DNA of 64,000 bases, from the NCBI RefSeq assembly GCF_001581925.1, contig NZ_LQZA01000004.1, positions 81,764-145,763 on the forward strand. Direction: 5' to 3'. The translations under genes and the position numbers were made by a program. The DNA comes from Ferrovum sp. PN-J185 (GTDB lineage Bacteria; Pseudomonadota; Gammaproteobacteria; Burkholderiales; Ferrovaceae). Every line of letters starts with the position of its first letter. Position 1 is the stretch's first letter. Below are positions 1 to 64,000 of the stretch, one piece after another. The notes beneath the pieces are model-generated. The model was not told the DNA's origin. It ran no database searches and was given only the letters and a program-made list of their open reading frames with translations.

Positions 1-663
1 GCTAACTAACCTATACAGATACTCCTCGCCAACGCCTTTTGAAAATAAATCATCAATTCGATTGTTAACAGTCTCTAATAGCCGGTAACATTTATTTAAT
101 GTAGTCTTCTCAAAATATGTAATACCGATAGCTGCAAGAATTGCAATTCCAGATCCAATAAATGCAGAAGTTACTTCATGCAAAAGTAACTCAAGGGTTT
201 TATCAGGCTCTACAGGATTAAATTGAAATAGACCCCAGACGAGACCGCTAAAAGTTCCAATAATTCCAATACCAGTCAATATGCCTGGTAAGTGCCTAAA
301 AAAATCAGCATCAATTTGAGTATCTACCACCGACTCTTTAGAAAAATAAAGCTCCGAAGTGGCCGTAGCTCTCATTGATATTGGCTCGCCATCTGGTGCC
401 CTCACTAAATGCAGAGTATCTTCATACTCAGCCCATAAATGCCTAAATGGCTCTACAGAAAATATGGGTTTTAAATTAGCTATATCCAATATTTGAATAT
501 TTTCTTTTTTATACTTTTGGAGTCCATCAGCAATCTTGACTAGTTCCAACTGAAGTTTTTTTGCTGGATTTTGATACTGAGTAATAAAGCGGGATAGTAG
601 AAAACCAATAACCGCTAAAACTGGCGCCAAAATTAGCCAATTTAAATTTCCTAAAAAACTCAT
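1..663 (-). CDS. ZorA-like MotA/TolQ/ExbB proton-channel protein, N-terminal part (cut by window edge)
   Basis: The reading frame is open from an ATG at 663 to the window edge, giving the first 221 residues. A hydrophobic segment lies at residues 8-26, a cytoplasmic-looking stretch follows, and two further membrane segments lie near residues 130-155 and 170-190. The HLPGILTGIGIIGTFSGL stretch is typical of the MotA/TolQ/ExbB fold and closely resembles ZorA of the Zorya anti-phage system. If this is Zorya, ZorA would form an inner-membrane ion-driven motor with ZorB, whose gene should lie beyond the left edge. The partner genes are not visible, so the defence role is inferred; an ordinary TolQ/ExbB relative is the alternative. 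Confidence 0.62.
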   Translation of the reverse strand, partial: MSFLGNLNWLILAPVLAVIGFLLSRFITQYQNPAKKLQLELVKIADGLQKYKKENIQILDIANLKPIFSVEPFRHLWAEYEDTLHLVRAPDGEPISMRATATSELYFSKESVVDTQIDADFFRHLPGILTGIGIIGTFSGLVWGLFQFNPVEPDKTLELLLHEVTSAFIGSGIAILAAIGITYFEKTTLNKCYRLLETVNNRIDDLFSKGVGEEYLYRLVS

Positions 664-808
664 TTTTTACTTCTTTCTTTTGTGTTTTTATCTAGTATAA
701 CACAGTTACACCTTAATTATTCTATTTTATATAGGTAATTTATCTAAGGGGCTCAAACTATGAGCTTTATCTCGACCATACTGCATTCATACATGACGCC
801 GAAAGGAA

Positions 809-1282
809 ATGATGACTGCACAGGTTTCAGAAAAGCTAATCTATGGAGGAAAGGAAATTCCCTTATTTACCAATCCGCTTTCCCTATACTTGAAGCAAAC
901 CAGAATTTCTTTTGAATCCCCGCATACGGCCAATTGGCGAGGCTACGTTGGAACATGGCAAATCATCGAATCCGATGGAGTTGAGCGTCTTTACCTGGTT
1001 AAGCTTTCAGCCCATAAGACTTATGAAGAAATCATTGGGCTCTCGGATGTCTTCCCTGGCTACGACAAAGTCTTTGCCCACTGGTTTACGGGCGAGTTAC
1101 GCTGCCCTCAAGGTGCCCAACTGAAATATAGGCATATGGGGTATGGAAGTATTTATGAATACGACTTATTGATGGAATTCAAACAAGGGGTCCTTGTAGC
1201 CAAGCATGCCAAATATAATAAAGCTCCAGATGAATCCATTGATATCGATAAGATCCCAAGCTTTTTAAGGAAGCAGCAATGA
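809..1282 (+). CDS. hypothetical protein, 157 aa
   Basis: I do not recognise this gene. It encodes a soluble, aromatic-rich protein with no signal peptide or membrane segment. Two ATG codons stand in tandem (809 and 812). An AAAGGA ribosome site at 802-807 sits too close to the first and better suits 812, so the true protein may be one residue shorter. Its stop overlaps the start of the next gene by four bases, so the two are probably translated together. It is divergent from the ZorA-like gene across a 145-bp spacer, but any functional link to that gene is speculation. Confidence 0.6.
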   Translation: MMTAQVSEKLIYGGKEIPLFTNPLSLYLKQTRISFESPHTANWRGYVGTWQIIESDGVERLYLVKLSAHKTYEEIIGLSDVFPGYDKVFAHWFTGELRCPQGAQLKYRHMGYGSIYEYDLLMEFKQGVLVAKHAKYNKAPDESIDIDKIPSFLRKQQ

Positions 1283-1884
1283 TTGAGGCCCTAGCAGCAT
1301 GGCGCCCAAGCACATGGGTTGATTACCTTCTTCTATATATGCTGTCAGGCGCCTCTATGATCGCCTTTCTACTTGTGAAGATCCTGTTAGACACGCCCTC
1401 AGGCTTTGCAAAGAGCCTTGTTCGAATTATTGGCAAAGAGGAAACTTGGCTAGATAAAATTAAAGAGGCAGTTGCATTTAGCTTCGGAATGACTTGCGTA
1501 CTGGTTGGTTGGCCGGGATTCTTGGTTTGGCTTGTTAAAGATAAGCTTGATGAGGCTGCTCGACAAAAACGTTATGACGAGCCTGAATTTAATTGCCTTC
1601 ACGAGCATCTAATCGATAAAGCTAATCAGGTTGAAGCTGAAGCAAGCAGCTACGTGATTGATCCGCTTGGAACAGTACCAGCAATCCCATTTGGGCATCT
1701 TAATAAAGCTTGGGCAAATTTCTTAGCTGACATACTTGATGAGCGGGATGAGATGTGGTCTTTCTTCATTCCCAAGGGAAGTAAGCATGGGAAATACCGC
1801 ATTACTGCAACCAGCGATATCAAAGGTTACGCAAGGGTCCGCAATGGCAAGGTTTTAGGCGAATTCATAACCGAATCGGACTAG
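1279..1884 (+). CDS. hypothetical membrane protein, 201 aa
   Basis: The start codon overlaps the stop of the preceding gene (ATGA), which indicates translational coupling. Hydrophobic segments at about residues 14-38 and 66-87 suggest two transmembrane helices, followed by a soluble, charged C-terminal part of roughly 110 residues. I recognise no catalytic motif. With its upstream partner it forms a two-gene unit ending before a hairpin at 2073-2096. The pairing of a soluble protein with a small membrane protein is seen in many accessory modules, but no function can be assigned from sequence alone. Confidence 0.6.
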   Translation: MIEALAAWRPSTWVDYLLLYMLSGASMIAFLLVKILLDTPSGFAKSLVRIIGKEETWLDKIKEAVAFSFGMTCVLVGWPGFLVWLVKDKLDEAARQKRYDEPEFNCLHEHLIDKANQVEAEASSYVIDPLGTVPAIPFGHLNKAWANFLADILDERDEMWSFFIPKGSKHGKYRITATSDIKGYARVRNGKVLGEFITESD

Positions 1885-2072
1885 CTCATCATTTGAGCTT
1901 TAAGCTTGTTTTAATAACTCTATTGCATGTATTTGTTGTGGTTGCAGGGATAAGGTATGAGTACCCTAAGACCAGAAGACAGAGTCTTTTCATGAAAAAA
2001 CCATACCAGTTTGTGCGCTCTTTTTATACCCATATCCTTGGGGACTCCTTTCAGGGTGCGAGCAAGCGGACG

Positions 2073-2096
2073 GCCGGGAAAGACCGGCTGTTTTTT
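2073..2096 (+). terminator. Rho-independent terminator-like hairpin
   Basis: GCCGG at 2073-2077 pairs with CCGGC at 2084-2088 around a six-base loop. TG and six T residues follow on the plus strand. It would end transcription of the two-gene unit at 809-1884. It lies just before the 3' end of the gene on the opposite strand. Confidence 0.55.
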
Positions 2097-2097
2097 A

Positions 2098-2349
2098 CTA
2101 CCGATTAGTTAAAACAACATCACCAAGGAGCATTCCACCGCGCCCAATTTCATCCTCGCGATAAATGGCAATACATCGATTCAAACGGACAGACTTCACC
2201 AACTCTTCATCATCCTCACATAGATGAACCTCTTTTTGGCAAACGTCACAGAAACTTATCTTTTCATCATCCGTAGGCGTTAACTCACTCCACTGTGCCG
2301 TACATTTAAATGCAAATACGCAATTACGTATAGTTAACCCATCATTCAT
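2098..2349 (-). CDS. small cysteine-rich (zinc-ribbon-like) hypothetical protein, 83 aa
   Basis: The protein carries a CDVC pair at about residues 34-37 and further Cys/His residues (FKC near residue 16, EVHLC near 44 and RC near 59), consistent with a metal-binding fold. I recall similar small proteins with FC-x2-C-x2-EVH-x-C and LNRCIAI motifs annotated only as hypothetical. It is the most distal gene of a leftward group with the two genes upstream, separated from them by 26 bp. No function is assigned. Confidence 0.55.
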   Translation of the reverse strand: MNDGLTIRNCVFAFKCTAQWSELTPTDDEKISFCDVCQKEVHLCEDDEELVKSVRLNRCIAIYREDEIGRGGMLLGDVVLTNR

Positions 2350-2375
2350 TTTTCATTCCTTTTTGCAAAATTACA

Positions 2376-2816
2376 TTACAAATAAGCAGACAGCTGGGGC
2401 AATCTGCCGCTTTCAATCTGCCGATACTCAAAGTATTCATATCCAATCTCATCCTCAAAATTATTGCCAATAATGTTGATGCAACTTTTCGTCAGTGGGA
2501 CTGAATTACCTGTTTGCTTATCTACGCCGTGATCACCATGAATAATGATTTTTGGCAGTACAAAGCCCTTGTGACGATAGGTTCCTGACGTTATCTTTGG
2601 TAGCTTAAGCATCTGGTTAATCCCAATAAAAAGGAGTAATTCAAAAAAAGTGTTGTCTTTATCATCGGACTTAATTGATAGGTAACTTATCCAGGATTTA
2701 AATTTCCTTATTATAGCAGTCTCTATAGATACATCCCAGTTGTACGCGTAATTTTCGACCGAGATTTCCTCATCATGGGCAATGGGACCTCCAAAAAGTA
2801 ATTCAATCTTTGCCAT
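2376..2816 (-). CDS. hypothetical protein, about 146 aa
   Basis: I do not recognise this protein. A GTG at 2831 directly abuts the stop of the upstream gene. The ATG at 2816 begins MAKIELLFGG and has a GTAGGTGG ribosome-site-like stretch about eleven bases upstream, so I chose 2816. No membrane segment or signal peptide is evident. The middle of the protein contains PKIIIHGDHGVDKQTG, possibly a loop of an enzyme or binding fold, but no family is assigned. It is probably co-transcribed with the DUF3857/transglutaminase-like gene. Confidence 0.5.
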   Translation of the reverse strand: MAKIELLFGGPIAHDEEISVENYAYNWDVSIETAIIRKFKSWISYLSIKSDDKDNTFFELLLFIGINQMLKLPKITSGTYRHKGFVLPKIIIHGDHGVDKQTGNSVPLTKSCINIIGNNFEDEIGYEYFEYRQIESGRLPQLSAYL

Positions 2817-2831
2817 GATTAATAAAACCAC

Positions 2832-4739
2832 CTACTCATAAAAAACCTGTGCTCGCATATCTTTTATGAAAACTTGGTAAAAGTCTTTCCATTTCTGCAG
2901 CTCTTCAGGCGGACATACGGCACCAGGTCGCTGCACTTTCAAAACCCTTGTTACTGAGACAACATTTTTGGATTCTTCATAAGTTGACTCATACTCTATG
3001 CCGCCCTTCTTATAGCTCGTATTTGGCGGGATTCGCGTTACCTTGGCATTGCTTGGGAATCCAATCTTGTAGCTCTCCCCTATCCACTTAGTGGCACATG
3101 TATATGGCACGGTGAATTTCTCTGGAGGCCTGTCATTTGCAATGAGCGCCAGCTCACCGGGCGCGAGGCCTACAGGTATAGCTATAGCTCCTGGACCAGG
3201 TACATTAGCAATAGCATCCAAAATGAACTCTGTATTGGTAGTAAAGGGTTCATTTAAGTCATATACGTAGCTGGTTGTAATCTTTCCTTCACCAGTCTGC
3301 CTAAATTTAGCGAGGTCACTTCTGACGAGCTTTTCTGAAAGCGTAGTTTCCGCGCCTTCATATCTATACCTCGCATTAATTTCAGCGCCGCCAAAATACA
3401 TGGTGTGCGTTTTACCTTTAATCCGGCCGTCCTTCTCTATTTGCATAGTAATTCCGGTAATGATTTTGCTATCTTCTTTTTTTGGCTTAGGTGTATGACC
3501 CACTTTTGCAAGCTTAGTTAATAAGGTCGGCTTATCTACCTCGCTTGATGGCAGAGTACCAAATGGTGCCATCTCCGCAGTGGAGTCTAAATACAGGTTC
3601 CAACCTGGTATATAAGTAATGACATGATTAAACGGCCCGATAACAGGATATTTGGGAAGCGTGTAGGCTACGCCTGAGTTAATTAAAGCGCTACTTGAGT
3701 CAATTCCCTTGGCTGCTAATAAAGCTATCAAAAGGGCATTGTGGTCTTTGCAGTCACCATAGCGGTTTTTCAGGATACTTGTAGCATCATGGGGCACGAT
3801 ACCTCCGTCCCCAAGGTAAATAGCTACGTAACGGATGTTTCGAGATACCCAGTTATAAAGCGCTCGAGCCTGCTCCTTCTTTAGGTTCAGCGTCTTATCT
3901 GCAGCCACCTTCTTATCCACATCTTTAGTAATTTCATCAGCCATCTTCTGAATATCAGGAGTCACCAATGAATTATCTGCAATGCGAGCCTCATAGGATT
4001 TAGCAAAGTCTTCCTGGCTAGAAAAGGTTGAGATATAGATGTGAGGGGAAAAATCACTGCTAGCCACCTGAAGCTGCTCCTTCTTTTTCATCTTCAGGTT
4101 TTGATAGGTATAGCTCACATGGCGTACACCATCTATTACCTCATCCCTGGTTTGCTTAACGTCTTTGATATCGCTATAGAGCTTTAGATCTTCGGGATAA
4201 TTTAAGTTGTACTCATAAGACAATACCTCTGCATTCGGAGAAAACGTCAGGCGCGTATAAAAGTATCCTGGCAATAGAGGCTTAAAGGTTGTGAGCTTAG
4301 TTTTGTAATAGGTCTTAGAACCAGGGGTTACCTTTGGAAAGATGATTATCTTGTGCTTCTGGTCAGAGAACATTGCTGCCCCAGTGCTGTTGTCATCCTC
4401 TACTGTGCGTATGGCATTGGCTGCTACCGGGATTTTTTCTCCCTTAGGGGTAATTGTGTAGGCTTCAAGCACTTCTAACTTGGATAGCGTGGAGTTATAT
4501 GGCAAGTCCGCCTGTGACTCGGAGTCAACCACTAGCTGTGACTTCACCAAGGTAGTGAGTTCATCAATCTCTACTACCGTGCCATCTGCCTGAATAGTTT
4601 CTGTGATGACGGCTCTTTCAACCGCAGAGAGTGATTCAAGCTCGCCTCTCCCTGCACTACTAATACCTACGTTGGCTAGCAATAAAAACGCTAAAAGTAT
4701 TGCCCCAAGGCTACTGATTGATTGAAGTGCAAATTTCAT
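2832..4739 (-). CDS. DUF3857 / transglutaminase-like secreted protein, 635 aa
   Basis: An N-terminal signal peptide or membrane anchor (about residues 1-29) is followed by a DUF3857-type beta domain and then a transglutaminase-like cysteine-protease fold. The expected triad is visible: Cys330 in NRYGDCKDHNAL, His372 in PFNHVITYI and Asp385 in LYLDSTAE. A C-terminal beta-rich domain (about 430-635) completes the usual layout. Members of this family act in the periplasm or at the cell surface. The substrate is unknown, and protease, transglutaminase or scaffold activity are all possible. The start lies seven bases after the stop of a small upstream gene. Confidence 0.8.
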   Translation of the reverse strand: MKFALQSISSLGAILLAFLLLANVGISSAGRGELESLSAVERAVITETIQADGTVVEIDELTTLVKSQLVVDSESQADLPYNSTLSKLEVLEAYTITPKGEKIPVAANAIRTVEDDNSTGAAMFSDQKHKIIIFPKVTPGSKTYYKTKLTTFKPLLPGYFYTRLTFSPNAEVLSYEYNLNYPEDLKLYSDIKDVKQTRDEVIDGVRHVSYTYQNLKMKKKEQLQVASSDFSPHIYISTFSSQEDFAKSYEARIADNSLVTPDIQKMADEITKDVDKKVAADKTLNLKKEQARALYNWVSRNIRYVAIYLGDGGIVPHDATSILKNRYGDCKDHNALLIALLAAKGIDSSSALINSGVAYTLPKYPVIGPFNHVITYIPGWNLYLDSTAEMAPFGTLPSSEVDKPTLLTKLAKVGHTPKPKKEDSKIITGITMQIEKDGRIKGKTHTMYFGGAEINARYRYEGAETTLSEKLVRSDLAKFRQTGEGKITTSYVYDLNEPFTTNTEFILDAIANVPGPGAIAIPVGLAPGELALIANDRPPEKFTVPYTCATKWIGESYKIGFPSNAKVTRIPPNTSYKKGGIEYESTYEESKNVVSVTRVLKVQRPGAVCPPEELQKWKDFYQVFIKDMRAQVFYE

Positions 4740-4745
4740 AATTTC

Positions 4746-5081
4746 TCAACGTCTTACATACGAACGTATGTAAGCCTTTCTTTTGTTAACTTCACTCGTA
4801 AACACAATTCCCGCCTGGTCGTGAACCGTTGCTAATGGCTCTTGTAAGAGAGCCTTGTCTGGAAGGTATGGATTGCCACTTGAATCCCTCAGTCTAAATT
4901 TAGGTAAGCCCAAGATCTTCGCTGTATCCACAAATGCTGCTACAGCCAATGGCGTACTCAGTGAGACAGCCGATTTGCCGCTAGGCGATACCTGCAAAGG
5001 GATGATAGTAATAAGTACCAAAGCACTAGTAAGCATTCGTTCTTTATGAAATTTGTTAGATATTTCATTTTCTTGAGCCAC
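4746..5081 (-). CDS. hypothetical small protein, 111 aa or shorter
   Basis: The frame opens with a GTG at 5081. An internal ATG at residue 16 begins MLTSALVLITIIPLQV, which resembles a signal peptide or membrane anchor, so the real protein may be about 96 aa and exported. It ends seven bases before the DUF3857 gene and shares its orientation, as in an operon. I recognise no domain. Coding status is moderately supported by position and by the hydrophobic start only. Confidence 0.4.
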   Translation of the reverse strand: MAQENEISNKFHKERMLTSALVLITIIPLQVSPSGKSAVSLSTPLAVAAFVDTAKILGLPKFRLRDSSGNPYLPDKALLQEPLATVHDQAGIVFTSEVNKRKAYIRSYVRR

Positions 5082-5145
5082 TAGCTCATTGGGTGAGCCT
5101 TATTACTTTTAATCTAACCCCATCAAGACTTATTTGGAGGTAAAC

Positions 5146-5460
5146 ATGAAATATCTAATCACTCTATTTTTAATAGCCCAAGCCGCTCTAACGGCGCGGG
5201 GAGCACTGGCTCAGGCTATCTATGGACCAACTGGGTATTACCTCGGCTATAGCCAAACAGCACCAAGCGGTGTCACCAATGTTTACAACGCCACCGGTCA
5301 GAACGTTCAGTCATTTCAAACCGATAACGGGCAGACCAGTTTTTATAGTCCTCAGGGCGCATATCAAGGCACTTCAACCACACCTGTTTATGGTGCGCCA
5401 AACACTTCTATCAATACGCCGCGCCAAGCACCTCAAGCGCCTTCTGCGAAAGGTTGGTAA
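5146..5460 (+). CDS. small secreted Ser/Thr/Gln-rich protein, 104 aa
   Basis: The ATG at 5146 follows a strong GGAGG ribosome site at 5136-5140. An upstream in-frame TTG overlaps that site and is rejected as the start. Residues 1-22 form a classic signal peptide ending in ALAQA. The mature part is rich in Ser, Thr, Gln, Tyr and Gly. Its segment GYYLGYSQTAPSGVTNVYN resembles GNRIGYETQSPTGVTNIFD in the protein encoded at 5666, so the two are probably paralogues. It is predicted to be periplasmic or extracellular, with unknown function. Confidence 0.65.
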   Translation: MKYLITLFLIAQAALTARGALAQAIYGPTGYYLGYSQTAPSGVTNVYNATGQNVQSFQTDNGQTSFYSPQGAYQGTSTTPVYGAPNTSINTPRQAPQAPSAKGW

Positions 5461-5463
5461 AAA

Positions 5464-5655
5464 ATGAAAAGGCTAGTCATTGCTGCGATGTTAATTAGCA
5501 TGGCCATTCCTGTTTTTGCACGTACTGATGGCGGCGGCAAGAATAGCTCGCAAAAATATAGCAATCCTAGTGGGCATGAGAATTGCTACTACTGCTGGAA
5601 AGATTTGAACACCAACTACACGCCGTCCCGCCACAAATATGCCAAAAAATCTTAA
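5464..5655 (+). CDS. small secreted protein with a CYYC motif, 63 aa
   Basis: A signal peptide covers about residues 1-19 (MKRLVIAAMLISMAIPVFA). The mature part is only about 44 residues, polar and basic at its end, with a single C-x2-C pair (CYYCWKD) that could bind metal or form a disulfide. The start lies three bases after the preceding stop, so the genes form one transcription unit. No family is recognised. Confidence 0.55.
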   Translation: MKRLVIAAMLISMAIPVFARTDGGGKNSSQKYSNPSGHENCYYCWKDLNTNYTPSRHKYAKKS

Positions 5656-5665
5656 GGAGATCTAA

Positions 5666-5974
5666 ATGAAGCGATTACTTGTTACAGGCGCCCTTCTAAT
5701 TTCTAGCCTCAGCTACGCCCAAGTGACTAGCTGGGATAACTCACCCTTAAATTACAACAACAGCCCCCTTAACTACAACAACTCTTCTTTGAATTACAGC
5801 AATTCACCATTGAACTATCAAAACAGCCCCCTTAACTACAACTCAACCAATGGGGTTTATGACAACAATGGAAATCGAATTGGTTACGAAACTCAGTCGC
5901 CCACTGGCGTGACTAACATTTTTGATAACAATGGCAATCGAATTGGTTATTCGCCAACAGGATCAAGGCAATGA
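5666..5974 (+). CDS. secreted NSPLNYN-repeat protein, 102 aa
   Basis: A signal peptide at about residues 1-18 is followed by five tandem seven-residue units of the type N-S-P-L-N-Y-N. Two copies of a Y/F-D-N-N-G-N-R-I-G-Y unit follow, separated by a spacer. A GGAG site precedes the ATG. The short, regular, Asn/Tyr-rich repeats suggest a surface or matrix protein, possibly with stacked beta structure, but no function is known to me. Its stop overlaps the start of the next gene by four bases. Confidence 0.65.
   Translation: MKRLLVTGALLISSLSYAQVTSWDNSPLNYNNSPLNYNNSSLNYSNSPLNYQNSPLNYNSTNGVYDNNGNRIGYETQSPTGVTNIFDNNGNRIGYSPTGSRQ
5738..5842 (+). repeat. five tandem 21-bp coding repeats
   Basis: Five consecutive in-frame 21-bp units encode NSPLNYN, NSPLNYN, NSSLNYS, NSPLNYQ and NSPLNYN. 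Units two and five are identical at the DNA level while the others carry silent and missense changes. This suggests slippage or unequal exchange followed by drift. Confidence 0.9.
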
Positions 5975-6171
5975 AGACTTTTGAATACGAATTAGTAAAA
6001 ATGGAGCCTGTAGAAACAGACTGCGATACCGCACAAGAGATTCTTAATGATCGAGGATCAGATGGCTATCGTTTTATCGGCATTCAAAAGTTGTGGGCCA
6101 GAGATAGCGAGTACAACGCAATCCAACGTAATTTTTTAGTTCTTGAAAAAGAAATTGAAGACGAGCTTTAG
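5971..6171 (+). CDS. small hypothetical protein (DUF4177-like), 66 aa
   Basis: The start overlaps the preceding stop (ATGA), implying translational coupling to the repeat protein. The layout (FEYELVKMEP, then LNDRGSDGYRFIG and a beta strand ending NFLVLEKE) resembles the very small DUF4177-type proteins, whose role is unknown. It has no signal peptide, so unlike its neighbours it should stay in the cytoplasm. Family assignment is tentative. Confidence 0.5.
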   Translation: MKTFEYELVKMEPVETDCDTAQEILNDRGSDGYRFIGIQKLWARDSEYNAIQRNFLVLEKEIEDEL

Positions 6172-6172
6172 G

Positions 6173-6364
6173 ATGTCCCATAGCCCCTCCAAAGAAAAAC
6201 TATTATTTTTAGATTTTGATGGGGTTTTGCATCCAACTCACTTTGCGGGCGAATCTCCATTCTCACGCGCAGCTCTTTTGGAAGAATCTTTTGCCTTACT
6301 ATCACCCAAGATTGTGATTTCATCTAGCTGGCGCTTTACACACAATCTTGAAAAACTACAAAAG
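6173..6364 (+). pseudogene. HAD-like hydrolase gene, truncated by IS insertion
   Basis: The ATG at 6173 follows the previous stop at once. The 64 remaining codons encode a HAD motif I (LLFLDFDGVLHP) and a motif II-like ISSSWRF, a pattern I associate with small HAD domains of the Swiss Army Knife RNA-repair type. The coding sequence is cut at 6364 by the left end of the IS element, and the rest of the HAD fold is gone. By chance the frame stays open into the IS and continues in frame through orfA to 6703, giving a chimeric reading frame. Confidence 0.7.
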
Positions 6365-6421
6365 TGGCATTCCCCCAATCTAGTAGACATGTATTATTAT
6401 CAACTAAGAAAGGGGAAAATC

Positions 6422-6703
6422 ATGAAACGAACTCACTACTCGGCTGAGTTTAAGGCTGAAGCGGTAAAGCAAGTTGTTGAAAAAGGTCATTCTGTTGTTG
6501 ATGTGGCCAAACGCTTAGGTTTTGGCGAAGGACTTTTATATCACTGGGTCAGGTTGAGTAGACTACCTCAAGAGCCGGTGCTTGACGACATGAAATCTAT
6601 TCGTGAGGAAAACGCCAGGCTCAGAGCTGAATTAAAGCGAACGACTGAGGAGCGCGATATTTTAAAAAAGGCAACGGCGTACTTTGCAAAGCAGCAAGGG
6701 TGA
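6422..6703 (+). CDS. IS3-family transposase OrfA, 93 aa
   Basis: OrfA is a helix-turn-helix DNA-binding subunit. THYSAEFKAEAVKQVVE and the VVDVAKRLGFGEGLLYHWV helix-turn-helix (about residues 20-40) are typical. A C-terminal leucine-zipper-like coiled coil (EENARLRAELKRTTEERDILKKA) follows. An AAAAAAG run at 6664-6670 is a plausible programmed -1 frameshift site for making the OrfAB transposase. OrfB also has a GTG at 6700 overlapping the OrfA stop. Confidence 0.9.
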   Translation: MKRTHYSAEFKAEAVKQVVEKGHSVVDVAKRLGFGEGLLYHWVRLSRLPQEPVLDDMKSIREENARLRAELKRTTEERDILKKATAYFAKQQG

Positions 6704-7561
6704 AGTACGCTTTTATTCAAGCACACCGAGGTGAGTTTAGGTTGCTGAGCATGTGTCGCATTCTGAAGGTGCATAGAAGCGGTTTCTATGCTTGGCTCAA
6801 GAAGCCTTTGTCGCCAAGGTCTGTAGCTAATGAGTCGTTGTCTCGACAAATTCGACATTTTTATGATTTAAGTAACGGCATTTATGGGAGTCCAAGGATT
6901 TATACCGATTTGAAAGAGGCAGGAATTCATTGCGGTGAAAATCGCATAGCACGCCTCATGAAAGTAGCGCAAATCAAGTCAGTGCGGGGATACAAACGTC
7001 CACGATATAAAGTAGGAAGGCCCTTCACAGGTTGCTCCCAATAAGTTGCAGCGACAATTCACATATGATCATCCCGATCAAGCTTGGGTGACGGATATTA
7101 CATATATTCGAACCTATGAAGGGTGGCTGTATTTGACTGTAGTGATTGATCTTTACTCTAGGGCTGTGATTGGCTGGAGCATGAGAAACAGCTTGGAGAC
7201 CAAAATTGTTTTAGATGCATTAACAATGGCTAAATGGAGACGAAAACCCAAAGGAGAAATCATCATTCATTCCGATCAGGGCAGCCAGTTTGGCAGCGAT
7301 GAGTTTAATCGCTGGTGCAAAGACAATCAATTAAGCCCCAGCATGAGTCGAAGAGGAAATTGTTGGGATAATGCGGTTGCAGAATCATTTTTTAGTAGCT
7401 TAAAAAGTGAGCTGATCAAGCGAAGGATATATCCAACAAGATCAGAGGCGAAGTCGGAAATATTTGACTATATAGAAGGCTTTTACAATCGAACGAGACG
7501 CCACAAACATCTCATGCAATTGAGTCCTATGGAGTTTGAAAAACGTCAAACTGCGTTATGA
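6700..7561 (+). pseudogene. IS3-family transposase orfB, frameshifted
   Basis: The DDE transposase domain is split. The first part ends at a stop at 7042-7044 after GRPFTGCSQ. The second continues in another frame as VAPNKLQRQFTYDHPDQAWVTD. Reading CACAGGTTGCTCCC with one G fewer restores a continuous protein, so a one-base insertion near 7029-7031 is the simplest cause. The catalytic residues are all present: Asp in WVTDITYI, Asp in IHSDQGSQF and Glu in NAVAESFFSSL. The element is therefore probably immobile on its own, unless this frameshift is recoded. Confidence 0.85.
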
Positions 7562-7590
7562 AGTATGTCTACAAAATTGGGGGAATGCCA

Positions 7591-7685
7591 CACCGAATTT
7601 GACACCATTCACTCAGCGGATTTCTCCATCTGGTGCACAACTTACGCTATGAGTCCTCTGCTCTAACCAACTGAGCTATAGGCCC
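7591..7685 (-). pseudogene. tRNA-Ile2(CAU) 5' exon plus truncated group I intron
   Basis: Read leftward from 7685, the sequence gives the acceptor 5' strand (GGGCCTA), D-arm and anticodon arm of a tRNA up to CTCAT, so the anticodon is CAU as in tRNA-Ile2. Instead of AATCC, the following 58 nt (7648-7591) contain AATGGTGTCAAATTCGG. I recall this as close to the P3-P4 region of the Azoarcus tRNA-Ile(CAU) group I intron, which sits at the same position. The IS end at 7590 removes the rest of the intron and the whole 3' exon, so no tRNA can be made here. Confidence 0.75.
7649..7685 (-). repeat. att-like direct repeat copy C (tRNA-Ile2 5' half)
   Basis: These 37 bp, from GGGCCTATAG to GGACTCAT, are identical to 20841-20877 and differ by one base from 20616-20652. 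All three copies have the same orientation. They mark the integration core used by the island and lie at its left end. Confidence 0.8.
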
Positions 7686-7739
7686 GAAAGACAGATTCTA
7701 CGTTGACAGCTTTTAAGGGCTGGGCAACTACAAAAAACC

Positions 7740-7759
7740 GTAGAAGCACCGTAGAAGCA
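7740..7759 (+). repeat. paired GTAGAAGCA motif, left end of island
   Basis: GTAGAAGCACCGTAGAAGCA is a tandem pair of GTAGAAGCA units about 55 bp from the tRNA-like repeat. An almost identical pair lies at the same distance beside the intron-bearing tRNA at 20517-20536. These are candidate integrase arm-type binding sites. Confidence 0.55.
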
Positions 7760-7899
7760 AATTTATCGGATTTAACAGGCTACAACCTGTTGTTTTTGTT
7801 ATGTTTTTCTCCAAAAAACGTTTTAAGTAAATAGATTATGAGACGATTAACTAAAAATAAACCTAGTGTTTATGCGGCTTAGCGGGCTATTTGCAAGAC

Positions 7900-7920
7900 T
7901 GTAGAAGCAACTGTAGAAGT
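7900..7920 (+). repeat. second paired GTAGAAGCA motif
   Basis: GTAGAAGCAAC then TGTAGAAGTA form a second tandem pair. The preceding TTGCAAGACT matches TTGCAAAACT before the pair at 20517-20536, so the similarity extends beyond the motif itself. It is a likely duplicated attachment arm. Confidence 0.5.
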
Positions 7921-8081
7921 AAGTAGCATTTTACGTAAAACTAGCACTGCTAAAGAACAGCCATCTTGAGTGACTATTTTAGCTATACAAGACACGTCAT
8001 GGATACATGTTTACGCAATGCATAGCGTCAGTTCATCAACATTGCTCTTTTGAATCGTTTGACTGGATTTCAGCGTTAGCT

Positions 8082-8240
8082 TCATGCAGGTTGCGTAGAC
8101 ATCTTTGTTAAGCGTTGCTGCGTCTGCTGCAACCTTAACCGCAACGCCGCTTCCTTAGCTCGTTTTTGTGCAGCCTTTGCTTGCTGTTTTATTGCATCTA
8201 CATGCTGCTGCCCAACATCCACAAACTCAAATGCTCTCAT
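8082..8240 (-). CDS. small basic coiled-coil-like protein, 52 aa
   Basis: An ATG at 8240 with an AGAGAGG ribosome site opens a 52-codon frame, MRAFEFVDVG and onward, ending in TGA at 8084-8082. The protein is Ala/Gln/Lys/Arg-rich (IKQQAKAAQKRAKEAALRLR) and should form a single amphipathic helix or coiled coil. It lies 63 bp downstream of the DUF6641-like gene in the same orientation. I recognise no family; the clear ribosome site and operon position support expression. Confidence 0.5.
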   Translation of the reverse strand: MRAFEFVDVGQQHVDAIKQQAKAAQKRAKEAALRLRLQQTQQRLTKMSTQPA

Positions 8241-8303
8241 TTCAGTACCTCTCTAAAAAAGTATTTATGGGTGTGCTGGCGCTTGGCAAACACACCCTTT
8301 CGC

Positions 8304-8741
8304 TTACTTTAGAAAGCCACTCCGCAGCTGACCTGAAACAGCTTCAATCTGGCTGTCTAACTCACCCGCGAGTACTGCTACGTTTACCGCTTCCAAAGCT
8401 TCAATAAGCGCATCAGGATTAGCAACTTCAATAGCAGTCTTGCCTTTTGCAAGTTCAATAACCTTTGCACCGTAACGTATAGCAATACAGCACTTGCCAT
8501 TTTCTGCAACAAACCACCAAGGCTTAATGCGTTTAGGCACTGTTACAACGACACGCTCACCGCCTGTACTTGTAACTGTCTTGTTTTTAGTTGGCGCATA
8601 ACTTTCGCCGCGACTTTGTGCATGTGCCAGCTGGATTTGTTCGAACACCTTGCTGCTTAGCTTATTGCGGCGCTGCACAACAGGTGGCTGATTAGTAGGT
8701 TTTTTAGCTGCTACGAGCTTTAGTGATGCAAGTGTTGCCAT
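8304..8741 (-). CDS. DUF6641-like protein, 145 aa
   Basis: The start MATLASLKLVAAKKPTN and the body (PVVQRRNKLSSKVFEQIQLA, then KRIKPWWFVAENGKCCIAIRYGAKVIELAKGK) match my recollection of a small family of unknown function, DUF6641, found in integrated elements of betaproteobacteria. The N-terminus is basic and the C-terminus alpha-helical, and there is no membrane segment. It is divergent from the gene at 8875 across a 133-bp spacer with a strong inverted repeat. A regulatory or DNA-associated role is plausible but not shown. Confidence 0.65.
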   Translation of the reverse strand: MATLASLKLVAAKKPTNQPPVVQRRNKLSSKVFEQIQLAHAQSRGESYAPTKNKTVTSTGGERVVVTVPKRIKPWWFVAENGKCCIAIRYGAKVIELAKGKTAIEVANPDALIEALEAVNVAVLAGELDSQIEAVSGQLRSGFLK

Positions 8742-8819
8742 AGTGTTTCTCCTTTTGTTTAACTGGGCAAAGCAACTTTATGGCCTGACTTTAAGGTTGG
8801 GCAAGAGAAAAAATAAGGC

Positions 8820-8858
8820 TGATATGGAGTGGATATAAATAAAAGCAAATCCATATCA
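8820..8858. promoter_or_regulatory. inverted repeat between divergent genes (operator or origin)
   Basis: TGATATGGA (8820-8828) and TCCATATCA (8850-8858) form a perfect 9-bp inverted repeat. A further GGATAT copy lies between them and the intervening DNA is AT-rich. It is 16 bp upstream of the start at 8875, fitting an operator or iteron-like replication origin. Confidence 0.5.
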
Positions 8859-8874
8859 CTAGGCTAAATAAAAC

Positions 8875-9441
8875 ATGCAATACACAGCTAAAAACATCGA
8901 AACTTTTATGCAGTCTTACGATAAGCACGTAAGCCACTACATAGTCGCGCACACACATTTCAGGCCATTTTTAAACCCACATAGCAAGTACACAGGCAAC
9001 AACAAAATACGCATAGGCAAGATGGCAGAACAGGCAAGCAAAGACTGCAGGTATGCGCTTAACTGCTTTAACAAGCTGCTATACCCTTCAGCCAGCAACA
9101 AGCCTACACGCTTTCCTTACATCTACAGGCCACTCACTTTTGTAACTATAGAAGGCGCTAGAGAGACAACCGACAAGGCGCAAACAATACATTTCAATAT
9201 AGCTATAGGCAACTTGCCAACAGTGCTAACAACTGAAGAAATACAGACTTTGTTTAGCTACGCTTGGCATGAAAAGGCCGGCTTATCGCAGGATATACAG
9301 GTTTATAAAAAACAGACAGGCACTTGGTTCGGCTACACGCTAAAAGAGGCACAACAGGCACCAAGCAAAGCATGGGCAACGGATGGTATTTGGGATGTTA
9401 ATAACTGCTGGATACCACACGCCGCGCTAAACGCAGACTGA
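8875..9441 (+). CDS. hypothetical protein, possible replication initiator, 188 aa
   Basis: I cannot place this protein with certainty. Central segments TFVTIEGARETTDKAQTIHFNIAI and a later GTWFGYTLKEAQQ recall the order of His-rich motif 2 and Tyr motif 3 in rolling-circle Rep or YagK/YfjJ-like proteins. The usual second His of the HUH motif is Asn here. Its position next to an inverted-repeat-rich AT region and beside a DUF6641-like gene is like the core of small integrated elements. It reads away from the hsd operon. The replication role is an inference. Confidence 0.5.
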   Translation: MQYTAKNIETFMQSYDKHVSHYIVAHTHFRPFLNPHSKYTGNNKIRIGKMAEQASKDCRYALNCFNKLLYPSASNKPTRFPYIYRPLTFVTIEGARETTDKAQTIHFNIAIGNLPTVLTTEEIQTLFSYAWHEKAGLSQDIQVYKKQTGTWFGYTLKEAQQAPSKAWATDGIWDVNNCWIPHAALNAD

Positions 9442-9463
9442 AGTTACGTTTAGTTTATTTGAC

Positions 9464-9492
9464 AACTATGGACTGCTAGCGAGTCCATAGTT
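9464..9492. terminator. strong hairpin between convergent genes
   Basis: AACTATGGACT (9464-9474) pairs perfectly with AGTCCATAGTT (9482-9492) around a seven-base loop, and GACAA/TTGTC extends the symmetry outside. It lies between the convergent genes ending at 9441 and 9519 and could terminate both, although it lacks a long T-run. Confidence 0.5.
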
Positions 9493-9518
9493 CTTTGTCA
9501 TGTCTGTTTGAAATGTGA

Positions 9519-9974
9519 TTAGCTTTTCTTCAACAAACCAAAAGTAGACTGTGACTTGACGTTTTGAATCAATGTTTGAAGTTCACTTTCATTAAGTGAA
9601 TCAAACTGATTGCTAAAGAACTCGTTTAGCGTAACGGCTTCTTCTGATGCTTTGTATGTTAAGTCTACATCGCCGATGTCATTAGAAAATAGTTTGAATG
9701 TGTATTCAACTTCAAAGTCACTTGTAAGAGAGAGGCCGTAGAACAAAACGCCAGATGCTTCAGCAATATCATCATTGAAAGCTATCGATGCTTCGATTGC
9801 TTCATCTATCTCATCGTGACCAGCAGTACCACACTCTCTGTCACATGGTGCAACAAGTAGGCTGTTTACAAACTCATGCTCGCCATTATTTTTTTGGTGA
9901 AACCTACCAATAAGTACTTTTAAGAGCTTATGTAGTTCTGTTAGGTATTCGTCTTTTAACTCTTGTTTATTCAT
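9519..9974 (-). CDS. hypothetical protein at the end of the hsd operon, 151 aa
   Basis: The ATG at 9974 abuts the stop of hsdR at 9975, so it is almost certainly translated from the hsd transcript. The protein is acidic and soluble, with Asp/Glu-rich centre and C-terminus and one CDREC pair near residue 45. I recognise no domain. It could be an accessory or anti-restriction-like factor of this type I system, or an unrelated passenger; position is the only evidence. Confidence 0.6.
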   Translation of the reverse strand: MNKQELKDEYLTELHKLLKVLIGRFHQKNNGEHEFVNSLLVAPCDRECGTAGHDEIDEAIEASIAFNDDIAEASGVLFYGLSLTSDFEVEYTFKLFSNDIGDVDLTYKASEEAVTLNEFFSNQFDSLNESELQTLIQNVKSQSTFGLLKKS

Positions 9975-12900
9975 TTAAACCTTCTCCATCCAATCTTCAC
10001 CTAGCGCCTGAACTTGCTGCAACACCAACTCTACAGCAGCATCTTGTTGGTCTGGTGGGTACTTGTACTTGCGCAGAATACGTTTAACCATCAATCGCAA
10101 ACTTGCACGAACACTTTCGCGCTCAGACCAGTCAACCTTTAAGTTTTGACGCAGGTTCTCAGTTAGTTCGTGCGCAATCTTCTTCAAAATCTCATCGTTC
10201 AGTTCGCGAACAGCAGATTCATTGTTCGCTAATGCGTCATAAAACTTAACTTCATCGTCAGTCAGTCCTAGCTGTTCGCCACGTCCACTAGCTTCACGGA
10301 ACTTCTTAGCCATTTCAATCAGCTCTTCCATCACCTGCGCTGTTTCGATTGCGCGATTTTGGTAACGCTGAATGACACTGGTTAAAAGGTCGCTGAACTT
10401 CTTCTCTTGCACAACGTTACTCTTGAAGCGGCTCTTTATTTCGCCTTGAAGTAATCGTTCAAGCAGTTCAACTGCCAAGTTACGCTCAGGCAAGTTTCGG
10501 ACTTGAGCCAAGAACTCATCATCAAGTAGGCCAATGTTTGGTTTCTCAAGGCCAACAGCATCGAAGATATCTACAACGCTATCGGAGACCAATGCTGAGC
10601 TAATGATTTGACGGATAGCTAGGTCACGTTGCTCGTCAGTTTTACGCTGTGCAGTCAGGTCACGCTTAGTCAGTAGCACCTTAATGCCTTGCATGAACGC
10701 CACTTCTTCGCGTACTTGTTTCGCCTCATCCAATGTGCAGCAAAGGGTAAATGCCTTGCTCATAGCTACTGCTGTGTCAGCAAAGCGTTTCTTGCCATCC
10801 TTGATGCCTAAAACATGGTTAGCTGCGCCTGCTAGTGCTTTGTGTCCAGCCGTCATAAAGTTGCTGTAGTCGAAGCCATGCAGCATTCCGCGAAGAATAT
10901 CCAACTTCTCAGCTAGTACGCTATAGGCCTCTTGTGCATCGACTTTGATTTGTCCACGGCCTTTGCTGCCCGTGTACTCTTTCATGGCAGCTTTAAGCTC
11001 GTTACCAATACCGATGTAGTCAACGACTAAGCCGCCTTGCTTGTCCTTAAACACACGATTCACCCGTGCAATCGCTTGCATTAGGTTATGGCCTTTCATC
11101 GGCTTGTCCACGTACAGCGTATGCACGCAGGGAGCGTCAAAGCCTGTTAGCCACATGTCCCTAACAATAACCAGCTTCAGTTCGTCGTTAGGGTCTTTAA
11201 ATCGTTTCTCAAGACGTTTTTTAGTTTTGCCATCGTAAATGTGCGGTCGAAGCAAGGCTTTATCACTTGCGCTGCCAGTCATCACAACTTTGATTGCGCC
11301 TTTTTCGGGGTCTTCGCTGTGCCAATCAGGACGTAGTTTGACAATCTCGTTATACAAGTGGACACAGATTTCACGGCTCATAGCAACAACCATTGCCTTA
11401 CCAGCCATTGCCTTATTACGTTCTTCAAAGTGCAGCACTAAGTCAGCGGCAACTTGCGCGACCCGAGGGGCAGCACCAACGACCTTTTCAAGTGCAGCCC
11501 ACTTCGATTTCAGCTTTGCCTGTGCGCCTTCTTCTTCATCTTCTGCCAGTTCATCAACTTCAGCGTCAATCGTTGGCAAGTCTTCATCTTTTAGCCTTAG
11601 CTTGGCTAAACGAGATTCGTAGTAAATCGCAACAGTGGCGCCATCTTCCTTAGCCTGTTGCATGTCATATACGTGTATGTAGTCGCCAAACACAGCGCGA
11701 GTATCACGGTCTTCACTGCTTACAGGCGTTCCAGTAAAGGCTACAAAGGTTGCATTTGGGAAGGCATCACGTAAGTGCTGTGCATAACCAGCTTGATAGC
11801 GTTCTTCGCCAGCCTTACCTTTTAGCTTCGCCTCAAAACCATACTGAGTTCTATGCGCTTCATCTGCAATCACTACGATGTTGCTGCGGTCGGATAAAAC
11901 AGGGAAAGCGTTTTCGCCATCATCCAGCATAAACTTTTGAATGGTTGCAAACACAATACCGCCAGAAGGGCGTTTGCTTAACTTGTCACGTAAGTCTTGT
12001 CGTGATGCCACTTGTATAGGTTGTTCACGAAGTAAATCTTGAGACAAGCTAAACACACCAAACAACTGACCATCTAAGTCATTGCGGTCTGTAATAACAA
12101 CGACTGTTGGGTTTTCCATTGCAGCTTCTTGCATCACGCGAGCTGCAAAGCATGTCATGGTGATGCTCTTGCCGCTGCCTTGCGTATGCCAAACAACGCC
12201 GCCTTTATGCGTCCCATTAGGACGTGAAGCAGTTACGACTTGATTGATAGCTGCACGTACAGCATGGAACTGGTGGTAGCCAGCAATCTTTTTAACCAAC
12301 TTGCCATCATCTTCAAACAGAACAAAGAAGCGGAGATAGTCTAAGAAGTATTGCGGGTCAAACAGACCGCGCACTAATGTTTCGAGTTCGTGGAACTGTC
12401 CAAGTGGGTCAATCGTTAAGCCATCAATAGTTCTCCATGCCATAAAGCGTTCTGCATCTGCAGAAAGCGACCCAAGCAGTGCCTCTGTACCATCCGAAAT
12501 AACTAAGACCTCGTTGTACTGGAAGACGTCAGGTATTTGTTCTTTGTAGGTTTGGATTTGGTCGAACGCTTTCCAAACGTCAGCATTAAGGTCTGCTGGA
12601 TTTTTTAGCTCGATGAGAGATAGCGGCAGTCCATTAACAAACAAAATAATGTCAGGGCGGCGTGTATGACGGGGACCTTTGATGGTGAACTGATTAGCTG
12701 CTGCCCAGTCGTTGTTTGTTGGATTCAGCCAGTCAACTAACTTAACAAAGTCACCTCGTGTTTCGCCGTCTTTTTGATACTGAACAGGTACACCATTAAC
12801 AAGCAGCTTATGAAAGTGACGGTTAGCAGATAGTAGTGATGGGATGCCTAGGTCTTGTACTTGCTTAAATGCATCTTCACGTGCGGCAGTTGGTACAGTT

Positions 12901-13070
12901 GGGTTAAGGCGATTGATTGCTTTACGTAGGCGAAATGGGAGAAACGTTTGAATGTAATCAACTCGTTCAGGGCAAATGCCGTCAAAAGCAATGTCAGGAC
13001 CCTTTAGCAACTTGTATCCAATGTCGCTTAGCCAGCCTAACGTTTCTTGTTCTAGTTGGTCTTCTGTCAT
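9975..13070 (-). CDS. hsdR: type I restriction enzyme, R subunit (HsdR), 1031 aa
   Basis: HsdR is the ATP-driven DNA translocase and endonuclease of a type I restriction-modification complex. The N-terminal PD-(D/E)xK nuclease is visible as [11 protein letters not shown] (Asp140) and SLIELKNP (Glu154, Lys156). The SF2 motor follows, with Walker A HTQGSGKS (Lys301), the DEAH box in [18 protein letters not shown] and [10 protein letters not shown] helical C-terminal part would dock on HsdM. Length and domain order are normal and the frame is intact. It follows hsdS after four bases, in the order hsdM-hsdS-hsdR. Confidence 0.95.
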
Positions 13071-13074
13071 AGTT

Positions 13075-14421
13075 TTATGCCGTTAATGAATCAAGTTCAA
13101 CATCATTAACGCTAAGCTGACCTGAGATGAGGCGTGGGAGTAGAGTGTCGCGTAAAGACGACAGTGTTTCTATTTGCATCATTTGGATTCTGTTGACGAA
13201 AACTTCCACTGCTTCAGCAAATGCAATCAAAACACTCTCGCATGGGATAACTACTAACTCATTTTCTAAAAAATGTGATGTTTGAAAGTTTGCAATGCCA
13301 GTGCTTTGGTTTTGGTATTCCCACGTTTTGCCTATTGCATATATATACGTCAAGTGTTGCGCTAGTAGAACACCAATATTTTTATTGATGGGTCTCATCA
13401 GTCTACAAAAGCTGGCGGGCTCGACAGGGCAGTCAAATCGATCAAGTAAGTTTTGAGATAGGAAAAGAGAACGACCAGTGGGCTGTTCTTTGCTACCACC
13501 AGATACTTCTATCAAAATATCACCATCTTGAAGTCTTCGAGTAGCAAGTTTTTTTTGTGATGTGTAGCGTATGGGAACACGATTGTTAGTAGACATTTGC
13601 AAGTCAGGGATATCAGTTCCACGAATAATCGCTACCCGAACGTTATTTTTTTCATCAGAAACATCACTGCCCCAATCACCGCCAATCGTATTCGTTATCA
13701 GTTCGCCGAAGGGAACTAGTTTCCAACCTTCAGGAAGCAATCCTTTTTTAGATTCAGTGAAAACTTTAGGGAAAAGTTTCATTGTTGCTTCAGGTATGCC
13801 TTGTAGAAGTAACCCAGATACATTGGCATGAACTATGTCGAAATCTACGAACCATGACTTAAATAGGGCTTGCGCAAGTTGCTCCAATGTTTTATTTGTA
13901 TCTTGTAAAAGCTGAATACGATTATCTATAGTTGAAAGTATTTGAGCCGCTTGTCTTCGCTCATTTTGTGGAGGACAAAAAAACTCATACTCTGCAATAG
14001 ATTGCCATGAGACCCTTTGCCGTCCTGAAGTGCCTTCCATACGGCTGATCGCATATTCACGGAACGAAGGCTCTCTGCAGAGGTAATAAATGAAATCATT
14101 GTCAGCTTCATCGATGCCACATAAAACTATGAACTCTGTAGAACCTTCGCCGACAACATTTTCATTAAGACAGCTTACCTGTGCTGTCTTGCCATTCTCA
14201 AGGCACGGTGTGATGCGTGCCAAAAGTGTGTCTCCATTTTGAAAGTGTGAGCCAGCTGCTTTTGCTATTCGCTTTTCAATACTATCTACAGTTATATTTC
14301 GTGAATGTTGCGGCACTGCGGCCATGTCTACAAATGGAATCTCAACCCCTTTTGTAATAGACCGTTTAGGGTTGATTTTTGCGATGTTATCTAGTCGAAC
14401 CATTTGGTGATTAAAAGTCAT
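13075..14421 (-). CDS. hsdS: type I restriction enzyme, specificity subunit (HsdS), 448 aa
   Basis: HsdS carries two target-recognition domains that read the halves of a bipartite site, joined by conserved helices. The first half runs to about residue 205, including the spacer helix [40 protein letters not shown] split over its length. The second starts near [13 protein letters not shown] and ends with [26 protein letters not shown]. The start overlaps the end of hsdM by 11 bp, implying coupled synthesis. The target sequence cannot be inferred here. There is no sign of shuffling repeats or truncated extra hsdS copies. Confidence 0.93.
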
Positions 14422-15958
14422 AGCCTAATGCGCCAAGTTGATTTTTAATAAGTATGTCGAGCTCTGTACCTTTTCTCATTTGCTCCCCTAACTTTTCAGT
14501 CAGCATTTGCATCTTTTCTGCAAAAAGTTCATCGTCGTCTTCGACTTCTTCAGCCCCTACATATCGACCAGGAGCTAGTACATAGTTGTGTTCTGCAATC
14601 TCAGCCAGTTTTACATTACGGCAAAAACCAGCAACGTCTTCATAAATCCCTTTCTCTCCACGCCATGCGGCCACTGTTCTTTCTATTAAGCCAATAGCGT
14701 CATCAGTAAGCTCTGATTGAACACGGCTAATCATCGTAGCCATCTTGCGAGTATCAATAAAAAGTACATCACCCTTGCGTTCCGTTTTTTTCTTAACTAA
14801 AAACCATAAGCAAGCTGGTATTTGGGTGTTGAAAAATAGTTGACTCGGTAAAGCAATCATTACTTCAACAACATCTGCTTCAATCATGGCTGCACGTATC
14901 GCTCCTTCGCTATTTTGCGTAGAACTCATACTGCCGTTAGCTAAGACAATGCCTGCGCGACCCGTTGGCTTAAGGTGATACAGCATGTGCTGCAACCATG
15001 CATAGTTAGCATTGCCTTGAGGCGGGTCACCATAAACCCAACGTGCATCTCCCATCAAGCTGCCATGCCACCAATCACTAATATTAAATGGTGGGTTAGC
15101 TAGGATGTAATCAGCACGAAGATCGGGGTGTTGATTTTTCGTAAATGTGTCATTTGGTTCGCGGCCAAGATTGAAGTCAATACCGCGAATAGCCAAGTTC
15201 ATAGCAGCTAGCCGCCAAGTCGTTGGGTTTGCTTCCTGTCCGTAAATAGCTACATCACCAATCTTGCCGCCGTGCGATTCAATAAACTTTTCGGATTGCA
15301 CAAACATGCCGCCAGAGCCGCAGCATGGGTCGTACACCTTACCTTCGTGCGGCGAGAGAACGGCAACCAATGTTTTGACGATTGATGCAGGTGTGTAGAA
15401 CTGTCCGCCACGCTTACCCTCCGCACTAGCAAACATTCCTAAAAAGTATTCGTAGATTTGTCCCAGTACATCACGGGCAGTGCTTGGGTTTTCACCAAAC
15501 CCAATCGTTGAAATCATGTCAACGAGTTCACCCAACTTGCCATCGGGTAACTGCGCACGTGCATAGCGTTTATCGAGGATGCCTTTAAGTTTTGGATTTT
15601 CAGTTTCAATGACTGTTAGTGCATCATCAATACGCTTGCCAATGTCGGGAGCTTTTGCCGCAGCCCGAATAGCCTCCCATCGTGCAGCCTCAGGAACCCA
15701 AAAAACGTTAGCTGCTGTGTAGTAGTCACGTTCCTCCAGTTCTACTGCAATGTCTTCATCGCTAGCATCAGCTATGTAGTAATCATCTTTTGGGTCACGC
15801 AACCGTTGTGTTAGCTCTTGTTGCTTTGCAGAGAAGGTGTCAGAGATGTACTTTACGAAGATGAGACCAAGCACAAGATGCTTGTATTCAGCGGCATCCA
15901 TGTTTGCACGTAACTTGTCAGCAGTAGCCCAAAGCGTTTTTTTAATATCGTCCAGCAT
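14411..15958 (-). CDS. hsdM: type I restriction enzyme, methylase subunit (HsdM), 515 aa
   Basis: HsdM is the N6-adenine DNA methyltransferase subunit that protects host sites. The N-terminal helical domain (DDIKKTLWATADKLRANM) is followed by the Rossmann catalytic domain. The SAM-binding motif DPCCGSGG is at residues 210-217 and the adenine methylase motif NPPF at 288-291. It is the first gene of the hsd operon, 20 bp after a small ribbon-helix-helix gene. Length is typical, so the system looks functional. Confidence 0.95.
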   Translation of the reverse strand: MLDDIKKTLWATADKLRANMDAAEYKHLVLGLIFVKYISDTFSAKQQELTQRLRDPKDDYYIADASDEDIAVELEERDYYTAANVFWVPEAARWEAIRAAAKAPDIGKRIDDALTVIETENPKLKGILDKRYARAQLPDGKLGELVDMISTIGFGENPSTARDVLGQIYEYFLGMFASAEGKRGGQFYTPASIVKTLVAVLSPHEGKVYDPCCGSGGMFVQSEKFIESHGGKIGDVAIYGQEANPTTWRLAAMNLAIRGIDFNLGREPNDTFTKNQHPDLRADYILANPPFNISDWWHGSLMGDARWVYGDPPQGNANYAWLQHMLYHLKPTGRAGIVLANGSMSSTQNSEGAIRAAMIEADVVEVMIALPSQLFFNTQIPACLWFLVKKKTERKGDVLFIDTRKMATMISRVQSELTDDAIGLIERTVAAWRGEKGIYEDVAGFCRNVKLAEIAEHNYVLAPGRYVGAEEVEDDDELFAEKMQMLTEKLGEQMRKGTELDILIKNQLGALGYDF

Positions 15959-15978
15959 TTGTATTTTTCTCGTTGTTA

Positions 15979-16164
15979 TTAGCGGAGAGCTTTTTTGGCA
16001 TTGAAGCTACCAAGCTGCTTTGTTTTGGAACTGTTGGTTTTGATGAAATCTCGCATAAATGCTCTTAGCACTTGTGCAGCTGGTACGTCATTCTTTCGGC
16101 ACAGCTCCACGAACTCCTCGCGAAGCTCTGGCTCGACCCGTATGCGCATTCCTGCATCTTTCAT
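15979..16164 (-). CDS. ribbon-helix-helix (CopG/Arc-type) small protein, 61 aa
   Basis: GMRIRVEPELREEFVELCRKN followed by a second amphipathic helix (VPAAQVLRAFMRDFIKTN) fits a ribbon-helix-helix DNA-binding fold, as in CopG, Arc or RelB/DinJ-type regulators. It starts the leftward hsd transcription unit and lies 20 bp before hsdM. A 79-bp spacer separates it from the divergent Mrr-like gene. It is a good candidate for controlling the shared promoter region. No toxin gene is adjacent, so an antitoxin role is less likely. Confidence 0.7.
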   Translation of the reverse strand: MKDAGMRIRVEPELREEFVELCRKNDVPAAQVLRAFMRDFIKTNSSKTKQLGSFNAKKALR

Positions 16165-16243
16165 AGCTGTCTTTCTAGGTTACACAATGTGTATCCACAG
16201 TCTAGCAGATGGTGTAGACTGGTGCTAGAAAATATAGGCAAAT

Positions 16244-17221
16244 ATGACTATGAAAAACGTTTGGTGTGTGAGAGCTGAGTTTGGTACGTATACCAACCAC
16301 TTTGTAAAAGGTGGTTACGTTGGTATCGGCTATGGTTTAACTTCTAGCTTGGCTAGCGTTACGACTAGAGAAGAACTGACTTCTTTGTATAAAGCTGCAC
16401 ACCCCGAAGAAACAAGTAACTTGGTTGTCGGGCAGCAAGTTGGACAAATCGCACGATTCCTTCTTGACATGAAAGAGGGTGATTACGTTATTACCCCTGC
16501 AGCTGATACCGAGTGGCTGCACTATGGACAGCTAACCGATAAAACCTATTGGTTTGATGATGTGAACAGCGATGGATGCCCATACTTTCACAAGCGCGGC
16601 GTTGAGTGGGCTAGTGAAAAGTTGAGTAGGTCTGCTTTCTCTGTCCCATTTCAAAATACCGTTCGTTCATCGCTAACCGTTTTCGGCATTAGCCAACAAG
16701 ATGAGTTCCTAACGGTAATCAAAGCAGATGGTCATGTGTCGCAAAAGAATACGGCTGTTTATGACCCCTACGAATCAGTGCTCGAGCAAGTTCTTGAGTT
16801 AGATGACAAAGAGTTTGAAATACTTGTTGGATACCTTTTGACTGCAATAGGCTTTGAAGAAAGCCAAGTTACAGGCAAGACGGGTGATGGCGGTGTTGAT
16901 GCGACAGGTATATTGAACGTAGCTAACCTTGCAAAGGTTAAGGTCTTCGTTCAGGCAAAGCGTTACAAGCGTGGTTCGAAAATAAATGCGAACGTTGTTA
17001 AGCAACTAAGAACAGCTATACCTGTTGGTGGTCAAGGTGCTTTTATTACTACCGCAGACTTTCAAAGTGCTGCTGCTGATGTAGCAGTAGAGGCAGGCTT
17101 CCCAAGAATCGGCTTAATAAACGGCAAACAGCTTGTAGATTTGTTAGTTGAACACTGGGAAGACTTGCCAACAGAGTTTAGAGACCGACTCGGGTTACGT
17201 ATTGGACTAATAAGGGCTTAA
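16244..17221 (+). CDS. Mrr-like (type IV) restriction endonuclease, 325 aa
   Basis: An N-terminal domain of about 170 residues (KNVWCVRAEFGTYTNHF to SVPFQNTVRSSL) is shared by many Mrr-like nucleases and probably recognises substrate. The C-terminal Mrr catalytic domain shows GDGGVDATG (Asp219) and VFVQAKRYK (Gln237, Lys239), the PD-(D/E)xK variant of the family. Such enzymes cut modified or foreign DNA. The start has two candidates, 16244 and 16250 (MKNVW). It diverges from the hsd operon, and its stop shares a base with the next start, so the two downstream genes are coupled. Confidence 0.85.
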   Translation: MTMKNVWCVRAEFGTYTNHFVKGGYVGIGYGLTSSLASVTTREELTSLYKAAHPEETSNLVVGQQVGQIARFLLDMKEGDYVITPAADTEWLHYGQLTDKTYWFDDVNSDGCPYFHKRGVEWASEKLSRSAFSVPFQNTVRSSLTVFGISQQDEFLTVIKADGHVSQKNTAVYDPYESVLEQVLELDDKEFEILVGYLLTAIGFEESQVTGKTGDGGVDATGILNVANLAKVKVFVQAKRYKRGSKINANVVKQLRTAIPVGGQGAFITTADFQSAAADVAVEAGFPRIGLINGKQLVDLLVEHWEDLPTEFRDRLGLRIGLIRA

Positions 17222-17673
17222 TGATGAAAAAGACACTTTATATCGACATGGATAACGTGTTGGTGGACTTTCCATCAGGCATATTACAAACGCCTGAAGC
17301 AGTGCAAGTGGAGTATGAAGATAGACTTGATGAAGTGCCGCACATCTTCTCAAAAATGCAACCTATCGAAGGTGCTGTTGCTGCATTCGAAGAACTTTCA
17401 ACATTATTTGATACCTATATCCTCTCAACTGCGCCTTGGGAAAATGCTACGGCTTGGAGCGATAAGTTGGATTGGGTGAAGAAGTATTTGGGGAAACCAG
17501 CACATAAGCGATTGATACTGTCGCACCATAAAAATCTAAACGATGGTCACTACTTAGTAGACGACAGAACAAAGAACGGTGTCGATAGATTCAAAGGCGT
17601 TCACATACACTTTGGAACTAACGACTTTCCTGATTGGAACTCAGTAACTAGCTACTTAAAGCAAAACACATAG
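17221..17673 (+). CDS. 5'(3')-deoxyribonucleotidase-like HAD protein, 150 aa
   Basis: TLYIDMDNVLVDFPSG carries HAD motif I with the two catalytic Asp residues. STAPW is the motif II Ser/Thr region, and DGHYLVDDRTKNGVDRFKG supplies the motif IV acidic pair. This matches the NT5C family, which removes phosphate from deoxyribonucleoside monophosphates. It is translationally coupled to the Mrr-like nuclease (TAATG overlap), an arrangement that suggests joint action. A hairpin terminator follows at 17714. Joint action in defence is my inference; a simple nucleotide-salvage passenger is the alternative. Confidence 0.8.
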   Translation: MMKKTLYIDMDNVLVDFPSGILQTPEAVQVEYEDRLDEVPHIFSKMQPIEGAVAAFEELSTLFDTYILSTAPWENATAWSDKLDWVKKYLGKPAHKRLILSHHKNLNDGHYLVDDRTKNGVDRFKGVHIHFGTNDFPDWNSVTSYLKQNT

Positions 17674-17713
17674 ATGGGGTTGTAAATCACCACCTCAAAT
17701 CTGTAAGTACTCC

Positions 17714-17743
17714 ATAGCCGTTTTTTGCACGGCTATTTTTTTG
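17714..17743 (+). terminator. Rho-independent terminator
   Basis: ATAGCCG (17714-17720) pairs with CGGCTAT (17730-17736) and is followed by seven T residues. It closes the Mrr-like/nucleotidase transcription unit. Confidence 0.8.
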
Positions 17744-18036
17744 TCTGCTGTAACCCTTTTTTAAGCCCTACAAGCTGCGCTAGTGTCAGCTCTGCTACCC
17801 AAGCCAGCCCTCAACCTTCAAAACGCTTGCAGGGCTTGTGCGCAAATCACGCATTGTTAGTGGCTAATCTGCCACGAAAACAGCTAAATAAGTACTGAGC
17901 ATGTTTTATACAAAACATTATCAGTGCAGCTAAGTCGTTGATTTTCAATAGGCTAGCAACAGGCAAAAAAGGGGTAGGAATATTGAACATAAGAAAACAT
18001 ACTGCATGCAACGTTTTAATAGGAAAGCAGGACGAA
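17744..18036. other. non-coding spacer before the small recombinase gene
   Basis: I see no gene here. An in-frame TTG at 17938 could extend the recombinase by 33 residues, but that extension has no recognisable domain. GTCGTTGATTTTC near 17935 recalls GTTGTTGATTTA near 20565 and 21094, so this may hold another copy of an element-end motif. Confidence 0.4.
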
Positions 18037-18606
18037 ATGACGAAGCAAGCAAAAACACTAAACGAGCGCGAACTGCAAAGATTGCTTGAAAGTGCAGCAG
18101 CTACAAAAAGCGCAAAGCGCAACCGTGCAATCCTGCTGCTCACGCACTTAGCTGGTATGCGCATTGGCGAAGTTGCTGCTGTTCGCGTTTGCGATGTGCT
18201 TGCTACAGACGGAACAGTGCGTGATGAAATCAACTTAAGCGCAATGCAAACGAAGGGCAACAAGAGCAGGACAGTGCTTTTAAATGAGCGTATGCGCAGC
18301 GAGCTTGAAAGCTACGTCCGCACGTTGCGCATTAAAGATGTAAAGCAAGCTTTGTTTGCTACGCAGCGCAGCGCAGCGTTTACTGCAAACTCGCTAACCC
18401 AAATCGTTAACGGTATTTACAAGCAAGCGGGCTTTGACAGCGGCAGCAGTCATAGCGGTCGCAGAACTTTTTTAACTAACCTTGCTGAGAAAGGCGTTAG
18501 CGTAAGAGTGATGATGGCACTTGCTGGTCATAGCGCAATGTCTACTACTCAACGTTACATTGATTTGCGTCCAGGAGTGCTGCGTAACGCTATTGAACTT
18601 GTTTGA
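18037..18606 (+). CDS. small tyrosine recombinase, catalytic domain only, 189 aa
   Basis: The ATG at 18037 follows an AGGAC ribosome site. The protein is a near-minimal catalytic domain with the complete tyrosine-recombinase set: Arg42 (AGMRIGEV), Lys in the KGNKSR hairpin (about 74-77), His139 and Arg142 (HSGRRTF), His165 (LAGHSAMST) and Tyr174 (TQRYIDL). The usual N-terminal SAM-like core-binding domain is absent. It ends four bases from the 3' end of the larger integrase, tail to tail. It may act as an excision or resolution enzyme or as a separate island's integrase. Confidence 0.85.
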   Translation: MTKQAKTLNERELQRLLESAAATKSAKRNRAILLLTHLAGMRIGEVAAVRVCDVLATDGTVRDEINLSAMQTKGNKSRTVLLNERMRSELESYVRTLRIKDVKQALFATQRSAAFTANSLTQIVNGIYKQAGFDSGSSHSGRRTFLTNLAEKGVSVRVMMALAGHSAMSTTQRYIDLRPGVLRNAIELV

Positions 18607-18609
18607 TAG

Positions 18610-20043
18610 CTACTGAGACTTGGTCTTAGCTTTGCTTTTAGCCTTGCTAGCCTTAGCTGCAACTTTCGCAGATTGGTACAAGTCAGGAACTTCTACAGGC
18701 TTAAACAATGCTTGACGAGCATTAGGCGCTTTAAGCTTGTGTTTGATTTGCTTGAGCGTGCCTCGGTCATAGCGCTTCATCAACATTTCAGGCGAGTTTC
18801 CAAGTGCCTTAGCTAAGTCACGCATATCCACATCGTCATAGTCCATTACCGCTGTACTAAACAAGCTGCGGAAGCTGTAAAGCACTCTTTTTCTTCCAGT
18901 GTTCCTATCTTTCAACATGTTGTACTCTTCAAGAAAGTGCTGGAACATATGCAGCGCACTTGCCAAGCCTTCGCCGTCACTCGTCATGAATATCTTGTCT
19001 TCATTCTTAGTTTCGATGAGGTGCTGTAACTTGTTTGATTTCCTAATATTTTTATAGCGTCTATTCGCAATCTCTTTCAGCACTCTGTATGTCATGTCAT
19101 AACCAACAGCATGCCTAGTACCTTCTTTGCCATCTACGAATAACGAAACTATTGGTGTCCAGACTGTGTTTGGAAGCGGATTTCCTTCTTCGTCATACGG
19201 CCCATTGCTCAACTCAACATACTCTCGTTCGTAGTCGATCATTTCTTCTTTTTCAACTTCATCTTCAACAAACTGCACACCTGCTGTTTCGTGCTGCACT
19301 TCGAACTCTATGTTCTTCCACTGCAAATCTAACAACTCTTTTCCGGGTCGCGCTCCTGTATCAACTAACACCCTTACGTAGTCATGTACTACTTGACGCT
19401 TTTCTTTGTGGTGTTGACGTCCATTAGCAACCCACTCTGGCATGTTTGCAAGAATGATGTTTGTTTCATATACCGTAAAGGTTGCGTGCCTCTCGCTCTT
19501 TTGCCCTTTCGTTTCCAGATAGGGCATTTTTAAACCTGACATCAAGTTGCGTGAGATTGCTTCCTTAAAAATCATATTGAGCACAACGTTGTGCTTTCTT
19601 ACTGTGCTGTACTTGGGTGTCTTGCCCATCTCTTTCACGCGCCACTTCTCATAATCTTCGATGGTTTCGCTTGTAATATTTGAGATGACCATGCTTCCAA
19701 AAAACGGAACAAGGTACTTGTCGATGATGCGCTTGTACTGTGTGTAGGAATCGACTTTGTGACCAGAAGCTATTCGCGCTTCCATTGCTTTCAAAACTAA
19801 CTGTGCAACATCACGCAGTCGTTTTGTAACTACTGGCAAGTTTTCCTCTTTTCGCAAAAGAGCTTTAGCCAGTATTTTTTGTGCAGCAGCATTTGCCTTG
19901 TTTAAATCACGCTCTTTTGTAGTTTGCGTAAACCACGTGTCTTCCACCTTGTATCTGCAATACCAAACTTCAGTGTTTGGGCGCTTGAAGACAACAAGCT
20001 CGCGCTCTATAAGTTGATGTGTGTCGTCACGTTTTACGGGCAT
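18610..20043 (-). CDS. tyrosine-recombinase integrase, 477 aa
   Basis: This is the likely integrase of the island, reading away from the attachment region with its start about 100 bp from the intron-bearing tRNA. An N-terminal arm-binding region and a SAM-like core-binding domain (about 75-170) precede the catalytic domain. Arg232 lies in DTGARPGKELLDLQW, Arg392 in LYSFRSLFST and the nucleophile Tyr425 in MLMKRYDRG. The two usual His residues are replaced by Tyr389 (YSFR) and Asn416 (LGNSPE). The C-terminus is an Ala/Lys-rich tail. The frame is intact. Confidence 0.88.
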   Translation of the reverse strand: MPVKRDDTHQLIERELVVFKRPNTEVWYCRYKVEDTWFTQTTKERDLNKANAAAQKILAKALLRKEENLPVVTKRLRDVAQLVLKAMEARIASGHKVDSYTQYKRIIDKYLVPFFGSMVISNITSETIEDYEKWRVKEMGKTPKYSTVRKHNVVLNMIFKEAISRNLMSGLKMPYLETKGQKSERHATFTVYETNIILANMPEWVANGRQHHKEKRQVVHDYVRVLVDTGARPGKELLDLQWKNIEFEVQHETAGVQFVEDEVEKEEMIDYEREYVELSNGPYDEEGNPLPNTVWTPIVSLFVDGKEGTRHAVGYDMTYRVLKEIANRRYKNIRKSNKLQHLIETKNEDKIFMTSDGEGLASALHMFQHFLEEYNMLKDRNTGRKRVLYSFRSLFSTAVMDYDDVDMRDLAKALGNSPEMLMKRYDRGTLKQIKHKLKAPNARQALFKPVEVPDLYQSAKVAAKASKAKSKAKTKSQ

Positions 20044-20097
20044 GTGCTTACTTTAAAGTCTTAGCAGTTTACGTGCAACGGATTTTGTAGAAGCAGA

Positions 20098-20133
20098 AAG
20101 AAAAAAAGGGCTGCACACGCTAATGTGCAACCC
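20098..20133 (-). terminator. Rho-independent terminator after the intron-bearing tRNA
   Basis: On the minus strand, GGGTTGCACA pairs with TGTGCAGCCC around TTAGCG, with one internal mismatch, and is followed by a run of at least eight T residues. It lies just 3' of the tRNA and before the integrase start, as expected for a separately terminated tRNA transcript. Confidence 0.85.
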
Positions 20134-20143
20134 TTATCTAATA

Positions 20144-20467
20144 TGGTGGGCCTCCCGTGAGTCGAACACGGCACCAACGGATTATGCTTACCACTACAGT
20201 TTTCACTGCCTGTTTCCAGTTTGTAGTCTGGACTGTCTCTTGTCTTTACGACCTACCCGTACAGTCTCTACACGTTCCAAACATTTCTGTTTGGCTTCGC
20301 TCGGGATTACCACGCTGTTACACAGAGGCTTCCCCGACTTTGAGTAGTTCTACATATAAGCAGAGCTAACTTACCTATATGCAACCCAATCGTTGCCAAC
20401 CATTGCCTAAGCTTTAGGTTGGCTTCTTTTAAGTCCGCTGCTCTAACCAAGCATGAGCTAGAGGCCC
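20144..20467 (-). tRNA. tRNA-Ile2-like (CAU) interrupted by a group I intron
   Basis: Read leftward, exon 1 is 20467-20432 and exon 2 is 20186-20144. Joined, they give a complete cloverleaf: acceptor GGGCCTC/GAGGCCC, D-stem GCTC/GAGC, anticodon stem GCGGA/TCCGT, loop CTCATAA and T-stem CCGTG/CACGG with TTCGACT, then ACCA. The anticodon is CAU and the overall sequence is like tRNA-Ile2, which reads AUA after lysidine modification. The D-loop is two bases longer than in the three nearby tRNA-Ile2 fragments, so the mature tRNA is 79 nt with CCA. If splicing were one base later the anticodon would be UAU, but the intron would then not end in G. Confidence 0.85.
20187..20431 (-). ncRNA. group I intron in the tRNA anticodon loop, 245 nt
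   Basis: The insert between the two tRNA exons contains group I core elements in order. These are a P3/P4-like ACTCAAAGTCGGGGAAGCC, a P4-P6 stretch GTAATCCCGAGCGAAGCC, the P7 5' strand GTGTAGAGACTGTACGGG, the P7 3' strand AGACAGTCCAGACTACA, and a P9-like hairpin. These match the tRNA introns of cyanobacteria and Azoarcus (subgroup IC3) as I remember them. It ends in G as required and has no open frame for a homing endonuclease. The 5' splice site is placed from the anticodon loop; the P1 pairing with GGACT is weak and not certain. Confidence 0.85.
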
Positions 20468-20516
20468 GAAAAATCTATATTCTCCACGTTTTTCTACATT
20501 GCAAACTTGCAAAACT

Positions 20517-20536
20517 GTAGAAGCACTGTAGAAGCA
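20517..20536 (+). repeat. paired GTAGAAGCA motif, right end of island
   Basis: GTAGAAGCACTGTAGAAGCA lies 50 bp from the 5' end of the intron-bearing tRNA. It differs by one base from the pair at 7740-7759, which stands at the same distance from the truncated tRNA. It is a candidate integrase arm site. Confidence 0.55.
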
Positions 20537-20615
20537 CTATTTTAAGGTTAAAAATCTCCTAAGTTGTTGATTTATAAGCGGTTTTTTGAGTACTTACCGC
20601 TTAGTTAAATAGGTT
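20537..20615. other. inverted-repeat spacer beside att copy B
   Basis: No gene is seen. AAGCGGT and ACCGCTT form an inverted repeat near 20576-20604. AGTTGTTGATTTA near 20563 recurs near 21092. These may be recombination-directionality or integrase sites. Confidence 0.35.
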
Positions 20616-20652
20616 ATGAGTCCTCTGCTCTAACCAACTGAGCTATGGGCCC
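20616..20652 (-). repeat. att-like direct repeat copy B (tRNA-Ile2 5' half)
   Basis: This repeat is the same 37-bp tRNA 5' half as copies A and C, with one change in the acceptor strand (GGGCCCATAG). Downstream sequence after CTCATAA is unrelated to a tRNA or an intron, so it is a bare attachment remnant and not a tRNA gene. Confidence 0.8.
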
Positions 20653-20840
20653 GTTAATCTTTACATGCAATTTTGCACTTCTTAACCGCTTCAAAACCAC
20701 ACTAAAACCGCATTTACTACACACCTCGGTTTTTGCTTCGGTGTGTAAGCGGTGTGTAGTGAATTTATACCGCCTAATTCACCACTAACCTCTTGAATCT
20801 ATTGAGGTCTTTGTTACAAGACCCCTAGGGCTTCTTTCTT
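20653..20840. other. 188-bp remnant between two att copies
   Basis: No gene is seen. It holds ACTACACACC (20716-20725) paired with GGTGTGTAGT (20751-20760), an extra GGTGTGT copy at 20740, and a small GGTCTT/AAGACC hairpin near 20806-20823. It is flanked by direct repeats and may be what is left of a second, deleted element. Confidence 0.45.
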
Positions 20841-20877
20841 ATGAGTCCTCTGCTCTAACCAACTGAGCTATAGGCCC
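20841..20877 (-). repeat. att-like direct repeat copy A (tRNA-Ile2 5' half, chromosomal side)
   Basis: This is a perfect match over 37 bp to copy C. It is the outermost copy, next to rpoD, and probably the original 5' end of the chromosomal tRNA-Ile2 gene left behind by integration. No tRNA 3' half follows. Confidence 0.8.
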
Positions 20878-21235
20878 ATGAAGCTAATTTTAGTTGCACA
20901 TTTTTTTGGCTAAAGAAGCGCACACAAAACGTGCAAACTGAAGAAGCAGTATAGAAACAATCTTTTACTACCACACTACGTACAATCTACTTTTTTTACT
21001 CAAACCACATAACAACATTTATCACTGCATACCAAGAAAAAACATTATGGTGTATTGCATATATTTACTATTATCATCACTAAACCATCATAGTTGTTGA
21101 TTTACAGTTTTGGACTCATGACTTAATTCTATTATTAGATCTTTACACTAATTTGTTGCGCTACAGATCTTAAAAACAGTAAATTGTACAGTAAGGCGCG
21201 ACTATTAAAAAGCCATACCTTACTTTTACTACCTA
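20878..21235. other. AT-rich spacer between the island and rpoD
   Basis: No gene is seen in these 358 bp. The original tRNA-Ile2 promoter should lie here, reading leftward. TGAAGAAGCAGTATAGAA near 20939 is a weak relative of the GTAGAAGCA pairs. GTAAGG/CCTTAC near 21191-21224 is a loose inverted repeat downstream of rpoD. Confidence 0.4.
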
Positions 21236-23122
21236 TTAATTATCGTTGTTATCAATAAAACTTCTTAATCGTTCAGAACGTGAAGGATGACGAAGTTTTC
21301 GTAACGCTTTGGCTTCAATTTGACGAATACGCTCACGAGTGACATCAAACTGTTTACCTACCTCTTCAAGAGTATGGTCAGTATTCATCTCGATACCAAA
21401 GCGCATTCTTAGTACTTTGGCTTCACGTTGCGTTAATGAATCAAGCACATCTTTAGTCGCATCACGTAGGCTTGAATATAACGCTGAATCGGATGGCGCC
21501 AGGGTTGCTGTGTCTTCAATAAAATCCCCCAAATGGGAATCATCATCATCGCCAATAGGTGTTTCCATAGAAATAGGCTCTTTAGAAATTTTGAGAATTT
21601 TTCTAATTTTATCCTCAGGCATTTCCATTTTCTTAGCCAATTCTGCAGGATCAGGCTCAAGACCAGTCTCTTGTAGAATTTGGCGAGAAATCCTATTCAT
21701 CTTATTGATGGTTTCAATCATATGCACAGGAATACGAATAGTTCTTGCCTGATCAGCAATAGAACGTGTAATAGCCTGACGTATCCACCATGTTGCATAG
21801 GTAGAGAATTTATAACCGCGACGATATTCAAACTTATCTACCGCCTTCATAAGACCGATATTACCCTCTTGAATAAGATCCAAGAACTGTAAACCACGAT
21901 TCGTGTATTTTTTAGCGATAGAGATCACCAAACGCAAGTTGGCTTCAATCATCTCACGTTTAGCACGTCTTGCACGTGCTTCACCGGTAGACATCTGACG
22001 GGCAATTTCTTTTAAATCTTTAATTGGAAGACCCACATCTTTTTGCAGTTCCAACAAGTTTTCTTGTTGCTCAACCACATTATGTTTAAGTCTAGCTAAT
22101 GAGGCACTATAAGCTTTGCGACCAGCAGACTCTTCAGTAACCCATTTGATGTTAGTTTCATTACCAGGGAAAGACTTAATAAAGTGATTACGCGGCATTC
22201 CCGCCATATCCACGCATAATTTCATAATCTCTTTTTCATGATTACGAACTCGTTCAACTAATTGACGTAATCCATTAGCCAAATTTTCAACTTGTTTGGC
22301 GGTAAAACGAATACCCATTAATTCTTGAGAAATACTTTCTTGTAGGTCCTTGTAAGCGCGACTGCGTGAACCTTTTTCAGCTAACGCCTTTTTCATGCGC
22401 TTACTTAAACGACGAATTGAACCAAAACGCTCCAGTGCATCGGCCTTTAACTGTTCCAGGTTGGCGCTACTGATGCCACCACCTTCACCGTCTTCCCCCT
22501 CCTCTTCTTCTATTTCCATGTCCTCATCATCAGACATCATTTGTGTTTCAAGTTCTTCTTCTTCACCGTTAGGATCAACGAGTCCATCAATAACCTCATC
22601 AACACGTAACTCGTCTTTTTCAATCCTGTCAGCTAGCTCTAAAACTTGATCAATGGTAGAAGGGCAAGAGGAAATAGCCTGAATCATATGCTTCAAGCCA
22701 TCTTCAATACGTTTAGCAATTTCAATCTCACCTTCACGGGTGAGAAGATCAACTGTACCCATTTCACGCATATACATACGTACAGGATCAGTGGTTCTGC
22801 CGAATTCAGAATCTACTGAGGATAATGCTGCTTCTGCTTCTTCAACAATATCTTCATCAGCAACAGGGGGTGGGGCATCAGACATGAGTAACTGTTCGCT
22901 ATCAGGTGCCTCGTCATAGACAGCGATACCCATATCATTGATCATGCCAATAACAGATTCGATTTGTTCAGCATCCAACATGTCATCTGGTAAATGATCG
23001 TTGATCTCTGCATAAGTCAAGAAACCACGCTCTTTACCTAGTACCACTAAATTTTTTAGGCGTGTCCGTTGCTCCTCCAAATCTGTTTGGCGGGATTCGG
23101 ACTTAGAATTATCATTTGCCAT
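21236..23122 (-). CDS. rpoD: RNA polymerase primary sigma factor RpoD (sigma-70), 628 aa
   Basis: RpoD directs RNA polymerase to housekeeping promoters. It shows region 1.1 at the N-terminus, region 1.2 ([13 protein letters not shown]) and an acidic non-conserved insert ([18 protein letters not shown]). Region 2 ([21 protein letters not shown]), region 3, and region 4 with the helix-turn-helix [20 protein letters not shown] follow. I prefer the ATG at 23122 (MANDNSK); a GTG four codons upstream is too close to the AAGGGG site. It follows dnaG, the classical order, and is the last core gene before the island. Confidence 0.97.
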
Positions 23123-23196
23123 GATCAGTGACACCCCTTTGAAAATTGTTAAAAATTAATACATAAAACCTTGTATTCTACCATAAAAGACGCAAC

Positions 23197-24945
23197 CTAT
23201 CTCTTCTTTTTGAGCTTCAAAAGTCGTTGAAATTCAACGAGTTCGGCCTCATTTAACACCCTTTCTTGCGACAAACTCATTAAATCCTGGACTCTTGCTC
23301 CAATATAGGCTTCTTCTAATCTTAATAAACCATCTTGGTAAAACAAATCCAATTCATCTTGGGGAGTATGCTCCAAGGCCACCCATTCGCGTCGCAACGC
23401 TTCTTCTATTAGATGAAAGTGGGTATGGCCTCGTAATAATTCAAGTACACTTTGAGGAGAAACAGGCCCACTTTGGTCACGTAACAAATCTACCACTGCC
23501 AGCAATGCCTCTTCATCACGTCCACGCAAATAATGTTCAGGATAGCCAAACCGTTCAATTAAACTAGGGTCAATAATTAAAGCAACCAACATTCTCGAAG
23601 CCAAACTCATTGGCTGATCTCGGCGCGGAACCAAAGCAGTTCTTTTAGCGATAGTGTGAACTTTTACTTCCCCCACCACCCCTTTCACTAAATCAACAGT
23701 TACCCCCAATCTCTTAGCAATTGCCTCGCGCAACAAAGCTGACATAACAGGAGCTTTAATTTGTTCGAGGTAGTTTTTTGCTTGGGTTAACACTTTTGCT
23801 CGCCCCTCCATAGTGGATAAATCACTATCCTCACCAATTACTTCAAAAAAATATTCAGAAAAAGGAAGCGCATTGTTAACTTGTTGTTCAAAAGCCTCTT
23901 TGCCATGTGCTCGTATAAAACTATCAGGATCCTCTGATTCAGGTAAAAACAAGAAACTAAATTCTTTACTGTCTTGCAATAGTGGTAACACACCTTCAAA
24001 TGCTCGTTTCGCTGCCCGTCGACCAGCTTTATCACCGTCAAATGAGAACACGATACGTCTTGCCAAACGCATAAGTTTTTGTAAATGTGTAGCCGTGGTT
24101 GCCGTACCTAATGTTGCAACCGCATAGCCTATACCCCATTGAGATAAAGCCACCACATCCATATATCCTTCGACAACAATGACTTGCGAGCGTTCGCGTA
24201 TAGACTCTTTCGCTTGCGTTAAACCGTATAATTCATGTCCCTTTTCAAATATGGGGGTTTCAGGAGAGTTAAGGTATTTAGGCTCACCTTGACCAATGAC
24301 ACGTCCACCAAATCCAATAACCTGTCCTTTGGCATTGAGAATAGGAAACATAACTCGACCGCGAAAACGATCATAACGCTTTCCTTCATCGGATTGAATG
24401 ACAAGGCCGGATTCAATCCATGCAGAGTCCGTATAAGCGCCCTTAAACGACTCTAAATTGCGCCATTCGTCAGGGGCAAAACCTAGACCAAAGCGAGCTG
24501 CCACCTCCCCTGACACTCCCCTATTCTTAAGATAGTCAATGGCCACAGAAGAGTGTTTAAGTTGTTCACGATAGTGCAGCATAGCCTGTTGGCAACATTC
24601 AAATAAAGGAGCTAACTGATCTTGAGCCTTGTTATGCGGTTGATCATTAGAATGAGTTTGAGGTACCTCTAAGCCCACTTGGTTTGCTAGCTCTTCAACC
24701 GCTTCAACAAAGCCCGCGCCAGTGTACTCCATAACAAAACTGATGGCAGTACCTGTAGCACCGCAGCCAAAACAATAATAGAACTGCTTTACAGGACTAA
24801 CTGAAAAAGAAGGACTTTTCTCTTGGTGGAAGGGGCAACGTGCTACAAAGTTACCACCCGCTTTTTTGAGTGGAATATAACGCTCGATGGTGTCAACAAT
24901 ATCTACTCTTGACAGCAAAGTCTGGATGAAATCACGTGGAATCAT
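23197..24945 (-). CDS. dnaG: DNA primase DnaG, 582 aa
   Basis: DnaG makes RNA primers at the replication fork. The N-terminal zinc finger is complete (CPFH at 37-40, CFGC at 58-61). It is followed by the RNA-polymerase core with YLNSPETPIFEKGHELYGL and the TOPRIM motifs VVEGYMDVVAL and FSFDGDKAGRRAAKRA. The C-terminal part binds the DnaB helicase. Length is normal. It lies 23 bp after yqeY in the conserved rpsU-yqeY-dnaG-rpoD macromolecular-synthesis cluster. Confidence 0.97.
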   Translation of the reverse strand: MIPRDFIQTLLSRVDIVDTIERYIPLKKAGGNFVARCPFHQEKSPSFSVSPVKQFYYCFGCGATGTAISFVMEYTGAGFVEAVEELANQVGLEVPQTHSNDQPHNKAQDQLAPLFECCQQAMLHYREQLKHSSVAIDYLKNRGVSGEVAARFGLGFAPDEWRNLESFKGAYTDSAWIESGLVIQSDEGKRYDRFRGRVMFPILNAKGQVIGFGGRVIGQGEPKYLNSPETPIFEKGHELYGLTQAKESIRERSQVIVVEGYMDVVALSQWGIGYAVATLGTATTATHLQKLMRLARRIVFSFDGDKAGRRAAKRAFEGVLPLLQDSKEFSFLFLPESEDPDSFIRAHGKEAFEQQVNNALPFSEYFFEVIGEDSDLSTMEGRAKVLTQAKNYLEQIKAPVMSALLREAIAKRLGVTVDLVKGVVGEVKVHTIAKRTALVPRRDQPMSLASRMLVALIIDPSLIERFGYPEHYLRGRDEEALLAVVDLLRDQSGPVSPQSVLELLRGHTHFHLIEEALRREWVALEHTPQDELDLFYQDGLLRLEEAYIGARVQDLMSLSQERVLNEAELVEFQRLLKLKKKR

Positions 24946-24968
24946 CCGTCTCTCCTAGAATTTAATTT

Positions 24969-25421
24969 TTAGTTTGCGCCAAGTTCTTTTTTGACGAGTT
25001 GAGATATTTTACCCATATCAGCACGACCGCTGACAAGAGGTCTCAGTACTGCCATAACTTTAGCCATATCGGCCATTACCTTTGCTCCACTCTCATTAAC
25101 AGCCTGTTTAACCAGCGTCGCAATTTCAGCATCGGTTAAGGGCGTGGGGAGATATTTTTCTAAAACAGAAATTTCAAAGGCTTCTTGCTGGGCTAAATCA
25201 GTGCGGTTGGCTTTATTATACTGCTCTATAGAATCACGGCGTTGCTTAAGCATTTTTTCAAGTATATTTAAAACCGCAGCATCATCAACCGCGATTCTTT
25301 CATCAACTTCTTTTTGTTTGATAGCCGCGAGTATCAAACGCAAGGCTCCAAGGGTAGCTGAATCCCGAGAACGCATAGCATTCTTCATGTCTTCAGAAAT
25401 TTGCTCTTTAAGCCCTGCCAT
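24969..25421 (-). CDS. yqeY: GatB/YqeY domain protein, 150 aa
   Basis: The protein has the helical YqeY fold related to the tail of the GatB amidotransferase subunit, with ISEDMKNAMRSRDSATLGALRLILAAIKQKEVDER and EISVLEKYLPTPLTDAEI typical across families. It may bind tRNA, but its physiological role is unproven. It is located between rpsU and dnaG, as in most betaproteobacteria, and is probably co-transcribed with them. Confidence 0.92.
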   Translation of the reverse strand: MAGLKEQISEDMKNAMRSRDSATLGALRLILAAIKQKEVDERIAVDDAAVLNILEKMLKQRRDSIEQYNKANRTDLAQQEAFEISVLEKYLPTPLTDAEIATLVKQAVNESGAKVMADMAKVMAVLRPLVSGRADMGKISQLVKKELGAN

Positions 25422-25441
25422 ACAACCTAACCAGTAATGGA

Positions 25442-25654
25442 TTAATACATTTTTGGAGGGAGCATTTGACTACGTAAACGCTTGTAACGACGTTTCACTG
25501 CAGCTGCCAGTTTACGCTTGCGTTCAGCGGTTGGTTTTTCGTAGAATTCACGAGCACGTAATTCGGTTAATAGGCCAGTTTTTTCAACGGCGCGCTTAAA
25601 GCGACGCATGGCCACATCAAATGGTTCGTTCTCTTTAACACGAATGTTTGGCAT
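25442..25654 (-). CDS. rpsU: 30S ribosomal protein S21
   Basis: This is a 70-residue, very basic protein ([21 protein letters not shown]) of standard length and sequence. S21 is needed for translation initiation on the small subunit. It is the promoter-proximal gene of the leftward rpsU-yqeY-dnaG-rpoD cluster. An AGAGGA ribosome site precedes the ATG. Confidence 0.97.
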
Positions 25655-25688
25655 TCAGTCCTCTAACAAGTAATCATTAAAAACAAAT

Positions 25689-25718
25689 ATTTTAGCATTA
25701 AAACTCGAGTTTTGTCAC
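25689..25718 (-). promoter_or_regulatory. candidate sigma-70 promoter for rpsU
   Basis: On the minus strand GTGACA (25718-25713) and TAAAAT (25694-25689) are separated by 18 bp, close to a sigma-70 promoter. They lie 35 bp upstream of the rpsU start, in the short spacer shared with divergent tsaD. Confidence 0.45.
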
Positions 25719-25755
25719 TATACAGGTTAAAATCTTAATTTTGATGTGAAAAGCT

Positions 25756-26781
25756 ATGGTTCGTGTACTTGGAATTGAAAGCTCATGTGATGAAACCGGT
25801 GTTGCTATTTACGATAGCGAGCAAGGGTTATTAGCAGATTCTCTTCATTCACAAATTAAACTACATAATGAATACGGAGGAGTTGTGCCAGAATTGGCTT
25901 CTCGTGACCATATTCGCCGCATTACTCCCCTTATCAAAGAAACTCTCTCTTCAGCCAACTGCCAACTCACAGATCTTACTGCTATTGCTTACACAGCTGG
26001 TCCAGGGCTTGCTGGAGCGCTTTTGGTTGGCGCCTCAGTAGCTGAGTCTTTATCCTTTGCTTTATCTATTCCAGCACTCCCCATCCATCACCTAGAGGGG
26101 CACTTGTTATCCCCATGCTTAAGTGATACACCACCTAAGTTCCCATTTATTGCTCTATTGGTCTCTGGTGGACACAGTCAATTCATGAAAGTAACCCAGG
26201 TAGGAAGTTATGAGCTGCTTGGTGAGAGTGTTGATGATGCTGCCGGTGAGGCATTTGATAAAACAGCTAAATTATTGGGTCTACCCTATCCTGGGGGACC
26301 CCATTTGGCTAAATTAGCTGAAACAGGTAACCCTAAACGCTTTAACTTTCCGCGACCAATGATGCATAGTGGAGATTTAATGATGAGTTTTAGTGGCCTT
26401 AAAACAGCTGTATCGCTTACTGTAGCCCAACATCAAGCAGAGGATTACAAAGATATTGCCGCCTCCTTTGAAGCTGCCGTGGTGGATACTTTATGTGCAA
26501 AGGCACTACAAGCCATCAAACAAACCGGTATAAAACAATTGGTTATCGCAGGTGGAGTGGGAGCCAATTTAACACTACGTAAACAACTCACTACGGTGGT
26601 CAAAGAACAGGGCGGTGACGTATTTTATCCCCCACTAAAATTATGCACTGACAATGGAGCAATGATTGCCTACGCAGGCGCACAAAAGCTTCTAATGGGA
26701 CAGCACTCTCCACAAAAAGAAAATTTTGCCATTTATCCTCGCTGGGATTTACAGGCTTATTCAACTCTTTATAGAAATTAA
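25756..26781 (+). CDS. tsaD: tRNA N6-threonylcarbamoyladenosine transferase TsaD, 341 aa
   Basis: TsaD transfers the threonylcarbamoyl group to A37 of ANN-decoding tRNAs with TsaB and TsaE. The ASKHA-fold start [15 protein letters not shown], metal-binding HHLEGH at 111-116, VSGGHSQ and the late [10 protein letters not shown] and [12 protein letters not shown] motifs are all present. It is divergent from rpsU, a highly conserved neighbourhood. Its 3' end overlaps the convergent thiF/moeB-like gene by four bases. Confidence 0.97.
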
Positions 26782-27545
26782 AGCGCGTGTTGAGCGCACA
26801 CAGTGCAATGGGGATCTTTCTTATATTGAATAGATTGTGACTCAAAGCGTAAGGCATTAAATAACATTAAGCGCCCCACCAAGTTCTGTCCAATATTAGC
26901 TAGTAATTTAAGTGCTTCAATTGCTTGAGCGCTACCTATCATACCCACTAAAGGGGATAACACCCCCATAGTGGCACAGGCTTCATCTTGATTTACGCCA
27001 CTATCTGGAAACAAACACTCATAACATGGATTAGCTGACTGCCTGGCATCAAAAACAGTTAACTGTCCATCAAAACGAATAGCAGCACCTGAAACAAGAG
27101 GGATTTTATGTTTCACACACAGCCTATTAAGAGCATGACGGGTGGCAAAGTTGTCTGAGCAATCCAATACCACATTCATTGATTGAAGTAGCTTGTCACC
27201 TTGATCTGTAGTTAACCGTTCACTAATAACAGTCACCTCCACATCCGGATTAATTTGTTGAATTCGTTGCTTACAAGCCTGCGCTTTATTAAGCCCCATA
27301 TCCGACATGCTAAAAGCAATTTGTCGTTGTAAATTAGTTAAATCAATGGCGTCATGATCAATAAGTGTAATCTCACCTACGCCACTTGCGGACAAATACA
27401 GTGCAGCTACTGACCCTAATCCACCCACACCCACAATACATACTTTAGAACGTCTGATTCGTTCTACTCCCGCCACATCTATTTCATTTAATAGAATATG
27501 ACGGGAATAACGTAGTAACTCATTGTCATTTAACAACTCCGCCAT
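26778..27545 (-). CDS. ThiF/MoeB/HesA-family adenylyltransferase, 255 aa
   Basis: This E1-like enzyme activates the C-terminal glycine of a ubiquitin-like sulfur carrier (ThiS or MoaD). The nucleotide-binding [19 protein letters not shown], the Arg/Asp pair in LQRQIAF and DCSDNFATR, and zinc ligands CYEC and CTVC are visible. The active-site Cys is probably in [10 protein letters not shown]. Whether it serves thiamine or molybdopterin synthesis cannot be told from sequence. It starts six bases after ctpA. Confidence 0.9.
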
Positions 27546-27551
27546 ATGGCA

Positions 27552-28958
27552 TTATTTCTTGGTATTGGCATGCTGCTTTAAATATGACAATGCCTCATCC
27601 AGTTGCACATCTTTCTTAGGATCAACCTTACCGGTTTTAGCGGATTTTTTATCGTTCAGATGGGCGTTATCAATAGATGTGGGGGCTTTATTAGCCTTAA
27701 CTGCAGCCATATTTTTTGCATTTTTCCCATCATTTGGATTGGCTAAATGACCCTCTAGATCTGCTTCATGCAACCCAAAAGCATCATCAATTATGCCGGG
27801 TTCTGCGACGACCACATCAGGAGCGATACCTTTAGCCTGTATTGAACGACCACTTGGTGTGAAGTAGCGGGCAGTGGTGAGCTTTAAGGCGGTATTATTT
27901 CCCAATGGAAGTATAGTTTGCACCGATCCCTTACCAAAGGTTTGTGTGCCCATAATTGTTGCACGATGCTGATCCTGAAGTGCGCCGGCAACGATCTCTG
28001 AAGCAGAAGCTGAACCACCATTAACTAATACTACTAAAGGTACCTTTTGTGACGCCTCTGGTTCATCTGCGATATAGTCAGGGCTATTAGCTGATAGTAG
28101 ATAGTTTTGTGGTGCTACTGTTAAACGCATTTTAGCATCAGGAATTCGACCCTCTGTATAGACCACCAAGGTATCTTTAGGTAGGAATGACGCTGCCACT
28201 CCCACTGCCGCATTTAACAGCCCGCCAGGATTGTTCCTGAGATCTAAAACAATACCTTTCACTTGACCATTGTCTTTTTTATACAAGTCATCAATAGCTT
28301 TTGCCAGATCTTCCCCAGTTCGTTCTTGGAACTGACTAATACGAATGACCCCATAGCCCTTTTCAGGAGTGGTCATAGTGACACTCTTGGTTTTTATTAT
28401 GTCTCTTACTAAAGTAAAGGTGAGAGGTTTGGGGGTGTTCTTTCTTAATACAGTCAAAACAATACTGGTCCCAGGCTTACCACGCATGTGCTTAACTGCA
28501 TCGTTTAATGTCATTCCCTTCACTGCAGCGTTATCAATTTTAAAAATCAGATCACCCGTTTTAATACCAGCTCGTGAGGCAGGAGAGTCATCAAGTGGTG
28601 TAACAACTTTAACAAGGCCATCATCCATAGTGACTTCAATTCCTAATCCACCAAACTCACCTTGAGTACCCTGTTGAAGTTCTTTGTATGCCTCTTGATC
28701 AAGATAGGCTGAATGAGGATCCAATCCAGAAACCATGCCAATAATAGCTTGTTTTAATAGTTGTTTATCATCAACAGGTTCAACATAGTCTGATTTAATT
28801 CGACCATAAACCTCCGTAAACGCTTTTAATTCGTCTACAGGTAAACCATTAGTAAGCGTACTTGATCGATCAGCTACCGCTGAAAAGTTCAATGTAAGAG
28901 CAAAACCAATTAACGCCCCCATTAGTACTAAACCAACTTTCTTAAAATGACTCCCCAT
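27552..28958 (-). CDS. C-terminal processing protease CtpA (S41 family), 468 aa
   Basis: CtpA is a periplasmic carboxyl-terminal processing peptidase. An N-terminal signal or anchor (about residues 8-25) is followed by a PDZ domain (GLGIEVTMDDGLVKVVTPLDDSPASRAGIKTGD split over its length). The S41 catalytic domain has Ser in GGSASASEIVAGAL and Lys in TFGKGSVQT. The C-terminus is a Lys/Asn-rich tail. It lies downstream of an EnvC-like gene, and the envC-ctpA pair is conserved, consistent with cell-wall remodelling. Confidence 0.93.
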   Translation of the reverse strand: MGSHFKKVGLVLMGALIGFALTLNFSAVADRSSTLTNGLPVDELKAFTEVYGRIKSDYVEPVDDKQLLKQAIIGMVSGLDPHSAYLDQEAYKELQQGTQGEFGGLGIEVTMDDGLVKVVTPLDDSPASRAGIKTGDLIFKIDNAAVKGMTLNDAVKHMRGKPGTSIVLTVLRKNTPKPLTFTLVRDIIKTKSVTMTTPEKGYGVIRISQFQERTGEDLAKAIDDLYKKDNGQVKGIVLDLRNNPGGLLNAAVGVAASFLPKDTLVVYTEGRIPDAKMRLTVAPQNYLLSANSPDYIADEPEASQKVPLVVLVNGGSASASEIVAGALQDQHRATIMGTQTFGKGSVQTILPLGNNTALKLTTARYFTPSGRSIQAKGIAPDVVVAEPGIIDDAFGLHEADLEGHLANPNDGKNAKNMAAVKANKAPTSIDNAHLNDKKSAKTGKVDPKKDVQLDEALSYLKQHANTKK

Positions 28959-28976
28959 AACATCCCTCTTATTTAA

Positions 28977-30188
28977 TTAACGGCCGCCAACCCAACTCAG
29001 TGGGTCAAATGGCTTACTTTGATAACGTAATTCGAAGTATATCCCGGTTTGAGGATTACTGCCCGATCGTCCACTTGTCGCAATGGTATCCCCCATTTTG
29101 ACTTCATGTCCAACGCCTGCTAATAGCGCCTGTGCACCACCATACAAGCTCATATAACCCGCACCATGGTCAATAATGATTAGATTACCAAAACCTCGCA
29201 ACCAATCAGCATACACTACTTGCCCAGGAGCCACAGCTTTTACAGGCTGCCCCTCATCTGACTTAATATATACGCCATGCCAAGTTAAACCCGTATCAGA
29301 ACGTGGACTACCAAAGCGATTAGCAAGTTCCCCCAATAACGGTAAATGTAAATGTCCTTTAAGAAGTGCGAATTGTGAATTACTCTCTTCTGGACTCGGT
29401 AAAACTGTATTGTTACCAATATGTTGTTCTTGCGCAGCATTAGGGGAGACAATATGTTTAGGCTTTTTGTTGGTCGGCCGAATCTTTCTGGCTTTTGCCT
29501 TTTTTTCTAGCAACTTGACGAGTTTTGTCAACGCTTGTTCGTTTTTAATGAGGTTATTGAGTTGCTGTTGCTGTCCTTGTTCGGTTTTAGATAATTCAGC
29601 ATACAATGCATCACGCTTCTTTTTTTGATCCTCCAAAACGATACTTTGTTGTTGAAACGTTGATTCTACTTGTTTTAATTCATTAACCTTATCACGCTGC
29701 TTATTTGCTAATTGTTGTAATTGATTGGCTTTGAGTAAAGCAAGTTTTGCTGCCACATCTTGATCATGAGCGAGATCTGATAAATACTCTAGTTGTAACC
29801 AAAATTGCGCATCGGTTTGTTGATCCGAATTAGATTGAGGCAAAAGACTTTGTTCGTAACGTTGGTGAATCAGTGTAAACAGGTTTGATTGATGAGCATT
29901 TTGTTCGCGCCCTGCTTGCTGTGTTTCTTTTTCCAGTTTTGCAATAATTTGACGTAAGGCGTTTTCACGTAATTGTAATTGATAGCGTTTTTTTGCCGTA
30001 GTCTCAATAGATTTCTCTAACTGTCTAATTTGGCTTTGAACCAAGGCTCTATTATGCTTTGTTTCACTTAGATCTTTTTTTAATTGGTGGATTTGTTTTT
30101 GCACATGATTCAGATCATGCCTTGGGGAGGCCATGGCGAGCGTTGATAGCCATAATACTCCCCCCAAAAAAACCACATATTGCTTCAT
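28977..30188 (-). CDS. envC: EnvC-like murein hydrolase activator (LytM domain), 403 aa
   Basis: A signal peptide, a long coiled coil (about residues 25-230) and a C-terminal M23/LytM domain give the EnvC layout. The LytM domain appears degenerate: WHGVYIKSDEG lacks the metal-binding Asp, and YMSLYGG replaces the usual His-x-His. It therefore probably activates amidases at the septum rather than cutting peptidoglycan. It is adjacent to gpmA (one-base spacing) and followed by ctpA. Confidence 0.9.
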   Translation of the reverse strand: MKQYVVFLGGVLWLSTLAMASPRHDLNHVQKQIHQLKKDLSETKHNRALVQSQIRQLEKSIETTAKKRYQLQLRENALRQIIAKLEKETQQAGREQNAHQSNLFTLIHQRYEQSLLPQSNSDQQTDAQFWLQLEYLSDLAHDQDVAAKLALLKANQLQQLANKQRDKVNELKQVESTFQQQSIVLEDQKKKRDALYAELSKTEQGQQQQLNNLIKNEQALTKLVKLLEKKAKARKIRPTNKKPKHIVSPNAAQEQHIGNNTVLPSPEESNSQFALLKGHLHLPLLGELANRFGSPRSDTGLTWHGVYIKSDEGQPVKAVAPGQVVYADWLRGFGNLIIIDHGAGYMSLYGGAQALLAGVGHEVKMGDTIATSGRSGSNPQTGIYFELRYQSKPFDPLSWVGGR

Positions 30189-30938
30189 TTAGGCTTTAGC
30201 TTTACCTTGTGAGGCAACTGCTTGTTGCTGTTTTGCTACCTCTTCAGCATCACCTAAATAGTAGTGATTTACTCCCATCAACTCATCATTTAGTTCAATA
30301 ACCAATGGGATGCCTGTTGGAATATTGATTGCCACGATACTTTTATCATCTATTTGCATTAAATGCTTAAACAAAGCACGAATTGAATTACCATGAGCAA
30401 CCACTAGCACTTGTTTCCCCGCATGAATTTCCGGAGCAATATCTGAATGCCAATAAGGCAGAACTCTAGCTACAGTATCTTTTAAACTTTCACCTCGTGG
30501 AAAAACATCACGTGACACATGGGCGTAACGCGGGTCAGCAATTTCATAACGTGAGTCATTAATAGCAATTGATGGGGGTGGTGTATCATAGCTGCGACGC
30601 CAAACAAGTACCTGTTCTTCACCGTATTTAGCTGCTGTTTCAGCCTTATTCAAACCTTGTAAATCACCATAATGTCTCTCATTTAAACGCCAATCTTTAG
30701 TGACAGGAATCCATTGTCTTTCCATTTCATCTAAAGACAACCATAGCGTCTTAATGGCACGTTTCAACAGTGAAGTAAAAGCCAGATCAGGCAGCACTTT
30801 TGCTTCTTTCATAAGACGACCGGCAAGAGTGGCCTGCTGTAACCCCACATTGGTCAGCGGAACATCGGCCCAACCTGTAAATCTGTTTTCATCATTCCAC
30901 TGACTCTGCCCATGGCGTAATAAAACGAGTTTCTTCAT
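30189..30938 (-). CDS. gpmA: 2,3-bisphosphoglycerate-dependent phosphoglycerate mutase, 249 aa
   Basis: GpmA interconverts 3- and 2-phosphoglycerate in glycolysis and gluconeogenesis. The catalytic phospho-His lies in [11 protein letters not shown], followed by [10 protein letters not shown], the Glu in [16 protein letters not shown] and the second His in [12 protein letters not shown]. Length matches the cofactor-dependent family. It is the first gene of the leftward gpmA-envC-ctpA group and divergent from the rhodanese gene. Confidence 0.96.
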
Positions 30939-31059
30939 GTTTAATCACTTAATTATCATCAAAATACGGTATTTTAACAGGTCAAGGACCAACTTTGACC
31001 AAAAAAACAGCTTTGCTCTGGTAAAATAATCTTTTTCATTAAATCAAAGGTACTTAAAG

Positions 31060-31479
31060 TTGGAATTCATCACTGCACATTTGGCCCTTGTAGTACTGGT
31101 TATTGCGAGCGGATTAATGGTACTTTGGCCTGAAGTTCAATCACTTATCGGGCAGCAAAACCAAATTACCCCCTTAACCGCCACACAATTAATTAACCAG
31201 AAACATGCTTTGGTATTTGATTGCCGCAAACAAGAGGATTTTAACTTAGGGCACGTCCCTCAATCTAAACGTCTAGAATTAGATCAAATCGAAGAGCAAT
31301 TGGCTGATTTAAAAAGATTTATTTCCCGTCCAGTCATTCTCGTCCCTATGGCAGGTAGCGTGCCACAAAAAGCAATTAATGCTCTTAAAACGGCAGGTTT
31401 TAACGATGTTTTGATTCTCAAAGGTGGTATTACGGCCTGGATTGAAGCCAGTTTACCGATAGACAAATCAAGTAAGTAA
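31060..31479 (+). CDS. membrane-anchored rhodanese-like protein without catalytic Cys, 139 aa
   Basis: The start is a TTG at 31060 with an AAAGG site nine bases upstream. An N-terminal membrane helix (about residues 6-25) precedes a rhodanese fold (VFDCRKQEDFNLGHVPQSK, then GFNDVLILKGGITAW). The active-site loop, normally C-x-x-G-x-R/S, reads VPMAGSVPQ, so the catalytic Cys is missing. It is therefore probably a binding or regulatory domain. It heads the conserved rhodanese-grxC-secB-gpsA group. Confidence 0.85.
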   Translation: MEFITAHLALVVLVIASGLMVLWPEVQSLIGQQNQITPLTATQLINQKHALVFDCRKQEDFNLGHVPQSKRLELDQIEEQLADLKRFISRPVILVPMAGSVPQKAINALKTAGFNDVLILKGGITAWIEASLPIDKSSK

Positions 31480-31498
31480 TGGAAAAAGGAGTTTTAAC

Positions 31499-31756
31499 AT
31501 GAGTAATGTGGTGATGTATACCACCGGATATTGCCCCTATTGTGTAATGGCTGAGCGATTACTCAAAAGCAAAGGGGTTGACGCAATTAAAAAAATTGAA
31601 ATTGACGCCAATCCAGAAGAACGCTCACGTATGATGGAAATAACTGGACGCCGAACTGTCCCGCAAATTTTTATTGGTAGCACCCATGTTGGAGGATATG
31701 ATGATTTAGTCGCTTTAGACAAATCAGGTAAGCTCCTTCCACTTTTACAATCTTAA
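31499..31756 (+). CDS. grxC: glutaredoxin 3
   Basis: This 85-residue dithiol glutaredoxin has the CPYC active site (TTGYCPYCVMAERLL), the cis-Pro loop TVPQIFIG and the GGYDDL motif that binds glutathione. It reduces disulfides in the cytoplasm. It is placed 19 bp after the rhodanese gene and 13 bp before secB, as in many betaproteobacteria. Confidence 0.95.
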   Translation: MSNVVMYTTGYCPYCVMAERLLKSKGVDAIKKIEIDANPEERSRMMEITGRRTVPQIFIGSTHVGGYDDLVALDKSGKLLPLLQS

Positions 31757-31769
31757 TGGAAATATAACT

Positions 31770-32237
31770 ATGTCAGACGCAATTGGCCAACCTGTTTTTG
31801 CTGTTGAAAAATTTTATGTAGTTGATGCATCTCTTGAAATACCTCATGCTCCACAGATTTTTTTAGAAAGAGAAACCCCTCAGTTACAAGTTGAGCTCTC
31901 AAATCAGCATAACCAATTAGAGAGCGGTCTTTACCATACAACAGTTAAAGTAACAGTTACTGCTAAGTTGAAAGATAAAGTCATGTTTCTTGTTGAAGCG
32001 ACTCAAGGTGGTGTGTTCCGTATTGAACACCTCCCTCAAGAAGACATGGATATTGTGCTTAATGTGACCTGTCCTAATATGTTATTCCCCTACCTCAGAG
32101 AAGTTATTTCTGACTTGGTAGTCCGTGCTGGTTTCCCTCCTGTTATCCTTAATCCAGTTAATTTTGAAGCACTTTACCAACAACGCAATAATGCAAATAA
32201 CATTGACCAAGTTGACAGTGCCCAGATAACACAATAA
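31770..32237 (+). CDS. secB: protein-export chaperone SecB, 155 aa
   Basis: SecB is a homotetrameric cytoplasmic chaperone that holds preproteins unfolded and passes them to SecA. FAVEKFYVVDASLEIPHAP, the conserved FLVEATQGGVFRI and the C-terminal CPNMLFPYLREVISDLVVRAGFPPVIL segments are typical. Length is standard. It lies between grxC and gpsA in one likely operon. Confidence 0.97.
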   Translation: MSDAIGQPVFAVEKFYVVDASLEIPHAPQIFLERETPQLQVELSNQHNQLESGLYHTTVKVTVTAKLKDKVMFLVEATQGGVFRIEHLPQEDMDIVLNVTCPNMLFPYLREVISDLVVRAGFPPVILNPVNFEALYQQRNNANNIDQVDSAQITQ

Positions 32238-32239
32238 CC

Positions 32240-33223
32240 GTGAACATATCTGTTTTAGGTCATGGGGCATGGGGAAGCGCATTAGCGATCCACTTGTCCC
32301 AACAGCATCAAGTGACTCTATGGGGTAGAGACAGCAATGCTATTCAAAACATGAGGGAGTCTCATGTCAATGAAACCTACCTCCCAGGCATCACTCTTCC
32401 CACAGCACTGAAGCTAAGCGATGATCTTTTAAACACGATTAATGAGACTGACTTAATACTTGTCGCTACACCAATTGCAGCGTTGAGATCTGTTTTAACA
32501 ACCTTACAACCTCTTATTCATAATCCAGTATTGTGGGCTTGCAAAGGATTTGAACCTAAAACAGGTTTATTAGCACATCAGATTGCGGCAGAAATATTAG
32601 GAGAAAAATATCCTTGCGCCGTTATCTCCGGTCCAAGCTTTGCTCAAGAGCTCGCAAAAGGCTTACCTACTGCCGTGACCCTGGCATCAAATGATATTGA
32701 ATTAACACAACACCTGATGCAAGCGCTTCACCACCCACGCTTACGTCTATATGGCAGCCAAGATGTAATTGGTGTTGAAATTGCTGGAGCCATGAAAAAT
32801 ATCATGGCTATCGCTGCAGGATTAAGTGATGGCTTGTCATTAGGTCATAATGCCCGAGCTGCATTAATTACCCGTGGTCTTGCCGAAATGAGTCGTCTTG
32901 GTGTTGCTATGGGTGGTAAAAGTGAAACCTTTATGGGACTCTCAGGTCTTGGCGACTTGGTTTTAACTGCTACTGGTCCTCTATCGCGCAATTACCGGGT
33001 AGGTAAATTTTTAGCAGAGGGACAACATTTAGAGGTTATCTTAAAACAACTAGGACACGTCGCAGAAGGGGTAGGCGCTGCATTCGAAGTAGTTAATCTA
33101 GCCAACACTTACCATGTTGATTTACCCATTAGCCGAATGGTGGAAGCGTTACTACATAGACAAATCACTGCCCACCAAGCCTTAGAGTCATTACTTAATA
33201 GAGAGCCTAAGTTAGAAATCTAA
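32240..33223 (+). CDS. gpsA: glycerol-3-phosphate dehydrogenase [NAD(P)+] GpsA, 327 aa
   Basis: GpsA reduces dihydroxyacetone phosphate to sn-glycerol-3-phosphate for phospholipid synthesis. The start is GTG at 32240, two bases after the secB stop. The dinucleotide-binding [27 protein letters not shown], the catalytic Lys in [14 protein letters not shown] and [13 protein letters not shown] are diagnostic. Its end overlaps the convergent trmL by four bases. Confidence 0.96.
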
Positions 33224-33687
33224 TTTTGCGCGCCACTAAAACCAATTTGACGCCAAGCTTCGTAAACAATTACTGCTGCTGCATTGGATAAATTTAAACT
33301 ACGGCTATCAGGCACCATTGGTAAGCGAATTCTCATATTAGGCTCAAATTCATCAAGAATCGTTTGTGGTAGCCCCCTGGTTTCAGGTCCCATTAAAAAC
33401 CCATCACCACTAACAAATTGATGTCGATGCATTTGTCCGCTACCTTTGGTTGTTAATGCAAAAATATGTTGTTGTGGATGGGTTTTTCGATAATGTTGCC
33501 AATCATCATAGAGAGATAAACTCGCAAACTCATGATAATCTAATCCTGCGCGCCTTAATTGTTTGTCATCTAATTGAAAACCTAATGGTTTAATAAGATG
33601 TAATTTGGTGCCCGTATTCGCACATAAACGGATTATATTTCCTGTATTAGGTGGAATTTCAGGTTGATATAAAATGAGATCAAACAT
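33220..33687 (-). CDS. trmL: tRNA (cytidine(34)-2'-O)-methyltransferase TrmL, 155 aa
   Basis: TrmL is a SPOUT-family methyltransferase that modifies the wobble base of tRNA-Leu isoacceptors. The short length, the start [34 protein letters not shown] and the knot motif [26 protein letters not shown] are typical. It is convergent with gpsA, sharing four bases, an arrangement found in related genomes. Confidence 0.95.
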
Positions 33688-33845
33688 GACGATAACTGTA
33701 GACTATTAGAAAAAGAGACCCATTAAAACATTATTTTTTACTGCAATACAACCCGTTTCTATACTGACACCAAAAATGTTAATAACATGGACAAATTGAT
33801 CAATATTTGACAATATGTGTGAAGTTTTTGCCAAAAGAGTTGAAT

Positions 33846-34838
33846 ATGACACAGTTAGTTGATATGCCTTTATCCTCCACCAAGTCCGTAACCAGTGAAC
33901 ACAAAGTTCCAAGTCGTGTTGATATTGAAGCGTTATTTAACCTACCCTTTAATGATTTGTTGTTTAAGGCGCATACTGTTCATCGTCAACATTTTGACGC
34001 CAATGGAATACAATTGTCCACTTTGTTGTCAGTTAAAACCGGCGGCTGCCCAGAAGACTGCGGTTACTGTCCCCAATCAATCCGACATCCAACACAAGTT
34101 GCAAATTCTTCTTTGTTAAGTATTGAAGAGGTACGCTTGGCTGCACAACGCGCTAAAGAGGCAGGAGCAAGCCGTTTTTGTATGGGTGCTGCATGGCGCT
34201 CACCCAAGGATAAGGACCTTGATCAAGTTATTGATATGATCATTGAAGTTCAACAATTAGGTCTTGAAACCTGTGCAACTCTTGGTATGTTAAAGCCTCA
34301 CCAAGCTGAAAAATTAAAAAATGCTGGGCTTGATTACTACAATCATAATATAGACAGCGCCCCCGAGTTTTATGAGGAAATCATCAAGACTCGTGATTAC
34401 CAAGATAGAATCGATACTCTTCAAGCAGTCAGACAAGCGGGTATGCATGTATGTTGTGGCGGGATCGTTGGGATGGGCGAAACGCGAGCTATGCGCGCTG
34501 GTCTACTTCATGAATTAGCCAGTATGTCTCCTCAACCCGAATCTGTACCGATTAATTTACTTGTACAAGTTGAGGGTACCCCTTTACATGGCACAGAAGA
34601 ATTAGATCCCTTTGAGTTTATTAGAACCATTGCCGTTGCTAGAATTCTAATGCCAAAATCAAGAGTTCGATTATCTGCAGGTCGAGAACAATTAAGCGAT
34701 GCCCATCAAGCCTTATGTTTTTTTGCTGGTGCTAATTCGATTTTTTATGGTGAAAAACTATTAACTACCGGTAACCCTGATGTTAAAAAAGATCAAGATC
34801 TCTTTATACGCTTAGGGTTACATGCAGAAAACGCTTAA
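33846..34838 (+). CDS. bioB: biotin synthase BioB, 330 aa
   Basis: BioB is a radical-SAM enzyme inserting sulfur into dethiobiotin. The cluster motif [43 protein letters not shown] and [12 protein letters not shown] are diagnostic. I place the start at the ATG at 33846 ([10 protein letters not shown]), which has an AAGAG site upstream, rather than the TTG at 33807. The bioC-like gene begins at the base after its stop, so the two are co-expressed. No BioF or BioD gene is nearby. Confidence 0.96.
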
Positions 34839-35678
34839 ATGATGATGGGGAAACCCACTTATTTGAATCAAGAGAAACAACTTGTCGAAGCTCAGCATGA
34901 TCTTAGCTGGAGTCAGGATATTGCTGGGCGTTTAATTGAACATTTTGATTTTATTAATATCTCGCCTCACTTAATCGTCAATCTAGGCAGTGGACCTGGA
35001 TGGGGCAATTCAGAACTAATGGGTCGCTTCCCTCATGCCTCATTACTGAATGTTGATATATCCTGGCAGATGCTTTCATCTATCTCTGGTAAAAAAAGAT
35101 CTTTTTGGCAACAAATTACAAAAAAAAATAAGTTTCATTTTCTTTGTTCCGACGCGCAGCAATTAGCTATAAAATCAAATAGTATTGACGTGGTTATCTG
35201 CCATTTGTTACTCCCAGTAGTAGATGGCAACACAGTATTACAAGAAGTGAAACGTATACTCAAACCCAATGGGTTATTTATTTTTTCTAGTTTTGGGCCT
35301 GATACATTAAAAGAAATACCTAACCAAATTAAACATCAACGGTTTTTAAAGCAATTGATTGATATGCATGATGTGGGAGATGCGCTAATTCATCACGGTT
35401 TTCAACATCCTGTTATGGATCGAGAAAATCTTTCTCTAACCTTTACTAATCATCAATTATTGATTGATGATTTCTATACTTATCTTGGTTATGCTCAATC
35501 AAGACTTAAGTTATTAAAACGATCCACTCCTTGGATGATTGAGCTCGGGAAACTTCCTCAAGGTGTAAACGGAGATATCCAAATTACACTTGAACTAAAT
35601 TATGGACATGCATGGAAGAAAGATTTACCTAAAACACCTGACGGGAGACCTGTCATTCCTATCCAGGTCTCCACATGA
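34839..35678 (+). CDS. bioC: BioC-like malonyl-ACP O-methyltransferase, 279 aa
   Basis: This is a class I SAM methyltransferase. The SAM-binding motif is IVNLGSGPGWGNSELM, followed by LLNVDISWQML, FLCSDAQQLAIKSNSIDVVICHLLLP and VKRILKPNGLFIFSSFGPDTLKEI. BioC masks malonyl-ACP as a methyl ester to start pimelate synthesis. Direct linkage to bioB supports that role over a generic methyltransferase. The first codons are three in-frame ATGs (MMMGK), so the exact start is uncertain. Confidence 0.85.
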   Translation: MMMGKPTYLNQEKQLVEAQHDLSWSQDIAGRLIEHFDFINISPHLIVNLGSGPGWGNSELMGRFPHASLLNVDISWQMLSSISGKKRSFWQQITKKNKFHFLCSDAQQLAIKSNSIDVVICHLLLPVVDGNTVLQEVKRILKPNGLFIFSSFGPDTLKEIPNQIKHQRFLKQLIDMHDVGDALIHHGFQHPVMDRENLSLTFTNHQLLIDDFYTYLGYAQSRLKLLKRSTPWMIELGKLPQGVNGDIQITLELNYGHAWKKDLPKTPDGRPVIPIQVST

Positions 35679-35684
35679 TTTGGT

Positions 35685-36212
35685 TTATTTATTATAGTTT
35701 TTAACACCTGCCAAGATTTCTGCCTTAGCTACTTCAGGCCCTTCCCAGCCATCAACTTTAACCCATTTACCTGCCTCAAGATCTTTATAATGCTCAAAGA
35801 AATGAGCGATTTGCTTTAAGGTTAACGGTGGTAAATCCTCTGGTTGTTGAATTGCATCATAGAGATTACATAACTTGGTTACTGGTACGGCGAGTAACTT
35901 GGCATCTACTCCAGCCTCATCAGTCATTTTTAATACCCCAATAGGGCGACAACGAACGACTACTCCAGTAATCAATGGAATAGGCGTAATAACAAGTACG
36001 TCAACAGGATCGCCATCTTCTGATAATGTTTGTGGAATATAACCATAGTTACATGGATAGTGCATTGCAGTCGACATAAAACGATCTACAAACATTGCAC
36101 CCGTTTCTTTATCCAACTCATATTTGATAGGACTACCATTCATTGGAATTTCAATAATGACGTTAACATTATTTGGTACATCTTTACCTGCTGGCACACG
36201 ATCTAAAATCAT
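35685..36212 (-). CDS. ppa: inorganic pyrophosphatase (family I), 175 aa
   Basis: The enzyme hydrolyses pyrophosphate and pulls biosynthetic reactions forward. The hexameric bacterial type I signature is present: [37 protein letters not shown] with the metal-binding Asp residues, [21 protein letters not shown] and [17 protein letters not shown]. Length is typical. It is convergent with bioC and divergent from the dadA-like gene. Confidence 0.96.
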
Positions 36213-36320
36213 GGTCGTTCTCCACCCTTAAAAAAACATCTATTATAACGGACCCAGAAATTTTGGTGTTTGCTACAATTAATCTCTGAACTCTCAACCT
36301 AACCCATTGTCTTTAAAAAT

Positions 36321-37547
36321 ATGAGTGACCCCTCTTCAATTATTGTTGTTGGCGCCGGTGTAGTTGGCGTTCATACTGCATGGTATCTACAAAAAAACGG
36401 TTTTCAGGTAACACTCATTGATCAAAACAGTGAAGCCGCACTTGAGACCTCTTTTGCCAATGGTTCTCAATTGTCTTATGGCCATGTAGAGCCTTGGGCA
36501 TCAAAAGAGACTTACCCACATATCCTGAAAGCTCTCTTTGATGAAACCTCGCCGATACTTTTTCGCTTAAGATTGGATCTTAAACAATGGGCTTGGGTTA
36601 TGTCTTTCTTGCGCCAGGGTACTACAGAGCGTTATCAATATAATTTAAAACGATTACTGTCTCTGGCCATGCGATCACGTTCTGCACATATTAATTTAGA
36701 ACAATCCTTACAGATAAATTTTGCACAACAGAATAAAGGGATAATTCATCTATATTCTTCCAATGAAGCTTATCAACGTGGCTTACACCATGCTCATGTA
36801 GTAAATGATTTAGGGTATGAACGCTACCCCATAGATCTTAATGCTCTAAATATTATCGAGCCGACCTTACAATTTAGTCCGCTGTCTTTTAGTGGCGCAA
36901 CCTATTGCCCAAATGATTCATCAGGCGATGCCAAAGTATGGACACAGGCTCTCTGCCAACACTTTATGTCTCTAGGTGGACACTTTTTAAACAACGCTTC
37001 AGTCTCCTCTCTTTGGTATAGCAATCAACGTTGTCAAGGAGTGATACTTAATAATCAACAACAATTACCTGCTCGGCGTATCGTATTATGTACTGGGGTG
37101 ATGACCCAGCAGTTAATTAAACCACTGGGTATATCAGTCTCTATTTATCCTGTAAAAGGCTATTCAATTACATTACCTATCATAGATAAATCAGTTATTC
37201 CTCAAGTAAGCCTTACTGATGACCAAGGTAAAATTGTGATGTCGCGTTTAGGTGATTATTTACGTGTTGCAGGTACGGCAGAATTTATTGGCTGGGATCA
37301 TTCATTGAATCAACAACGCGTTAGCGCTCTGGTTAAACGGACCAAGCAATTTTTCCCAACTGGCTTGGATTTTAATGAAATTAATCCATGGACGGGGCTT
37401 CGTCCCGTCACCCCCTCTGGCTATCCCTATATAGGCGCCTCGCCTATAACAGGTCTTTACTTTAATACTGGCCATGGAACGCTTGGCTGGACACTGAGTG
37501 CCGGCAGTGCTGAACTATTAGTAGAGCAAATTCTACAAGAGACATAA
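36321..37547 (+). CDS. D-amino-acid dehydrogenase-like FAD oxidoreductase, 408 aa
   Basis: An N-terminal Rossmann motif (IIVVGAGVVGVHTAWYLQKNG split near residues 6-26) binds FAD. The ANGSQLSYGHVEPWASK region, CTGVMTQQL and the C-terminal PWTGLRPVTPSGYPYIGASP and NTGHGTLGWTLSAGSA closely follow DadA, the small-subunit D-amino-acid dehydrogenase. It would oxidise D-alanine or other D-amino acids and feed electrons to quinones. No alanine racemase gene is adjacent. Confidence 0.87.
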   Translation: MSDPSSIIVVGAGVVGVHTAWYLQKNGFQVTLIDQNSEAALETSFANGSQLSYGHVEPWASKETYPHILKALFDETSPILFRLRLDLKQWAWVMSFLRQGTTERYQYNLKRLLSLAMRSRSAHINLEQSLQINFAQQNKGIIHLYSSNEAYQRGLHHAHVVNDLGYERYPIDLNALNIIEPTLQFSPLSFSGATYCPNDSSGDAKVWTQALCQHFMSLGGHFLNNASVSSLWYSNQRCQGVILNNQQQLPARRIVLCTGVMTQQLIKPLGISVSIYPVKGYSITLPIIDKSVIPQVSLTDDQGKIVMSRLGDYLRVAGTAEFIGWDHSLNQQRVSALVKRTKQFFPTGLDFNEINPWTGLRPVTPSGYPYIGASPITGLYFNTGHGTLGWTLSAGSAELLVEQILQET

Positions 37548-37630
37548 TAGAGTTGGTTTATTAACTCGCACTATACGCTAAAAGCTAAAAATGATTGTGC
37601 TAAACTAATTATTTTTGAAAGGATTGTCCC

Positions 37631-38038
37631 ATGCAAAGTCGTTTTAGCCTTGAACTCAATGATGCAAAGCGTATCGCCGAAGCTGCACGTAAAACAGCTG
37701 AATCGAATGAGTGGAACGTGGTCATCTCAATTCTTGATGAAGGCGGTCATCTGATTTATCTTGAACGTATGGACGGAACCCAAAAGGGATCTATTGTTGT
37801 TTCTCAAGAAAAAGCGAAAACAGCCTATTTATTTAATCGACCAACGAAAAAATTAGAAGAAGCGGTGAGTGGTGGGCGTACTGTCATGTTAAAACTCACG
37901 GGTTCAACCCCTATAGAAGGTGGTCTACCTTTAGTGTACCAAAACCAATTAATCGGTGCGATTGGCATATCTGGAGTGCAATCGTTCCAAGACGGCATCA
38001 TTGCTCAAGCAGGCGCGGATTTTGTTGCTCAACTATAA
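37631..38038 (+). CDS. GlcG/HbpS-family protein, 135 aa
   Basis: This is a small single-domain protein of the GlcG/HbpS fold (LNDAKRIAEAARKTAES, IAVLDEGGHL-like ISILDEGGHLIYLERMDG, and GGLPLVYQNQLIGAIGISG). Some relatives bind haem or degradation products; no enzyme activity is known to me. A clear AAAGGA site precedes the ATG. Its stop is followed at once by the earP start, so the two may be co-transcribed, although no functional link is known. Confidence 0.85.
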   Translation: MQSRFSLELNDAKRIAEAARKTAESNEWNVVISILDEGGHLIYLERMDGTQKGSIVVSQEKAKTAYLFNRPTKKLEEAVSGGRTVMLKLTGSTPIEGGLPLVYQNQLIGAIGISGVQSFQDGIIAQAGADFVAQL

Positions 38039-39118
38039 ATGAGCGAGGAGTCTCCACACTGGCATGTATTTTGTCGGGTTATCGATAACTTTGGCGATGC
38101 TGGTGTGGCGCTGCGTTTTTGTAGGCAACTCTCTCTTCGTCAACACCAACGAGTGACACTATTTATCGATGATACCTCTCTTATTTTCAGTTTAATGGAT
38201 AAAAGAGATCGGCAATTATTCGAAGTCAAACAGTGGCCCATCTCTCCATCAACAGTTTTACCTGCAGCGCGAATTATAAGCTTGTTTGGTTGCACGCTCC
38301 CCAAGGAATATAGTGAACTTGCCAAGGCGACTCATCCATTACCACAATGGGTTAATGTTGAGCATTTAAGCGCGGAAAGTTGGATTGAATCCTTTCATTT
38401 AAAACCCTCACCCCATCCTCCTTTAGTGGAGTATTTTTTCTATCCTGGATTTACCACAACAAGCGGTGGGCTGATTCAAGAAGATAAGTGTGACTTAACT
38501 GTTAGAGGTAGAAATACCATTCTCCCTCATGATGACGCATCAGCTATTTTTAAAATATTTATCTTTTGCTATCACAGCGCACCGCTAATCAGTTTTATAA
38601 CAAGTTTGCATACATTAGGTATTGTCTGCCAAATCATTGTGCCTGAAGACTTACCACTCAGCGTAGAACTTAAAAATTGGCAACAACATCATCCATACTC
38701 TACCCTAAGGTTTCTTTGGCTACCCCGTCTTGTACAAACTGAGTTTGATGACTACTTAATGACAGCGGATTTACTATTTGTACGTGGTGAGGATACTTGG
38801 GCCAGAGCTCAATTAATGGGAAAACCCTTGATATGGCAAATTTATCCGCAAGAGGAAGATGCACATTGGCCTAAATTAGAGGCGTTTCTAACGCGTTATT
38901 GTGAACATTTGAAGGCAACTGACGCCATAAGGAGTATGGTTTCATTTCATACAAAATGGAATAAAGGACTGACAATTACTCAAAAAGACTGTCAAGATTT
39001 GTTAGATAACTATTTGATTCTCAAAGAACATGCTCAAATTTGGCAAGATAGTTTATTGGTTCAAACAAGCCTAATTGACCAACTTGTCCAGTTTTTAGAA
39101 AAAAACAATAAAAATTGA
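38039..39118 (+). CDS. earP: EF-P arginine 32 rhamnosyltransferase EarP, 359 aa
   Basis: EarP is an inverting GT-B glycosyltransferase that transfers rhamnose from dTDP-rhamnose to Arg32 of elongation factor P. The N-terminal acceptor-side motif [19 protein letters not shown] and the C-terminal nucleotide-sugar site [39 protein letters not shown] (conserved Asp/Glu in the GED triplet) are present. It lies directly upstream of efp, whose product has Arg at position 32, so enzyme and substrate are linked. Confidence 0.95.
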
Positions 39119-39156
39119 GTATAATATTGGGCTTAATTCATCCTTTGAGATCCATT

Positions 39157-39717
39157 ATGAAACAAGCTCAAGAATTACGTTCCGGAAACGTTATCATGGT
39201 TGGCAAAGACCCCATGGTCATTCAGAAAACAGAATACAATAAAGGTGGTCGTAGTGCTGCTGTTGTTAAAATGAAATTGAAAAATCTACTCACAGGTGCT
39301 GCCAGTGAAGTAGTGTACAAAGCTGATGACAAATTAGACCAAGTAATCTTAGAGCACAAAGAAGTTACTTATTCCTATTTTGCTGACCCCTCATATGTAT
39401 TCATGGATGCTGAATACAATCAATTTGAAGTGGACCAAGAAAATATGGGTGAAGCGCTAAACTATCTTGAAGATGGGATGGCTTGTGAAATCACACTCTA
39501 TGATGGACGTCCTATTTCTGTTCAGTTACCTAATTCATTAGTTCGTGAAATTGAGTATACAGAACCTGCCGTGCGTGGAGACACCTCTGGCAAAGTGCTA
39601 AAACCAGCCAAACTTAAAAATGGTTTTGAAATTGCAGTTCCTTTGTTTTGTGAACCTGGCGACAAAATTGAAATTGATACCACTACCGGTGAGTATCGTC
39701 GTCGCGTTAACTCCTAA
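39157..39717 (+). CDS. efp: translation elongation factor P (Arg32 type), 186 aa
   Basis: EF-P relieves ribosome stalling at polyproline. The ATG at 39157 gives the standard length; upstream in-frame codons overlap the earP end and are rejected. The loop KGGRSAA places Arg at residue 32, the residue glycosylated by EarP, instead of Lys34. The three beta domains and the C-terminal [17 protein letters not shown] are typical. A TATAAT at 39120-39125 could be the -10 box of its own promoter inside the end of earP. Confidence 0.97.
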
Positions 39718-39728
39718 GCGTTATCACT

Positions 39729-40826
39729 ATGTTAATTACACGCCCAGACATTTTACCTGGGCGTGTTTTTTTTCTTGAACACCATTCCCAGGTTTTACAT
39801 AATAACCCTCTCAATGATCCTGTAATTCGTCAGCATCCAGTTTGGGTACCACCCCGTTTTGAAGAAAAAAGCAAACAAGGTCAACGTTTTCCATTGGTTT
39901 TTGAATTGGCTGGTTTTTTAGGCACTGGTGCTGGTAGGATTGCATGGCGCGCTTTTGACGAGAATATTGTAGATAGACTTAGTCGTCTTTACCATGAACA
40001 AACCATTCCTGATCTGATTGTTGTCTTCCCAGACGCCTTTACCCGTTTAGGTGGCAATCAATACATAAATTCAAGTGCCATAGGACAATACGGAGACTTT
40101 ATAAACCAAGAGCTGTTGGCTTTTGTTGATCACACTCTACCGACAATTAGAGCACCTGAGAAACGTGTCATCTATGGTAAGTCCTCTGGAGGGTACGGTG
40201 CTATCATGGCGGCCTTACTTTACCCTGCCACTTGGGGTAACGTTGGAATGCTCTCTGGCGATTGCTTTTTCGATGCTCTCTATCGTAATGACTGGCATAA
40301 CACATTAACAACATTATCTAAATATGCACCCGATCAACTGATTGCTGAAAGCAGTAATGAACCCACACAAGAAATAAACCACCTACTGTCACTTGGGATT
40401 GATGATGGTCGAGTGAAGTCATTTCTTGACTATATGTGGAAAAATGAACGCCCAAACCATCATGAAAGTCATGCTTTAATGAATATTTGTATGGCAGCAA
40501 CCTATGACCCAGATCCTCAGGTTAAAAATGGCTTTCGTATTCCTTTTAATGCTTACAGTGGTGAAATAATTAATCAGCGTTGGAATAACTGGTTAACTTG
40601 GGACCCTATTCATAGAGTTAAACAGCAACCTGATTTATTAAGAACACTTAAAACACTTTATCTTGATTGTGGCTGGAATGATCAATACCACATTCACTAT
40701 GGTATGCGTCAGCTATCAAGGCAACTAAAAAGTGATGGGATTAACCACATCTACCGTGAATTTCCTGGCACACACTCAGGCATCGATCACCGCATTGATA
40801 AGGCTCTGGCTTTATTAACCAAATAA
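39729..40826 (+). CDS. alpha/beta-hydrolase esterase-like protein, 365 aa
   Basis: The protein resembles the esterase D family of alpha/beta hydrolases. The nucleophile elbow VIYGKSSGGYGAIMAALLYP carries Ser in GKSSGG. A late GTHSGIDHR supplies a plausible catalytic His, and the acid is probably in LDCGWNDQYH. No signal peptide is seen, so a cytoplasmic carboxylesterase is likely; the substrate is unknown. It follows efp after 11 bases and ends before a strong bidirectional terminator. Confidence 0.85.
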   Translation: MLITRPDILPGRVFFLEHHSQVLHNNPLNDPVIRQHPVWVPPRFEEKSKQGQRFPLVFELAGFLGTGAGRIAWRAFDENIVDRLSRLYHEQTIPDLIVVFPDAFTRLGGNQYINSSAIGQYGDFINQELLAFVDHTLPTIRAPEKRVIYGKSSGGYGAIMAALLYPATWGNVGMLSGDCFFDALYRNDWHNTLTTLSKYAPDQLIAESSNEPTQEINHLLSLGIDDGRVKSFLDYMWKNERPNHHESHALMNICMAATYDPDPQVKNGFRIPFNAYSGEIINQRWNNWLTWDPIHRVKQQPDLLRTLKTLYLDCGWNDQYHIHYGMRQLSRQLKSDGINHIYREFPGTHSGIDHRIDKALALLTK

Positions 40827-40844
40827 CCTTTAACACTGAAAAAT

Positions 40845-40877
40845 AAAAAAGCTCTTCATTTTTTGAAGAGCTTTTTT
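40845..40877. terminator. bidirectional Rho-independent terminator
   Basis: GCTCTTCA (40851-40858) pairs with TGAAGAGC (40864-40871) around a T-loop, with an A-run on the left and a T-run on the right. It serves both the esterase-like gene and the convergent pntB. Confidence 0.9.
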
Positions 40878-40895
40878 GGTTAGCAACACAAATAG

Positions 40896-42284
40896 TTAAG
40901 CTGGGATATGTGACAATATGGCATCCACACTCTTCTTCGCATCACCAAATAACATACGGGTATTTTCCTTGAAGAATAAGGGATTTTCTACACCAGCATA
41001 GCCTGTTGCCATACTGCGTTTAAATACCACCACGGTTTTTGCTTTCCATACTTCTAAAACAGGCATACCAGCAATAGGACTACCAGGATCCTCTTGTGCC
41101 GAAGGATTGACAATATCATTAGCTCCAACCACTAAAACTGTATCAGTCTCAGGGAAATCTTCATTAATTTCATCCATCTCAAGCACAATGTCATAAGGTA
41201 CTTTAGCCTCAGCTAACAGCACATTCATGTGACCTGGCAAACGTCCAGCCACAGGGTGAATAGCAAAGCGTACAGTTACTCCCTTAGCGCGTAAGCGTTT
41301 GGTGATCTCACTAATTACGCCCTGAGCTTGAGCTACCGCCATACCATAGCCTGGAACAATAATCACTTCTTTTGCATCCATTAATGATTGAGCTGTTTCT
41401 TCAGCACTGATTGAGACGGCTTCACCTTCAACGGCAGCGGCACTGGATGTCCCACTCCCTGTCCCAAAACCACCCAATATCACACTGATGAAACTGCGGT
41501 TCATGGCACGACACATAATATAAGAAAGAATTGCACCACTACTACCAACAAGCGCACCCGTTACAATCAAAAGGTCATTGGACAACATAAAACCAGTTGC
41601 TGCAGCAGCCCAGCCTGAGTAGCTATTTAGCATAGAAACCACAACTGGCATATCTGCTCCACCGATGGCCATAACTAAATGAATACCAAGCAATAAAGCA
41701 ATACCGGTCATAATCAATAGTGCAGGCAAACCGGCACTACCTTCAGAACTTAAAAAGACGCTACCCAAATAAATGGTGACAAGAATTCCGAATAAATTAA
41801 GCCAGTGACGCATAGGTAAGGTCAAAGGTTTACCAGAAATCATCCCTCTTAGTTTACCAAAGGCAATGATTGATCCTGTGAAGGTGACTGCACCAATAAA
41901 CACACCAATATAAATTTCTAATTCATGAATAGTATGTTCTGCACCGACGTAGTGGGCGTTAGGATCTAAAAAGCTTGCATACCCCACCAATGTGGCGGCT
42001 AGCCCCACAAAGGAATGGAGAACAGCAACGAGCTCAGGCATCTGCGTCATTTCAACTCTTACAGCAAGCATCCAACCAACCCCTCCACCCACCACAATAG
42101 CTGGGATAAGTAGCCATTGACTGATTCCTGTACCAAGCACGGTAGCAAGGATAGCAATTGCCATTCCTGCTGCGCCATAGAAGTTACCCCGTCTTGCTGT
42201 GTCTTGGCGAGAGAGTCCACCTAAACTTAAGATAAATAAAATCGCAGAAGCGATATATGAAACAGTAATTAATCCTGGATTCAT
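40896..42284 (-). CDS. pntB: NAD(P) transhydrogenase subunit beta PntB, 462 aa
   Basis: PntB is the membrane and NADP(H)-binding subunit of the proton-translocating transhydrogenase. The N-terminal half contains about eight or nine membrane helices. The C-terminal domain III has [33 protein letters not shown] and [10 protein letters not shown] for NADP binding. It is the distal gene of the pntA-pntB pair, 10 bases downstream of pntA, and supplies NADPH from NADH using the proton gradient. Confidence 0.96.
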
Positions 42285-42294
42285 GGGTCACTCC

Positions 42295-43866
42295 TCAATC
42301 TTTACGAAACATGTTAAGCATGCGCTGAGTGACTCTAAAACCACCCGCAATATTAATGGTAGCGATTAGCACAGAAAATAAAGCCAATATCATTACCACG
42401 CTATCAGAACTTCCCACTTCAAGTAATGCACCAATAACAATAATTCCACTAATTGCATTAGTCACACTCATGAGCGGAGTATGTAAAGCTGGTGTGACAT
42501 TCCACACCACCATATAGCCCACAAAACAAGCCAATACAAATACAGTAAAATGTGGCAAGAAAGCAGCCGGTGCATAGAGGCCGATAAGTGCAAATAAGAC
42601 CACACCTACTAATAAGATGGTAGCGAGTGTTGACCCTTTCATCGGTCCTGATGATTCACCATGTTTTGGTGCTGGCGGAGGCATAGCAGCCTGAGGTTTA
42701 GCTGGTGCGATAGCAGGAATTTTTAAAGGTGGTGCAGGCCACATTAGCTGACCATCATGAACAACTGTTGCGCCACGTATTACATCATCCTCAAGATTTA
42801 ATTGCACTTGCCCATCTTTATTTGGTGTTAAATCCGTTAACAAATGACGTAAGTTGGTGCCGTAGAGTTGACTTGATTGGGCTGACAAACGTGAGGGTAA
42901 GTCGGTGTAACCAATCACTGTCACCCCTTCAACATTGGCTACTTCTCCTGGCACAGTACACTCACAGTTACCACCCTGTTCTGCAGCCAAGTCAACAATC
43001 ACGCTGCCTTTTTTCATGGAATAAACCATGTCTTTTGTGATGAGTTTTGGGGCAGGCTTTCCTGGAATCAAGGCAGTGGTAACAATAATGTCAACTTCTT
43101 TGGCTTGATTTGCAAACAATTCCATTTCAGCCTTGATGAACTCAGGGCTCATTTGTTTGGCATAACCACCGCTTCCTGATCCTTCTTCCTCAAAATCAAG
43201 CTCCAGGAATTCGGCCCCCATACTTTCAATTTGTTGTTTGACTTCCGGACGAGTATCAAAAGCACGAACAATAGCGCCTAATCCTCTTGCAGTACCGATA
43301 GCTGCAAGCCCTGCAACGCCGGCACCGATAACCATCACTTTTGCTGGAGGCACTTTACCTGCAGCAGTAATTTGACCAGTAAAGAAACGTCCAAAATGAT
43401 TGGATGCTTCTACAATGGCGCGATAGCCCGCAATATTAGCCATGGAGCTTAAGGCATCCATTTTTTGTGCGCGCGATATGCGTGGAATGGTATCAACAGC
43501 AAGGGCGGTTACTCCTTGTTTGATAAACATTTCTAGTAACTCAGCATTTTGCGCAGGCCATACAAAACCAATGATGATAGATTTAGGGCGCGCTTTAGTG
43601 ACCTCATGAACTCCACTGGTTGCATCAAATTGAGGAGCACGAACTTTGAGAATAATGTCAGCCTTTTGCCATACCGTATCACGATCCACAACCTCAACAC
43701 CAACTGCACGATAAGCCTCATCATGTAGTGATGCTAATTCACCTGCACCACTTTCAATCATGACTGAATAACCAAGTTTTATAAGCTGAGACGCAGACTC
43801 AGGGGTGGCTGCAACACGCCGCTCTCCTGGGTGGATTTCCCGAGGGACTCCAATCATCATGGCCAT
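42295..43866 (-). CDS. pntA: NAD(P) transhydrogenase subunit alpha PntA, 523 aa
   Basis: PntA provides the NAD(H)-binding domain I, with [23 protein letters not shown] and the Rossmann motif [20 protein letters not shown]. Its C-terminus has membrane helices (about residues 415-505). The RQD-loop-like segment [19 protein letters not shown] and the mobile loop are present. It is a single, undivided alpha subunit of the enterobacterial type rather than split PntAA/PntAB. It starts the leftward pntAB operon. Confidence 0.96.
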
Positions 43867-43983
43867 GAACTACTCCTATTATTCGTTTTACGAGAAAATG
43901 CTTTTTACCAAAATGAGGCATTGTATCCTAGGATAACGCTTTTATACAGTGACCCATATCAAGTGAACAACTAACAAGCTGTT

Positions 43984-44517
43984 TTAAGAAGTTAATCTAT
44001 GCCAATCAAAATACGGTCCAGGATCATCTTTTCTTCCTGGTGCTATATGTTGATGCCCCACAATATCAGTAATGGGATAGTGTTTTTTTAATAACTTTAC
44101 CAATTCAACCAAACTCAGATACTGCTCTTCTGTAAAACTCCTATCAGTGGTTCCCTCAAGCTCAATACCAATAGAGTAATCATTACAATTAGACTTATCC
44201 TGCCAGACTGAGATACCAGCATGCCAAGCACGGTCATTACAGGATACATACTGTATCAGTTCTCCGCTACGGCGAATCAAAAAATGAGAGGAGACTTCCA
44301 ATCCCTTCAAAGACTCATAATAAGGATGAGAGTCACAATCCAATTGGTTTAAAAATAACTTACTGATAGCTTCGCCACCAAACTCTCCAGGAGGCAAACT
44401 AATACAATGAATCACTATTAATGACACCTCTGTCTCTCGAGGACGTTGGTTGAAGTTTGGAGAAAGCACCTGCGCGGCCTCGCTCACCCAACCTTGAGGT
44501 TTCATTCTAAGAGTCAT
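43984..44517 (-). CDS. ampD: 1,6-anhydro-N-acetylmuramyl-L-alanine amidase AmpD, 177 aa
   Basis: AmpD is a cytoplasmic zinc amidase of peptidoglycan recycling. The zinc ligands are visible: His in LIVIHCISLPP, His in NDRAWHAGIS, and the C-terminal GHQHIAPGRKDDPGPYFDW with the catalytic Lys and Asp. I placed the start at the ATG at 44517, which overlaps the stop of the upstream gene (TAATG); an upstream alternative would overlap that gene by 43 bases. It is probably co-translated with the PP0621-family gene. Confidence 0.94.
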   Translation of the reverse strand: MTLRMKPQGWVSEAAQVLSPNFNQRPRETEVSLIVIHCISLPPGEFGGEAISKLFLNQLDCDSHPYYESLKGLEVSSHFLIRRSGELIQYVSCNDRAWHAGISVWQDKSNCNDYSIGIELEGTTDRSFTEEQYLSLVELVKLLKKHYPITDIVGHQHIAPGRKDDPGPYFDWHRLTS

Positions 44518-44759
44518 TAAGCACCTGCTTGGTCCTGTTGTTTGTGCGCTAAAGAACAATAATATCGGCCTTTAGAAGCGATGGCTTCATTGCGAACAAC
44601 AAATACACCACACTTAGCACAGCGCACCATATCCTCAGTATGCTCAATGGGAGATTCCTGAGACTTCTTCAAAGTAGCCTGATGCTTTCGCCAAATAGGT
44701 AAAACATACTTTGCAGCAAAATAAATAACCGCTAACCACAAAAGCAATTTCATAATCAC
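44517..44759 (-). CDS. PP0621-family zinc-ribbon membrane protein, 80 aa
   Basis: One N-terminal membrane helix (about residues 3-22) precedes a short zinc-ribbon-like domain with CAKCGVFV and RYYCSLAH. This matches the small PP0621 family, whose members sit next to ampD in many betaproteobacteria. The function is unknown. The stop codon overlaps the ampD start by one base, so expression is coupled. Confidence 0.85.
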   Translation of the reverse strand: MIMKLLLWLAVIYFAAKYVLPIWRKHQATLKKSQESPIEHTEDMVRCAKCGVFVVRNEAIASKGRYYCSLAHKQQDQAGA

Positions 44760-44853
44760 TGAATGCCCTTTTATTAAGAATCGACAAGTTAAAGTGTTTT
44801 AATTAACAGATTCAATGTCTTTTACAGTATTATAAGATATTTGCAACCTTACT

Positions 44854-45750
44854 ATGTCAATTAACAGTACCAATACTCCTAGATGGCAAGGCTATCTTGC
44901 CGCATTCACAGTAGTTTGCTGTTGGACGGGCTTTAATATTGTTTCTCGTTTAGGCGGTAAAAGTGTACTTACCCCCTTTGACGTAGCTGCATTAAGATTC
45001 TTGGTATCTGGCTTATTCATGGTACCGATTTTCTTTATCTTTGGTAATCAACTTAATAAACTACAACTGTTTATTATAGGTACGGTAGGTGGCTTTGGTT
45101 ATGCATTGTGCGCCTACTCAGGCTTTATGTTTGCTCCAGCCGCCCATGCAGGGATTATTATTAATGGTGGCATTCCTCTTGCAACTGCAGGGATTGCCTG
45201 GATTTTTCTGAAAGACCGACCAAAGCCTCTCTCACTCCTGGCTCTATTCTTAGCTGCCTTGGGCGTAGCAGTCATTAGTTTTCATAGTCTACAAACTCAC
45301 AGTGCAGATACTCCCCATGTTATTTGGGGTGATATTTTCTTTATCCTTGCTGCGCTAGCTTGGTCGACCTTTGGTATTTTAGTAAGAATATGGAACATTC
45401 GCCCTGTTGATGCGATGAGTGGTATCGGTGTCACTTCATTATTAATTTATTTACCAATATATTTACTTTTTCTCCCCAAAGGGATCCATGAAGCAAGCTT
45501 CTCAACTATTTTGTTACAGGGCTTTTATCAAGGAATCATTGCTGCGCTGGTAGCAGGATTTTGTTATACCTTTGCCACGTTAGTGTTAGGAAGCGGTGCC
45601 GCTTCTCTCACGTTGGCTATCGTACCTGGAACTTCAGCTATTCTTGCAATACCATTTTTAAATGAGCCTATTACTTTATCTACAGGTATTGGAGTGGTGC
45701 TGGTAAGTATTGGTGCGTTATTAGGTGTGCGTGCTAAAAAACCAAAGTAG
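44854..45750 (+). CDS. EamA/DMT-family transporter, 298 aa
   Basis: The protein has ten predicted membrane helices in two EamA repeats (first about residues 12-142, second about 157-293). CCWTGFNIVSRLGGKSVLTPFDVAALRF and AALAWSTFGILVRIW mark the starts of the repeats. Drug/metabolite transporters of this type export amino acids or other small metabolites; the substrate cannot be told. It is a single gene with its own spacer on each side. Confidence 0.88.
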   Translation: MSINSTNTPRWQGYLAAFTVVCCWTGFNIVSRLGGKSVLTPFDVAALRFLVSGLFMVPIFFIFGNQLNKLQLFIIGTVGGFGYALCAYSGFMFAPAAHAGIIINGGIPLATAGIAWIFLKDRPKPLSLLALFLAALGVAVISFHSLQTHSADTPHVIWGDIFFILAALAWSTFGILVRIWNIRPVDAMSGIGVTSLLIYLPIYLLFLPKGIHEASFSTILLQGFYQGIIAALVAGFCYTFATLVLGSGAASLTLAIVPGTSAILAIPFLNEPITLSTGIGVVLVSIGALLGVRAKKPK

Positions 45751-45773
45751 AGTAGTAAAAGTACTGTTTAATC

Positions 45774-46166
45774 TTAGTAAAACAAAATCAGTAACCAAAT
45801 CACAGCAACATTAATCAAACTAATTAACACAGCGGCACTACCAATATCTTTTGCGCGTTTTGATAAACGATGTTTTTCTAAAGAAACTCGATCAACCGCG
45901 GCTTCTACGGCAGAATTTAACAACTCAACCAATAACACCAATAAAACGCTTCCTACCATTAGGGCATGCCCTACTCCTGATGTTTTTAAAAACAAAGAAA
46001 TGGGAATGAGTAACACAGACAAAATAACCTCTTGTCGAAAAGCGCTTTCATGATGATAAGCCGCTTTTAATCCCTGAATTGAGTACCCCAAGGCATTAAT
46101 GATCCGACGTATACCGGATTTACCCTTAAAGGGGCTTTCGTTAAGATGCTCTGGAGAGGGATTCAT
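45774..46166 (-). CDS. dgkA: diacylglycerol kinase DgkA, 130 aa
   Basis: DgkA is a small trimeric membrane kinase that phosphorylates diacylglycerol for phospholipid recycling. Three membrane helices follow an amphipathic N-terminus. The conserved AYHHESAFRQEV and ELLNSAVEAAVDRVSLEKHRLSKRAKDIGSAAV motifs contain the catalytic Glu residues. Its start overlaps the end of the upstream glycosyltransferase gene by 26 bases, an unusually long overlap unless a later start is used. Confidence 0.93.
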   Translation of the reverse strand: MNPSPEHLNESPFKGKSGIRRIINALGYSIQGLKAAYHHESAFRQEVILSVLLIPISLFLKTSGVGHALMVGSVLLVLLVELLNSAVEAAVDRVSLEKHRLSKRAKDIGSAAVLISLINVAVIWLLILFY

Positions 46167-47193
46167 GAGTTAGATTATTAGTAATATTCTCAGGTAAAGG
46201 TTTTAAATATCCGGCAAATTGCTCGGTCGCCTTGGACCATGAAAACTGTTCTGCATGTAAACGGGCTTGCTCACGAGAAATAGTCAGAGCATCAAGACAT
46301 GCCTGACGTAAATCATTGTTTAGTGCCCCCGCTCCAGATTGTCCGATTACATCCAAGGGACCAGTTACCGGGTATGCTGCCACAGGACAGCCGCAGGCCA
46401 TTGCCTCTAACAAAACCAATCCAAACGTATCTGTTTTACTTGGAAAAACAAATACATCAGCAGAACCATAAACTTCAGCTAATTCTGTTTGACTTAACAC
46501 ACCCAAATAATTTACATCAGGGTATTTTGCTCGGATATCAGCCATAGCAGGACCATCACCCGCCACCCATTTAGAACCAGGTAAATCCAATTCCAAAAAC
46601 GCCTCTACATTTTTCTCAACTGCCACTCTACCAACATATAAAAAAATCGGGGGAGCAGTGTTAAGTTTCAGCCCTTTCTCTTTCTGAAACTTAAAAATAT
46701 CCAAATCTACGCCACGAGTCCACAGCACTACGTTTGCCATACCATAATGTTGGAGATCTTTAATCACAACTGGAGTAGGTGCCATCACAGCATGTGAGGG
46801 ACCATGAAACCAACGTAAGAAAGCATAGGTCCATGACAAAGGAATAGCAAAACGTGCCTTTACGTATTCCGGAAAACGTGTATGGTAAGCAGTCGTAAAA
46901 GCGAGTTGACGTTTCACTGCAAATGCCCGTGCAGCTAGACCCAGAGGGCCTTCGGTAGCGATATGAAGAGCATCGGGATTAAATTCACGAATACGATCAC
47001 GAACCTTGGTCCCTGGAAATAAAGATAAGCGAATATCAGGATAAGTTGGGCAGGGAATAGTATTAAATTCCTGCGGAGTCAGCATCTCCACTTGATGGCC
47101 TAATAACTCTAATTCTTTACGAGTATTTTTTAATGTTCTCACCACACCATTAACTTGCGGATCCCACGCGTCAGTCACGATCATAATTTTCAT
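46141..47193 (-). CDS. GT4-family glycosyltransferase, 350 aa
   Basis: This is a retaining GT-B enzyme. The N-terminal IVTDAWDPQVNGVVRTLKNT and the C-terminal FVFPSKTDTFGLVLLEAMACGCPVAAYPVTGP (the E-x7-E motif binding the sugar nucleotide) place it with GT4 enzymes that act on diacylglycerol or phosphatidyl acceptors, such as SqdX or PimB types. Context with dgkA and a metallophosphoesterase suggests lipid glycosylation. The acceptor is an inference. It overlaps the upstream gene by four bases. Confidence 0.88.
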   Translation of the reverse strand: MKIMIVTDAWDPQVNGVVRTLKNTRKELELLGHQVEMLTPQEFNTIPCPTYPDIRLSLFPGTKVRDRIREFNPDALHIATEGPLGLAARAFAVKRQLAFTTAYHTRFPEYVKARFAIPLSWTYAFLRWFHGPSHAVMAPTPVVIKDLQHYGMANVVLWTRGVDLDIFKFQKEKGLKLNTAPPIFLYVGRVAVEKNVEAFLELDLPGSKWVAGDGPAMADIRAKYPDVNYLGVLSQTELAEVYGSADVFVFPSKTDTFGLVLLEAMACGCPVAAYPVTGPLDVIGQSGAGALNNDLRQACLDALTISREQARLHAEQFSWSKATEQFAGYLKPLPENITNNLTHESLSRAS

Positions 47194-48038
47194 GAAACAA
47201 CTCCTTCTGGAAATAGCTCTTCTTGGTGAACCGGACCTAGATTGAGCGGTGCCTCAACACGACTACGCCACTCGACAATTTTTAACTGACCATCATGGGT
47301 TTCAACTAATGCTGTTAGGGACTCTACCCAATCCCCATCATTACAATATAAGAGACCATCAATCTCCCTTACTTCGGCACGATGGATATGACCACATACT
47401 ACTCCCTGACAGCCTCGACGCTTGGCTTCAGCTACCATCACCGCCTCGAAAGAAGCGATATAATTAATAGCGTTTTTAACTTGGTGTTTCAGATATTGTG
47501 ACAGTGACCAATAGGGTAATCCAATACGCACTCTTACCGCATTAAACCATTGGTTAAATTTAAGAATCATGGTGTAGAGACTATCACCCAAATGCGATAA
47601 CCATTTCGCATGTTGGGTAATTCCATCAAAGAGATCTCCATGAACTACCCATAATTTTCGTCCATCTCGTAGGGTATGAATAGCCTCTTCACATACTTTG
47701 ATATCACCAAAAGCCAAGCCAATAAATTGACGTGCTAGCTCATCATGGTTACCAGGTACGTATACAACATGAGTCCCTTTTCTGGCTTTTCTTAATAATT
47801 TTTGTATTACATCATTGTGTGTTTGAGGCCAATACCACCCCTTTTTTAATTGCCATCCATCGATGATGTCACCAACCAAATAAATGGTTTCAGCTTCATG
47901 GGTTCTTAAAAAATCGAGTAGATAATCTGCCTGACAACCTGGGGTTCCAAGATGGGTATCTGAAATCCAGATGGTTCTGTAGTGGTGATTGATGTCTAAG
48001 TCATTGGTTTTCACGCGTCCATTAAGCCATGCGGGCAT
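47190..48038 (-). CDS. LpxH-like calcineurin-type metallophosphoesterase, 282 aa
   Basis: Metal-binding motifs WISDTHLGTPG, LVGDIIDGW, VPGNHDE, VVHGD and VCGHIHRA appear in the standard order for calcineurin-like phosphoesterases. This group is related to UDP-2,3-diacylglucosamine hydrolase (LpxH), but the gene's pairing with a GT4 glycosyltransferase is more typical of a lipid-modification operon. A role in removing phosphate from a lipid or nucleotide intermediate is plausible. It is the first gene of the three-gene leftward group. Confidence 0.85.
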   Translation of the reverse strand: MPAWLNGRVKTNDLDINHHYRTIWISDTHLGTPGCQADYLLDFLRTHEAETIYLVGDIIDGWQLKKGWYWPQTHNDVIQKLLRKARKGTHVVYVPGNHDELARQFIGLAFGDIKVCEEAIHTLRDGRKLWVVHGDLFDGITQHAKWLSHLGDSLYTMILKFNQWFNAVRVRIGLPYWSLSQYLKHQVKNAINYIASFEAVMVAEAKRRGCQGVVCGHIHRAEVREIDGLLYCNDGDWVESLTALVETHDGQLKIVEWRSRVEAPLNLGPVHQEELFPEGVVS

Positions 48039-48097
48039 GAACGAAACGTGACATTTTTATTAAATTTTTGTGACTAAACCAATCAACAAGTGAAGAA

Positions 48098-49066
48098 TTA
48101 GTGATTGCGTTCTACAGCAAGATGAGCAAGGCTTATCAGTGCATTTTTATATGGGCCATCTTGAAATGTGGAAATACAGTCGATTGCTAAGCTAGCCTCT
48201 CGTTCAGCGGCCTCTCTGGTATAGATCAAGGATCCTGTAGCGTTAATAATTGCCATCACTCGATCCATATGATCTGTACCACCTTCAATAACTACTGAAC
48301 GTAAAAAATCACGATCTTCATTATTGGCTTTTTGCATAGCATAAATTAAAGGTAAGGTGGCTTTCCCCTCAGCTAAGTCATCTCCTAGATTTTTACCTAG
48401 CTCTTCTGTGTTACCTGAGTAATCCAGCACATCATCAATAATCTGAAAAGCATTACCCAAATAAGTACCGTATTCTTTAGCTTGCGTTTGAATGGGCTCA
48501 TATTGATTGGCTATAAGCGCACCTAGCTGACCTGCCGCCGAAAACAATTGTGCAGTCTTATATTTAATTACTTGGCGATAACGCTCTTCATCCACATCCG
48601 GGTCATGACAATTCAATAATTGCAACACCTCTCCTTCGGCGATAATATTCGTTGCATTAGCTAGAATATCCATCACTGTCATCTGCCCTACCCCCACCAT
48701 CATTTGAAAGGCTCTAGAGTAGAGAAAATCTCCAACTAATACACTTGCAGCATTACCAAACAACTCATTGGCTGTTTTTTTCCCACGTCGCAACTCAGAT
48801 TTGTCTACCACATCATCATGAAGTAACGTTGCTGTATGGATAAATTCAATGACTGCAGCCAAAGTATGGTGGTGAGTCCCTTCATAACCGCATGCTTTTG
48901 CCATCAATACGGTGATGAGTGGTCTTAAACGCTTTCCACCACTTTGGATGATGTATTCGGCAACTTGCCTAACTAAAACCACATCAGAATAAAGCTGCTT
49001 ACGAATCACATGATCCACAGCATCCATATCGGCTTGGGCTAATAATTTGATGTCATTGAATTTCAT
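48098..49066 (-). CDS. ispB: octaprenyl diphosphate synthase IspB, 322 aa
   Basis: IspB is a trans-polyprenyl synthase that makes the side chain of ubiquinone. The first aspartate-rich motif LLHDDVVDKSELRRGKKT and second IIDDVLDYSG are intact, with GGKRLRP near the N-terminus. It lies divergent from rplU-rpmA, the conserved betaproteobacterial and gammaproteobacterial neighbourhood. Exact chain length cannot be read from sequence, though Q8 is usual. Confidence 0.95.
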   Translation of the reverse strand: MKFNDIKLLAQADMDAVDHVIRKQLYSDVVLVRQVAEYIIQSGGKRLRPLITVLMAKACGYEGTHHHTLAAVIEFIHTATLLHDDVVDKSELRRGKKTANELFGNAASVLVGDFLYSRAFQMMVGVGQMTVMDILANATNIIAEGEVLQLLNCHDPDVDEERYRQVIKYKTAQLFSAAGQLGALIANQYEPIQTQAKEYGTYLGNAFQIIDDVLDYSGNTEELGKNLGDDLAEGKATLPLIYAMQKANNEDRDFLRSVVIEGGTDHMDRVMAIINATGSLIYTREAAEREASLAIDCISTFQDGPYKNALISLAHLAVERNH

Positions 49067-49257
49067 TCAGTTTTTTATTATGTGTGTTCAGAAAAATCAA
49101 TAATAGGGTGACCAATACATAAGAGTCAACCTAAACTATTAGATTTAAACTATATTGCAGCTTAACGCCAGGCGTTGATTTGAAAGCTAACTATTCACAA
49201 GCCTCTTTGCACCAAAACAAGCCTAATTTGGGCTAACAAGGACAACCAATGAAGATT

Positions 49258-49287
49258 TTGACAAAAGGGTCTAAAACCCTCTATAAT
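49258..49287 (+). promoter_or_regulatory. sigma-70 promoter for rplU-rpmA
   Basis: Consensus TTGACA (49258-49263) and TATAAT (49282-49287) are separated by 18 bp, 40 bp upstream of rplU. An AGGGT/ACCCT inverted repeat lies in the spacer between the two boxes. Confidence 0.8.
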
Positions 49288-49326
49288 TTCGGATTCTGTT
49301 TTATTGATCTATTTTAGGAGCGTCAA

Positions 49327-49641
49327 ATGTACGCTGTAATTAAAACCGGTGGCAAGCAATATCGCGTGCAATCTGGAGAAAAATTAAAAGTTGAGTTGCT
49401 TTCAGTGGAAGTCGGTTCAACTGTTGACCTTGACCAAGTATTATTGGTTGCTGATGGTGAAGACATTACTTTTGGTCGCCCTCTCGTGGCAGGAGCCAAA
49501 GTAACTGCTAAAGTATTGGCACATGGGCGTCATGATAAAGTAAAAATCTTTAAAATGCGTCGTCGTAAACACTATCAAAAGCATCAAGGTCACCGTCAAG
49601 GTTTCACTGAAGTGCAAATTGATAGCATCGTTAAAGGCTAA
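49327..49641 (+). CDS. rplU: 50S ribosomal protein L21
   Basis: The 104-residue protein starts [20 protein letters not shown] and ends with [18 protein letters not shown], standard for L21. It binds 23S rRNA near L20. A TAGGAG ribosome site precedes the ATG. It is the first gene of rplU-rpmA, followed by obgE and proB. Confidence 0.98.
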
Positions 49642-49654
49642 GGAGTAAAAACGC

Positions 49655-49924
49655 ATGGCACACAAAAAAGCCGGTGGTAGTTCACGTAACGGCCGTGATT
49701 CAGAATCGAAACGATTAGGCGTTAAAGCTTACGGTGGTGAATTAGTTAGTGCAGGCAGCATTATTGTTCGCCAGCGCGGCACACGCATTCATCCCGGTGC
49801 AAATGTCGGCATGGGAAAAGACCATACTTTATTTGCTAAGGTTGAAGGCCGTGTTGTGTTTCGCACCAAGGGTCCACTCAAGGACAAATTTGCTTTAATC
49901 GAACCCGTCGCAGCTAGTGCTTAA
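49655..49924 (+). CDS. rpmA: 50S ribosomal protein L27
   Basis: The 89-residue protein begins [20 protein letters not shown], the typical L27 N-terminus that reaches the peptidyl-transferase centre. It lacks the cleaved extension seen in Firmicutes. It follows rplU by 13 bases with an AAGGAG site and is followed by a strong terminator before obgE. Confidence 0.98.
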
Positions 49925-49931
49925 GGGCTGA

Positions 49932-52170
<2,239 letters not shown>

Positions 52171-52250
52171 TTACCCTCATCAGTCATAAGTAAGGCAAAT
52201 CAATTCTTCAGGATAGAGTAAAATAATAGTTTTTATTATTCGAGCTATTC

Positions 52251-53969
52251 ATGCGCGCCACACAATTTTTTATCTCTACACTCAAAGAAGCCCCCCAGGA
52301 GGCTGAATTAATCTCTCATCAGTTAATGCTTCGAGCAGGCTATATTCGCCGTCTTGGCAGTGGTTTATATACTTGGATGCCATTGGGCCTTCGAGTACTC
52401 AGAAAAATTGAGGCAATTGTACGTGAGGAAATGAATAAAGCAGAAGCTCTAGAGTTATTGATGCCCTCTGTTATCCCTGCTGAATTATGGCAAGAAACAG
52501 GACGCTGGGAAAAGTTTGGTCCACAAATGCTTAAAATTAAAGATCGACACGATCGTGATTTTTGCTATGGTCCCACACATGAAGAAGTGATTAGTGATGT
52601 AGCTCGTCGTGAAATTAAAAGCTATCGTCAATTACCTATTAATTTTTATCAAATTCAAACTAAGTTTCGTGACGAAATTCGCCCTCGTTTTGGTGTCATG
52701 CGAGCTCGTGAATTTATCATGAAAGATGCCTATTCTTTCCATGCCGATTTAACGAGCCTTGAAGACACCTATGCAGTCATGAAAGACACTTACCAACGTA
52801 TATTTACACGTCTTGGTCTGAATTTTAGAGCAGTAGCCGCTGATACAGGTGCTATAGGGGGTTCTGGCTCTCATGAGTTTCATGTTCTTGCAGACTCAGG
52901 TGAAGATGCCCTCGCCTATAGCGATCAATCTGATTATGCCGCGAACGTTGAACTGGCTGAAGCAGTGATGCCTTCAGGTCAGCGCCCAGCAGCTAACTCG
53001 ACTATGGAACAAGTCAATACTCCCTCAGTGACTTCATGTGAAGAGGTAGCAACATTTCTCAATCTCTCTATTCAACAGATTGTGAAGTCGCTCTTAATCA
53101 TTGATCAGGAGAATAAACCCTACCTTATTCTATTAAGAGGTGATCATGAATTAAACTGGGTTAAAACAGAAAAAATTATAGTAGGAGCAAGACTTGCCAG
53201 TGCAGAAGAGTTGACTCAACTAGGTCTTTATTCAGGTTTCATAGGTCCGGTTAATCTTCCTTCTTCAGTTACTGTTCTAGCTGATCGTTCAGTGTCACTC
53301 ATGGCTAACTTTGTGTGTGGTGCTAACCACATCGATAGCCATTATATTAATGTAAACTTTGGACGTGACTGCAGTGAACCTAAAGAGTATCTAGATTTAA
53401 GGAATGTCGTTGAAGGAGATCCCTCTCCTGATGGGAAAGGTTCACTGAAGCTCTGCCGTGGTATTGAAGTTGGCCATATTTTTCAGTTACGCACCAAATA
53501 TGCAGAGGCCATGAATTTAACTTTCCTTGATGAAAAAGGAAAAAATAAAGTTATGGAAATGGGTTGTTATGGTATTGGAGTAAGCCGAATTGTTGCTGCT
53601 GCAATTGAACAACACCATGATAAAAATGGCATCACATTACCTTTAGCTATTGCACCTTTTTCAGTCAGTCTTATTTCCATCGGTCTTAAGAAAAGCCCAT
53701 TGGTTGAAGAAACCTCCAGCCAAATTTATGACCTATTAACCCATCAAGGGATTGATGTGTTGTGGGATGACCGCGATGAACGGCTAGGCGTGATGCTCGC
53801 TGATCAAGAGCTAATGGGTATTCCATTTAGAATAGTAGTAGGTGACAAAGGTTTGCAAGAGGGAACTGTTGAAGTAAAAGGTAGACATGACAGCGAATCC
53901 AAGAAAGTGTCTTTCACTGATCTTGCACACACTCTGCGTCAATGGATTATGCCTAACGCTTTAACCTAA
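52251..53969 (+). CDS. proS: prolyl-tRNA synthetase ProS, 572 aa
   Basis: ProS is a class IIa synthetase of the bacterial type, with the YbaK-like editing insertion (about residues 225-385) between motifs 2 and 3. [40 protein letters not shown] runs over motif 1, [25 protein letters not shown] is motif 2, and [17 protein letters not shown] is motif 3. A C-terminal anticodon-binding domain is present. It overlaps the convergent yihY by four bases. Confidence 0.97.
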
Positions 53970-54817
53970 AGCTTCATTTTCCAAGTCGGTAAACTCGCAG
54001 TTAATACCGCACAAAACAGTACCACTGCCCATGATAATTGGATCCATAATAAAAATATGGGCAGTGCTGCGAACGCACCATAAATAATTTTATAAGCAGA
54101 GAAATGGGTGATAAACCAAGTGAGGCCATTTTTAAGCCCCTCAAAAGCAAACGCAGCAACTATCCCACCTACCAATGCGTGACGTTTTTTGACAGTCTTT
54201 CCAGGAATAATATAGTAAGCTGAGCTTAATATCAGTACCAGGGTAATCAATGAGCTCCATTGAATTGCATTATTAATTAGATGGTGACTCTCACCAACCC
54301 AACCCAAAGAGGTTTTAATCGCTGTGGTAAAAGCCCACAGGGTGACACCTAACATAACAGGCCCCCCTACTACGACGATCAAATACATCATTAAACGTGC
54401 GTACCATTGATGCTTAGGTGTACTACCCCATACTGCATTAAAGGCATGATCAACAGTCACCACTAAAGACAACACAGCAAATAGTAATACACCAAGCCCC
54501 ACCACGGTTAATTGTTCAGCATGTTGTGAGAATTGTAATGTATACATACTAATCATCCGTGAGGCCACATCCGGTAATAAATTAGCCATTAAAAAGCTGC
54601 GTACACTCTTACTTATTAGTTGTGACCCTGGCATCAGAGAATACATACTCAGCGATAGCGTCACTAAGGGAATAATGGCAAATAATGTGGTAGTAGTAAG
54701 GCTAGATGCAGTTTGTAGACAACGATCTTGATGAAACTTTTTTAATACAAACCATAAAAACCCCAATGTATTTAACAATGGGGTGAGTGGGAACAACCAA
54801 ATTGAAATACGTTTCAC
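53966..54817 (-). CDS. YihY family inner-membrane protein, 283 aa
   Basis: The protein has about six membrane helices. The conserved [31 protein letters not shown] and [30 protein letters not shown] segments define the YihY/BrkB (formerly Rbn) family. Despite older naming, it is not a ribonuclease; its transport or envelope role is unknown. Its start overlaps the leuA stop by four bases, so it is probably co-transcribed with leuA. Confidence 0.92.
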
Positions 54818-56361
54818 ACCACTCCTGCAGACTGAGGGTTCATTCGTTGCGCTTTACTATCCAACTTATTCAATGCACTTAAATAAGCTTTTGCAGAAGC
54901 CACAACTATATCAGTGTCAGCCCCTAAGCCATTTACAATACGACCACCGCGACTCAGTCTCACTGTCACTTCTCCTTGTGACTCTGTCCCACTGGTAATA
55001 TTATTTACAGAATAAAGCTGGAGCTCTGCACCACTATGAATAATCGCTTCAATAGCTTTAAATGTTGCATCAACCGGACCACTACCTGTGGACTCAGTTT
55101 GACTCTCTCTACCTTGATGAGTAATGACTAAACGGGCATAAGGCGCTTCACCTGTTTCGCAGTGTGCCGTCAATGAAATCAAACCATAAAGCTCAGCTTC
55201 AGGTTCAGTTAATTCTTCACTAACAATGGCATGAATATCTTCATCAAAAATATCATGCTTTTTATCAGCTAAATCTTTGAAACGTTGGAATGCTGTATTT
55301 AATGCCACTTCAGAATCCAGTTCAATACCTAACTCAGCAAGACGCGCTTTAAAAGCGGAACGACCAGAATGTTTACCTAATACCAATTTGTTGGTATTCC
55401 AGCCCACATCCTCAGCTCTCATAATCTCATAGGTTTCACGATGTTTTAACACACCATCTTGGTGAATACCGGATTCGTGAGCAAAGGCATTGGCTCCCAC
55501 CACTGCTTTATTAGGTTGCACAGGAAAGCCTGTAATCGTCGATACTAAGCGGCTAGCAGGAACAATTTGAGTGGTATCAATACGCGTTTCCACAGGAAAA
55601 ATATCATGGCGTGTTTTAATTGCCATCACAATTTCTTCTAATGCAGCGTTCCCTGCTCTCTCACCCAAGCCATTGATTGTGCACTCAACTTGACGCGCTC
55701 CTGATAACACTGCAGCCAGAGAATTGGATACAGCCAAACCTAAGTCATTGTGGCAATGAACTGAAAAAATAGCTTGGTCTGAATTAGGTACTCTCTCTAT
55801 CAATGTTTTAATTAATTCACCATATTGAAAAGGAATGGCATACCCCACTGTGTCGGGGATATTAATTGTTCGCGCTCCAGCTCGAATCACTGCCTCAATC
55901 ACACGACACATAAAATCAGTTTCTGATCGGACAGCATCTTCGCAAGAAAATTCTACATCATCAGTAAACTGTCTGGCTAAAGTGACTGCTTTTACTGCGG
56001 CTTCTAAGACCTGATCAGGAGCCATGCGTAACTTCTTTTCCATGTGAATGGGAGAGGTAGCAATAAAAGTATGAATTCGGCCTCGTTGTGCGGGTGCTAT
56101 GGCTTCCGCTGTTCGACGAATATCATTTTCTTGGGCACGAGCCAGGCCGCAAACAGTACTGTCTTTAATGACCGATGCCACAGCTCGAACAGACTCAAAA
56201 TCGCCTTGGCTTGCAGCAGGAAAACCTGCTTCGATCACATCAACACGTAATTTCTCTAATTGGCGAGCGATACGTATTTTTTCCTCTCGGGTCATTGATG
56301 CGCCTGGACTTTGTTCACCATCACGCATAGTGGTGTCAAATATAATCAGTTGTTGTTTCAC
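54814..56361 (-). CDS. leuA: 2-isopropylmalate synthase LeuA, 515 aa
   Basis: LeuA condenses acetyl-CoA with 2-oxoisovalerate at the start of leucine synthesis. The DRE-TIM barrel begins with [18 protein letters not shown], with the metal-binding His pair in [14 protein letters not shown] and [20 protein letters not shown]-terminal allosteric domain (about residues 390-515) carries the leucine-binding site. It is isolated from other leu genes. A 570-bp upstream region could carry an attenuator or promoter, but I cannot identify one. Confidence 0.96.
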
Positions 56362-56777
56362 GATCAGCTCCTAACTATCTGATTTGTTTAATAGAATTAT
56401 CTCTATTTAAAGAGACAAGAATACAACGAATTGTGGGAATTGGATAGTTTTAGCGCGCAGAGCGCAGTAGTAGGAGGCCTAGTGAGCCACCTAAATATAG
56501 ATTAAATGATGATTTGATGCATGTGTTTTTCATATAATCAATATAAAAGTTTTTTTCTTGATTAGCAAGTCATTTATACAACAGTTCTCAGTAGACTTTT
56601 TTCTTCGTTCTACAAATTGTAGACTCTGATTTTTTATTTTCTACGCATAGTTAATTAATTTTCCTTAACTGAAAACCACTAGAGAAAATGAAAAATACGC
56701 TACCAACGACTCCATTAGTTATTCGTACTGAGCTTTTTATTAAGATTCATTTAAGAAATTCATGTTTTAATTAACTT
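56362..56777. other. AT-rich intergenic region upstream of leuA
   Basis: No protein gene is visible in this stretch. It should hold the leftward leuA promoter and, to the right, any promoter of the structured RNA at 56778-56850. The sequence is strongly AT-rich with scattered TATAAT-like hexamers, but none is paired with a convincing -35 box. Confidence 0.4.
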
Positions 56778-56850
56778 AGACAGTAAGCTGAGTGAATCAG
56801 CAATCACTGTCTCCCCCTTTCGGTGGTCTTCCCCAGACCACCTTTTTTTT
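56778..56850 (+). ncRNA. candidate structured RNA with intrinsic terminator
   Basis: AGACAGT (56778-56784) pairs with ACTGTCT (56806-56812), and inside it GCTGA (56787-56791) pairs with TCAGC (56797-56801), making a two-tier hairpin. After a C-rich linker, GGTGGTCT (56822-56829) pairs with AGACCACC (56835-56842) and is followed by eight T residues. No plus-strand gene ends here, since leuA reads the other way. The terminator therefore probably ends a small RNA or a leader transcript before the cytochrome gene. Confidence 0.5.
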
Positions 56851-56935
56851 ACTCAAAAAATTGATAATAATAAAATTTAAGATCATATTAAGAATCAGGG
56901 ACTACAATTCATGATAACTAACCGGAGAACCTATC

Positions 56936-57559
56936 ATGGAACAACTTAGCTATGAACGGAAAAAAGTATTTGATCCTCTATTACGTATCATTCATGTATG
57001 GAATGGTGTACTCATTACCATTCAAATTTTTACTGCGTTGATTGCTGATTATATTGAAAAAGGAATTCAACGAGATACGCTGTGGCATATTCATGTGTGG
57101 GTAGGATATGGGATTGCTATCGGGCTACTATTCAGGCTTATTTGGGGAGTGATTGGGCCTAATAGTGCTAAATTCAGTGATCTATGGCATCCTCAAGTTT
57201 GGATCAATTTTATTAAAACCAGAAAATGGCTAGATACTGAACGTTGGGGACATTCTACAATGGCCAGTGCTGCTTATCTGTTATTCTATTTATTATTAAT
57301 TGTAATGGTCTTAACAGGTTTAAGTCTTGCTGCAATTAAACTTAATATGGGGCCCTTAGATGGATTATTAGGTGGTAATAAGTCGTTAAAAGATTTATTT
57401 CATGAACCACATGAACTCATTTATAACTTCTTTTGGGCATTTATTCTGGTTCATATTGCAGCTTTAATATGGCATGAAGTAAAAGATAAAACGCCATTAG
57501 CTCAAGCTATGGTCAGTGGTTATTTATATCGTGTGATAAAAAAACATGATAAAGAGTAA
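56936..57559 (+). CDS. cytochrome b561-type membrane protein, 207 aa
   Basis: Four membrane helices with His residues placed as haem ligands (LLRIIHVWNG, WHIHVWVGYG, and FHEPHELIYNFFWAFILVHIAALIWHE) fit the di-haem cytochrome b561 or b-type hydrogenase-subunit fold. Such proteins pass electrons between the quinone pool and a periplasmic partner. No redox partner gene is adjacent; instead a two-component system follows after 92 bp, which may control it. An ACCGGAGAA-like site precedes the ATG. Confidence 0.88.
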   Translation: MEQLSYERKKVFDPLLRIIHVWNGVLITIQIFTALIADYIEKGIQRDTLWHIHVWVGYGIAIGLLFRLIWGVIGPNSAKFSDLWHPQVWINFIKTRKWLDTERWGHSTMASAAYLLFYLLLIVMVLTGLSLAAIKLNMGPLDGLLGGNKSLKDLFHEPHELIYNFFWAFILVHIAALIWHEVKDKTPLAQAMVSGYLYRVIKKHDKE

Positions 57560-57587
57560 TGATACTTATAGGGTTCGGGCTGTTAAT

Positions 57588-57618
57588 TTTATTCAATTAA
57601 TTTAAAAAAATAACAGCC
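57588..57618. promoter_or_regulatory. inverted repeat upstream of the response regulator
   Basis: GGCTGTTA (57588-57595) and TAACAGCC (57611-57618) are perfect 8-bp inverted repeats around an AT-rich centre, 34 bp before the regulator start. This could be an autoregulatory operator or a terminator for the cytochrome gene. Confidence 0.4.
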
Positions 57619-57651
57619 TAATATGAATACTAAAATAAATATGAACTAATC

Positions 57652-58311
57652 ATGAAAATTTTATTGGTAGAAGATGATTCAATTCTAGGCGATGGGATTC
57701 GTGCCGGTTTAAAACAAGCAGGATACGCAACCGACTGGGTACAAGATGGAATGGCTGCTACTCATGCTCTCAAAACCGGTGACTATAGTGCCATGATTTT
57801 AGATCTCAATTTACCAAAGAAGTCAGGTTTAGATGTTCTTGCTGATTGTCGTAGTCAAAAAAACGCAATTCCAGTTTTAATTTTAACAGCGCGAGATACA
57901 CTATCGGATAAAATCAAAGGTTTGGATAGTGGTGCTGATGATTATCTTATCAAGCCCTTTGATCTAGATGAATTATTAGCCCGAATTCGGGCGCTTGTGA
58001 GACGTAGTAGCGGACAAAGCTCTGCTGTCATAATCCGCGGAGAATTGATTCTTGATCCTGCTGCCCATACCGTTATGTTGAATAATCAAGTTATTGGCGT
58101 ATCTGTTAAAGAATTCAGTATTCTTGAGCAATTATTACTCAATCAAGGGCGGGTATTCTCAAGGGAACAATTAGAAGAAAAGTTATATGGTTGGGACGAT
58201 GAAATCGAAAGCAATTCAGTTGAGGTTCATATCCATCATTTACGTAAAAAACTAGGTAATGAGTTAATACGCACTATTCGCGGTATTGGTTATGTAATCG
58301 ACAAACTATGA
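57652..58311 (+). CDS. OmpR/PhoB-family response regulator (QseB-like), 219 aa
   Basis: The receiver domain has the acidic pair in LLVEDDSILGDG, the phosphoacceptor Asp in MILDLNLPKKSG (about residue 51) and Lys in YLIKPFDLDELLARIRAL. The C-terminal winged helix (IELL-type SVKEFSILEQLLLNQGRVFSREQLEEKLYGWDDEIESNSVEVHIHHLRKKLG) binds DNA. It resembles QseB, PmrA and TctD. The stop overlaps the kinase start by four bases. Target genes are unknown; the adjacent cytochrome b561 gene is a candidate. Confidence 0.94.
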   Translation: MKILLVEDDSILGDGIRAGLKQAGYATDWVQDGMAATHALKTGDYSAMILDLNLPKKSGLDVLADCRSQKNAIPVLILTARDTLSDKIKGLDSGADDYLIKPFDLDELLARIRALVRRSSGQSSAVIIRGELILDPAAHTVMLNNQVIGVSVKEFSILEQLLLNQGRVFSREQLEEKLYGWDDEIESNSVEVHIHHLRKKLGNELIRTIRGIGYVIDKL

Positions 58312-59648
58312 CCTCCATACGACGACGTTTAATTGTTTTATTGGTCGCATTGTTATCTAGTGCCTGGTTGATGACAGCATTATTAACACGTTACGAAACG
58401 CGTGATGAAATTGATGCTGTATTTGATGCAGAGATTACGCAAGCTGCTCATATTTTACTTGGTATGGCGCGTAGAGAAAAAGAAGAGATTATTGAGCATG
58501 GTGGATTTAATCCACCTGAGAGTCAACCTTATGCCCAAACCATGCTGTATCAAGTTTGGGATAATGATGGAATTGTCATGCGCTCAATGCATGCTCCAGA
58601 AACACCATTAATTCAAAATGATCAACCTGGCTTTCAAGAAATACACTATTTAAATAAAAAATGGCGATTATTGAATGAGTGGGATAGCCATCACACTTAT
58701 CATATTTTTATTGCTGAACCAGTTGCTACACGCGCCAAATTAGCACAACATATTAGCTTCCAAATACTGTTACCTACTCTGGCTTTTTTTCCTATTTTAG
58801 GTATTCTCATCTGGTTTACAGTCAGAATGGGGCTGACTCCTTTACAGCGAATACGACAAGCGATTGTAGAAAGAAATGCCTCTCGTATGGATGCGATTGA
58901 TTTAGCATCAGTTCCCGATGAAGTCACTCCCCTTGCCGCCTCCATTAATGATTTACTTAATCGACTAAAACGCTCTCTTGATAGTGAAAAACAATTTACA
59001 GGAAATGCAGCTCATGAACTCAGAACACCCTTGGCTGCTATTAAAACACAAGCACAAGTTGCCATGAGAGCGGACAATGATGATGACCGTTTACATGCCT
59101 TACAACAGGTAATTCAAGGCACTGAACGTTCCACTCATTTAATCGAGCAACTACTCATCCTAGCTCGCGTTGATCCTGAAAATGCACAAAACGAAATGAC
59201 TGAGGTTGAATTAAACCAGGTTATTCATAAAGTTAAATCTGATCTCACGGGTTACGCAAATCAACGGCACATTAATATACAATGCCACTGTCAGACTGAT
59301 TTAAGCGTAATTGGTAATCGATGGCAACTTGAAATTGTGTTACGTAATCTACTAGATAATGCGCTACGCTATGCTCCTGAACATTCACATATCAATATTG
59401 AATTAACAGACACGCCTGAAGGAATACGTCTTGCTGTTATTGATCAAGGTAAGGGTATTGATCCGGACGAGCAAATTAACATTTTCAATCGCTTCTATCG
59501 ATTAAACGGAACCACTGCACAAGGTAGTGGGCTGGGGTTATCCATTGTTCAACGCATTATTGAACTTCATCACGCCTCAATCAATATGCAACAACTTGCC
59601 AACCATAGTGGGTTTGAAGTCAGTATTCTATTTTTTAAAAAGAATTAA
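58308..59648 (+). CDS. sensor histidine kinase (QseC-like), 446 aa
   Basis: Two membrane helices (about residues 8-25 and 150-170) flank a periplasmic sensor domain. A HAMP linker leads to the dimerisation domain with phospho-His in GNAAHELRTPLAAIKTQAQVA and the ATPase domain with LLDNALRYAPEHS (N box), VIDQGKGIDPDEQ and GSGLGLSIVQRII. The layout follows QseC and PmrB. It is translationally coupled to its regulator. The signal is not predictable. Confidence 0.93.
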   Translation: MTSIRRRLIVLLVALLSSAWLMTALLTRYETRDEIDAVFDAEITQAAHILLGMARREKEEIIEHGGFNPPESQPYAQTMLYQVWDNDGIVMRSMHAPETPLIQNDQPGFQEIHYLNKKWRLLNEWDSHHTYHIFIAEPVATRAKLAQHISFQILLPTLAFFPILGILIWFTVRMGLTPLQRIRQAIVERNASRMDAIDLASVPDEVTPLAASINDLLNRLKRSLDSEKQFTGNAAHELRTPLAAIKTQAQVAMRADNDDDRLHALQQVIQGTERSTHLIEQLLILARVDPENAQNEMTEVELNQVIHKVKSDLTGYANQRHINIQCHCQTDLSVIGNRWQLEIVLRNLLDNALRYAPEHSHINIELTDTPEGIRLAVIDQGKGIDPDEQINIFNRFYRLNGTTAQGSGLGLSIVQRIIELHHASINMQQLANHSGFEVSILFFKKN

Positions 59649-59686
59649 TCTTAATTAAAAAACTTCCACTGATACAGATTATCAGC

Positions 59687-59995
59687 ATGGATCCCATTAC
59701 CTTTAGCCATGCTCCGCTCAACGCCAAAGAAGTATTCTCTGTTCGTCTTGCGATTAAGCGAAGTGGCCTACCCGAAGCTCTATGGGTCAAGGCTCGCTTA
59801 TTGGATTACGACCTTAATAATATGAGCATTGAAGTATTTTTAGTTGAACTACATGAACTCAAACTAATGGTATCGTTTATTATTGAAAACACGTCTCACC
59901 TATCTCAATATGATGAATTCTCGCTGAATCGTATTTATAACAAGCTTAGTCAGCTCTTAGATGAAATACATCTTTTTTATCAATGCCAAAGATAA
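59687..59995 (+). CDS. small MobC/TraJ-like partner of the relaxase, 102 aa
   Basis: This helical protein has no membrane segment. The region VFSVRLAIKRSGLPEALWVKARLL and the later FSLNRIYNKLSQLLDEIHLF loosely resemble MobC-type relaxosome accessory proteins, whose C-terminus contains an NLNQIA-like helix. The gene immediately precedes the relaxase-like gene and overlaps it by 13 bases, as is usual for relaxosome pairs. The assignment rests mainly on this context and is tentative. Confidence 0.45.
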   Translation: MDPITFSHAPLNAKEVFSVRLAIKRSGLPEALWVKARLLDYDLNNMSIEVFLVELHELKLMVSFIIENTSHLSQYDEFSLNRIYNKLSQLLDEIHLFYQCQR

Positions 59996-61293
59996 GTTTC
60001 AAACTATTGTCGATTAAACCAACCAGTCAAATGACTTCATTTAGACCTCTATTACTGTACTTAACTCGTGATTACTTCAAAGAGGAAGATTGGTGTTTAA
60101 GTCAGGGATTAATGGGACAAAGGGGCTTTAAAGCCACACTTAATAACAAAAAAGATATATTCAGTATGACCTACTTACTCAAAGGAGCGTTTTTACTTAC
60201 CGCAAATCCACATACGCTCATGGTTCATGGCGTAATCAGTTGGCAGTCTTCCTCAACTGATTATCTATCAATCAACAAGGAACTCACTCGTTTTTTAAAT
60301 CATCATCAATCGTTTTATAGTCAAGCTCTGTGGTTCACCCATACCAACACCCCTCATCCTCATGTTCATATTTTATTGTTTTCAGACCATCACCAACAAC
60401 AATTACTGCGATCACTCAAACGCGATGTAAAAACTCATCATCAGGATAATTCTGACGTTAGAATTTTCTCCAAAAACGATCATAATTATGAATTTATCCA
60501 TACAAAACCATTTACCTTTTATCAATGGCTTCGTCGTTATTTAAAAGATCAATTAGTAGACTACGTCGATATGCCGCACAGTAATTGGGATCAGTTTCAA
60601 ACAATATTGAATTACTGTCATATTCAATTGATACCACAACACCAATCCTTTAGCTGGTCAACTTCATTAAATGGACATGTCATTCATATTAAACCTTCTC
60701 TTATTGATAAAAAATTAAGCTCACAATATCTGCTTAACAAATGGGGTCCCTATTCCCCTATCAATACAATCAATACCTTAAGTAAACTGAATTACCAACA
60801 CTATTATTCATGTTTTGAAGAACATGGGACAAGAGCACTCTTTCATCAAAATCCTCTGCATGATGCACTTTCCCTAGCTCAGCTAACCCAACGCTACTAT
60901 TATTCTAACAAGTCACGCTTATCCTTTAATAGTAGGACAACCAATCCTCTACATCACAAGACACACTACGCCATTATTGAACGATTGAGTGATTTAAAAC
61001 TAGTATCAACTCGAGAGCATCAGCAACTAAAAAAACAACTATTAACGATGCATTCATCTCCTTTACTCGTTAATAAACAAGTCAATAAAAAAATATCTTG
61101 GCTTCATTTTTTAATTAATGAGACCTATAACAACAATGTAACTGCTAAAACATTGTTAGAGGATATTTGGCGAAACCATGAAATGCAGCCAAAGATACTG
61201 AGTGCGTTTATTAGCTCGTTGAATACAGCAGAACAACAGATTAATGGGCTACTTAAGCGATCACTGAAACATAATATTGAAATAGAACGCTGA
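59983..61293 (+). CDS. orphan MOBP-type relaxase-like protein, 436 aa
   Basis: Relaxases nick and covalently bind the transferred strand at oriT. Motif I Tyr is probably Tyr26 in RPLLLYLTRD. VHGVISW aligns with the beta strand of motif II, and the metal-binding His cluster is HTNTPHPHVHI (His120, 125, 127, 129). A second domain (LNYCHIQLIPQHQ, then GHVIHIKPSLIDKKLSS and LNKWGPYSP) matches the region after the nuclease in RP4 TraI-like relaxases. No coupling protein or mating-pair genes are nearby. The gene seems intact but isolated. Confidence 0.75.
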   Translation: MPKISFKLLSIKPTSQMTSFRPLLLYLTRDYFKEEDWCLSQGLMGQRGFKATLNNKKDIFSMTYLLKGAFLLTANPHTLMVHGVISWQSSSTDYLSINKELTRFLNHHQSFYSQALWFTHTNTPHPHVHILLFSDHHQQQLLRSLKRDVKTHHQDNSDVRIFSKNDHNYEFIHTKPFTFYQWLRRYLKDQLVDYVDMPHSNWDQFQTILNYCHIQLIPQHQSFSWSTSLNGHVIHIKPSLIDKKLSSQYLLNKWGPYSPINTINTLSKLNYQHYYSCFEEHGTRALFHQNPLHDALSLAQLTQRYYYSNKSRLSFNSRTTNPLHHKTHYAIIERLSDLKLVSTREHQQLKKQLLTMHSSPLLVNKQVNKKISWLHFLINETYNNNVTAKTLLEDIWRNHEMQPKILSAFISSLNTAEQQINGLLKRSLKHNIEIER

Positions 61294-61300
61294 CAGCTAC

Positions 61301-61948
61301 TTAGTAAAGAATAATATGAACACGATACGGTCCATGAGCACCGATAATAATAGTTTGTTCAATATCAGCGGTACGAGAAGGTCCTGATACAAAATTCACT
61401 GCTCTGGGTAATATCCCTTTTTCTGCCATATAAAGTGCCCAGGCATCTTCCATGTAGTTGACGATTCTCTTTTTATCTAATAGTGCAATATGAGTCTCAG
61501 GAAGTAAACTAACAGTGGAAGGCGTATTTACGCCGGAAGGTAACATTAAGGTTGCCGTTTCTGCAATAGCACAAAAGGCACCTGTCACTCCCACAAGATC
61601 ATCTCCCTTAGCACTACCAACACGAACAGTGATACCTACTTCTTGCCAATTATATTGACTGAAATCTGGCCAGATAACCATCTGTCGTGGCAAGTTATAT
61701 TGATTGAGATAGTTAGATACAGCTTGAGGAATAGCACTTATGTCAGATACGACTTCTGTGGTAGTAGACAATTGTTGACAGCGTTCAATAAATCGAGAAA
61801 TAGGATCTTGCCATACTTGACTAGGACGTGGTCCGCGCGGTTTATCATTAATGACAGATAATGCTCTTTCACGTTCTTCAGCTAAAGGAGTGGTAGGTAA
61901 ACCTAAACCACGACGAATACGGGCAAATATATTATCTCTTGCGCTCAT
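61301..61948 (-). CDS. lutC: lactate utilisation protein LutC, 215 aa
   Basis: LutC is a subunit of the LutABC iron-sulfur complex that oxidises L-lactate to pyruvate. The YkgG/LUD fold is seen with VGVTGAFCAIAETATLML and the C-terminal VSGPSRTADIEQTIIIGAHGPYRVHIILY. I use the ATG at 61948 (MSARDNIFARIRRGLG), which overlaps lutB by 17 bases; an upstream start would overlap by far more. It is the last gene of the leftward lutABC operon. Confidence 0.93.
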   Translation of the reverse strand: MSARDNIFARIRRGLGLPTTPLAEERERALSVINDKPRGPRPSQVWQDPISRFIERCQQLSTTTEVVSDISAIPQAVSNYLNQYNLPRQMVIWPDFSQYNWQEVGITVRVGSAKGDDLVGVTGAFCAIAETATLMLPSGVNTPSTVSLLPETHIALLDKKRIVNYMEDAWALYMAEKGILPRAVNFVSGPSRTADIEQTIIIGAHGPYRVHIILY

Positions 61949-63347
61949 CTTGTTGAGCCTTATATTGATCTCTAAAAGTTTTACCTGTAGGTGCCGGCAT
62001 ATCACGTCCCTCAGTCCAACCATCTAAACCGGGTAGCCTGTGAATGAGTCCTTTGCTCCCACCTAATACTTTTAATAACTTCACCACATGACGCGTCATG
62101 AATCCATACAGCTTAGGGTGGTTAGCGGTATAACGCCAAATAGTTACTGACAATCTTTCGTGCCATGGACGCAAACCTTGAGAAAATGAATCTTCACGTA
62201 GTACACGCATCAATTCAGGTAACGGTATTTTAACGGGACACACTACTTGACACGCACCGCATAGGGTAGAGGCCTGCGGTAAATCGAGAGCTTCTTTTAA
62301 CCCCACGTAGGAGGGAGTAAGCACTGCGCCAATCGGCCCAGGGTAAACCCATCCATAAGCATGACCACCAATATTCTGATAAACAGGACAATGGTTCATA
62401 CAAGCACCACATCGTATACAACGTAATGCTTGCTTTAATCGACCAGCAAGCAGACGTGAACGACCACTATCAACCAAAATGATATGAGATTGTTCAGGAC
62501 CGTCAGCATTATCTGCATCACGTATACCAGTCATCACAGAAACGTAATTGGTTATACTTTGTCCAGTGGCAGAGCGCGTTAATAATCTTAATATGGTAGA
62601 GAAGTCATTTAATGTACCCAGTACCTTTTCAATACCTGTAATAGCCACATGAATACGAGGCATGGTGGTGACCATCCTACCGTTACCTTCATTAGTAACA
62701 ATGGCCACTGACCCGGTCTCTGCAATTAGAAAGTTTCCACCTGAGATCCCCATATCGGCACTTAAGAAATGTGGGCGTAACTGTTCTCTTGCCTCACGGC
62801 ATAATGCTGGTATATCAGTACTTTTAGGTGTGTGGTGATGTTCTGAAAACAACTCAGCCACTTCTTCCACGCTCTTATGAATAGCAGGGGCGATAATATG
62901 TGATGGAGGCTCTTTGGCTAACTGTAAAATATATTCGCCTAAATCTGTTTCTATTGCTTCTATGCCTGCCGCAATAACCGCATCATTCAGTCCAGACTCC
63001 TCACTGACCATAGACTTTGATTTAACGATTTTCTTAACTTGGTTGGCTTTAGCAATCTCAAGCACAATACGGTTTACATCATGGGCTGTTTCTGCGTAAT
63101 GAACAACGGTTCCACGTTGAGTGGCTTGTTCTTCAAACAATGTCAAATAGGTATCTAAATTATCTAATGAACGGTCACGTATAGCCGCAGCAGCGACACG
63201 AATCTCTTCAAGGTTATCCACTTCCTGCATGACTTTTGCGCGCGCTTCAACAAAACGACCTCCAAATCGGCGCATATTGTTTTGCAAACGAGCATCGGAT
63301 AATTTCTTTTTAACGTTTTTCTTAAACGTAAAGGAAGTGAGCTCCAT
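61932..63347 (-). CDS. lutB: lactate utilisation iron-sulfur protein LutB, 471 aa
   Basis: LutB has an N-terminal LUD domain (IVKSKSMVSEESGLNDAV, ISGGNFLIAETGSVAIVTNEGNGRM split over its length) and a C-terminal ferredoxin domain. That domain carries two 4Fe-4S motifs, CIRCGACMNHCPVY and CGACQVVCPVKIP. It passes electrons from lactate within the LutABC complex. It begins two bases after lutA and overlaps lutC, so all three genes are coupled. Confidence 0.95.
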   Translation of the reverse strand: MELTSFTFKKNVKKKLSDARLQNNMRRFGGRFVEARAKVMQEVDNLEEIRVAAAAIRDRSLDNLDTYLTLFEEQATQRGTVVHYAETAHDVNRIVLEIAKANQVKKIVKSKSMVSEESGLNDAVIAAGIEAIETDLGEYILQLAKEPPSHIIAPAIHKSVEEVAELFSEHHHTPKSTDIPALCREAREQLRPHFLSADMGISGGNFLIAETGSVAIVTNEGNGRMVTTMPRIHVAITGIEKVLGTLNDFSTILRLLTRSATGQSITNYVSVMTGIRDADNADGPEQSHIILVDSGRSRLLAGRLKQALRCIRCGACMNHCPVYQNIGGHAYGWVYPGPIGAVLTPSYVGLKEALDLPQASTLCGACQVVCPVKIPLPELMRVLREDSFSQGLRPWHERLSVTIWRYTANHPKLYGFMTRHVVKLLKVLGGSKGLIHRLPGLDGWTEGRDMPAPTGKTFRDQYKAQQDERKR

Positions 63348-63349
63348 GA

Positions 63350-64000
63350 TTACTTCCCTTTATGTGTAAGTATTTCTGCCACATGTTTGACCTGTGTGGT
63401 GTTGTCACCCATTCGTCTTAACCTACCCTCAATATTCAACAAGCAACCTAAATCACCACCCACAATAACTTCCGCACCACTTTGTTGCGCATAATGACAT
63501 TTGTTATCTGCCATACGGGTTGCAATATCACCTAACTTAACTGAGAAAGTACCGCCGAAACCACAACATAATTCAGCTTGATCCATTTCTTTCAAAGTTA
63601 ACCCATTCATAGACTCAAGTAGTTTACGAGGCTGATGTTTAATATTCAGTTCTCTTAAGCCTGAACAGGAATCATGATAAGTGACGGTTCCTTTAAACTC
63701 ATTAGGCACTATCTCAACTTTTAGAACATTGACTAAAAAGTCAGTTAATTCATAAGTACGTTGTGCAAGTGTGTTAATTTGTAGTTGTAGTTGACTGTTT
63801 TCAGGAAATAAATCCTGGTAATGAATACGTATCATCCCAGTGCAAGAGCCACTGGGAACTACCACATAATCACAACCGTTAAAGAGTTCAACAAAGCGTT
63901 TCGCAAGCGTTCTTCCAGATTCTCGATCACCTGAATTAAAACCTGGTTGGCCACAACAAGTTTGGTTATCTGGCACCACAACTTCGCAACCCGCATTCTG
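63350..64000 (-). CDS. lutA: lactate utilisation protein LutA (5' end beyond window)
   Basis: The frame is open to the window edge, so this is the C-terminal 216 residues of LutA. Two cysteine-rich CCG domains are expected; visible are TCCGQPGFNSGD and the later CSGLRELNIKH and LCCGFGGTFSVKLGDIATRM, which bind iron-sulfur clusters. LutA is the (Fe-S)-binding oxidoreductase subunit of the lactate-oxidising complex. The true start lies upstream of 64000. Confidence 0.94.
   Translation of the reverse strand, partial: QNAGCEVVVPDNQTCCGQPGFNSGDRESGRTLAKRFVELFNGCDYVVVPSGSCTGMIRIHYQDLFPENSQLQLQINTLAQRTYELTDFLVNVLKVEIVPNEFKGTVTYHDSCSGLRELNIKHQPRKLLESMNGLTLKEMDQAELCCGFGGTFSVKLGDIATRMADNKCHYAQQSGAEVIVGGDLGCLLNIEGRLRRMGDNTTQVKHVAEILTHKGK

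Follow-up and report, generated by a model that had tools for sequence, protein, structure and literature searches.

How does a cell read AUA codons when the gene for the tRNA concerned, tRNA-Ile2, has been split by a genomic island? The question is raised by a locus of Ferrovum sp. PN-J185, lying in the stretch of 64,000 nucleotides analysed here (the window). Along the minus strand the order is rpoD, a tRNA-Ile2 5' half starting at 20877, another starting at 20652, an intron-split tRNA gene, an integrase gene and restriction genes. We consider, with a probability of about 0.85, that an island (element C) has split the host's tRNA-Ile2 gene and replaced it with its own intron-bearing gene, on which the cell probably lives. 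The ends, the split, the cargo gene, the class of its intron, the exon junction and the lack of a second intact copy in the assembly were read from sequence.

The interrupted tRNA gene and its intron

The gene for tRNA-Ile2(CAU) occupies 20467-20144 of the minus strand, with a 245-nt group I intron between U33 and C34. A first-pass annotation had described a tRNA-Ile2 gene split by an intron of this length, and its boundaries and terminal G were as claimed; once the exons are joined, ARAGORN gives a complete cloverleaf with the anticodon CAU. The features are these:

20432..20467, minus strand: 5' exon of the element-borne tRNA-Ile2, with U33 as its last base (ARAGORN fold; identical uninterrupted exons on a Cupriavidus plasmid)
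20187..20431, minus strand: group I intron of 245 nt at the U33/C34 site, with terminal G (RF00028, 34 bits, E 8.2e-7; covariation)
20144..20186, minus strand: 3' exon, including the CAU anticodon and CCA (ARAGORN fold of the joined exons)
20106..20135, minus strand: terminator-like hairpin and T run, 3' of the tRNA (three such sites in the stretch, against 0.6 expected)
20382..20388, minus strand: proposed internal guide, UGGGUUG (invariant in seven sequences, an invariance that is no test of pairing)
20261..20266, minus strand: 5' strand of P7, GACUGU (structure test)
20231..20236, minus strand: 3' strand of P7, ACAGUC (G-C replaced by C-G, on both sides, in two of seven sequences)

Plain ARAGORN, which allows no introns, reported 0 tRNAs in the whole window. 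Its intron mode, a finder of the kind that the annotation had recommended, did report a 245-nt intron in the unspliced gene, but set the break 3 nt downstream and hence labelled the gene Leu(taa). Because ARAGORN names all CAU tRNAs Met, the isotype was taken instead from the linkage of this exon type to rpoD and from the presence of separate Met genes in the genome. A natural control is provided by plasmid pMTS1 of Cupriavidus sp. P-10, which carries the 79-nt exon sequence identical (79/79) and intronless, with no integrase noticed among its neighbours; this copy, together with the covariation described below, rules out an artefactual tRNA-like fold. The exons are present on 12 Cupriavidus or Burkholderia plasmid records (H1-H12), the whole uninterrupted gene at least in pMTS1. 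The annotation's 'own terminator' corresponds to the hairpin at 20135-20106, directly after the tRNA gene. Between 20050 and 21300 there is one promoter-like site, fewer than in shuffled sequence, and the fold of the unspliced RNA beats those of shuffles (z -3.83).

Is the insert a group I intron? The annotation had pointed to group I core motifs, including both P7 strands, and had proposed an Rfam check, which gave nothing at gathering thresholds anywhere in the window but succeeded in a permissive scan of 851 bases, where RF00028 matched over its full model at 20206-20425 (minus strand; 34.0 bits, E 8.2e-7). The gathering score is 50, and several relatives likewise fall below it. Against the whole 1.89-Mb genome the same match had an E of 4.2e-7, and the sole other match had 14.4 bits and an E of 0.32. 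A hand-written model comprising P1, P10, P2, P3 (as a pseudoknot) and P4-P9 was then compared with seven homologous genes that have an intron at the U33 site. Some 96.9% of cells were paired, a percentage biased upward because the structure was partly drawn from the fold of six of the seven sequences (the P3 pairing is absent from that fold, and one P3 pair varies in three ways). Changes on both sides were seen in 24 of 66 pairs, against a shuffled mean of 13.6, with 0 of 500 shuffles reaching 24, and control structures slid by 1 to 3 columns gave 0 to 4. Thus, the core helices covary across the seven sequences. P1 and most of P3 are nearly invariant and so weakly test pairing, and one P10 pair is broken in three of the seven. 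In the proposed guide, GGUU would pair with GACU of the 5' exon (U-G at the splice site) and the preceding UG with C34 and A35. A U36-G pair and a terminal G are found in all seven U33-type sequences, and the terminal G in 13 of the 13 intron-bearing cargo genes dealt with below, for which boundaries were set in this analysis. The RF00028 match, the covariation and the natural intronless copy support assignment of the insert to group I, as the annotation had it. A stretch of Pelagibacter phage HTVC120P (19653-19799) shows a 71% match to the intron core.

Element C, the broken host gene and the supply of tRNA-Ile2

The cargo tRNA gene begins 146 bp inside one end of element C, which extends from 20620 to 7836 (12,778 bp core to core). 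The island and its surroundings contain the following:

21236..23134, minus strand: an open reading frame named from its sequence, which we take to be rpoD; marker of the host locus
20839..20877, minus strand: 5' half of the host's own tRNA-Ile2, 3' of rpoD (the upstream stretch aligns to the intact locus of a sister species)
20614..20652, minus strand: second tRNA-Ile2 5' half, beginning of a cargo tRNA that belonged to an older element, now mostly lost (complete parts, in the same order, in G062)
20614..20620, minus strand: left core, CTCATAA, in the anticodon loop of the tRNA-Ile2 5' half (Jir61 homology stops here)
20514..20536, minus strand: arm-type repeat pair TGCTTCTACAGT of the left end (repeat search of the window)
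18610..20043, minus strand: element C integrase, 477 aa (phrog_1 integrase, E 1.5e-27)
17938..18606, plus strand: second recombinase reading frame, 222 aa (PF00589)
16244..17221, plus strand: Mrr-type restriction endonuclease (Pfam)
9975..15958, minus strand: type I restriction-modification genes, namely hsdM (14411-15958), hsdS (13075-14421) and hsdR (9975-13070) (Pfam)
7898..7921, minus strand: arm-type repeat pair of the right end (repeat search of the window)
7836..7842, minus strand: right core, CTCATAA (Jir61 homology stops here)
7647..7685, minus strand: third tRNA-Ile2 5' half, continuing into an intron of the after-CAU type (sequence match)
7592..7648, minus strand: start of that intron, truncated by an insertion sequence (edge uncertain by about 3 nt)
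6364..7591, plus strand: insertion sequence with 27-nt inverted repeats and transposase-like reading frames (sequence features)

The 7-bp core, CTCATAA, is the anticodon loop of tRNA-Ile2. At up to one mismatch, TGCTTCTACAGT has eight matches in the window (0.5 expected), and its paired copies at both ends are placed as the arm sites of an integrase would lie. The 477-aa integrase adjoins the tRNA gene, as the annotation had noted; no PF00589 catalytic domain was found in it at E 0.001, Pfam giving N-terminal SAM-like domains only. The second recombinase (17938-18606, plus strand), also inside element C, looks unrelated and is convergent with the main integrase. Among ten element proteins compared with Pfam there was no phage structural gene: they comprise recombinases, restriction-modification proteins, NT5C, DUF6641 and two without a family. 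Viral contigs yielded neither an integrase relative nor a circular-form junction, and a search of plasmids with the integrase gave only one remote match, in Alteromonas.

The half at 20877 is taken as the start of the host's own gene because the stretch preceding it aligns with that preceding the whole tRNA-Ile2 gene of a sister species (G002). A 12-base motif from the 3' half of the host gene is absent from the window, allowing up to one mismatch. We considered whether 20838-20653 might be a mobile element of about 190 bp, and rejected this: in G062 and G414 the same stretch runs into a complete cargo tRNA gene, so it represents one end of a longer element. Sister species have both types of intron at this host locus (after U33 in G001, after CAU in G002), and in G003, of the same genus, no tRNA-Ile2 5' half was found at up to three mismatches. 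No short direct repeat was seen at the edges of the insertion sequence, which truncates a reading frame running into it (6143-6364, plus strand; presumably phosphatase-like, from its motif). A small reading frame nearby (5666-5974, plus strand) has 21-bp tandem repeats encoding NSPLNYNN-like units.

A second copy of element C (12,197 bp) came to light through an integrase search of named genomes, in another genus, in Limnohabitans sp. Jir61. The cargo tRNA with its intron (324/324) and the integrase gene (1434/1434) are identical in the two. The left ends align over 2,946 bp (98.8% identity) and the right ends over 459 bp (99.8%), each alignment breaking off at CTCATAA. In the middle, the two copies are 84-91% identical where they match at all. 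The order in Jir61 is a tRNA-Ile2 5' half, another element (D), CTCATAA, element C with its window-type cargo tRNA, CTCATAA, a group I intron (59 bits) and a tRNA-Ile2 3' half. Element D brings a complete cargo tRNA, interrupted after CAU by an intron, together with a separate integrase that shares 36% identity with that of the window. Neither junction of element C rebuilds the native tRNA-Ile2, and by eye the two outer halves are compatible with a single acceptor stem; the native Jir61 gene, with its after-CAU intron, was thus split and not rebuilt. The idea that a 5' half borne by the island might rebuild the gene at the right end was discarded, as the Jir61 copy stops at CTCATAA and has no such half.

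What other source of tRNA-Ile2 might the Ferrovum cell have? The genome has 37 tRNAs by RF00005, each named by ARAGORN, and the two that have a CAU anticodon are, from their sequences, the elongator and the initiator tRNA-Met. No other intact tRNA-Ile2 gene was found in the six-contig assembly, only the three broken 5' halves. A tRNA(Ile)-lysidine synthetase, TilS, is encoded (TIGR02432, 177.4 bits; cut-off 93.6), and AUA codons occur in eight of the eight reading frames counted, including rpoD, dnaG and tsaD. The island gene is therefore probably the only source of tRNA-Ile2, and the cell appears to depend on the island for the reading of one codon. Among the 37 tRNAs there is no tRNA-Ile(GAU) either, and the single rRNA spacer seen (contig C6, 1-12000; L049) has tRNA-Ala(TGC) only, which may reflect an assembly gap or an unusual rRNA operon. 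A gap, and hence an overlooked tRNA-Ile2, is thereby possible, and this, with the RF00028 score below the gathering level, could be used to argue that the split gene is a decayed pseudogene, the real tRNA-Ile2 lying in the gap. Such an argument is hardly credible in the face of exons identical at 79/79 positions to an uninterrupted copy, a cargo gene unchanged in Jir61, intact covariation, and a native locus after rpoD that is present in the assembly, and split.

The annotation had suggested that the island rescues the tRNA gene that it disrupts. The Jir61 junctions and the lack of another intact copy argue for this, with the refinement that the cargo would replace the host gene, not repair it. 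The integrase, we infer, recombines at CTCATAA, the heptamer that forms the anticodon loop of tRNA-Ile2; integration would split the target gene, with no junction restoring it; and the loss would be made good by the complete tRNA-Ile2 gene of the island, which lies inside the end turned to the promoter side of the host, runs in the same direction and has a terminator after it. This gene is presumably transcribed and essential, and its intron, located after U33, would have to be spliced out in the cell before the tRNA, after lysidine modification, could decode AUA. As the other copies in this genome are broken, the cell probably lives on the intron-bearing tRNA of the island.

Cargo tRNA genes in other islands and the origin of their introns

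Complete cargo tRNA-Ile2 genes were found at 15 loci including the window, 13 with a group I intron and two (G211, G270) without. Five introns are of the U33 type (element C in the window and in Jir61, G287, G157, and L122 from an Oxalobacteraceae metagenome-assembled genome, MAG), and eight follow CAU (Jir61 element D; L121, from a Comamonas MAG; L125; L127, from a Methylophilaceae MAG; G062; G414; G335; G214). Twelve distinct cargo genes with introns were scanned with Rfam, and 11 match RF00028 (E up to 0.05); the exception, G214, has no match at E 0.05, its intron being called solely from 76% identity to that of G062. All 15 genes fold as CAU tRNAs once their exons are joined, and all have the same orientation and the same place by the element end. 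Fourteen stand behind a tRNA 5' half, and element C of Jir61 stands behind element D. A 5' half followed by end repeats and then by a complete cargo tRNA is also the arrangement in G287, L122, L121, L125, L127, G062, G414, G335, G214, G157, G211 and G270. About 24.5 kb beyond the cargo gene of G414 lie a partial intron and a 3' half, again without a 5' half. With its exact ends, its second copy in another genus and these 15 loci, the annotation's picture of a mobile island bringing its own tRNA-Ile2 has held up well.

The count of introns is biased by the finding of four loci (G157, G335, G214, G414) through intron searches; in the flanks searched at these, there was no adjacent relative of the integrase. 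If the query and its Jir61 twin are set aside, the integrase searches by themselves gave six loci with an intron (G062, G287, L121, L122, L125, L127) and two without (G211, G270), with near-copies among them (L121/L125 and G287/L122). The integrase had matches in 13 of 399 genomes of the order, and five of the 13 (G000, G062, G211, G270, G287) have an adjoining cargo tRNA-Ile2; among named loci the figure is six of eight (it is absent at L124 and L126), L123 and G287 being one record. The rule is not universal: in G099, where an integrase of this family occurs, one end carries an entire tRNA-Ile2 and the opposite end a decayed 3' copy. In G229, G246 and G277 the integrase adjoins an unbroken tRNA-Phe or tRNA-Lys and no split half was seen, and in G411 it lies by a tRNA-Lys half, about 8 kb from an unbroken tRNA-Lys(CTT). 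The G211 bin has an intact rpoD-linked tRNA-Ile2 on another contig besides its split locus, so either two strains are present in one bin or there is no dependence there. Upstream of the tRNA-Ile2 of G099 (L102, 544-1638) a 159-bp sequence is repeated in tandem, every copy containing part of the tRNA 5' end.

Might the tRNA be a passenger, a flanking gene picked up by imprecise excision and without any role in rescue? Passive carriage of tRNA copies is possible, and capture would be easy: the long-D-loop exon type, which the annotation had interpreted as divergence from the host copy, is what other members of the order ordinarily have as their rpoD-linked tRNA-Ile2, and the cargo gene was therefore probably captured from such a host. 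The idea of a mere passenger nevertheless seems to us very improbable, given a cargo of constant position and orientation at 15 loci, the intact folding of all 15 despite differing exons and introns, and the failure of either element C junction in Jir61 to restore the native gene.

The introns themselves are not limited to islands. The U33 intron had a match in 19 of the 399 genomes, three of which (G000, G287, G157) have a second 5' half upstream and 15 of which do not, the remaining match being in another tRNA (G299); the CAU-type intron was matched in 14, four (G062, G414, G335, G214) with a second 5' half upstream, six without, and four with short matches that were not classed. It is therefore probable that the islands took up intron-bearing host tRNA-Ile2 genes. 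Other tRNA genes of the order also have group I introns (L004, L008, L011, L064, L010, L152), with anticodons, by eye, of Asn(GUU) in L004 and Arg(CCU) in L008, L011 and L064. Alternatively, mobile introns could have invaded native and cargo tRNA-Ile2 genes independently, with no part played by the island. The 15 U33-type and six CAU-type genomes lacking a second 5' half lend this some weight, and we rate it at a little under even odds; a 245-nt intron has no room for a homing endonuclease, and intron mobility would account for the origin of the intron while leaving the architecture of the cargo unexplained.

Could the introns have a use of their own? Both intron sites interrupt the anticodon-loop site (CU/CAUAA for the U33 type, CUCAU/AA for the CAU type), the former destroying CTCATAA and the latter removing its 3' side, and the two intronless cargo tRNAs have recoded anticodon stems (GGCGA..TCGCT and GTCGA..TCGAT, against GAGGA..TCCTT). 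It is conceivable that introns shield the replacement tRNA from the island's own integrase, addicting the host to a tRNA that is processed by a ribozyme and is safe from cutting by other islands of the family. We think this unlikely, if worth keeping in mind: the CAU-type cargo gene of L121 retains CTCATAA across its exon-intron border, the native Limnohabitans gene was hit despite its after-CAU intron, and element C hit the half gene at 20652, with which an older cargo tRNA began. The intron may simply have come along with the host gene that was captured.

Known systems and what the finding would mean

The closest parallel to the replacement of tRNA-Ile2 by element C is tRNA-dependent lysogeny in mycobacteriophages (Guerrero-Bustamante and Hatfull 2024, PMC10865867); the paper also points to such a prophage in Lactobacillus. 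As described in the abstract and passages of that paper, such phages share with element C a tyrosine-type integrase, a tRNA-gene target, a cognate tRNA on the element and a short core (about 10 bp in the phages, 7 bp in element C) that leaves the tRNA unrestored. They differ in being phages of actinobacteria, whereas element C has a betaproteobacterial host and no recognised phage gene among the ten proteins compared with Pfam; in the replacement tRNA, which has a group I intron here, no intron being mentioned in that abstract and those passages; and in the need for the tRNA, which was shown for the phages and which for element C we infer. Thus, of the features of tRNA-dependent integration, element C has the non-rebuilding core and the same-isotype tRNA, and lacks the temperate-phage carrier.

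The intron of Azoarcus pre-tRNA-Ile lies right after CAU. That site, different from the one in the window, is used by the second intron type of the sister elements, so the Azoarcus parallel drawn by the annotation holds for a group I intron in tRNA-Ile and fails for its position. Judging from the relevant passages on the Azoarcus intron (PMC3984707), both are group I introns in the anticodon loop of tRNA-Ile, that of the window differing in its place between U33 and C34 and in being in an island-borne gene. Islander islands, in the passages of PMC4383910, resemble element C in having an integrase next to one end, tRNA fragments at the ends and an anticodon-centred site, but there the target is restored at the junction, whereas here it would be replaced. 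The Islander search relies on tRNA finders (PMC4383910). Split cargo genes are invisible to plain ARAGORN, and since plain finders miss them, carrier genomes look devoid of tRNA-Ile2. Tycheposons likewise have a tyrosine recombinase and a bordering tRNA, with no intron-bearing replacement tRNA mentioned in the passages of PMC10872708 that describe them. In the open-access literature (subscription journals were mostly outside our scope) we found no description of an island-borne, intron-bearing replacement tRNA. The logic of replacement is thus already known from tRNA-dependent lysogeny; the intron-bearing cargo, islands as its carriers and betaproteobacteria as hosts are new to us.

If our reading is correct, tRNA-dependent integration would extend beyond actinobacterial phages to islands, and the recurrence of group I introns in anticodon loops would have a testable reason, the loop being the crossover site of an integrase. 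In many lineages of one order, essential decoding in free-living bacteria would then rest on a mobile element and a ribozyme.
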